DNA of 33,304 bases, from NCBI GenBank assembly GCA_003604995.1, contig QZJD01000039.1:1-33304 (forward strand). The letters are read 5' to 3'. A model generated the notes under the pieces. That model was not told the origin of the DNA. It searched no databases and saw only the letters and a list, made by a program, of their open reading frames with translations. The stretch is from Desulfobulbus sp. Lineage in GTDB: Bacteria; Desulfobacterota; Desulfobulbia; Desulfobulbales; Desulfobulbaceae. Numbering within the stretch: the stretch's first letter is position 1; each line of letters starts with the position of its first letter. Below, in pieces: positions 1 through 33,304 of this stretch. The position numbers were made by a program, and so were the translations under genes.

Positions 1-10
1 GCGTCTTCCT

Positions 11-60
11 TGTGAAATCGTCCTCAACGGAGCGCTGCTCCGCTTCCGGGCGATTTCACA
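11..60. repeat. Nested palindromic repeat at left edge
   Basis: Perfect 10-bp arms TGTGAAATCG (11-20) and CGATTTCACA (51-60) enclose a second perfect hairpin, CGGAGC (28-33), loop GCT, GCTCCG (37-42). No T-run follows on either strand, so it does not look like an ordinary terminator. The hairpin-within-hairpin form resembles the repeat at 32880-32999 and suggests a dispersed palindromic element; copy number cannot be judged from this window. Confidence 0.6.
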
Positions 61-206
61 ACTCATCCTTGCCCAGAATATTTTTCTCTCGATCTCGCGG
101 CGACGTTTATTTTGCAAGAGGCTCTATCAATATCTGATAACGTCGCAATAACCTGAAACTCAGGGCATCCGCCACTGAGATTTCAATAAGTTGCAAAGGA
201 TGCCGG

Positions 207-239
207 TGTCGGTTCCTCATTTTTAATGCGGAACCGACA
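207..239. repeat. Inverted repeat upstream of metY
   Basis: Perfect arms TGTCGGTTCC (207-216) and GGAACCGACA (230-239) surround a 13-nt AT-rich loop that can close further by CAT/ATG pairing. No T-tract follows on either strand. It lies about 155 bp before the proposed metY promoter, so it may end or fold a transcript entering from the left, or bind a protein. Confidence 0.5.
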
Positions 240-345
240 ATATTTGAGGGGGTGGCCTGATGTATACCGGTGCCGGACATTCCTGTCAAACGGAAGTTGC
301 AGGGCGCGGCCGTACCGGCGGACCGCGTTTTTGCTTGCTCGTAAC

Positions 346-358
346 ACCACAATGTGGT
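346..358. promoter_or_regulatory. Operator-like palindrome ACCACAATGTGGT
   Basis: A perfect 6-1-6 palindrome lies 34 bp upstream of the -35 box of the proposed metY promoter. This size and symmetry are typical of a dimeric regulator site. A control role for methionine genes is inferred from position only; the cognate regulator is unknown. Confidence 0.35.
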
Positions 359-391
359 AATAAAAATGGATGCGCTGCATGCGCGGTGAGT

Positions 392-420
392 TTGCATTTT
401 CCTGAATTCCCGGATATATT
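392..420 (+). promoter_or_regulatory. Predicted sigma70 promoter of metY
   Basis: TTGCAT (392-397), a 17-bp spacer and TATATT (415-420, 5 of 6 consensus) predict a start near 427 and a leader of about 45 nt, ending with AAGGAGG (462-468) just before the ATG at 473. Confidence 0.5.
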
Positions 421-472
421 GAATCATCATCAATAAGATCGGCTGCGGCCGACCTTGACGCAAGGAGGAAAA

Positions 473-1819
473 ATGAGCAACCTGAAGCCGGAGACCGTGG
501 TCCTGCACGGCGGACATGTCCCTGATCCGACGACCCGCAGCCGCGCCGTACCCATTTATCAGACCACCAGCTACGTCTTCGCCGACACCGACGATGCCGC
601 CGGATTGTTCAGTCTGAAGCCCGAGGTCTGGGCCCCGCGCCTCAACCTGGAGACGGAGGGGCTGCGACCGGAAGATTTTTCGCCGGAGTCCACCGGTAAC
701 ATCTATACCCGGATCATGAATCCCACCACCGATGTACTGGAGCGCCGGCTGAACCAGCTGGAGGGCGGCGTGGGAGCCCTGGCCACCAGCTCGGGCTCCG
801 CGGCCATCACCTATGCGATCCTCAATATCTGCGACCAGGGCGACCATGTGGTTTCCTCATCCAGCCTCTATGGCGGCACCTACAACCTGTTCCGCCATAC
901 GCTGCCCCGCTACGGGATTACCACCACTTTTGTCCGGGGAGGCCGGCCTGAGGATTTCGCGGCGGCCATCACTGCGAAGACCAAGTGCGTCTTTGTTGAA
1001 AGCATCGGCAACCCGGGTCTGGACACCCCGGACTTTGAAGCGATCGCTGCTGTGGCCCACCGGGCGGGCCTGCCCCTGATCGTGGACAATACGGTACCCA
1101 CCCCTTATCTCTGCCGGCCCTTTGATTTCGGCGCCGATATCGTGGTCCACTCCCTGACCAAGTTCTGCGGGGGTCACGGCAACTCCATCGGCGGCATCCT
1201 GGTCGATGCGGGCCGTTTCGATTGGAAGGCTTCGGGAAAATTCCCCATGCTCACCGAGCCCGATCCTTCCTACGGCGGCGTGGTCTGGGCGGACGCGGTG
1301 GGCCGCGCCGCCTACATCATCCGGGCCAGGACCATTCTGCTGCGCGATACCGGGGCCTGTCTCTCGCCGTTCAACAGCTTTCTTATTCTGCAGGGGATCG
1401 AGACCCTGCCCCTGCGCATGGAGCGGCACAGCGCCAATGCCCTGGCGGTTGCCGAATACCTGCGCCACCATCCCCAGGTCGAGTGGGTCCTCTATCCCGG
1501 CCTGGACAACCATCCGACCAGGACGCAGGCCGCGAAATATTTGCGCCACGGTTGCGGGGCATTGGTGGGTTTCGGGATCAAAGGGGGGCTCGCCGCGGGC
1601 AAGCAGTTCATCAACCGGCTGCAACTGTTCAGCCATCTGGCCAATATCGGCGATTCCCGCAGCCTGGCCATTCACCCGGCCTCCACCACCCATTCTCAGC
1701 TGGCTCCGGAGGAACAGGCCGCCGCGGGCGTCTCTCCGGACTTCATCCGCCTGTCCGTGGGGCTGGAGCATATCGACGACATTCTTGCCGATCTCGGACA
1801 GGCCCTCCCACCGGCTTGA
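473..1819 (+). CDS. metY: O-acetylhomoserine sulfhydrylase (aminocarboxypropyltransferase)
   Basis: A cytoplasmic PLP enzyme of the Cys/Met metabolism family that makes homocysteine from O-acetylhomoserine and sulfide. The 448 residues open with the typical [11 protein letters not shown] stretch, carry the Y-x-R-x-x-N-P-T motif of sugar-phosphate type binding, the TSSGSAA loop, and the PLP lysine K230 in [11 protein letters not shown]. The C-terminal half keeps [14 protein letters not shown] and ends in the usual S-V-G-L-E-x-x-D-D block. The start is ATG 473, supported by AAGGAGG; the upstream in-frame TTG at 455 has no such site. The substrate should come from MetX (6021-7172). Sulfhydrylation rather than transsulfuration fits a cell that makes sulfide. 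A cystathionine synthase or lyase role is less likely because of the length and the STTHSQL signature. Confidence 0.93.
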
Positions 1820-1907
1820 AAATCGACCCAGTTCCGAAGCGGCCACCGGCCGACACTTCCACCCCTGATCGAACGCAAGGCTCCCGGGCGGCTAACACCC
1901 TGGAGCC

Positions 1908-1936
1908 TTGACATTCCGACCGTTTGTGCGGATAAT
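1908..1936 (+). promoter_or_regulatory. Strong sigma70 promoter for the PilZ gene
   Basis: TTGACA (1908-1913), exactly 17 bp, then GATAAT (1931-1936). This is a near-consensus promoter starting 89 bp after the metY stop, so the PilZ gene is probably transcribed on its own rather than by read-through. The predicted leader is about 37 nt. Confidence 0.65.
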
Positions 1937-1979
1937 ACAAAGAGAGAACCGGTTGAGCAATTCCACTGGGAGGCGCGTC

Positions 1980-2336
1980 ATGCAAGCGAACCGCAGAACA
2001 GCAGAGCGCATGGAAAGCGTTGGTCTGATGACCAACCTCTTTGACGGCAGATCGGCGGTGCTGGGGCTCGTGGAGGATGTCTCCCGGGGTGGTCTGCGGG
2101 TATCCGCCATTCCGAGGGTGTTTGAGGATGGGGTGGAGACCTGTTATGCCGTTGTCAACGGTGGATGGAGGGATTTTCATCTTGCCCTCCGGCCCCGCTG
2201 GGTTGAACCGGCGCCAAGAGGCAGAGGGGTATACAAGAGGGTGGGCTTTCAGATCCTCCATCCGCCGACAGCCTGGATGAATTTTATCAAAGAAAAGGAA
2301 GACGAACAGCACTCGGACATGGTTTTCGCCGCCTGA
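1980..2336 (+). CDS. Single-domain PilZ protein (c-di-GMP receptor)
   Basis: 118 residues made almost entirely of one PilZ domain, the common bacterial receptor for cyclic di-GMP. The two ligand motifs are visible: R-x3-R in NRRTAER near the start and D-x-S-x2-G in DVSRGG. The tail half follows the unit seen twice in the next gene: C-x-A-V-V-N, L-x-P-R-W-V, VGFQI, PP-x2-W. The start chosen is ATG 1980, six bases after GGGAGG (1968-1973); longer in-frame TTG starts at 1908 and 1953 lack a good site, and 1908 is inside the -35 box. There is no enzymatic or membrane segment, so it probably acts by binding a partner. Which process it controls cannot be told from the sequence. Confidence 0.8.
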   Translation: MQANRRTAERMESVGLMTNLFDGRSAVLGLVEDVSRGGLRVSAIPRVFEDGVETCYAVVNGGWRDFHLALRPRWVEPAPRGRGVYKRVGFQILHPPTAWMNFIKEKEDEQHSDMVFAA

Positions 2337-2449
2337 AACCCCTGGCTCGCTCCATTGCTCCGGTGTTCCCGATCCTGTCGTTTGTTGTTTTTCTCCGCGC
2401 CCGGTCGCAGACTATGCCACCCCCAATGCTTTTCTTGTCAGCTCACTTC

Positions 2450-2479
2450 TTGACATCGACCTGACCAGCGCAGTAAATT
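2450..2479 (+). promoter_or_regulatory. Possible promoter of the tandem PilZ gene
   Basis: TTGACA (2450-2455), 18 bp, TAAATT (2474-2479, 4 of 6). It lies 150 bp before the ATG in the 294-bp gap between the two PilZ genes, which otherwise shows nothing recognisable. Confidence 0.4.
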
Positions 2480-2630
2480 AACAATTAAGGGCGCGCGTCA
2501 ATCCTTCCCATTGGGCCGAGTCGGCGTCCGGAATGCCAGGGCGGATATTGTCTGCTGTTGCCGGGTTGACCCCGTCCGCGGACAGGACCCTCCCGTCTGG
2601 CGCTTTGCCAAATCATCATGAGGGGGATGC

Positions 2631-3341
2631 ATGTCAGAGGAACGAAGAAAAGGTCAACGCTTTCAATCTCCCGGTCTCAACTCAACCCTTTCCGACGGCA
2701 ATTCGGCCTTTATTGTCGTGGTTGATGATGTGTCCAAAACAGGGATGGGCGTTTCCCAGGTTCCGGAAGATTTTGATGAAACGGTCAACCACTGTTTTGC
2801 CCTGATCAATGCCCCTCTGGAAAAGTTCACGTTGATCCTCAAGCCACGCTGGGTTCATTCCAGCAGTAAGGGCAAGTTTAAAAGGATCGGATTTCATATC
2901 GACGATCCGCCGGTGGAATGGATTGAATTTGTAGAGGGCTTCAAAGAAAAGACCCGCGATGAATCCGAGCGGGAGGCTGCCCGGCACAGAGTTCTTGGCT
3001 TGATGGCGGTGATTTCCGACGGCAAGACAAAGTCCATTGGTGTGGTCGAGGACCTCTCGGAGAGCGGATTGCGCCTGACTCAGCTGCCGCCGGATTTTGA
3101 CGAGTCAACGGGCAGCTGTACGGCCGTGGTGAACAGCCCCACCGGCGATGTCCACGTCAGTCTGCACCCCTGCTGGATACGAACCGCCAACAAGGGGATG
3201 CACAAAACCATCGGTTTCAAAATTCATAATCCTCCATCAGGCTGGCAAAAGCTGATCGAAGAGCTGGAAAAAGACGACGGTCAGCTGGGATTTTTGGTCA
3301 TGGGCGAGGACGACGAGGAGTCGGGGAATAATACGCCCTGA
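2631..3341 (+). CDS. Tandem PilZ-domain protein (two c-di-GMP receptor domains)
   Basis: 236 residues with two PilZ domains, about 1-105 and 115-215. Domain one has RRKGQR (R-x3-R) and DVSKTG; domain two has REAAR and DLSESG, so both keep the residues that contact c-di-GMP. Both share the order S-D-G, V-V-x-D-x-S-x2-G, P-x-x-F-D-E, C-x-A, L-x-P-x-W, K-G-x2-K-x-I-G-F and P-P-x2-W with each other and with the upstream single-domain protein. A charged coiled linker rich in E, K and R joins them, and the tail is acidic. The start is ATG 2631 after AGGGGG. There is no membrane or catalytic part. The likely history is gene duplication followed by fusion or internal duplication. Function beyond nucleotide binding is unknown. 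Confidence 0.8.
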   Translation: MSEERRKGQRFQSPGLNSTLSDGNSAFIVVVDDVSKTGMGVSQVPEDFDETVNHCFALINAPLEKFTLILKPRWVHSSSKGKFKRIGFHIDDPPVEWIEFVEGFKEKTRDESEREAARHRVLGLMAVISDGKTKSIGVVEDLSESGLRLTQLPPDFDESTGSCTAVVNSPTGDVHVSLHPCWIRTANKGMHKTIGFKIHNPPSGWQKLIEELEKDDGQLGFLVMGEDDEESGNNTP

Positions 3342-3464
3342 GCCTGATTCCCGGAGTGAGGGGCTACATCGGGCAGGGCATCCGAGCCCGTTGCCGGCGA
3401 CGCCGTTCCCTCTTGGTCATTTCGTCCCCTCCATGATGAGTACTGTTCCTCAGCCCCTTTACGG

Positions 3465-4391
3465 TCATTCCGCCAGGAGATCCGTGCTCAGGTAGCGTTC
3501 TCCGGTATCGGGCAGGATGACGACCACCCGTTTGCCGGCATTGTCCGGACGGCCCGATACCTTGCGGGCGGCGGCCACGGCAGCCCCGGAAGAGATGCCG
3601 CAGAGAATCCCCTCCCGGCGCGCAACCTCCCGGCCGGTTGCGAAGGCCTCCTCGTTGGTGACCTGGACAATTTCGTCGAGCAGCGAGCGGTCCAGAACCT
3701 GGGGCACGAACCCCGCACCGATCCCCTGGATCTTATGCGGACCGGGCTGGCCGCCGGAGAGAACCGGCGAGGCGGCGGGTTCCACCGCCACTATCCGGAT
3801 CGCGGGATTTTTTTCCTTGAGCATGGCGCCGGCGCCGGTGATCGTGCCGCCGGTGCCGACGCCGGCGATCAGGATGTCGATCCCTCCCCCGGTCTGTTCC
3901 CAGATCTCCGGACCGGTGGTGGTCCGGTGGATTGCCGGGTTGGCCGGGTTGCCGAACTGATCGGGCATCCAGGCGCCCGGGGTGGCGGCGAGCAGCTCCT
4001 GCGCCTTGGCGATGGCCCCTTTCATGCCCTTTTCGCCCGGGGTGAGAACCAGTTCCGCCCCGAAATGGCGGAGCAGCTTGCGGCGTTCGATGCTCATCGT
4101 TTCAGGCATGGTCAGGATCAGCCGGTAGCCGCGGGCCGCCGCGACAAAGGCCAGACCGATGCCGGTGTTGCCGCTGGTCGGCTCGATGATCGTCGTCTCC
4201 CTGGTGAGCAGGCCGTCGCGTTCGGCGGCATCGACCATGGCCACCGCGATCCGGTCCTTGACGCAGCCCAGCGGATTGCCGGACTCCAGCTTGCCCATCA
4301 GCTCCATCCCCAGTTCCCGGCTCAGGGCGTTCAGCCGGACCATGGGGGTCTGCCCGACCACGCGGGTGATGTCACTTTGCAGCGGTTTCAT
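3465..4391 (-). CDS. cysK: Cysteine synthase A (O-acetylserine sulfhydrylase)
   Basis: A cytoplasmic PLP enzyme of fold type II that joins O-acetylserine and sulfide to give cysteine. The 308 residues match the usual length. Visible features are the PLP lysine K45 in GCVKDRIA, the substrate loop TSGNTG at 72-77, the phosphate-binding glycine run [12 protein letters not shown], and the late SSGAA segment. The ATG lies inside the last codons of cysE (20-bp overlap) and is preceded by AGAGGAA, so the two are co-translated. CysE-CysK pairs are known to form the cysteine synthase complex through the CysE C-terminal tail, which here ends in a polar tail without the classical terminal isoleucine. 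CysM or a cystathionine synthase is less likely because of the serine acetyltransferase partner. Confidence 0.93.
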
Positions 4392-5373
4392 GATTCCTCT
4401 TTTTTTTGCCGATATAGACCAGTTCCGGTTGTTTGAGCAGCACCTTGGTGTCCGGGCCGATGCTTTCGGTCAGCCAGACGTTGCCGCCGACGATGGAGCG
4501 CGCGCCGATCACCGTTTTGCCGCCCAGAATGGTGGCGTTGGCGTAGATAATCACCTCGTCCTCGATGGTGGGATGCCGCTTGGTATTGCGCAGTTTTTCC
4601 CCGGCATTGCGCGGCAGGGACAGGGCGCCCAGGGTGACGCCCTGGTAGAGGCGGACCCGGTTGCCGATCTCCGTGGTCGCGCCGATCACCACCCCGGCGC
4701 CATGATCGATGAAAAAACTGTTGCCGATTTCCGCGCCGGGGTGAATGTCGATGGCGGTGCGGCTGTAGGCGTACTCGCTCATGATCCGCGGGATGAGCGG
4801 CACCTCCAGCTCAACCAGCCGGTGAGCCAGCCGGTAGACCAGGATGGCGAAAAAGCCGGGGTAACTGAAGATAACCTCGTCCGCGTTTTCCGCGGCCGGG
4901 TCGCCCAGCAGGGTGGCCCGGATGTCCAGGTCGAGCAGTTCCTTGATTTCGGGCAGGGAAGAGATGAAGGCCGCCGAAATTTCATAGGAGCGCTCCCCGC
5001 AGCGGGTGCAGGATTTGTTGTGGCGGAAGCAGTCGTGGCGGATGGCGGAGCTGACCTGGTGGGCCAGGTTTTCGTAAAAGGTGCTCAGGGTCTGGCCCAG
5101 ATGGTATTCCAGGTTTTCCGCGCTCAGGATTACGGTGGAGAAATAGCCGGGAAACAGGATCTGCTGCGCCTGCTGGATCAGTTTTTCCACCTCGTGCTTG
5201 GACGGGATCGGCACCGGTTCGTTGTGGCTGAACCACTTCTTTGAGGTAAACCCCCGGGTCAGATGCCGGACGACTGGCGGCACCGCGCTGAAGAGGTTTT
5301 CCTCAGACAAGGTCTCGGTTCGGCACTCGCCCGGGATGAAATCCTTGCTTCCCATGACTTTCAGTTTTTTCAT
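4372..5373 (-). CDS. cysE: Serine O-acetyltransferase
   Basis: Transfers acetyl from acetyl-CoA to serine, the first and usually feedback-controlled step of cysteine synthesis. The protein has 333 residues. The C-terminal half is a left-handed beta-helix of hexapeptide repeats, from about [12 protein letters not shown] to GGNVWL, holding the catalytic DHGAGVVIG and the loop YQGVTLGAL. The alpha-helical N-terminal half is longer than in the E. coli enzyme and contains a small cysteine cluster, CTRCGE, as in the long EpsC/SAT forms found in many Desulfobacterota. It overlaps cysK by 20 bp and lies 25 bp downstream of metW, so one transcript metX-metW-cysE-cysK is plausible. No leader motif was seen in front. 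Confidence 0.9.
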
Positions 5374-5398
5374 TGACGTTCACCAGTAACATTTAAGG

Positions 5399-6031
5399 TC
5401 AAGCCGGCCGTTCCAGCATCATGATCCCGTAAGTTGCCCGCAGGTTGGTCAGCCAGGTGATGATATGGCCCTGCTGGTCATGGTGGTGGGTGTTGATCGC
5501 CACCTCCCGGGCCAGGCGCACCCCGATCATCCGCAGAAACCGCTTGAAGTCCTTGATGGTGATCACCCTGATGTTGGGCGTGTCGTACCACTCGTAAGGC
5601 AGCTGGTCGGTCACCGGGGCATGCCCCGTGCCCAGGATCTGCAGGCGGACCAGCCAGTGGCCGAAATTGGGAAAGCTGACAATGACCCGTCGCCCGATGC
5701 GCAGCAGTTCGGGGATCAATTCCCGGGGCGCCATGACCTGCTGCAGTGTCTGACTGAGAATCACAAAATCAAAGGATTGATCAGGATAATCGTGCACCTC
5801 GTCCAGGAAGTTGCCCTGCAGGACGGTCAATCCCCGCTCGATGCAGCGGGCCACCTTGGTCCCGGCCTGTTCGATGCCGGTGCCGTGCACCCCCTTCTCC
5901 TGCTTAAGGAGATAAAGCAGGTCGCCGTTGCCGCAGCCAAGATCCAGCACCCGCGCGCCCGGCGTGATCCAGGAAGCGATGACCTGAAGATCGAAGCGGC
6001 TGTTTTTCAGCAGATCACCGTCAGCATTCAT
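5399..6031 (-). CDS. metW: Methionine biosynthesis protein MetW
   Basis: A class I SAM-dependent methyltransferase-fold protein that is almost always paired with metX in proteobacteria and is needed with it for homoserine acetylation or its control. Its exact biochemical role is still poorly defined. The 210 residues show the SAM-binding loop VLDLGCGNGDLL near residue 30-40, then FVILSQTLQQV and a family block S-F-P-N-F-G-H-W. The YEWYDTPNIRVITIKDF stretch is characteristic of MetW. The ATG overlaps the end of metX by 11 bp, showing translational coupling. Confidence 0.93.
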   Translation of the reverse strand: MNADGDLLKNSRFDLQVIASWITPGARVLDLGCGNGDLLYLLKQEKGVHGTGIEQAGTKVARCIERGLTVLQGNFLDEVHDYPDQSFDFVILSQTLQQVMAPRELIPELLRIGRRVIVSFPNFGHWLVRLQILGTGHAPVTDQLPYEWYDTPNIRVITIKDFKRFLRMIGVRLAREVAINTHHHDQQGHIITWLTNLRATYGIMMLERPA

Positions 6032-7172
6032 GGCTTATCCGGTCGAGAAAGCCGGCGATCAGTTTGTCCATCTGCTCGCTTGGCATGAGGAAGGCGTCAT
6101 GGCCCCAGCGGGCGTCGATTTCACAGAAGCTGACATTGCTGCCGCTTTTTTTCAGGGCGGAGACAATGGCCCTGGACTGGTAGGTGGGATAGAGCCAGTC
6201 CGAGGTGAAGGAGATCACCAGAAAACGGATGTGGGCCAGAGCGTCATTGACCAGCAGGTTGGCGCCGTCCCGTTCCAGGTCGAAATAGTCCGCGGCCTTG
6301 GTGATGTAGAGCAGTGCGTTTGCGTCGAAACGGGCGACGAATTTGGCGCCCTGGTGGCGCAGGTAGCTTTCCACCGCGAAGTCGCCGGTGAAATCATAGG
6401 ACAGGGTGGAGCGATTCTGCAGCTTGCGGCCGAACTTTTCGCGCATGGATTCGTCAGATAGGTAGGTGACATGGCCGATCATCCGGGCGACCGCCAGACC
6501 ATGGTCGGGACCGGGACCATCGTAGTAGTTGCCACCGCGCCAGTTGGGATCGGACATGATCGCCTGGCGGGCCACTTCGTTGAAGGCGATGGCCTGGGCC
6601 GAATGGCGGGTGGTGGTGGCGATGGGGATGGCGGATACCACCATCTCCGGATAGTCGACGCACCAGCGCAGCACCTGCATGCCGCCCACCGAACCGCCCA
6701 GCATGGACATGATCTTGGTGATCCCCAGGTGGTCCAGCAGTCGCTTCTGCGCCCGGACCATGTCCTTGATGGTGACCATGGGAAAATCGAAGCCGTAGGG
6801 CCGGCCGGTTTTCGGGTTGATGGAGGAGGGGCCGGTGGAACCCATGCAGCTGCCCAGGATGTTGGAGCAGACCACAAAATAGCGGTTGGTGTCCACCGGC
6901 TTGTCCGGACCCACCATGACTTCCCACCAGCCGGGCCGCTGGTCCTCGGCGCTGTAGTAGCCGGCGACGTGCGAATCTCCGGAGCAGGCGTGCAGGATGA
7001 GCACCACGTTGCTGCGGTCCTTGTTCAGGGTGCCCAGGGTTTCATAGGCCAGGGTGATCGGCCCCAGCCGGGCCCCGGAATCCAGGACCATTTCATCGGG
7101 CGGTTCGGCAAAGGTGAAATATTGCTTTTCCACCAGCAGTTTCGAGGAAGGTTTGTCCGGCACGGAATTCAA
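6021..7172 (-). CDS. metX: Homoserine O-acetyltransferase
   Basis: An alpha/beta-hydrolase-fold enzyme that acetylates homoserine with acetyl-CoA and feeds MetY. In the 383-residue frame the nucleophile is S161 in GGSVGGMQ, the acid D325 in TSDWLYP and the base H358 in WGHDAF. The NP and GP segments around ACSGDSHVAGYY and GSTGPSSINP are typical of MetX. No ATG is available: the first start after the upstream stop is TTG 7172, and GTG 7163 is an alternative; neither has a strong ribosome site, and clear homology begins near residue 14. MetX sequences can use succinyl-CoA instead, so acetyl specificity is inferred from the family and the MetY partner. Confidence 0.9.
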   Translation of the reverse strand: MNSVPDKPSSKLLVEKQYFTFAEPPDEMVLDSGARLGPITLAYETLGTLNKDRSNVVLILHACSGDSHVAGYYSAEDQRPGWWEVMVGPDKPVDTNRYFVVCSNILGSCMGSTGPSSINPKTGRPYGFDFPMVTIKDMVRAQKRLLDHLGITKIMSMLGGSVGGMQVLRWCVDYPEMVVSAIPIATTTRHSAQAIAFNEVARQAIMSDPNWRGGNYYDGPGPDHGLAVARMIGHVTYLSDESMREKFGRKLQNRSTLSYDFTGDFAVESYLRHQGAKFVARFDANALLYITKAADYFDLERDGANLLVNDALAHIRFLVISFTSDWLYPTYQSRAIVSALKKSGSNVSFCEIDARWGHDAFLMPSEQMDKLIAGFLDRISHEC

Positions 7173-7204
7173 CTCGTCACGTCTCTATGGGTACGAAGGA
7201 ATAA

Positions 7205-7213
7205 TTTATACCA
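7205..7213 (-). promoter_or_regulatory. Extended -10 promoter box of metX
   Basis: Read on the reverse strand this is TGG followed by TATAAA, an extended -10 element. No good -35 box is found at 17 bp. The start would be near 7198, giving a leader of about 25 nt. Confidence 0.4.
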
Positions 7214-7483
7214 CACTGTAGCATCTCCGGGGTGGAAAAGAAAGTATTTTTCGCTCTCGGCACTGCTTCGCGGCAGGGGGGAGAAGGGGTTGACAGGATC
7301 GGCTGATGATCAATATTCAGCACCGTTCGTCATTGTCAGCGGGCCGGAGGAGAGCGACCTCCTTTATTGTACCTTGAAAATAATCATGACGCAAATGGAC
7401 GGCATCGCCGGCCGGTTGAGAATCGAGGTCGGCGCGACCGTCCGGTTGGCGGAACCCGCACCGCCGCTGATTTTCTTTCAATT

Positions 7484-7512
7484 TTGCGCAAGGCCCCCTG
7501 CTGATATATAAT
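7484..7512 (+). promoter_or_regulatory. Promoter of the BCAM0308-type gene
   Basis: A perfect TATAAT (7507-7512) is preceded at 17 bp by TTGCGC (7484-7489). The start near 7519 would give a 57-nt leader ending in AAGGAGGG (7563-7570). Confidence 0.5.
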
Positions 7513-7575
7513 ACAGGAAAAGGCAATGCGACCGGAATGGACAACCCACGGTTTTCACAATGAAGGAGGGTGTGT

Positions 7576-8061
7576 ATGGACAAGGGGAAATTCGGCAGGC
7601 GGGACCGGCTGGTCAAGGAAAAAGAGCATGACACCTATCGGGAGGGAAAAAAGCTCCCCGAGCCTTCTCTGTGCCAGCAGTGCGGCGCGGTTTTTGCCAG
7701 CGGCCGATGGGGCTGGAGCGAGGCGCCCGCAGGCGCGGAAAAGACGGTCTGCCCAGCCTGTCAGCGGATCATCGATGATTTCCCCGCCGGCTACGTTGAA
7801 CTGCATGGCTCCTTTTTTGAAGAACGGCGCGAAGAGATTCTCAACCTGGTCAGTAACGAAGAAAAATTGGAAAAGGGCGAGCATCCCCTGGAGCGGATCA
7901 TGCAGGTCAAGAAGGAAAACGGCCATACCCTGATCACCACCACCGGCGTGCATATGGCCAGGCGCATCGGCGAGGCCGTGGTCCGCGCCTACCAGGGCGA
8001 CCTGACCTTCACCTACGGCGACAACGAAAAAACGGTTCGGGTCAACTGGCAGAGCAGGTAG
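7576..8061 (+). CDS. BCAM0308-family zinc-ribbon protein
   Basis: 161 residues, cytoplasmic, no signal or membrane segment. The N-terminal third has two cysteine pairs, CQQC and CPAC, set about 40 residues apart, which should bind zinc like the NMD3-type ribbon. The rest is a small alpha/beta domain with an acidic helix (EERREEILNLV), the segment LITTTGVHMARRIGEAV and an end rich in beta structure. The general layout matches proteins named BCAM0308 family, found in sulfate reducers and Burkholderia; no function is established. The start is ATG 7576, five bases after AAGGAGGG; a GTG at 7570 lies inside that site. It has its own promoter and stands alone. Confidence 0.7.
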   Translation: MDKGKFGRRDRLVKEKEHDTYREGKKLPEPSLCQQCGAVFASGRWGWSEAPAGAEKTVCPACQRIIDDFPAGYVELHGSFFEERREEILNLVSNEEKLEKGEHPLERIMQVKKENGHTLITTTGVHMARRIGEAVVRAYQGDLTFTYGDNEKTVRVNWQSR

Positions 8062-8070
8062 CGGAAAAGG

Positions 8071-8103
8071 AGGGGGCCGGCGTCATGGGCATGGCCCCTT
8101 TAT
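8071..8103. terminator. Bidirectional hairpin between convergent genes
   Basis: GGGGCC (73-78 of 80xx) pairs with GGCCCC (8093-8098), extendable by a G-T and an A-T pair, followed by TTTAT on the plus strand. On the minus strand the stem is followed by a pyrimidine-rich run. It sits exactly between the stops at 8061 and 8103. Confidence 0.45.
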
Positions 8104-8687
8104 CATTGTATATCTTCGAAATCGCGACGTATTTTTTCAATGCCTTCTCTGTAGGAATCGGCATCGCCATACGCAAAAAAATGACCATAACGGCTGTGCA
8201 GAGAGCCCGTTTTGCTGGCGTGCTTGATCGGGCACCAGTATTGCTCGGTCCTGGCGGCTATCTCCTGGACATAGGCAATGAGCCCGTTGAAATACCCGCA
8301 GTACACGCAATTTATTTTTTCAATGAGATTCAGGTACGACAGGGAATGGCGATCGATGACGATATAGTCGCTGCGCCGGACTTTGGGGATACCGTACACC
8401 GGAAAGCACACGGCATGATAGAGGGAGAGAACCAGGTCCAGAAAAATCGCCGGAACCAGGCAGGACCAGATGATCGGCGCGGTAAGGATGTTCAGCAGGG
8501 GCGCTTCGAGGAGATAGGTATGCAGTTTGATCACCAGGGTTTTCTGGTACTGCCGGGCGGCGTCTTCGAAGTAGACTTTTCGGCCTGATATTTTGTAGTA
8601 GAATTCCTTTTCCTTTTTTTGGATCTCCTGGGTGAGTTCCGCCTCCAGCCGTTTGATTTCGCTGATTATTTCATTAATTTTCTGCAT
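8103..8687 (-). CDS. Conserved membrane protein of unknown function
   Basis: 194 residues. The first 35 form a charged, coiled-coil-like helix (repeated I-K-R-L-E-A-E-L pattern). Two hydrophobic segments follow at about 60-100 (LLNILTAPIIWSCLVPAIF and neighbours). The soluble end contains a strongly conserved-looking block: VYGIPKVRRSDY, NCVYCGYFNG and EQYWCPIKHA. I recall similar proteins in many proteobacteria, all without an assigned role. The C-x2-C plus a later C and H could bind a metal or a cofactor, which is inference. The ribosome site before ATG 8687 is weak (GGAG about 19 bases upstream). It is a single gene facing the BCAM0308-type gene. Confidence 0.65.
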   Translation of the reverse strand: MQKINEIISEIKRLEAELTQEIQKKEKEFYYKISGRKVYFEDAARQYQKTLVIKLHTYLLEAPLLNILTAPIIWSCLVPAIFLDLVLSLYHAVCFPVYGIPKVRRSDYIVIDRHSLSYLNLIEKINCVYCGYFNGLIAYVQEIAARTEQYWCPIKHASKTGSLHSRYGHFFAYGDADSYREGIEKIRRDFEDIQ

Positions 8688-8964
8688 ATAGACCGTTCGT
8701 TCGGCTCCCTGTTCAGCCGTTGCCTAAAGACGGCGAGGTTGACACCAGTTATTGCGGCATGGGCATGTCCGCCTGGCATTGGGCTATGCGGTTCAGATGG
8801 AGAGGATACACCATGAGGGCACGATCGTCTTTGAGAAAAGAGCGATCTGGTCAGGGAGATGAAGGCATCTCCTAGCGAGTGAAAGGTTCCCGATCCGTAT
8901 CCCTTTTATTTATAGAGAAATTTCGGGCTGTTGCGTGTAGGGATTTTTTTTCTGCCGCCAGCAT

Positions 8965-8993
8965 TTGACATTGCTACCACGGTGTGATAGTAA
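8965..8993 (+). promoter_or_regulatory. Promoter of candidate small RNA
   Basis: Consensus TTGACA (8965-8970), 17 bp, then TAGTAA (8988-8993) preceded by the extended -10 dinucleotide TG at 8985-8986. The predicted start is near 9000. Confidence 0.5.
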
Positions 8994-8999
8994 AGAAGT

Positions 9000-9124
9000 A
9001 AGTTGTATGTGCGTCAGCCTGACCGACCCAAGTCAAAGAACTCCGAATACCCTGACCGCACTTCAGCTTAGTTCTCCTTGTTGGGGCCCGGTCCGATGGA
9101 CATGCCGGACCGGGCCCTGCCTTT
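9000..9124 (+). ncRNA. Candidate small RNA of about 125 nt
   Basis: The span is bounded by a consensus-like promoter and a strong intrinsic terminator and has no good ribosome site or open frame of its own. Internally AGAACT (9036-9041) can pair with AGTTCT (9070-9075), and TGACCG occurs twice, each in a small structured context. It does not match 6S, SRP, tmRNA or RNase P as I know them. The exact ends are inferred from the signals. Confidence 0.4.
9084..9124 (+). terminator. Strong intrinsic terminator
   Basis: A perfect 12-bp stem, GGGCCCGGTCCG (9084-9095) with CGGACCGGGCCC (9106-9117), a 10-nt loop, then TGCCTTTT. It ends the candidate small RNA. No upstream coding gene on this strand needs it. 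Confidence 0.65.
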
Positions 9125-9315
9125 TCCCCCGAGCGAATCCCGCTGGTGCCTGCTGGGCGGCCGTTGCCGCCGGATCGTGTTTTTTCCCCGTGCTTGTGTT
9201 ATGGTGTCATACCATCTGCCCGGCGAACCTTTTTTTACCGCGGTCCGCAGGCTGGTACCCCGTATTTCGTCGTTGCGCGAATTCATCAATCGTATCAAGG
9301 GAGTAAAGCATAACC

Positions 9316-9984
9316 ATGGTGTTGTTGGCGAAAAAAACTCTGCATTCCCTCGCCCGCCCGGGCATGTTGGGCCTGATCGCTCTCTGCGCCGTCCTGGCCC
9401 TGCTCGTTTTCCTTGCCCTGTGGACCGGGATGGTCTGGCTGACGGCAGATCTGGTTGTGCTGGAACGTTCCTGGCTTGATACCGCGATCAACTGGCTGGT
9501 GGGAATCGTGCTGGGATTTGGCGGCTGGTTCATGCTGCCGGTGCTGGTGCTCCTGATTTCCGCGGCCTTTCAGGAAATCACCATCAGCAGGGTGGAGCAG
9601 ACGGAATATCCTGAGGCTATGCGGGCCGAGGAGCCGCACCTCTGGAGCGATCTTCGTCACGATATCCGCTTCGCCCTGAAGGCCCTGCTCCTCAACCTCC
9701 TGATTCTACCTTTTTATTTCATCGGTATCGGTTTCGTGCTGTCCGTTGTCCTGAACAGTTACCTGCTCGGCCGGGAGTTCTTTGAGGGTGCCGCCGGCTA
9801 TCACCTGGGCAAACCCGGAGCGAGGGAACTGGGCCGCCGCCACAAAAAGCTGGTCTACGGCAGCGGTCTGCTGCTTACCCTGTTGACCCTGCTGCCGGTG
9901 GTCAATCTCTTTGCCCCGATCATCGGCATCGTCTGGATGGTCCATCTCTATCATGACCTTCGGCCGGGGTTGACCTCCAACTGA
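9316..9984 (+). CDS. EI24-domain (CysZ-like) integral membrane protein
   Basis: 222 residues with about five hydrophobic segments (near 18-40, 60-95, 122-150, 190-215). The block N-S-Y-L-L-G-R-E-F-F near residue 150 is the signature of the EI24/CysZ family, whose bacterial member CysZ takes up sulfate. Most relatives in Desulfobacterota are only called EI24-domain proteins. Given the sulfur genes nearby a role in sulfate or sulfite movement is possible but not shown. AAGGGAG lies 12 bases before the ATG. It converges on the Cache-domain gene, with 15 bp between the stops. Confidence 0.75.
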   Translation: MVLLAKKTLHSLARPGMLGLIALCAVLALLVFLALWTGMVWLTADLVVLERSWLDTAINWLVGIVLGFGGWFMLPVLVLLISAAFQEITISRVEQTEYPEAMRAEEPHLWSDLRHDIRFALKALLLNLLILPFYFIGIGFVLSVVLNSYLLGREFFEGAAGYHLGKPGARELGRRHKKLVYGSGLLLTLLTLLPVVNLFAPIIGIVWMVHLYHDLRPGLTSN

Positions 9985-9999
9985 TCCGTTGCCGCCCAA

Positions 10000-10965
10000 T
10001 TATTTTTTTGGATTCGACTCTTTGGGAATAAAGTCCGGATACAGCTTCACCATGCAGTCCGGACAGATGCTGTGGCTGAACTGCGCCTGGGAATGGCGCT
10101 GGATGTAGGATTCGATCTGGTTCCAGTAGCCCTGGTCGTCTCTGATTTTTTTGCAGGAGGCGCAGATCGGCAGCAGGCCGCTGAGCAGTTTGACCTCGGA
10201 CAGAGCCTTTTTCAGTTCACCGGTCCGCCGGTCCACCAGTTCCTCCAGATGTTCGTAATACTTTTCCAGTTCCTTCTCAGCATTCCGCCGCTTGTTGGTT
10301 TCGCTCAGTCCCTGATAAATGATGGTGCAGGACAACAGGACGATCAGCAGCAGGATGGCGGCGGAGATATACACCAGTTCCCGGGCCATTTGGGCAAACT
10401 GGGCATGCACCTCCTCCAGGTATACGCCGGTGCCGATCACCCAGCCCCAGGGTTCAAACAGCTTGACATACGAGAGCTTGGGAACAATATGTTCCTCCCG
10501 GTCCTTCAACTGCCAGAGATACTCGACGTAGCCGCTGCCCTTCCGCAGCTTGACGGTATTGACAAATTCGAGGAACAGGCGTTTGCCGCTGGGGTCGGTA
10601 AAGGCACCCAGATCCCGGCCTTCCAGTTCCGGACGATAGGGATGCATGATCATCCTGGGGGTCAGATCGGTGATCCAGAAATAGTCCTTGTCCTCGCCGC
10701 CGTAACGCAGGCCGCGGACCTGCTGGACTGCCCTTCGCTGTGCCTCCGCCAGGGAAAGCTCTCCGCTCTGTACACGCTGAGCATAATAGGAGAGCATATT
10801 CACCGCGGCTTGGGTGAGCACGGTGATGGTTTCCTTTTTCTGTTCCAGGAGGTTATGTTTGGACATCGGCAGGACCAGGCCGAACAGGGTGATGACGAAG
10901 AGGGCGCCAGCCAGGAGCGGCGGAACGATGACCTTGAAGATGTCTGCTTTGGAAATAAGATACAT
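10000..10965 (-). CDS. Membrane sensor with single Cache domain and cysteine-rich C-terminal motif
   Basis: 321 residues. A membrane helix lies at about 12-33, then a periplasmic sCache_2 domain (about 40-190) with the family stretches DKDYFWITDL, M-I-M-H-P-Y and W-G-W-V-I-G-T-G-V-Y. A second membrane helix follows at 195-218, then a coiled coil (LEKYYEHLEELVDRR). It ends in a block of about 50 residues, LPICASCKKIRDDQGYW to CPDCMVKLYP, with two cysteine pairs. That tail often ends sensor kinases and response regulators in delta-proteobacteria. There is no kinase, GGDEF or methyl-accepting domain, so it must signal through a partner or by the cysteine module. It lies 17 bp after the ZIP gene and may be cotranscribed. 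Confidence 0.75.
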   Translation of the reverse strand: MYLISKADIFKVIVPPLLAGALFVITLFGLVLPMSKHNLLEQKKETITVLTQAAVNMLSYYAQRVQSGELSLAEAQRRAVQQVRGLRYGGEDKDYFWITDLTPRMIMHPYRPELEGRDLGAFTDPSGKRLFLEFVNTVKLRKGSGYVEYLWQLKDREEHIVPKLSYVKLFEPWGWVIGTGVYLEEVHAQFAQMARELVYISAAILLLIVLLSCTIIYQGLSETNKRRNAEKELEKYYEHLEELVDRRTGELKKALSEVKLLSGLLPICASCKKIRDDQGYWNQIESYIQRHSQAQFSHSICPDCMVKLYPDFIPKESNPKK

Positions 10966-10982
10966 GGCAAGGACTCAGCGGA

Positions 10983-11798
10983 TTATCCCAGGGCAACGTC
11001 CAGGGTCATCATCACCGCGAATCCGCAGATCGCCCCCATGGTGGCCATATCGTTATTGCCGGCACTCTGCGCCTCGGGAATAACCTCTTCCACCACCACG
11101 AAGATCATCGCGCCGGCGGCAAAGGCCAGGGCATAGGGCAGAATCGGCTGCATGCTGATGACCAGGGCCGCGCCGATGACCGCGGCCACCGGTTCCACCG
11201 CACCGGACAGCTGACCGTACCAGAAACTCTTCAGCCGGCTCAAGCCCTCCCGTCGCAGCGGCACCGAGACGGCCACCCCTTCCGGAAAGTTCTGGATGCC
11301 GATGCCCAGCGCCAGGGCTACCGCACCGGCCAGCGAAGCCGAAGGCAGGTCGACGGCCAGGGCGCCGAAGGCCACCCCCACCGCCAGCCCTTCCGGGATG
11401 TTGTGCAGGGTGATGGCCAGCACCAGCAGGACCGATTTGCGCCAGGTGGTGTGCAACCCCTCTGCTTCACTCAGGGGCAGGCCAAGGTGCAGATGCGGCA
11501 GGATCTTGTCGATCAGCCAGAGAAAACCGGCACCCAGCAGGAAGCCGCTGGTCGCCGGGAACCAGGGAGAGGCACCGCTGGCCCCTGCCATGTCGATGGC
11601 CGGAATCAGGAGGGACCAGCAACTGGCGGCCATCATCACTCCGGCGGCAAACCCCAGCATGCCGTCCAGGACCTTGCGGTGGATGGTCGCAAAGAAAAAA
11701 ACGGCAGCCGCCCCCAGAGCGGTCATCAGCCAGGTGAACAGGGTGGCCAGCAGGGCCTGGGTGACCGGTGACAGGCCGGGAAACCACTCCACAGACAA
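10983..11798 (-). CDS. ZIP-family metal transporter
   Basis: 271 residues with eight likely membrane helices, an inner-membrane carrier for zinc or other divalent metals into the cytoplasm. The family metal sites are visible: [14 protein letters not shown] in the fourth helix and N-F-P-E-G-V-A in the fifth, where the usual H-x-x-E pair is replaced by a N-F-P-E form typical of the GufA/ZupT branch. A histidine-containing loop ([10 protein letters not shown]) follows helix three. The only start with a good site is TTG 11798, seven bases after AAGGAG (11806-11811 reversed). The downstream Cache gene and upstream thiol peroxidase lie on the same strand, with a hairpin after tpx. The metal transported cannot be told. 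Confidence 0.85.
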
Positions 11799-11820
11799 TG
11801 CGTTTCTCCTTGCGGGGCTT

Positions 11821-11863
11821 GCCGACGACGGCCGCCCTCAAAAGGAGGGTGGCCGTTGTCGGC
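11821..11863. repeat. 19-bp hairpin between tpx and the ZIP gene
   Basis: Arms at 11821-11839 and 11845-11863 match at 17 of 19 positions around a 5-nt loop. The two differences are G-T wobbles on the plus strand and A-C mismatches on the minus strand. No T-run follows, so it may act as an RNA stabiliser or protein site rather than a classic terminator. Confidence 0.5.
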
Positions 11864-11876
11864 AGGGGGATTGCGA

Positions 11877-12380
11877 TTAATGTTTCAGCACGTGAAGGGC
11901 TGCTTCGTAGTCGGGCTCCTGACCGATTTCCGGGACCAGTTCCGTATAAACTATCTTTCCCTCCGGATTGATGATCACAATGGAACGGGCGAGCAGTCCG
12001 GCAATAGGCCCGTCAACAATGGTCACGCCGTACCGTTTGCCGAACTCGGGGGAGCGGAAGACCGACAGGGGGATGACCCGCTCCAGTCCCTCGCCCTCGC
12101 AGAAGCGCTTGTGGGCAAAGGGCAGGTCCGCGGACACGCAGAGAATCACGGTATCGGGCAGCCCGCCGGCCTCGGCATTGAACCGTCGGACCGAGGCGGC
12201 GCACACCGAGGTGTCAATGCTCGGGAAGATGTTAAGGACAACGTTTTGCCCGGCGAAATCCGCCAGGGTACAGTCGGAGAGATCGGTCCTGGTCAGGGTG
12301 AACGAAGGGGCGGGGCTGCCAGCAACGGGCAGTTCGCCCACCGTACGGATCGGATTGCCTTGCAGGGTGATCTGGGCCAT
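11877..12380 (-). CDS. tpx: Thiol peroxidase (atypical 2-Cys peroxiredoxin)
   Basis: Reduces hydrogen peroxide and alkyl peroxides with thioredoxin as donor. 167 residues, the normal Tpx length. The peroxidatic cysteine is C60 in SIDTSVCAASVRRFN and the resolving cysteine C94 in HKRFC; both match the E. coli positions 61 and 95. The start is ATG 12380, preceded by AAGGAGT; a longer frame to 12449 has no site. It is divergent from the small DnaJ-type gene and has a promoter with an overlapping palindrome, suggesting redox or oxygen control. Such an enzyme is expected in an anaerobe that meets oxygen at times. Confidence 0.93.
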   Translation of the reverse strand: MAQITLQGNPIRTVGELPVAGSPAPSFTLTRTDLSDCTLADFAGQNVVLNIFPSIDTSVCAASVRRFNAEAGGLPDTVILCVSADLPFAHKRFCEGEGLERVIPLSVFRSPEFGKRYGVTIVDGPIAGLLARSIVIINPEGKIVYTELVPEIGQEPDYEAALHVLKH

Positions 12381-12452
12381 GATGCTACTCCTTGTCGTGC
12401 AAAGGATGATGAGTTGAGCGACCGGGAAAAGGTTTCGCAGCCTGTACAACGT

Positions 12453-12482
12453 ATTCTATCATTTGGGAAACTATATTACCAA
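12453..12482 (-). promoter_or_regulatory. Predicted tpx promoter
   Basis: On the reverse strand TTGGTA (12482-12477), 18 bp, then TAGAAT (12458-12453, 5 of 6). The transcription start would lie near 12446, about 65 nt before the ATG. Confidence 0.4.
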
Positions 12483-12486
12483 TATA
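12472..12486. promoter_or_regulatory. Palindrome TATATTACCAATATA over the tpx -35 region
   Basis: A perfect 6-3-6 inverted repeat overlaps the -35 box of tpx and lies upstream of the divergent DnaJ-type gene. It is operator-like; it does not fit a 7-1-7 Fur/PerR box well. The regulator is unknown. Confidence 0.4.
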
Positions 12487-12577
12487 CTGATAACAATGAG
12501 TTTCATTTCTGCCTAGTGGTACGGAAAGGAATTTGATTTTTCTGGAGCCGGGGCGGAATTCCGGCTACAAGGGATTT

Positions 12578-12781
12578 ATGAAGAAACCATGTGCGACCTG
12601 CGGCGGGACGGGCCAGATAGGATTTTTTCAGGGGGAAAGCAGGTTTCTCCTCACCTGGGAGGAATGCCCCCGTTGCCTGGGAACCGGCTTGCGCGAAGCT
12701 CCGGAAGAGGGGCGCACGATTGCTTCCGATCCGCAAACAGGCAAGGGCAAAAAATCGCGAAAAAAGGACGGCATGAAGTAA
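12578..12781 (+). CDS. Small DnaJ-type zinc-finger protein
   Basis: 67 residues. Two C-x2-C-x-G-x-G repeats, CATCGGTG and CPRCLGTG, about 25 residues apart, form one zinc site like half of the DnaJ cysteine-rich domain. There is no J-domain and no substrate-binding domain, and the lysine-rich end is probably disordered. Similar stand-alone proteins occur in Desulfobacterota without a known role. The start is ATG 12578 after AAGGGA; a TTG at 12533 would add 15 residues that look like random translation. It converges on aroD with 11 bp between stops. Confidence 0.65.
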   Translation: MKKPCATCGGTGQIGFFQGESRFLLTWEECPRCLGTGLREAPEEGRTIASDPQTGKGKKSRKKDGMK

Positions 12782-12792
12782 CGCGCCCAGGT

Positions 12793-13524
12793 TCAGCTTC
12801 CGCTTCCTCCCCGCAGGAGGGCCAGGGCCGCTTTCAGCTCCGGCACGGTGAGCTGGCCCGGCGCGGTCGCTTGCCTGACATCCAGGGCCGCGTAGGTCAT
12901 GAAGCCGCCGAGGAGCAGGGTGACGATCCGGCTGATCCGGCCGGCCTCGCCCATGCAGAAGGCGATCAGGGGAAAGCCGTACCGTTTCGCCTCGCCCTGG
13001 AGGTTGAGCACCCGGAGCACGTCCAGGTGATCGTGGGCCATGGTGACGATCTTGCCGATATGGGCACCGCTTTCGACCTGTTCCCGGAGAATCGCCGAGA
13101 GCCGGGCTGCATCGGGGGTCCGGACGAAATCATGGTGGGAGACGATCAGCCGGGTGGCAGAACTCTCGATCTCCTCCAGCAGCAGCTGCCGCAGGGCAGG
13201 GGCTGTGCGCAGCTCCAGATCCACGAAGGACGCTCCGCAGTGCACCGCGGTCAACAGCGATTCCAGGCGCTCTTCCTCCGGGGCATTGCAGGCGCCGCCC
13301 TCCCAGGCCGCCCGGTTGGTGAAGAGCAGGGGCCGATCGATCTCCCGGCAGAGGGCCGGGATGTCCGGCTGCACCATGGCATCCAACCGGATCTCCACCA
13401 CATCGACATCAGGGAGGAGGGGCCGGACCGCTCGGACCGCCGATCGGCTGTCCGGCCGGGCCACGGCAACGCAGATGCCGCCGCCGGCACCTGTTTTTTC
13501 TCCGTTTCCCGGTTCCATGCTCAC
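12793..13524 (-). CDS. aroD: Type I 3-dehydroquinate dehydratase
   Basis: Third step of the shikimate pathway: dehydration of 3-dehydroquinate through a Schiff base. The 243 residues form one TIM barrel. The catalytic pair is visible, H131 in SHHDF and the Schiff-base lysine K158 in IGKIVTMA, as are EIRLD near 44 and the substrate loop GEAGRISRI near 192. The start is GTG 13524, whose GTGA overlaps the pyrD stop; ATG 13518 is a possible alternative. The grouping with pyrK-pyrD looks like operon convenience rather than a shared pathway. The first enzyme of the same pathway is encoded at 31471-32820. Confidence 0.92.
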
Positions 13525-14462
13525 TCCAACTGCAGGCTGCCGATCACCTGCCGGATCGAGGAGAGGCCCTGGTTCCGCAGAAAGGCGGCGAGGCCGTCAA
13601 TGATCTCCTCGGTGGCCGTGGGCTGAAAGAAATTGGCAGTGCCGACCTGAACCGCCGTCGCGCCGGCAATGAGGAATTCCAGGGCGTCCTCGCCGGTAGT
13701 GATCCCGCCGATGCCGATCACCGGGATGGAGACGGCCCGGGCCACCTGCCAGACCATGCGCAGGGCCACCGGCTTGATCGCCGGTCCGGACAGGCCGCCG
13801 ACCACGTTGGCCAGCCGCGGTTTCCGGGTGCGGACGTCGATGGCCATGCCGAGCAGGGTGTTGATCAGGGACAGGGCATCCGCGCCGGCATCGGCCGCGG
13901 CCCGGGCAATCGCCGTAATATCGGTGACATTGGGGGAGAGCTTGACGATCACCGGCAGTCCGGTTTCGCGACGGACCGCGCCGGTGACCGCCGCCGCCAT
14001 TTCCGGTACCGTGCCGAAGGCCACCCCGCCCTTTTTCACATTGGGGCAGGAGATGTTGACCTCCAGGGCGGCGATGCCCTCCACCCCGCTCAGGCGGCCG
14101 GCCAGGCGGGCATAGTCCTCCACGCTGTCGCCGAGGATATTGACGATCACCGGGGTCGCCAGGTCGCGCAGAAAGGGCAGCTTTTTGGTGATGAACCGCT
14201 CCACGCCGACGTTTTCCAGACCGATGGCGTTGAGCATGCCGCAGGCGGTTTCAATGATCCGGGGCGGCGGATTGCCTGGCCGGGGAACCAGGGAGATGCC
14301 CTTGACGATGATCGCCCCCAGCCGCTCCAGGTTCACCAGGGCGGCAAACTCCCGGCCGTAGCCGAAGGTGCCCGAGGCGGTGCACACCGGATTTTGCAGG
14401 GTCAGCGACCCGATCGTCACCCGCAGGTCCACGGGCGGCGGGGCGGCGGCTACCTGCTCCAT
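13521..14462 (-). CDS. pyrD: Dihydroorotate dehydrogenase, class 1B catalytic subunit
   Basis: An FMN enzyme oxidising dihydroorotate to orotate in pyrimidine synthesis; the 1B type passes electrons through PyrK to NAD. 313 residues forming a TIM barrel. C139 in VNISCPNV is the expected active-site base, and the phosphate-binding glycines are seen in [14 protein letters not shown]. The start is ATG 14462 with GAGGAGG before it; a 51-residue longer frame is antisense to nothing and overlaps pyrK, so it is rejected. It overlaps pyrK by 13 bp and aroD by 4 bp, showing translational coupling of all three. Confidence 0.93.
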
Positions 14463-15235
14463 AGCACCTCCTCGGCCCGGAACACCGGACCCTCTTTGCA
14501 GACATGGTGAAAGCCGCCGCTGCTGGCCGGAAAGGTGCAGCCCAGGCAGGCGCCCAGACCGCAGGCCATGTGCGCTTCCAGGGATACCTGGCAGGCCACC
14601 CCGGCCTGCCCGCACTTGCCGGCCACGGTGCGCATCATCGGCAGGGGGCCGCAGACATACACCTGCCGCACCTCGGCCAGGAGCGCATCCAGCAGATCGG
14701 TGACCAGGCCGGGGTGGCCGAGGCTGCCGTCATCGGTCGCCGTGAGGACCGGATAGCCCAGTTCGCTGAATTCCTGGGCGAGCAGGAGCAGCTCGGCCTG
14801 GGTCTGCGCCCCGAGCAGGACCGGCGGGTTGGCGGCGCCGTGGCCGCTGATCAGCAGATGCTGTGCGAGAAAATAGAGGGGGGCGATGCCCATGCCGCCG
14901 CCGATCAGGCAGTGCGGCCCGCCGGGATCGGGGGCAAAGCCGCTGCCGAGAGGGCCGATGACATCGAGCCGTTCCCCGGGCATGGCCGCGGCCAGCAGCC
15001 TGGTCCCCTTGCCGATAACCTTGAAGAGCACGGCCAGTTTGCCGTCGCCGGTGACCTTGTGGATGGAAAAAGGCCGGCGCAGCAGCGGATCAAGGGTCTC
15101 GCCGGCGCGGACCATGACAAACTGCCCCGGCTGCGCGGCGGCCGCGATGCGCGGGCAGTGCACGGTCAGGCGAAACACGTCGCCGGTCAGTTGCTCCCGA
15201 CGGACAATGGTTGATTTTTCCTGGAATTCAGCCAT
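14450..15235 (-). CDS. pyrK: Dihydroorotate dehydrogenase electron transfer subunit
   Basis: The FAD and [2Fe-2S] subunit that links PyrD to NAD. 261 residues: a ferredoxin-reductase-like FAD domain with RRPFSIHK at 53-60, a NAD domain beginning near [13 protein letters not shown], and a C-terminal iron-sulfur motif with C225, C230, C233 and C246 (C-x4-C-x2-C-x12-C). The length and order are normal. No strong ribosome site precedes ATG 15235. It is the first gene of the pyrK-pyrD-aroD run and diverges from the prepilin peptidase gene across 86 bp. Confidence 0.92.
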
Positions 15236-15321
15236 GGAACGCGCTACAAGGAAAAGGATATGCCGGACTGATTTCGCCGCCGGCCAGAGTGGGACGGTTT
15301 ACCAAAGGAGACGATGCGCCG

Positions 15322-16116
15322 ATGATGGACATGGATGTGATTTTCCGTATTGCCGGTTTTGTCTTCGGGGCCGTGGTTGGCAGTTTTCTCAACGTGGTCA
15401 TTTTCCGGCTCCCCGCCGAGGGGGAGTCCATCGTCTATCCGCCGTCCCGCTGCCCGGCCTGTGGTACGCCCATCCGCTGGTACGACAATATCCCGATTGT
15501 GAGCTATGTCTTCCTGCGGGGACGATGCCGGGCCTGCCGCGGGACCATTTCCCCGCAGTACCCCCTGGTGGAGCTCTGCATGGCCCTCCTGTCCCTGGCG
15601 TTATACACCAAGTTTGGGTTGTCCTTCGAGTATTTTTTCTATTTTCTCTTCCTGGCTGCCCTGCTGGCGATTATTTTTATTGATATCCATCACCAGATCA
15701 TCCCGGACGTGATCAGTCTGCCGGGCATTCTGATCGGTTTTGCCGGCTCATTCATCAACAGTCAGCTTACCTGGCAGCAGTCCGGCCTGGGAATCCTGCT
15801 GGGCGGCGGCATGCTCTACGCGGTGGCCGCGGGCTATTTTCTGCTCACCCGGCGGGAAGGCATGGGCGGCGGCGATATCAAGCTCCTGGGGATGATCGGC
15901 GCCTTCCTCGGGGTACAGAGCCTGCTGTTCGTGGTCTTTGCCAGTTCGCTCACCGGCAGCGCGGTGGGCATAGCGGCCATGCTCAAGAAGGGCCAGGGCG
16001 GCAAGACCCGCATCCCCTACGGCCCCTTTCTGGCGCTCGGCGCCATGCTTTTTCTTTTTTTCCAGGAGGATATCTTCCGTCTCTGGAATTGGTATATGGA
16101 CATGGGCATTGAATGA
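15322..16116 (+). CDS. Prepilin peptidase / N-methyltransferase (A24 family)
   Basis: An inner-membrane aspartic protease that cuts the leader of type IV prepilins and type II secretion pseudopilins and methylates the new N-terminus. 264 residues and about eight membrane helices. The cytoplasmic zinc motif is complete: C44-x2-C47 and C69-x2-C72. The catalytic aspartates are D121 in FIDIHHQIIPD and D185 in GGGDIKLLG. This is the bifunctional PilD/GspO form with the methyltransferase domain. The start is ATG 15322 after AAAGGAG at 11 bases; a longer frame to 15211 lacks a site. No pilus genes are nearby, though the PilZ proteins in the window may relate to pilus control. Confidence 0.9.
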   Translation: MMDMDVIFRIAGFVFGAVVGSFLNVVIFRLPAEGESIVYPPSRCPACGTPIRWYDNIPIVSYVFLRGRCRACRGTISPQYPLVELCMALLSLALYTKFGLSFEYFFYFLFLAALLAIIFIDIHHQIIPDVISLPGILIGFAGSFINSQLTWQQSGLGILLGGGMLYAVAAGYFLLTRREGMGGGDIKLLGMIGAFLGVQSLLFVVFASSLTGSAVGIAAMLKKGQGGKTRIPYGPFLALGAMLFLFFQEDIFRLWNWYMDMGIE

Positions 16117-16142
16117 TCGCCGTACAATGAGGTGAAAAGACC

Positions 16143-16466
16143 ATGAGTGAAGAAAGCTGTCCCCTGCCGTCCCCCGGGCGGCCGGATGTTGCAACCATCT
16201 CTCTCCACCCAGCAACGAGGGTGGCGGATTACCAGGAAGCGATGAAGCTGGCCAAGGCGGAAGCGGAGCAGCGGCTGGGCGAATACATGCTGATGTCCTG
16301 GTACGATCGGGACCGGGACTACGAATCCCCGCCCAACACCACGGAATGCGCCGGCGACTGCGAAAAGAACGGCTATATCCTCTACGCCCTTCACCACGGG
16401 GCGACCCTTAAGGTGGACATCGAGGAGGGCAGGTTCATTTTTTACTTCACCCCGGTGGAGTGGTGA
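16143..16466 (+). CDS. AF1514-family (DUF5619-like) protein
   Basis: 107 residues, soluble, no signal sequence. The middle EQRLGEYMLMSWYDRDRDYE followed by a short C-x3-C and a closing G-A-T-L-K-V-D-I-E-E-G-R-F block match my memory of the AF1514 family, named after an Archaeoglobus fulgidus protein and common in sulfate reducers. No function is known. The ATG has GAGGTGA at a 7-base distance. It lies 26 bp behind the prepilin peptidase gene and 27 bp before the selenoprotein gene, so the three are probably one transcript. Confidence 0.7.
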   Translation: MSEESCPLPSPGRPDVATISLHPATRVADYQEAMKLAKAEAEQRLGEYMLMSWYDRDRDYESPPNTTECAGDCEKNGYILYALHHGATLKVDIEEGRFIFYFTPVEW

Positions 16467-16493
16467 AATTTTTTTATGCGCAAGGTGAACTCG

Positions 16494-16997
16494 ATGACTC
16501 CTGAGGAAATGCGGGCCAGGGCCATAGACCTCTTTGTCCGGCGGATGCACTGAAGCCAGGCCCTCCTGGTCGTGGGCCAGGAAAAGATGGGCGAAAAGGA
16601 TGACGGCGCGATTCGGGCCGTGGGAGCGTTCGGCGGCGGCATCGCCAGTTCCGGCGGGGTGTGCGGTATCCTGCTCGGCGGCGTCGCCGCGATTTCCAGC
16701 CTCTACAGTCGGGCCAGCCTGGTGGAAAAGGAAGATCCGCGTCTCTGGTCCCTGAGCGCCAAATTCCTGCGGGAGTTCGAAAAAATGACCGAGCCCTACG
16801 GCGGCAGCAACTGCCGGGATATCGCCCGGGTGGACTGGCGCGACCGGGACGCGGTCAAGGCCTACTACGGAGATCCCGACAGCCGGAGGCGGGAGTGCAT
16901 CCGCCTGGTCGGCGAGGCGGCCGAGGCCCTCGGCCGGCTGCTGGAGGCGGCAGCGGAAAGGAGTACCGGGCAACCTGAGCCTGAACGGAAGGGGTAA
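16494..16997 (+). CDS. C_GCAxxG_C_C family redox protein with UGA-encoded selenocysteine
   Basis: Read with UGA at 16551-16553 as selenocysteine, this gives 167 residues of the C_GCAxxG_C_C family, putative redox proteins defined by four conserved cysteines. Sec20 stands where the family has its first cysteine, in the C-S-Q-A motif (here U-S-Q-A-L). The others are C57 in GGVCGILLGG, C107 in GGSNCRDI and C135 in RRECIRLVG. The frame before the UGA (T-P-E-E-M-R-A-R-A-I-D-L-F) is a normal family N-terminus, and ATG 16494 has AAGGTGA at 16482-16488. A hairpin follows the UGA directly. If UGA were a stop, both the 19-residue peptide and a start at 16572 would lack sense. Substrate unknown; redox catalysis is inferred. 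Confidence 0.8.
16551..16581 (+). promoter_or_regulatory. Putative bacterial SECIS element
   Basis: Directly after the UGA (16551-16553) GGCCC (16559-16563) pairs with GGGCC (16574-16578). The stem extends past one A-A mismatch by two C-G pairs. The 10-nt loop, UCCUGGUCGU, contains GGU, as in the SelB-binding loops of formate dehydrogenase genes. Its size and distance from UGA are in the accepted bacterial range; alternative pairings exist. Confidence 0.6.
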
Positions 16998-17012
16998 AAG
17001 GGAGCCCTGCTG

Positions 17013-19532
17013 TTGCCCGGGAAGCGCATCAGCATGCGCCCGGCCGTGGAAGCAATGAATCAGATCAGCGAAACCCTGCGCGGCATCGTCGAGCGGGTCA
17101 CCTTTCATGACCAGGCCAGCGGCTGGTCGATTCTGCGCGTCTCGCCCTTTGCCAGTCCGGAGCAGCAGGAGACGGTCACTGTCCACCAGACCAGGGTCTT
17201 TGCCGGGGCGACCATGGAGTTTCACGGGGCCTGGACGGTGCACCCCCGCTACGGCCGCCAGTTCAGGGCCGACCAGGCCATCGAGATCAAGCCGGCCACC
17301 GCCGCCGCCCTGGAAAAATATCTGGGCTCCGGCCTGATCAAGGGGGTGGGGCCGAAGACCGCGAAAAAGATCGTCCGCCACTTCCGGGAGGAGACCCTGG
17401 AGGTCTTCGAGCAGGAGATCGAACGCCTCACCGAGGTGCCGGGCATCGCCCGCGGCAAGCTCCGGATGATCGAGGAGGCCTGGACCGAGCACCGGGCCAT
17501 CCGCGAGGTGATGATGTTTCTCCAGGGCCACGGCATCTCCACCCTCTTTGCCGTGCGCATCTACCAGAAGTACGGCGACCGGGCCATCGCCCTGGTCAGC
17601 GAGGATCCCTACTGTCTGGCCCGGGACATCTACGGCATCGGCTTTTTCTCCGCGGACAAGGTGGCCCTCTCCCTCGGCCTGGCAAAAGACAGCCGGCCGC
17701 GGCTCATCGCCGCCATCCGCCATGTGCTGGCCGCCAGCCGCGAACAGGGCCATTGCTATCTCACCGCACCCCAGATCGGCCAGGAGGCGAACAAGCTCCT
17801 GGAGATGGAGCTGGGCGAGCTGCTGAACCGCTACCTGGAGGAGATGGAGCAGGAGCAGCAGCTCAAGGTGCGGCTGCTGTCAGGCAGCGAGGGCAGGGAG
17901 CAGGCCTGCTACTATTCCAGGACCCTCTATTACGACGAAGAGACGGTGGCCACCAGGGTGAGGGCGATGGGCGGCCCGGTGGCTGTGGACGCAGGGCGGG
18001 TGGCGGCCTGGATTGAGCGCTACTGCCGGACCGCCTCGCTGACCCTGAGTCTTGAGCAGGCGGCGGCCCTGGCCGGGGTGGTGGGCCACCGCCTGGCCAT
18101 CCTCACCGGCGGGCCGGGCTGCGGCAAGACCACCACCACTCTGGTCATCGTCCGCCTGCTGGAGGCCATGGGCAGGGAGGTGCTGCTGGCCGCGCCCACC
18201 GGGCGCGCCGCCCAGCGGATGAGCGAGGTGATCGGCCGCGAAGCGAAAACCCTGCACCGGCTCCTGGAATGGCAGCACGACCGCTTCAAGAAGAACGAGG
18301 AGGACCCGCTCGTCGCCGATGTCCTGATCGTTGACGAATGCTCCATGCTCGACATCAGCCTCACCGCTTCGCTCCTCAAGGCGGTGCCGCCGGGCTGCCA
18401 GGTGCTTTTCATCGGCGATGCCGATCAGCTGCCCTCGGTCGGCGCCGGCAACGTCCTGCGCGATCTGATCGCCTCAGAACGGATCCCCTGCTACCGGTTG
18501 ACCCGGGTCTTCCGCCAGGCCCGGGAATCGCTGATCATCAGGTATGCCCACGAGGTGAACAGCGGTCGGCTGCCGGAGATCGAATCGCCCTTTAAGAAGC
18601 CCGAGATATGGCAGGACGGCAGCGACTGCCTGTTCATCGATTCCGACGAGGCCACCCGGGAGCAGCTTGACTTCATCGGCCGGGTGAAGCGGACTTTTGC
18701 CTGGGGGCTTCCCCAGTACGAGGGGCTGGCCACGGACTCCTCGCCATATCAGTTCCGCACCGGCGAGGCTATCCTCTCCGGCTATGAGCGCGATTTCGAG
18801 GTGCCGGCCAAGTTCCGGCACGTGGACCTGGAGGAGGTGAGGAGGGCCGAGACCCGGGTGGCGGAGCTGAAGGCGGTTATCAAAAAGGTGCATCCCTGGT
18901 CGTCGCTGCACTACGGCCTGGACGCGGTGGCCGTGGTCCGCAAGCTCTACACCGAGTGGATCCCCCGCTACCTGGGCGCAGACTGCGAGATCCAGATCCT
19001 CTCGCCCATGACCCGGGGCTCGCTGGGCACGGCCAACCTCAACACCGTCATCCAGCAGGCAGCCAACCCGCCCGATCAGGAGAAGCGCCAGCTGCAGGTG
19101 GGCGAGCGGACCTTCCGGGAGGGCGACCGGGTCATCCACCGCCGCAACAACTATGACCTGGAGGTCTTCAACGGCGACATCGGCCGCATCGTTCGCATCG
19201 ACACCGAAGAGCTGACCTGCGTGGTTTCCTTCTATCCCGACGGCCGGGAGGTGCGCTACCGGAAGGAGGATATCGTCGAACTCGACCTGGCCTATGCGAT
19301 CACCATCCACAAGTCCCAGGGCAGCGAGTTCCAGGCGGTGATCATCCCGGTCCTCACCCAGCATTTCAAAATGCTCTACCGCAACCTCATCTACACCGGC
19401 CTGACCCGGGCCAGGAAGCTGGCGGTGTTCGTCGGCACCCGCAAGGCCTTGGCCATGGCCGTCCGCCAGCAGGACCCCAGCCGACGCCAGACTGCCCTGG
19501 AGATTTTGCTGCGGGGAGTGTGCGAAAATTGA
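17013..19532 (+). CDS. recD2: RecD2-type (RecD/TraA family) ATP-dependent 5'-3' DNA helicase
   Basis: An SF1B helicase acting without RecBC, tied to DNA repair and replication-fork upkeep. 839 residues: an N-terminal OB-like part (RGIVERVTFHDQ), helix-hairpin-helix repeats near 110-220 (IKGVGPKTAKKIV, LTEVPGIARGK, IYGIGFFSADKVA), Walker A GGPGCGKTTTT at 366-376, Walker B VLIVDE at 437-442, GDADQLPSVGAGNVL, and a C-terminal SH3 plus UvrD-like end with TIHKSQGSEFQAV and YTGLTRARKLA. It has a block of about 100 residues after motif IV (DCLFIDSDEATREQL to KKVHPWSSLHYGL), seen in one RecD2 subgroup. TTG 17013 has AAAAGGGAG; ATG 17034 and 17055 are alternatives, and homology begins near residue 15. 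It lies 15 bp after the selenoprotein. Confidence 0.92.
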   Translation: MPGKRISMRPAVEAMNQISETLRGIVERVTFHDQASGWSILRVSPFASPEQQETVTVHQTRVFAGATMEFHGAWTVHPRYGRQFRADQAIEIKPATAAALEKYLGSGLIKGVGPKTAKKIVRHFREETLEVFEQEIERLTEVPGIARGKLRMIEEAWTEHRAIREVMMFLQGHGISTLFAVRIYQKYGDRAIALVSEDPYCLARDIYGIGFFSADKVALSLGLAKDSRPRLIAAIRHVLAASREQGHCYLTAPQIGQEANKLLEMELGELLNRYLEEMEQEQQLKVRLLSGSEGREQACYYSRTLYYDEETVATRVRAMGGPVAVDAGRVAAWIERYCRTASLTLSLEQAAALAGVVGHRLAILTGGPGCGKTTTTLVIVRLLEAMGREVLLAAPTGRAAQRMSEVIGREAKTLHRLLEWQHDRFKKNEEDPLVADVLIVDECSMLDISLTASLLKAVPPGCQVLFIGDADQLPSVGAGNVLRDLIASERIPCYRLTRVFRQARESLIIRYAHEVNSGRLPEIESPFKKPEIWQDGSDCLFIDSDEATREQLDFIGRVKRTFAWGLPQYEGLATDSSPYQFRTGEAILSGYERDFEVPAKFRHVDLEEVRRAETRVAELKAVIKKVHPWSSLHYGLDAVAVVRKLYTEWIPRYLGADCEIQILSPMTRGSLGTANLNTVIQQAANPPDQEKRQLQVGERTFREGDRVIHRRNNYDLEVFNGDIGRIVRIDTEELTCVVSFYPDGREVRYRKEDIVELDLAYAITIHKSQGSEFQAVIIPVLTQHFKMLYRNLIYTGLTRARKLAVFVGTRKALAMAVRQQDPSRRQTALEILLRGVCEN

Positions 19533-19906
19533 AGCAATCTTGTTGGTTGCAATGCCGGACTATGAGGAGCGAAGACGGAAACTGAATCGGTTCGCGGACA
19601 TGTGAGGGTTCCGGTGACACCTTACTTAACTTTTGATTTTCGGCCCAGGCTTTTACCTTCAGATTGCTGATTACCGCTGTACGCAAGGCGACATCCTAAT
19701 CATGCCCACAACCTTCGAACATAAGACCGCCCGGGCCCGCACGTCGCTGCTTCGATCCACAAATGCCACCCGAGGCAGGGCCTGCCTGTTTGGCGACATC
19801 TAACATCTTTTCGCGATAAATAAAGCCTCTTTTGTGTCGCTAAACAGGAATTTATGTCGTATTTAATCAGAACGTTATAAACAAAACCGCAACCTGCAAA
19901 ACGACC
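19533..19906. other. 374-bp intergenic region with possible transposon remnant
   Basis: No whole gene. A GC-rich left half holds the string GGTTCCGGTGACACC running into TTACTTAAC (19607-19630), which resembles sequence often found next to REP-associated tyrosine transposase genes. The right half turns AT-rich (19800-19890), with GCGACA (19793-19798) facing TGTCGC (19835-19840) and a possible -10 box TATAAA (19876-19881) before the next gene. Confidence 0.35.
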
Positions 19907-20353
19907 GTGGCAAAATGTACACTCTGCAACGCGCGTAAGGGAAAAAGAAAATGCATGACAACGGGAACCTTCATCTGCAGCCTCTGCTGCGGCGAGTCCC
20001 GTGACAAAGAAAAATGCGAGGGATGTTCCTTTGCGCAGGCCTCACTGGCCACCAGGAATTACAAAGACGTCCCTTATTTCAGCACCCAGGAGATGGCGGA
20101 TTCCCTTGCGCTGGAGGATATCGCCAGGGTGATTGAAAGCGGTCTCTGCCAGGTATGGAGGCTGGACAAGGCAAACGTGAACGACAGGACAGCGGCCCGG
20201 CTGGTGGAATTGATGCTTGACCGCTACCATTTCAACGACGCGGAGCTGCCAATTACCGATCCGGTCCTGGCCGCGGTGTACCGTTCCATCCACCGAAGGA
20301 CCATGGGCGGCCAGGGCTATCTGCAATTTGTCAGCCAATTCACCGGGTATTAG
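19907..20353 (+). CDS. Cysteine-rich zinc-finger protein of unknown function
   Basis: 148 residues. The first 45 hold eight cysteines in the pattern CTLC, C, CSLCC, C-x2-C with the block KGKRKC, close to the treble-clef-like zinc segment seen at the front of several uncharacterised proteins (C-x2-C-x-K-R-K-G-K-R). The rest is a helical domain (LEDIARVIESGLCQVWRLDKANVNDRTAARLVELMLDRYHF) that I do not recognise. The start must be GTG 19907 because the frame needs C4 and C7 and has no ATG before them; no ribosome site is evident. It stands alone, facing the flavodoxin-like gene. Confidence 0.6.
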   Translation: MAKCTLCNARKGKRKCMTTGTFICSLCCGESRDKEKCEGCSFAQASLATRNYKDVPYFSTQEMADSLALEDIARVIESGLCQVWRLDKANVNDRTAARLVELMLDRYHFNDAELPITDPVLAAVYRSIHRRTMGGQGYLQFVSQFTGY

Positions 20354-20596
20354 CCGGGAAGTCCGTTACGGAGTTTGCCCGTGATCTCCGTGCACGTTTC
20401 GGATCAGAACTCTTCCGTTGAGGCCGCAACAGGCTTATATGTGAAGACAGTGTAGATCGATCAGGCATGTCCGCTCGCCGCTGGTACTGACCGAGCGAAC
20501 TGATCATCTTGCATTGCTGGAACAGTGATTGGCCGGTGAGACTCGTCATTTGATCGTGCCGCCCGGCGGCAAGGGCAAAAAGAAGTTGCTTTGTAC

Positions 20597-21292
20597 TCAG
20601 GGGCGGGCGACGGCGGTGTCGAAGTTGAGCTGATTGAGGTTGGCCCCGCCCTGGATCAGATCCTTGCCGATCATCTGACCGAAGCGCCTCGCCTCCTTGA
20701 CCTGCATGGTCGTATGGCCGTATTTTCGGTACTTGCTTGAAAACCATGATTTTTTTTCCGGGACCTTGCCAGCCAGCTTGAGGAAGACCCCGATGGTCCG
20801 CCACGGTTCCGGATTGGGATGGGAAAAGACGATCAGGTTGACCACCCTGGCCTCGCGGCGGCGCAGAAGACTTTTCAGCCCCCACCAGTGCATCCGCCAG
20901 TAGCCGCGGCAGGAAATCAGCGGCAGGACTGGTTTGTTCTTGAACAGGCGGCTGCCGTCCCGGTCAAAAAGGGAGAGGACAGGGCCGCTGGGATTATAGG
21001 ACCAGGTCGGCCCGGCGAGGATGATCAGATCAAAGTGATCAAAGGCGCTCTTCGTGAGCGGTTCGATGGGCTGACGCTTGCGCAGGAAGGTTTCCACCAT
21101 CATCCGCAGGGTGCCGCCGATGCTGCCGATGGGAAAGCGCAGAGCACGGATCGTTTGCAACCGTTCGCGGACGACGTTGACTCCTTCCTTTTCCAGCCCG
21201 GAGCATAGGGCCTGCACCAGATTATTGGTCTGGCTGGAGAAGGAATAGTACACAACCAGGACTTTTTTCCCGGTATTGGTGGGTGTTATCAT
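20597..21292 (-). CDS. Flavodoxin-fold protein
   Basis: 231 residues. The N-terminal KKVLVVYYSFSSQTNNLVQAL is the flavodoxin beta-strand and phosphate loop that holds FMN. DLIILAGPTWSYNPSGPVLSLF matches the second FMN loop region. The C-terminal 70 residues are basic and carry tryptophans (PEPWRTIGVFLK, KKSWFSSKYRKYG), longer than in electron-carrier flavodoxins. I recall such proteins annotated as flavodoxin family or dialkylresorcinol condensing enzyme; the second name is doubtful here. It follows the dsr operon on the same strand but is cut off from it by the strong terminator at 21361-21395. The ribosome site is weak. Confidence 0.65.
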   Translation of the reverse strand: MITPTNTGKKVLVVYYSFSSQTNNLVQALCSGLEKEGVNVVRERLQTIRALRFPIGSIGGTLRMMVETFLRKRQPIEPLTKSAFDHFDLIILAGPTWSYNPSGPVLSLFDRDGSRLFKNKPVLPLISCRGYWRMHWWGLKSLLRRREARVVNLIVFSHPNPEPWRTIGVFLKLAGKVPEKKSWFSSKYRKYGHTTMQVKEARRFGQMIGKDLIQGGANLNQLNFDTAVARP

Positions 21293-21360
21293 GCCGCGGG
21301 CCTTGTTGCCTTTGAGGATTCGTCCGTTTGAGTAGACGCTTTATAGCATACCCGGCGCAC

Positions 21361-21395
21361 AAAAAAAAGCCCCCGGTCAGAACCTGACCGGGGGC
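21361..21395 (-). terminator. Intrinsic terminator of the dsrMKJOP operon
   Basis: On the reverse strand a perfect 12-bp stem GCCCCCGGTCAG / CTGACCGGGGGC with a 3-nt loop is followed by eight T. It starts 27 bp after the dsrP stop and should be very efficient. Confidence 0.92.
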
Positions 21396-21421
21396 CGGAA
21401 AAAGTAGTGGAGATGACGCTG

Positions 21422-22591
21422 TCAGGCTTCGACTTCGTGCTCCACCCCAACGGCGATCTTGTAGAGCACGGTCAGGATAAAGAACCCTGTGCACCACACG
21501 GCGATGGTGATCATAATTTCATTAAAGGTCGGGTAGTACTCCGTGATCTCCTCCAGCGGGGAGGGAACGAAGCCGCCCAGCACAAAACCGATGCCCTTGT
21601 CCAGCCACAGGCCGATGAACAGGGCGGCGGAGCCGATGGCCAGCCAGAAATCATTGCGGCGCGTATAGGGAATGGCCAGGAGGGTGAAGCCGGTGAGGGT
21701 CAGCACGACAAAGCCCCACATGAACGGCACCAGGTTGTTGTAGACGTGGCCGTGATGCTCCAGACCGAAGAACAGGTACTGCAAGGTATGCATGTGGCCC
21801 GGTATCTGGCTGTAGTAGCCGACAAAGAACTCCAGCATGACAAAGAAGGCGTTGATCAGCGCGGCATAGAGGATGATCGTCACCATCTTGTTCGTGGCCT
21901 CGCGACCAGCGTCAAAATGGGCCACCCGCTTGAGGATCAGGCTGACGAAGACGATCAGGGCCGGTCCCGCGGCAAAGGCGGAAGCCAGGAAGCGGGGGGC
22001 GATGATTGCGGACAGCCAGAAGTGCCGACCGGGCAGACCGCAGTAGAGCATGGCGGTGACCGTATGGATCGAAATGGCAAAGGGTATGGAAATATAGACG
22101 AAGATGTACACCCATTTCGGTGGTTTGACCTGTTTGCGCTCCGCGGTGAGGATCACCCAGCCGCAGATGATGTTCAGGAACAGGTAGCCGTTGAGCACGA
22201 TCATGTCCCAGAACAGCATGGAATTGGGTGTCGGGTGGAGGAGCACGTTCAGTGCCCGGATCGGCTGGCCAAGGTCGGCGATGATGAACATCAGACACAT
22301 GGTCAGGGCTGCGATGGCCAGGAATTCACCCAGGATGGTGATCCGGCCGAACACCTTGTAATTATGGACGTAGTAGGGCAGAACCAGCATCACGCCTCCC
22401 GCGGCCACGCCGACCAGGAAGGTGAAGTTGGAAATGTAGAGTCCCCACGAGACGTCCCGGCTCATGCCGGTGAGGCCGAGACCATAATTGAACTGTCTGA
22501 TATAACAGATCGCGCCGATGGCCATGAATGTGCCGAGAAATCCCAGCCACATCCAATAGTTGTTGTTTCCTTTCAGTGCTTTCTCAAACAT
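21422..22591 (-). CDS. dsrP: DsrP, NrfD-like integral membrane subunit of DsrMKJOP
   Basis: 389 residues with about ten membrane helices and no cofactor-binding histidine pattern of its own; NrfD/PsrC family. In DsrMKJOP it is thought to exchange electrons with the menaquinone pool and to pass them to or from the iron-sulfur protein DsrO on the outer side. The N-terminus GNNNYWMWLGFLGTFMAIG and the stretch SRDVSWGLYISNFTFLVG, where the quinone-pocket residues of the family lie, are typical. It is the last gene of the operon, 7 bp after dsrO, and is followed by the terminator. Confidence 0.95.
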   Translation of the reverse strand: MFEKALKGNNNYWMWLGFLGTFMAIGAICYIRQFNYGLGLTGMSRDVSWGLYISNFTFLVGVAAGGVMLVLPYYVHNYKVFGRITILGEFLAIAALTMCLMFIIADLGQPIRALNVLLHPTPNSMLFWDMIVLNGYLFLNIICGWVILTAERKQVKPPKWVYIFVYISIPFAISIHTVTAMLYCGLPGRHFWLSAIIAPRFLASAFAAGPALIVFVSLILKRVAHFDAGREATNKMVTIILYAALINAFFVMLEFFVGYYSQIPGHMHTLQYLFFGLEHHGHVYNNLVPFMWGFVVLTLTGFTLLAIPYTRRNDFWLAIGSAALFIGLWLDKGIGFVLGGFVPSPLEEITEYYPTFNEIMITIAVWCTGFFILTVLYKIAVGVEHEVEA

Positions 22592-22598
22592 GGCGACC

Positions 22599-23459
22599 TC
22601 ATATGATATAAAAGACTGATGGTTTGGTCCCGAGGGAAGGCTTCCGCTGCACAGTGTAGTTCTGCTTCAGAACCTGTCTGATCTCTGAATCGGGATCGTT
22701 CAGATCGCCGAAGACCATGGCCTTGCTTCCCCCGGTGGCTGCAACGCAGGCAGGTTCTTCTCCCCTGCCCAGCCGCTCCACGCAGAAGTTGCATTTTTCG
22801 ACAACACCGCGCATGCGGGTGGGGAAGAGCCGGTTCAGGTTGTTCATATCGAGACCGCCCTGCGGGTCACGGGGATCACGCCAGTTGAATGAGCGGGAAC
22901 CGTAGGGGCAGGCGGCCATGCAGAAGCGGCAGCCGATGCACCGGTGGTAATCCATGGCGACAATCCCGTTTTTGTCCTTGAAGGTTGCCTTGGTCGGACA
23001 GGCGCGAACGCAGGGAGGATTGGCGCAGTGGTTGCAGAGGACCAGAACCTGGTTGTTTTCCATGGTCTCGCTTAGATGGTACTGGCTGTTGTCCGGGAAG
23101 GCGTTTTCATGGCCGGTGAGCCAGATCCATTTGATCTCATCCTTGGGATCGGGAAACTGGGGGATGTTGTGCGAGACATTGCAGGCCTTGATGCACTCAT
23201 CGGCCAGTCCGGGCTGGGCAATGAATTTGCGCACGTCAATGACCATGCCGTACTGCTTGCCGGTGGGGACCACTTCCGCACCGTGCTCCGCCGGGGCCTG
23301 GCTTTCCGCACCATGACCGCCGGGCTGCACCTCCACGGCGGCTCTTGCCGCCAGCGGGCTCACCCCAGAGACAAGACGGTCGACCACTGCCGGAGCACCA
23401 AGACCTGCCAGGGTGGAGATGCCGGCAATTTTGAGGAATTCTCTTCTCTTCTTGTCCAT
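22599..23459 (-). CDS. dsrO: DsrO, periplasmic iron-sulfur subunit of DsrMKJOP
   Basis: 286 residues. A twin-arginine signal, KRREFLKIAG, with a hydrophobic stretch to about residue 39 sends the folded protein to the periplasm. Ferredoxin-like motifs follow: CIKAC, CNHCANPPCVRACP, CIGCRFCMAACP and CNFC with a later C, at least 13 cysteines, enough for several [4Fe-4S] clusters as in NrfC/PsrB. It should carry electrons between DsrJ and DsrP. The ATG overlaps the dsrJ stop (TGATG), with AAGGAGG inside the end of dsrJ, so translation is coupled. Confidence 0.95.
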   Translation of the reverse strand: MDKKRREFLKIAGISTLAGLGAPAVVDRLVSGVSPLAARAAVEVQPGGHGAESQAPAEHGAEVVPTGKQYGMVIDVRKFIAQPGLADECIKACNVSHNIPQFPDPKDEIKWIWLTGHENAFPDNSQYHLSETMENNQVLVLCNHCANPPCVRACPTKATFKDKNGIVAMDYHRCIGCRFCMAACPYGSRSFNWRDPRDPQGGLDMNNLNRLFPTRMRGVVEKCNFCVERLGRGEEPACVAATGGSKAMVFGDLNDPDSEIRQVLKQNYTVQRKPSLGTKPSVFYII

Positions 23460-23857
23460 CAGTTTACATCCTCCTTGGTTGCTTCCTCAACAGGCTCCAG
23501 ATGGCAGTCCCAGCAGTATGGGGTAACAGCCGCATAGGTATGGCACACATCGCAGAATTTCTTCTTGCTGACGTGGCACTGCATGCAGGCGTTCTGCAGG
23601 CTCTTCTGGTACATGGTTCCTTCCACGGAAAAAAAGGATCTGTCTTCCGTGCGCAGGACTTCATCTCTCCACTGATTCAGCGTCTTCATGTGGTTGGGGC
23701 GAATCTCACTCAGCGGCAGAACGCACTGTTTTTTGTCCTTGGGCAACTCCGCCTTTGGTGGGTCCGCGGCAACTCCGTGGTTGAACCAGATGGGAAATGT
23801 GACAATCAGGACAAAGATGATCAGTCCCGGGATGATTTTACCGCTGTCGTACATCAC
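23459..23857 (-). CDS. dsrJ: DsrJ, triheme cytochrome c of DsrMKJOP
   Basis: 132 residues. An uncleaved N-terminal anchor lies at about 8-27, with three c-type heme sites CMQCH (91-95), CDVCH (102-106) and CWDCH (115-119) packed at the end. C45 in KKQCVLPLSEIR stands where the cysteine that ligates one heme (His/Cys coordination) is known in Allochromatium DsrJ. It acts on the periplasmic face; its electron partner is unsettled. GGAGGAAG precedes the ATG. It lies 23 bp after dsrK. Confidence 0.95.
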   Translation of the reverse strand: MMYDSGKIIPGLIIFVLIVTFPIWFNHGVAADPPKAELPKDKKQCVLPLSEIRPNHMKTLNQWRDEVLRTEDRSFFSVEGTMYQKSLQNACMQCHVSKKKFCDVCHTYAAVTPYCWDCHLEPVEEATKEDVN

Positions 23858-23880
23858 TCTTCCTCCACTTATGCCGTGAA

Positions 23881-25521
23881 TTAAAGGATAGTCCGCAGAC
23901 CATCTTCAAGTTCCTGCCGTTGCTCGCCTTCCATGACCAGCGAGTTGCCCACCAATTCGGAGAGTCCGCAAACCCTGACCTGCGGCACCCAGTAATTCAC
24001 GAGCGAAGTCAGGGTGGCCCGGTCGATAGCGCAGACGCAGCCCAGGGTGTTGACCCCGTGCTTCTCGTGGACATACTTGACGGCATTGGCCCGGGGCAGG
24101 CCGCCGCGCATGCGCAGTTCCATGATTTCGTCGGTGTTGAGGCCGGTGCCGGATCCGCAGCAGAAGGTTTTTTCCCGGATGCAGTTCTCGGGCATCTCGT
24201 ACCAGTTGTTCACCACATTGTCGAGTATGTAGCGCGGTTCCTCGAGCAGGCCCATGCCCCGGGCGGTGTTGCAGGAGTCATGCCAGGTGGCGACCACATG
24301 GTCGTTGCGGCTCTTGTCGATGTTAAGCTTGTTGTTCTTGATCAGGTCGGCGGTGAACTCGCTGACGTGGATCATCTTGGTGGAACGGGCATTGTCGAAG
24401 ACCGTGCCGGTGATCGGCGATTTCGGCACCTCAAGGAAGTCGGCCGGACCGTTCATGGTGTCCATGTACTGATGCAGTACGCGCCACATGTGCCCGCACT
24501 CGCCGCCGATGATGAATTTGACGCCCAGGCGCTTGGCCTCGGCATACATCTTGGCGTTCAGCTTCTTCATGGTCTCGTTGTTGGTGAAAAGACCGAAGTT
24601 GCCGCCCTCGGATGCATAGGTGGACCAGGTATAGTCCAGGCCGATGTGATGGAAGAGCAGCAGGTATCCCATGGCCGTGTACAGACCGGGCTCGGCGAAC
24701 ACGTCCGCGGAAGGGGTGATGAACAGGATTTCGGCGCCCTTGCGGTTGAAGGTCGGCTCCACCCGGATGCCGGTGAGGTTTTCAATGTCGTCGCACAGGA
24801 AGGAGACGTTGTCCTTGAAGGTGTGCGGCTGCAGTCCCATGTGGTTGCCGGTCCGGTTGGAATTGGAGGCCGGTTCCAGGATCCAGTTGATGCCAACGCC
24901 AACGGTGTGAAGGAGTTCGCGCAGCATGATCGTCACCTCAGCGGTATCGATACCGTAGGGGCAGAAAACCGAGCAGCGCCGACACTCCGTGCACTGATAG
25001 GCGTACATGAACCACTCCTTGAGTACGCCCACGGTCATTTCACGACCGCCGGCCATCTTGCCCAGCAGCTTGCCGGCCAGGGTGAAATCGTTGCGGTAGA
25101 CTGAGCGCAGGAGTTCGGCGCGGAGTACCGGCATGTTCTTCGGATCGCCGGTGCCCAGGAAGAAGTGGCACTTGTCGGCGCAGGCGCCGCAGCGCACGCA
25201 GCAGTCCATGAAGATCTTCAGGGATCGGAACTTGTCGAGGCGTTCGCGCAGGCCGTTGAGGATGATTTCCTTCCAGTTCTCGGGCAGCTTCCAGTCATCG
25301 TCTTCCGGCCACCACTCACGGGCGTTCGGAAAACTTAAGCCCTGCTGCGCGTTCATGTACTCGACCTTTTCCTTCTTGGCCGGGTAGGCAAAGTTGCCGG
25401 GCTTGAAGACCGCCGGCACGTCCATCCAGTCCTTGGTGGGGTAGGACCCGGTCATCAGGGACGGGCCCTGGACAACACTCTTTGCTAACTTGTCAACCTT
25501 GACTACTTTTACAGCTCCCAT
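23881..25521 (-). CDS. dsrK: DsrK, HdrD-like catalytic iron-sulfur subunit of DsrMKJOP
   Basis: 546 residues, cytoplasmic. Two [4Fe-4S] motifs, C108-x2-C-x2-C-x3-C118 and C177-x2-C-x2-C-x3-C187, are followed by a CCG-type domain with GGECGHMW, HDSCN, FCCGSGTGLN and the closing GCVCAID. In heterodisulfide reductase HdrD this domain holds a special cluster that splits disulfides; in sulfate reducers DsrK is believed to reduce the DsrC trisulfide made by sulfite reductase. AGAAGGA precedes the ATG. 33 bp separate it from dsrM. Confidence 0.95.
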   Translation of the reverse strand: MGAVKVVKVDKLAKSVVQGPSLMTGSYPTKDWMDVPAVFKPGNFAYPAKKEKVEYMNAQQGLSFPNAREWWPEDDDWKLPENWKEIILNGLRERLDKFRSLKIFMDCCVRCGACADKCHFFLGTGDPKNMPVLRAELLRSVYRNDFTLAGKLLGKMAGGREMTVGVLKEWFMYAYQCTECRRCSVFCPYGIDTAEVTIMLRELLHTVGVGINWILEPASNSNRTGNHMGLQPHTFKDNVSFLCDDIENLTGIRVEPTFNRKGAEILFITPSADVFAEPGLYTAMGYLLLFHHIGLDYTWSTYASEGGNFGLFTNNETMKKLNAKMYAEAKRLGVKFIIGGECGHMWRVLHQYMDTMNGPADFLEVPKSPITGTVFDNARSTKMIHVSEFTADLIKNNKLNIDKSRNDHVVATWHDSCNTARGMGLLEEPRYILDNVVNNWYEMPENCIREKTFCCGSGTGLNTDEIMELRMRGGLPRANAVKYVHEKHGVNTLGCVCAIDRATLTSLVNYWVPQVRVCGLSELVGNSLVMEGEQRQELEDGLRTIL

Positions 25522-25554
25522 AGTTCTATCCTTCTCACCTTTTACCTTGCTGAC

Positions 25555-26574
25555 TTATTCGCCAGAGTTTTCGGGCAATCCTTTTTCCACGGGGATATCG
25601 TTCTCAACCATGAACTCCCTGAACTCATCCTCATAGCCCGCGTAGGAGTGCGGCCGGATATCCGGGTTCCAGGGGTTGATGTGGCGGACCATCCGGGAGT
25701 TGTTGGGCAGGTTTCTGGTCGGGCTGAGGAAGACCCCGCCCATGTGCATCAGCTTACTGTAGGGGAAGTAGGCCAGCAGGGTGGAGACCAGGAACAGGTG
25801 GATGTAGAAAATGGAGCTGATATCGGTCAGAATGGCCGGCTGGAAGGTCGCCAGCCCCACGGCCAACCGCTTGATGGAAATGATGTCCACGTCCGTCCGG
25901 ATGTAGAAGCGCATCAGAATTCCGCTGACCGCGATTCCGAAGATCAGGAACAGCGGAAAATAGTCGTTGGCCAGGGAAATGTACTTCACCTGGCGGTTGA
26001 CCAGCCGTCGGCCGAAGAGCAGGAGGAGTCCCAAAACGATGGTCACGTCGGTCAGGTACATGGTGGGCGCCCCGATCTGGAGGATGCTGTCCATGAACTC
26101 CACCGCCAGGACGAAGCCGGGCACCGGATCAAGAAACAGGCGCAGATGGCGCAGGACAATGGTCAGAAAACTGTAATGAAACAGGATGCCGAAGAGCCAC
26201 AGCCATTTGCTGGACTCGTAGGTCAGCTTGGGGCCGTCGTGAATTTCCGCCTTGGTATTGCGCCAGAGGGAGCGGAACAGAACGATCTCCAGAAACATCC
26301 TGGCCACCACCTGGGAGGTGTTGACCGGGGCCTCCAGCTTGTCGTACTTGATCCAGGGCAGGGTATATCCCTGCCCGCAGGTGGTAGGGATCCTGAACGG
26401 CACCGGAGACTTTGCCCATTGCACGACCCGGTAGCAGAATCCGATGACGAAGGTGGCGATGGCCGCGTAGGGCACCACCACTCCGAACAGATACTGCATG
26501 CCGGGAATCTTGGATCCGATCCATGCAATGAGCACCAAGGCAATAACTGCCGCCATCGGGAAGATGTACTTCAT
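25555..26574 (-). CDS. dsrM: DsrM, heme b membrane subunit of DsrMKJOP
   Basis: 339 residues with about six membrane helices, NarI/HdrE-like, expected to bind two hemes b and to oxidise menaquinol, passing electrons to DsrK inside the cell. Histidines suited for heme ligation lie in helices near GILFHYSFLTIVLRHLR and FYIHLFLVSTLLAYFPYSK; the latter stretch leading to LMHMGGVFLSPTRN is typical of the family. The tail is soluble and acidic. GGGAG precedes the ATG. It is the first structural gene of the operon, 133 bp after an RsbRD-N-domain gene. Confidence 0.94.
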   Translation of the reverse strand: MKYIFPMAAVIALVLIAWIGSKIPGMQYLFGVVVPYAAIATFVIGFCYRVVQWAKSPVPFRIPTTCGQGYTLPWIKYDKLEAPVNTSQVVARMFLEIVLFRSLWRNTKAEIHDGPKLTYESSKWLWLFGILFHYSFLTIVLRHLRLFLDPVPGFVLAVEFMDSILQIGAPTMYLTDVTIVLGLLLLFGRRLVNRQVKYISLANDYFPLFLIFGIAVSGILMRFYIRTDVDIISIKRLAVGLATFQPAILTDISSIFYIHLFLVSTLLAYFPYSKLMHMGGVFLSPTRNLPNNSRMVRHINPWNPDIRPHSYAGYEDEFREFMVENDIPVEKGLPENSGE

Positions 26575-26638
26575 TGATCACTCCCTCGCTTCAAATTGAA
26601 CAATTACATGCAACCCATGTTGCTGAACGACCAAATAT

Positions 26639-26663
26639 GCCGGCGGGCCCCTCTCCCGCCGGC
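26639..26663. repeat. 9-bp GC hairpin in front of dsrM
   Basis: GCCGGCGGG (26639-26647) and CCCGCCGGC (26655-26663) form a perfect stem with a 7-nt loop, in the 133 bp between the RsbRD-type gene and dsrM. No T-run follows on the transcribed strand, so a role as RNA-processing or stabilising stem at the dsrM 5' end is more likely than termination. A second small stem, CGGCG/CGCCG, lies at 26671-26685. Confidence 0.5.
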
Positions 26664-26707
26664 ACCGGGACGGCGGATGACGCCGCCCCGAACACTCTTT
26701 CTTCCGG

Positions 26708-27241
26708 TCAGTTGATCTTCACCGGGCCCCGTTGCCTCTCACGCAGCAGCGAAGAGGTGCAGGGTGTATCGGTCAAGATATAACTTCCGCTTTTCAACTC
26801 CTGAATTCGGACCTGATAGAGCTGCTCCCGGCACTTTGCATAGATGTCAAAGGCGGCCAGGGCGACCCGGTCGATTTCGCAGTCGAATTCGGCAAGGTCA
26901 TACACCAGGGAACTGGTTTTTTTGTCATCACCCAGGACCTGGCGGATCACCCACTTCAGCTCAAGAAAGGGTACAACCGCCTGGGAAGGGGTGAACTCCT
27001 GAACAGCCCTGATCCGGACGACCTGGTCCAGGGCCGAGGTATATTCATCGGTTTGTGCGCCCTTGAGCAGAAGCTCAAGAATCGAGGCGAGACCGGCGCG
27101 GATATTGGCGCCGATGGGATTGGCGATCTGATCGCGTGAGGTTTTGAAGAAATCCGACGCAGCATAGCTGTCCAGCGTCCGTTCAACCCAGACGGCGAGG
27201 ATTTTGTTTTTCTTTTCCTGGAGCGCTTCGGACAGTCTCAT
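26708..27241 (-). CDS. RsbRD N-terminal-domain protein upstream of dsrMKJOP
   Basis: 177 residues. Nearly the whole length fits the RsbT co-antagonist RsbRD N-terminal domain, a helical globin-like sensor domain: I-L-A-V-W-V-E-R-T near the start, FFKTSRDQIANPIGANI, and a repeated acidic helical end. There is no STAS output domain, so it is a sensor domain alone. Genes of this kind are commonly found just before dsrM in sulfate reducers, which points to a part in controlling or assembling the complex; its function has not been shown. The start is ATG 27241 (GAGGG two bases before); TTG 27250 is possible. Confidence 0.8.
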   Translation of the reverse strand: MRLSEALQEKKNKILAVWVERTLDSYAASDFFKTSRDQIANPIGANIRAGLASILELLLKGAQTDEYTSALDQVVRIRAVQEFTPSQAVVPFLELKWVIRQVLGDDKKTSSLVYDLAEFDCEIDRVALAAFDIYAKCREQLYQVRIQELKSGSYILTDTPCTSSLLRERQRGPVKIN

Positions 27242-27275
27242 TTCCCTCAATTATACTGATAATAGTTGTTATAAA

Positions 27276-27291
27276 ATGAATGACGATTCAT
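27276..27291. promoter_or_regulatory. Palindrome ATGAAT-GACG-ATTCAT upstream of the dsr cluster
   Basis: A perfect 6-4-6 inverted repeat lies 35 bp before the RsbRD-type start, beside a possible -10 box TATAAC (27273-27268 reversed). It is suitable for a dimeric regulator; no clear -35 was found. Confidence 0.3.
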
Positions 27292-27448
27292 GCATTGGAA
27301 ACCTCTATCATGCCTGAAATATCTTTTCAACAAAAAAAGAGTGCCCGGCAAAAAGTGAAAAAGGGGGGGCGCGCCACCCGCGCCGAGGGCGGACTTGAGT
27401 GATTCCAATATGTTCTGGAAATATCAGGGGGAAGGCCAGCAACACCCC

Positions 27449-27479
27449 CCGCCTGAATAACGTCTTTTTGTTCAGGCGG
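27449..27479 (-). terminator. Possible terminator hairpin after prc
   Basis: CCGCCTGAA (27449-27457) pairs with TTCAGGCGG (27471-27479) around a 13-nt loop, 19 bp past the prc stop. The transcribed strand continues with G rather than T, so termination would be weak or factor-dependent. Confidence 0.35.
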
Positions 27480-27497
27480 AAAAGCGCGGCGGCACCT

Positions 27498-29651
27498 TCA
27501 CGGTGTGGCACTAAAGGTCGTGCTGGTTTTGTGAACAAGGTCGTCGATGAGAAAAAGCGCCAGTTGGACGTATGGGTCTTTGCCCAGTTGGTCCCGCAGG
27601 GGCGGCGGGCCGGTTTTGTCCTTGCCGGTGTAATGATCGGCGCCCAGTTCGGTGAGATAGGCTTCCGCCTGGCCCTCGTTTTCGGTGAGGGCGGCCAGTT
27701 CCCGCCGTTCTTTTCGGATGCCCTCCAGGTAGACGGCCAGGCTGGTCGATTCGGCCCGTTCGCCGGCCTTGGCGGTTTTTTCCCTGATTTTGGCAAATTC
27801 GGCGGATGAGGCAACCCACTTGTCGCCGGCCTTGCGGGCACCCTCGATATTGAGGGGCTGCCTGCCCCAGGGGGTGAACGTCACCGGTTCAACCTTGTCC
27901 CAGGGCAGGGAATAGTCCAGATGCTTCTCGCCGCTTTTCAGGTAATCGAGGATGGTGGGGACCACGATGTCCGGCTCGATGCCCTTGTATTGGGTGGATT
28001 CGCCGTTGATCCGGTAGAATTTCTGAATGGTCACCTTGAGGGCGCCCATATCCTCATACTGTTTGCGGTGCAGCAGGGGCAGGTTGCGGTTCATGTCCAC
28101 GATGGACTGGACCGTCCCCTTGCCGTGGGTGTGGTCGCCGCCGACAATCAGGGCCCGGCCGTAATCCTGGAGCGCGGCCGCGAGGATTTCCGAGGCGGAT
28201 GCGGAAAATTTGTTGACCAGGACAATAACCGGACCGTCGTAGAGAACATTCTTGTCCGTGTCTTCCAGAATTTTGATCTCGCCCTGGGCGTTTTTCACCT
28301 GGACCACCGGTCCGCCCGGCAGAAAGAGGCCGGAGATAGCCACCGCGTCGCTCAGGGAGCCGCCACCGTTGTCGCGCAGATCCAGGATGATCCCTTCCAC
28401 CTTGTTTTGGGTGAGCTGGAAGAGTTCCTTGCGGAAATCGTCCGTGACGTTGCGCGCCTTGCTCATGGGGCCGTTCGCCTCAAAGTCCCGGTAAAAGCTC
28501 GGGATGCGGATATAGCCGAATTTGTTGCCCCGGTCGTTGTCCAGCACCTCAGATTTGACGTAGGTCTCTTCGATCTGGACCACATCGCGGGTGATGGGAA
28601 TGACCTTTTTCGATCCGTCCGGCTTGAGGACGGTGAGGATGACCTCCGATCCTTTCGGCCCCCGGATATGGCTGACCGCCTCCCGGATCCGCATGTCGGT
28701 CATATCCACCGGTTCCTTGCCTCTGTCGGCCGCGGCCAGGATCGTATCCTCGGCCTGCAGATCCCCCTGGCGCTCCGCCGCGCTGCCCGGAATGATGCGG
28801 ACCACCTTAATGTAGCCGTCCTCCTCCCGGAGCAGCGCGCCGATGCCCTCCAGGGAGCCGCTCATCTGGATGTCGAAATCCTCCTTGCTGGTGGGGGCCA
28901 TATAGTTGGTGTGGGGGTCAAAGGCCCGGGCCACCGCATCGAAGAAGCGGTCGTAGTGGTCCTGTCTGGTTTCTTCCAGCAGGCGGCCGAGATTACGCCT
29001 GGTTTTCTCCCGCACCTTGTCCAGGGCCTTGCGCCAAAGAGCGGGATCCACCGTCTCGACCGAGGGCGTCGCGCCGGGCTCGGGCGTCTTTTCCGCATCG
29101 TCGCCGGCCTTGTTCATTTGCTCCTGCTCCAGAAGATCAAGATAGGTTTCCAGGGTCTCCATTTTCAGGATACGGCGCCACCGCTCCCGCAGTTCACCGA
29201 TGGTGTCGGCATATTCAATTTTTTTTGGGTCGAACTCCAGGTAGTCCCGCTCGTTGGGGTCAAAGCCCGCGTCCAGCAGTTTCCCGGTCATGTCCATGAT
29301 CTCGGTAACCCGCCGGTTGAAGAGGAGGGTCCCCTCGTCGGGCAGGAGAACTTTGCCCCGGCGCAGTTCGTCATCGATCCGGTCCGCGTAGACCTGGAGT
29401 TTGGCCACATCCTCCTTGAGAAGAAAACGTTTCCGGGGATCGAGCTGCCGCAGGTAGAGGTCATAGGCGGCGGGGGAGATGTCGTCCAGCGACTTGTGGG
29501 AAAAATGCTGGGCGGTGAGCTGATGGCTCAGCATATAGGCGATAAGGCGGTTGCGGCCGGCATCGAACTGGGCGGGAAGGGATTTGCTGTACGCCGGCAG
29601 CGAGAGGAAAAAAAGAATCAGCCAGGGGGCAAGAAAACGCAGGACTGTCAT
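27498..29651 (-). CDS. prc: Tail-specific (carboxy-terminal processing) protease Prc
   Basis: A periplasmic S41 serine protease that trims or degrades proteins from their C-terminal end and controls cell-wall enzymes. 717 residues: a signal peptide at 1-22 (LRFLAPWLILFFLSLPAYS), an N-terminal helical domain, a PDZ domain near 230-320 (EGIGALLREEDGYIKVVRIIPGSAAERQGDL), a protease core with the nucleophile serine in NKFSASASEIL and the lysine in GKGTVQS, and a C-terminal DUF3340 region. This layout is the Prc/Tsp type, longer than CtpA. The start is ATG 29651 with GGAG before it; an open frame reaches 30704 but the extra part is antisense to acsE and has no protein character. Confidence 0.92.
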   Translation of the reverse strand: MTVLRFLAPWLILFFLSLPAYSKSLPAQFDAGRNRLIAYMLSHQLTAQHFSHKSLDDISPAAYDLYLRQLDPRKRFLLKEDVAKLQVYADRIDDELRRGKVLLPDEGTLLFNRRVTEIMDMTGKLLDAGFDPNERDYLEFDPKKIEYADTIGELRERWRRILKMETLETYLDLLEQEQMNKAGDDAEKTPEPGATPSVETVDPALWRKALDKVREKTRRNLGRLLEETRQDHYDRFFDAVARAFDPHTNYMAPTSKEDFDIQMSGSLEGIGALLREEDGYIKVVRIIPGSAAERQGDLQAEDTILAAADRGKEPVDMTDMRIREAVSHIRGPKGSEVILTVLKPDGSKKVIPITRDVVQIEETYVKSEVLDNDRGNKFGYIRIPSFYRDFEANGPMSKARNVTDDFRKELFQLTQNKVEGIILDLRDNGGGSLSDAVAISGLFLPGGPVVQVKNAQGEIKILEDTDKNVLYDGPVIVLVNKFSASASEILAAALQDYGRALIVGGDHTHGKGTVQSIVDMNRNLPLLHRKQYEDMGALKVTIQKFYRINGESTQYKGIEPDIVVPTILDYLKSGEKHLDYSLPWDKVEPVTFTPWGRQPLNIEGARKAGDKWVASSAEFAKIREKTAKAGERAESTSLAVYLEGIRKERRELAALTENEGQAEAYLTELGADHYTGKDKTGPPPLRDQLGKDPYVQLALFLIDDLVHKTSTTFSATP

Positions 29652-29775
29652 TACTGCTCCGTCGAGACGTTCAGGGCGGGATGGTTGTTTTCCCGCCGCG
29701 CAACGAAAAAAAAGGTTACCGTCGGCCCGCTGGTCGCCCTTTTCGGGAACCCCGGGCGGCCGGGAATTTTGCGAA

Positions 29776-29804
29776 TTGACATCTATGTTAAATTGCGATA
29801 AATT
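29776..29804 (+). promoter_or_regulatory. Predicted promoter of the acsE-like gene, with palindrome
   Basis: TTGACA (29776-29781), 17 bp, TAAATT (29799-29804). The -10 box lies inside the perfect palindrome GATAA-A-TTATC (29797-29807), so a repressor bound there would block it. The start near 29811 leaves a 60-nt AT-rich leader ending in AAAGGAG (29857-29863). Confidence 0.5.
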
Positions 29805-29870
29805 ATCACTTTTTACAAAAAAATGAAATACCCATTTACACGCAGCAAATATTTTTAAAGGAGAGCAAGC

Positions 29871-30767
29871 ATGGGCCAGACGGTTAAGGCAATCGCGGAA
29901 AGCATCAACATCATGGGGAAAAGAAGCGGCGGGGCGATGAAGGAGCGCAATCCCGGCCCGGTTCAGGAAATGGCCCGGGAGGAAACCAAGGCCGGCGCCA
30001 CCTATCTTGACCTGAATATCGGGCCCGCCCGCAAGGACGGTACGGAACTGATGCCCTGGGTGGTCAATACGGTGCAGGCCGTTGTGGATACTCCGCTCTG
30101 CCTGGATACCACCAATACCGATGCCATGGCTGCCGGCTTCCAGGTGGTGAAGAACAAGAGCCAGGCGATCATGAATTCGATCTCCGCCCAGCCCGAGCGG
30201 ATGGAAAAGCTCATCCCGGTCGCCGCCGAGGCCGGTTGCGATGTCATCGCCCTGCTCTGGGGACCGGACGGCATGCCCCGCGATTCCAATGAGCGGGCGG
30301 CCATGGCCGTGGACCTGATGATGGCCCTCAACGAGGCGGGCATCCCCAACGAGAAGATCCTGTTCGACCCCATCGGCACGCCCATCACCCTGGGCGCCGA
30401 CCAGATCAGCTCCGGCCTGGAGTTCATGATGATGCTGCCCGACATCGCGCCGGGCGCCGGCTCCACCGTCGGCCTGTCCAACGTCTCCAACGGAGTGGCC
30501 GAACATCTGCGCAAGTACCTGGATCGGACCTACCTGATCATGCTGATGAAGTACGGGATCAGCACCGCCATCGTCAATGCCTATGACAGCGAACTGATGG
30601 CCATCTGCCGGGGCGAGCGCCAGAACCTGGTGGACCTGGTGCACGGGATGATGGACGGCAATGATCCTGATCCGGCGACCCTCACCGGCACCGCCCTGGA
30701 GCATTACAAGACCTACAAGGCCCTGTCCGGCCAGACCGTTTTTTCCGAGTCCTGGCTGGAGCTGTAG
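29871..30767 (+). CDS. acsE: Methyltetrahydrofolate:corrinoid methyltransferase (AcsE-like)
   Basis: 298 residues forming one pterin-binding TIM barrel of the DHPS/MeTr family. In the Wood-Ljungdahl pathway the enzyme moves the methyl group of methyl-tetrahydrofolate to the corrinoid iron-sulfur protein CFeSP. Typical blocks are AESINIMGKRSGGAM at the start, GATYLDLNIGPA (pterin contact), LCLDTTN, an asparagine in QAIMNSISAQ and STVGLSNVSNG. It lacks the other domains of MetH. The start is ATG 29871 with AAAGGAG. No other acs gene is nearby, so a role as another corrinoid methyltransferase (mtrH-like) is possible. It is followed at 17 bp by the HsdR-N-like gene. Confidence 0.88.
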   Translation: MGQTVKAIAESINIMGKRSGGAMKERNPGPVQEMAREETKAGATYLDLNIGPARKDGTELMPWVVNTVQAVVDTPLCLDTTNTDAMAAGFQVVKNKSQAIMNSISAQPERMEKLIPVAAEAGCDVIALLWGPDGMPRDSNERAAMAVDLMMALNEAGIPNEKILFDPIGTPITLGADQISSGLEFMMMLPDIAPGAGSTVGLSNVSNGVAEHLRKYLDRTYLIMLMKYGISTAIVNAYDSELMAICRGERQNLVDLVHGMMDGNDPDPATLTGTALEHYKTYKALSGQTVFSESWLEL

Positions 30768-30784
30768 TCAGGTCTCGCCCGGCG

Positions 30785-31372
30785 ATGGTCGACACCTCGG
30801 GCCACCATATAGTCTACGGCAGCCTGCGGGATGCGCTGACCGGCGAGGAGCTGCCGGATACCGACGATGAGCGGTACCGGCAGCAGCTGATCCGCTGGCT
30901 GCTCGCCGAAAAGGGGTATGAGCCCGGAGATCTGCAACCCCGGCTGGCCATCGATACCGAGGTGGGCGGCCAGCGGGTTTGCTCCCGGATCGAGCTGACC
31001 GTGGTTCTTCTGGGCCGACGGATGATGATCATCCGCTACGGCCCGGGCTCTCTGGTCACCCGGGAGCGGCCGGCCATTGCCGCGGCGCGCCTGCTGGAAC
31101 CGGCCTATCGGATCCCGCTCGCGGTGGTGACCAACGGCCGGGACGCGGAATTGCTGGAGACCCTGACCGGCAAGGTCCTGGCCACCGGCATGGAGAGGAT
31201 CCCGGACCGCAATGCATTGCTGGCCATGGCGGCCGACCTGGTTTTTGAGCCATTTATCGGCGAGGACAGGCGGGACCGGGAGGCCAGGATCCTGAATGCC
31301 TTTGATGTGGAAGTCTGCTGCCGGGGCGCCAAATGCGCCCTGCCCACCGGCGGTCCGGAAGGCGATACATAA
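30785..31372 (+). CDS. HsdR N-terminal-domain-like protein, catalytic site apparently lost
   Basis: 195 residues. The opening Y-R-Q-Q-L-I-R-W-L-L-x-E-K-G-Y-E-P and the later PLAVVTNGRDAELLETLTGKV follow the HSDR_N type domain, a PD-(D/E)XK nuclease fold of type I restriction subunits. The usual catalytic signature, an aspartate in R-x-D-I-V and E-x-K in the next strand, is replaced: the strand reads SRIELTVVLLGRRMMIIRYGPG, with no E-x-K. It has no helicase and no hsdM/hsdS partner, so restriction is unlikely. I recall similar single-domain proteins in Desulfobacterota. No ribosome site is visible; translation may be coupled to acsE, 17 bp ahead. Confidence 0.65.
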   Translation: MVDTSGHHIVYGSLRDALTGEELPDTDDERYRQQLIRWLLAEKGYEPGDLQPRLAIDTEVGGQRVCSRIELTVVLLGRRMMIIRYGPGSLVTRERPAIAAARLLEPAYRIPLAVVTNGRDAELLETLTGKVLATGMERIPDRNALLAMAADLVFEPFIGEDRRDREARILNAFDVEVCCRGAKCALPTGGPEGDT

Positions 31373-31417
31373 AAAGCCTCTTGCACAGTGCGCATTGTTG
31401 CAAGATCGAGAGAAAAA

Positions 31418-31442
31418 GCATGCCAGCGTGCCGCCGGCATGC
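31418..31442. repeat. Small hairpin before the DAHP synthase gene
   Basis: GCATGCC (31418-31424) pairs with GGCATGC (31436-31442) across an 11-nt loop, preceded by CTTGCA/TGCAAG (31379-31403) pairing. They occupy the 98 bp between the stop at 31372 and the ATG at 31471. No T-run or obvious leader peptide is present. Confidence 0.35.
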
Positions 31443-31470
31443 GCAACCTGAAATGTGTGACGGAAAAGTT

Positions 31471-32820
31471 ATGACCACGAGCAGCCCCAACTGGAACAAA
31501 TCGAGCTGGCAGAGCCGTACGGCCCTGCAGCAGCCCAACTGGCCTGACCGCAAGAAATATGACGAAGTGCTTTCTTCCCTTTCGCTTCTGCCGCCGCTGG
31601 TCTTTGCCGGTGAAATCAGGGAGCTGAAGAAGATGCTGGCCAAGGCGGTGGACGGCCAGGCCTTTCTCCTGCAGGGCGGGGACTGTTCCGAAGAATTTGC
31701 AGGCTGCACCGCGCCGAACATCCGGGAAACCCTGAAGGTGCTCCTGCAGATGGCGGTTATTCTGACCTACGCCGGCGGCAAGCCGGTGATTAAGGTGGGG
31801 CGGATTGCCGGCCAGTACGCCAAGCCCCGCTCCAGCGACACCGAGATGGTGAACGGGGTCGAGCTGCCCAGCTACCGGGGGGACATGGCCAACTCCTGTC
31901 TGCCGGATCCCGTTGCCCGGATCCCTGATCCGGAGCGGATGCTCAAGGGCTATTTTCTGTCGGCCGCCACACTGAATCTGTTGCGGGCCTTCACCCGGGG
32001 CGGTTTTGCCTCCCTGCAGCGGGTGCATGCCTGGAACCAGGAGTTTGTCAAGCAGTCGCCCATGGGCCGTTCCTATGAACGGCTGGCCAAGCAGCTCAAC
32101 CAGGCCCTCAATTTCATGGAGACCATCGGTATCTCCACGGATATTCCCCAGTTGAAGGAGGCCCAGTTCTTCACTTCCCACGAGGCCCTGTTCCTGGGCT
32201 ACGAGGAGTCGCTCACCCGCGAGGACTCCACCACCGGCGGCTGGTATGATTGCTCGGCGCACATGCTGTGGATCGGCGACCGCACCCGCCAGATCGACGG
32301 GGCGCACATCGAATTCCTGCGCGGCGTGCTCAACCCGCTGGGGATGAAGATCGGGCCGAAGCATGACTTGGACGACATCCTGGCGATCATCGAGCGGTTG
32401 AACCCTGACAACGAGCCGGGCCGCATCACCCTGATCACCCGTTTCGGATCCAAGACCATCGACAAGTACCTGCCGCCGCTGATCCGCGGGGTGAAGAAAG
32501 CCGGTCTGCAGGTTGTCTGGTGCTGCGATCCCATGCACGCCAACACCTTCACTTCGGCCTCCGGCAGGAAGACCCGCAATTTTGACGAGATTCTCTCAGA
32601 GCTGCGCTGCTTTTTCGAGCTGCACTGGTCCGAGGGCACGATTCCCGGCGGCGTCCATTTCGAACTGACCGGGGAGAACGTCACCGAGTGCATCGGCGGG
32701 GCCAGGGAACTGGCCGACGAGCATCTGAATCTCAACTATCTGAGTACCTGCGATCCTCGCCTCAATGCCGAGCAAAGTCTGGAGATGGCCTTCCAGATCG
32801 CGGAGATGATCCGGAGCTGA
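31471..32820 (+). CDS. Class II 3-deoxy-7-phosphoheptulonate (DAHP) synthase
   Basis: First step of the shikimate pathway: condenses phosphoenolpyruvate and erythrose 4-phosphate. 449 residues of the plant-like class II type. Characteristic blocks are SWQSRTALQQPNWPD at the start, FLLQGGDCSEEF, KVGRIAGQYAKPRS, PSYRGDMANS, GWYDCSAHMLWIGDRTRQ, GKT-free C-D-P-M-H-A-N (WCCDPMHANT) and GGVHFELTGENVTECIGG, which include the metal-binding cysteine, histidine, glutamate and aspartate. ATG 31471 is chosen because homology starts at once; GGAAAAG precedes it. The longer frame to 31333 overlaps the gene before. Together with aroD at 12793-13524, two shikimate steps lie in this window. Confidence 0.93.
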   Translation: MTTSSPNWNKSSWQSRTALQQPNWPDRKKYDEVLSSLSLLPPLVFAGEIRELKKMLAKAVDGQAFLLQGGDCSEEFAGCTAPNIRETLKVLLQMAVILTYAGGKPVIKVGRIAGQYAKPRSSDTEMVNGVELPSYRGDMANSCLPDPVARIPDPERMLKGYFLSAATLNLLRAFTRGGFASLQRVHAWNQEFVKQSPMGRSYERLAKQLNQALNFMETIGISTDIPQLKEAQFFTSHEALFLGYEESLTREDSTTGGWYDCSAHMLWIGDRTRQIDGAHIEFLRGVLNPLGMKIGPKHDLDDILAIIERLNPDNEPGRITLITRFGSKTIDKYLPPLIRGVKKAGLQVVWCCDPMHANTFTSASGRKTRNFDEILSELRCFFELHWSEGTIPGGVHFELTGENVTECIGGARELADEHLNLNYLSTCDPRLNAEQSLEMAFQIAEMIRS

Positions 32821-32829
32821 CGCGATGAT

Positions 32830-32862
32830 GTTCTTTTCTTTGCTTGCCCAAAAGAAAAGAAC
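32830..32862 (+). terminator. AT-rich hairpin after DAHP synthase
   Basis: Perfect arms GTTCTTTTCTTT (32830-32841) and AAAGAAAAGAAC (32851-32862) with a 9-nt loop start 10 bp past the stop. No T-run follows, but position and symmetry suggest an end-of-transcript element; I recall near-identical hairpins repeated in many proteobacterial genomes. Confidence 0.45.
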
Positions 32863-32879
32863 CAAAAGAAACGGCACCC

Positions 32880-32999
32880 TGCCATTTGGTCCTGCGGACT
32901 GCCCTGCGCTCCTCGAAGCTGCCTGGATTTTGCAAACTCGCTTCGCTCAAACAGTGCAAAATCCTTTTTGGCAGCTTCTGCGGTGCTCGGCAAATGGCA
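32880..32999. repeat. Nested palindromic repeat of about 120 bp
   Basis: Three pairs of perfect arms lie within one another: TGCCATTTG (32880-32888) with CAAATGGCA (32991-32999), GAAGCTGCC (32915-32923) with GGCAGCTTC (32970-32978), and GGATTTTGCA (32925-32934) with TGCAAAATCC (32955-32964). The central loop carries CGCTTCGC. It could extrude as a cruciform or fold as a long RNA hairpin; a non-autonomous mobile or REP-like element is likely. Confidence 0.6.
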
Positions 33000-33035
33000 A
33001 TGGGAATTGTATCGGGAAGCTTAGGTCTTTTAAGC

Positions 33036-33248
33036 TTACCCTCTCTCCGTGGTGCTCGTAATGATCTTGAGCGCTATAATATCAATAAAATCTTTGGCTT
33101 TATGGGTTATTAGCGGAACGCCGTGTCGGGTCGCACAAGCAGCAATCCAGGCATCGTTAGGCTGGATGGGTTTTCCTTTTCGTCTGCGATCAGCGACAAG
33201 TCGCCCATAACGGATAAGGTTAGATTGTGTGAGGAACGAACCACAATC
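33036..33248 (-). pseudogene. Fragment of VapC-type PIN-domain toxin
   Basis: On the reverse strand 70 codons end in TAA at 33038-33036 and translate to a VapC C-terminal part: Y-G-R-L-V-A-D-R-R-R-K-G-K-P-I-Q then PNDAWIAACATRHGVPLITHKAKDF. The conserved aspartate in P-N-D-A-W and the second acidic D in K-A-K-D-F belong to the PIN active site. An in-frame stop (33249-33251) precedes it, there is no start codon in the stretch, and the N-terminal half with its first catalytic aspartate is not found in any frame up to the window edge. It is therefore a remnant, or a gene broken by a frameshift. No antitoxin is visible. Confidence 0.55.
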
Positions 33249-33304
33249 TTAACCGTTTGTTGGACGAGCCCGGTGGTCATATATAGAAAAGAGCTTATTG
33301 GTCC

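Follow-up and report, generated by a model that had tools for sequence, protein, structure and literature searches.

A predicted selenoprotein of the C_GCAxxG_C_C family in Desulfobulbus sp., with selenocysteine in place of the first conserved cysteine

One question raised by this locus is how a TGA should be read when it is the single in-frame interruption, at codon 20, of an otherwise open frame running from ATG to TAA. Does the protein start only after this codon, has an ordinary cysteine codon been damaged, or is selenocysteine (Sec) inserted? The locus lies in the window, by which is meant the whole 33,304-nucleotide stretch of Desulfobulbus sp. DNA that was analysed, and its features are collected in Table 1. 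Judged from sequence and conservation, the gene almost certainly encodes a genuine C_GCAxxG_C_C (PF09719) selenoprotein, nearest to the DVU_1555-like branch, for which a route of UGA decoding and a redox role are proposed below.

Table 1. Features of the predicted selenoprotein gene (window coordinates)
Feature	Position	Strand	Basis or remark
Predicted selenoprotein gene, C_GCAxxG_C_C family, 167 aa	16494..16997	+	ATG start, TAA stop 16995-16997; translation with TGA=U
In-frame UGA, predicted Sec, at residue 20, where the family has its first conserved Cys	16551..16553	+	Identical codon is UGA in 34 further close homologues and TGC/TGT in 16 more
Cys57, G-x-x-C-G motif	16662..16664	+	Translation; invariant 67/67
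Cys107	16812..16814	+	Translation; invariant 67/67
Cys135	16896..16898	+	Translation; invariant 67/67
Probable ribosome-binding site AAGGTG, 6 nt 5' of the ATG	16482..16487	+	Sequence
Truncated ORF, GTG start, without the Sec residue; expected standard gene-caller product	16572..16997	+	Upstream in-frame stop is the TGA at 16551-16553
Putative bacterial SECIS hairpin	16564..16582	+	8-bp stem (16564-16571 with 16575-16582), apical loop GUG 16572-16574; 18 nt after UGA

The gene and its family

A first-pass annotation had placed the UGA at the family's first invariant cysteine, with the other three cysteines intact and with both a ribosome site and a family-like N-terminus ahead of the codon. 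All of this is borne out, in that U aligns at codon 20 in every one of the 35 UGA genes read, opposite 16 cysteine versions, the three downstream cysteines are present in the translation with TGA as U, the AAGGTG site is in place, and nearly all of the UGA genes share an N-terminus of the M-x-P-E-x-M type. Relatives too have purine-rich sites 5' of the ATG, and the ATG itself is conserved among them. The prediction that standard calling would begin at 16572 and so lose the active site also holds, since the longest ORF under translation table 11 starts at this GTG and lacks the first 26 residues of the protein.

In profile searches the 167-aa product scores 75.4 bits with PF09719 (cut-off 27) and 52.2 bits with TIGR01909 (cut-off 47.4). 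It is like the C-GCAxxG-C-C family (seleno)proteins described by these two models in length, in the G-x-x-C-G motif and in the four family cysteines, one of which may be Sec, at positions 20, 57, 107 and 135. The top-scoring NCBI model is NF045669 (DVU_1555 family C-GCAxxG-C-C protein), which is matched over nearly its full length; because the score of 73 bits falls under the cut-off of 103, the product is placed in a sister branch of the DVU_1555 family and not within it. There is also a weak likeness, of 30 bits over most of the protein, to the HUGP/GUXX-star fusion selenoprotein NF045501, from which it differs in lying far under the cut-off of 325 and in leaving unmatched the last part of a profile of 236 positions.

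How new is such a protein? The first-pass annotation had called it an unannotated selenoprotein, of which the selenoprotein part stands, while "unannotated" and the novelty that it implies have to be tempered. The name of TIGR01909 at NCBI is already "C-GCAxxG-C-C family (seleno)protein", so that Sec forms are recognised, and for PF09719 two selenoprotein forms, 1 and 2, appear in reviews (PMC9312934; PMC13188914). As selenoproteins are already on record for the family, the protein is a genuine addition to a known kind and its novelty is low. New here are a DVU_1555-like branch, conserved and with a SECIS of its own, and a clear switch between Sec and Cys.

Selenocysteine and cysteine across the order

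In 258 genomes of the order, searching with read-through brought up a relative in 154. The best matches carry an internal TGA, which puts the placement of the UGA far from chance; others have none. DNA was read for 64 genes in two clades of the family, and 67 sequences were aligned with Sec written as Cys; written in this way, none of the four Cys/Sec columns varies (67/67). Within the clade of the present gene, codon 20 is TGA in 35 of 51 genes (its own included) and TGC or TGT in the remaining 16. The second clade has its own switch, with UGA at the first conserved cysteine in 7 genes (L070-L076) and Cys in 6 (L077-L082), and at this position no residue other than Sec or Cys occurs among the 64 genes of the two clades. 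The in-frame UGA thus aligns with the cysteine of homologues, as is asked of a bacterial selenoprotein, and the alignment proposed in the first-pass annotation, with Cys expected at position 20, finds it there in 16 close homologues and UGA in 34 others. In a midpoint-rooted tree of the 64 genes all 35 Sec genes fall together in a single group with support, and just two Sec/Cys changes are needed, which argues that the UGA is stable. Elsewhere in the order, TGA likewise takes the place of the first conserved cysteine in more distant C_GCAxxG_C_C relatives (L084, L085 and L087), in the setting V/A-U-A/S-E.

These comparisons bear on two other readings of the locus. The first, that a shorter functional protein is made from the GTG at 16572 and the frame upstream of the UGA goes untranslated, could draw on the open start that this codon offers six codons past the UGA. 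The 19 codons ahead of the UGA are nevertheless conserved as protein, with changes that are mainly synonymous; against the nearest relative there are 8 synonymous codon changes and 1 nonsynonymous, and the stretch therefore evolves as coding sequence. The Cys homologues, moreover, are open through the UGA site without a break, and the GTG itself forms the apical loop of the hairpin. Homologues starting downstream of the UGA, with neither Cys nor Sec at the site, would have spoken for such a protein, but the close homologues start upstream and have one or the other. A shorter product is accordingly very improbable.

Still less credible is a pseudogene or sequencing error, in which the UGA would be a nonsense change of an ordinary cysteine codon (TGC/TGT to TGA). 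TGC and TGA do differ by a single base and the assembly is fragmentary, a draft in 108 contigs that is 74% complete. However, 34 other species, belonging to several families of the order, share this UGA with frames intact on both sides, which is decisive, and the hairpin is kept in UGA genes only.

Decoding of the UGA

On the evidence of conservation, ribosomes would read the UGA as Sec by means of SelB, a tRNA-Sec (UCA) and the hairpin that immediately follows the codon. The sequence after the UGA, UCCUGGUC-GUG-GGCCAGGA, forms 8/8 stem pairs with a folding energy of -12.3 kcal/mol. In the published bSECIS model a G stands in the first two positions of a loop of 3-9 nt, often followed by U/G, on a stem of 4-16 bp and 16-37 nt from the UGA (PMC13188914), and the hairpin fits this in loop (GUG), stem (8 bp) and distance (18 nt). 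Rfam SECIS_1 (RF00031) has no match in this genome, but its silence says nothing, since it has none in any of the control genomes either.

Synonymous codon choice does not account for how well the hairpin is held in UGA genes, and the sister group's Cys genes lack it. The eight pairs are kept at 88-89% in UGA genes versus 32% in the sister-group Cys genes, which form 2.6/8. When synonymous codons are redrawn, the UGA genes fall from the observed 7.09/8 pairs to 5.64 (0/300 redrawings as high) and from -9.5 to -4.3 kcal/mol, and sliding the helix into other registers gives fewer pairs than the actual one. Covariation is weak, with changes on both sides in one pair only, because the hairpin sequence is constrained by the amino acids as well. 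The second clade has a different hairpin at nearly the same place (6.7/7 pairs versus 4.9 randomised), in which the alanine codon of the loop is GCG in 7/7 Sec genes and in 0/6 Cys genes, all six having GCC or GCA; this synonymous difference marks the loss or gain of the SECIS. The Cys genes of that clade keep 5.5/7 stem pairs (3/300 randomisations as high), and this partial stem might be a SECIS remnant.

The selenium machinery, for which the first-pass annotation had advised a search, is present in full: selA, selB and selD exceed their cut-offs, and selC is represented by a tRNA-Sec (72 bits, cut-off 47) with the anticodon tca according to ARAGORN. Two formate dehydrogenase alpha genes over cut-off each have one in-frame TGA, which makes it very probable that this genome uses Sec. 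Formate dehydrogenase-type genes at three of its loci, C68:5429-7489 (L112), C37:10073-12085 (L113) and C40:14565-15008 (L118), each contain a single in-frame TGA and are likely to be further selenoproteins; contig C37 also bears selB. That the UGA instead stands for Trp or some other amino acid, or is passed by untargeted readthrough, is barely conceivable, given that many window genes end in TGA, so that UGA is a normal stop here, that Cys is the one residue with which it alternates in homologues, and that the Sec machinery and a SECIS-like hairpin are both present.

Possible function of the protein

What might the selenoprotein do? Its neighbours in the window are a type IV prepilin peptidase, DUF5619 and a RecD2 helicase. 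The DUF5619 (PF18505) gene lies just upstream, at 16143-16466, next to the selenoprotein gene, an arrangement that among 22 loci recurs solely in the nearest relative (65% identity). No conserved neighbour was found across the 22 loci, none being common to more than a few, and the gene context consequently gives no function; for a gene that stands alone in this way, a general redox duty seems likelier than a pathway-specific one. Further along, on the minus strand at 21422-26574, is a five-gene set that by its gene order resembles dsrMKJOP, tests having covered only its DsrK-like Fe-S domains; the set would point to dissimilatory sulfur metabolism.

The product would be a small, mostly helical thiol/selenol redox protein, in which Sec20 (within H-U-S-Q) may act as the attacking selenolate. 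Among the invariant cysteines, all three of them candidates for the resolving residue, Cys57 in the G-V-C-G motif is the likeliest, and Cys107 and Cys135 may make up a second pair. This scheme, in which Sec20 attacks and a cysteine resolves, draws on general knowledge of selenoproteins and on the invariance of the columns, and is held with much less assurance than the assignment of Sec. AlphaFold2 models of the protein alone and with one relative, both of low confidence (pLDDT 50-54), consist entirely of helices, with residue 20, Cys57 and Cys107 sitting where a helix begins or close by, a placement that resembles many redox active sites and offers only a hint. A PDB sequence search gave no solved relative, its two weak matches (E 0.24 and 0.69) being due to chance.

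A tentative and rather doubtful suggestion is that the branch represents a distinct Sec enzyme with a substrate of its own, kept by vertical descent in this sulfur-metabolising order, and that a sister clade lost, or never gained, Sec and kept the enzyme. If so, the pair would show the benefit of selenium at one catalytic residue. In genes of this sort gene callers truncate the protein at the UGA and the active-site residue is lost; the evidence suffices for correcting the annotation of 42 or more genes of the order. The 35 Sec and 16 Cys natural homologues provide a clean set for testing what Sec contributes in a family of unknown function.
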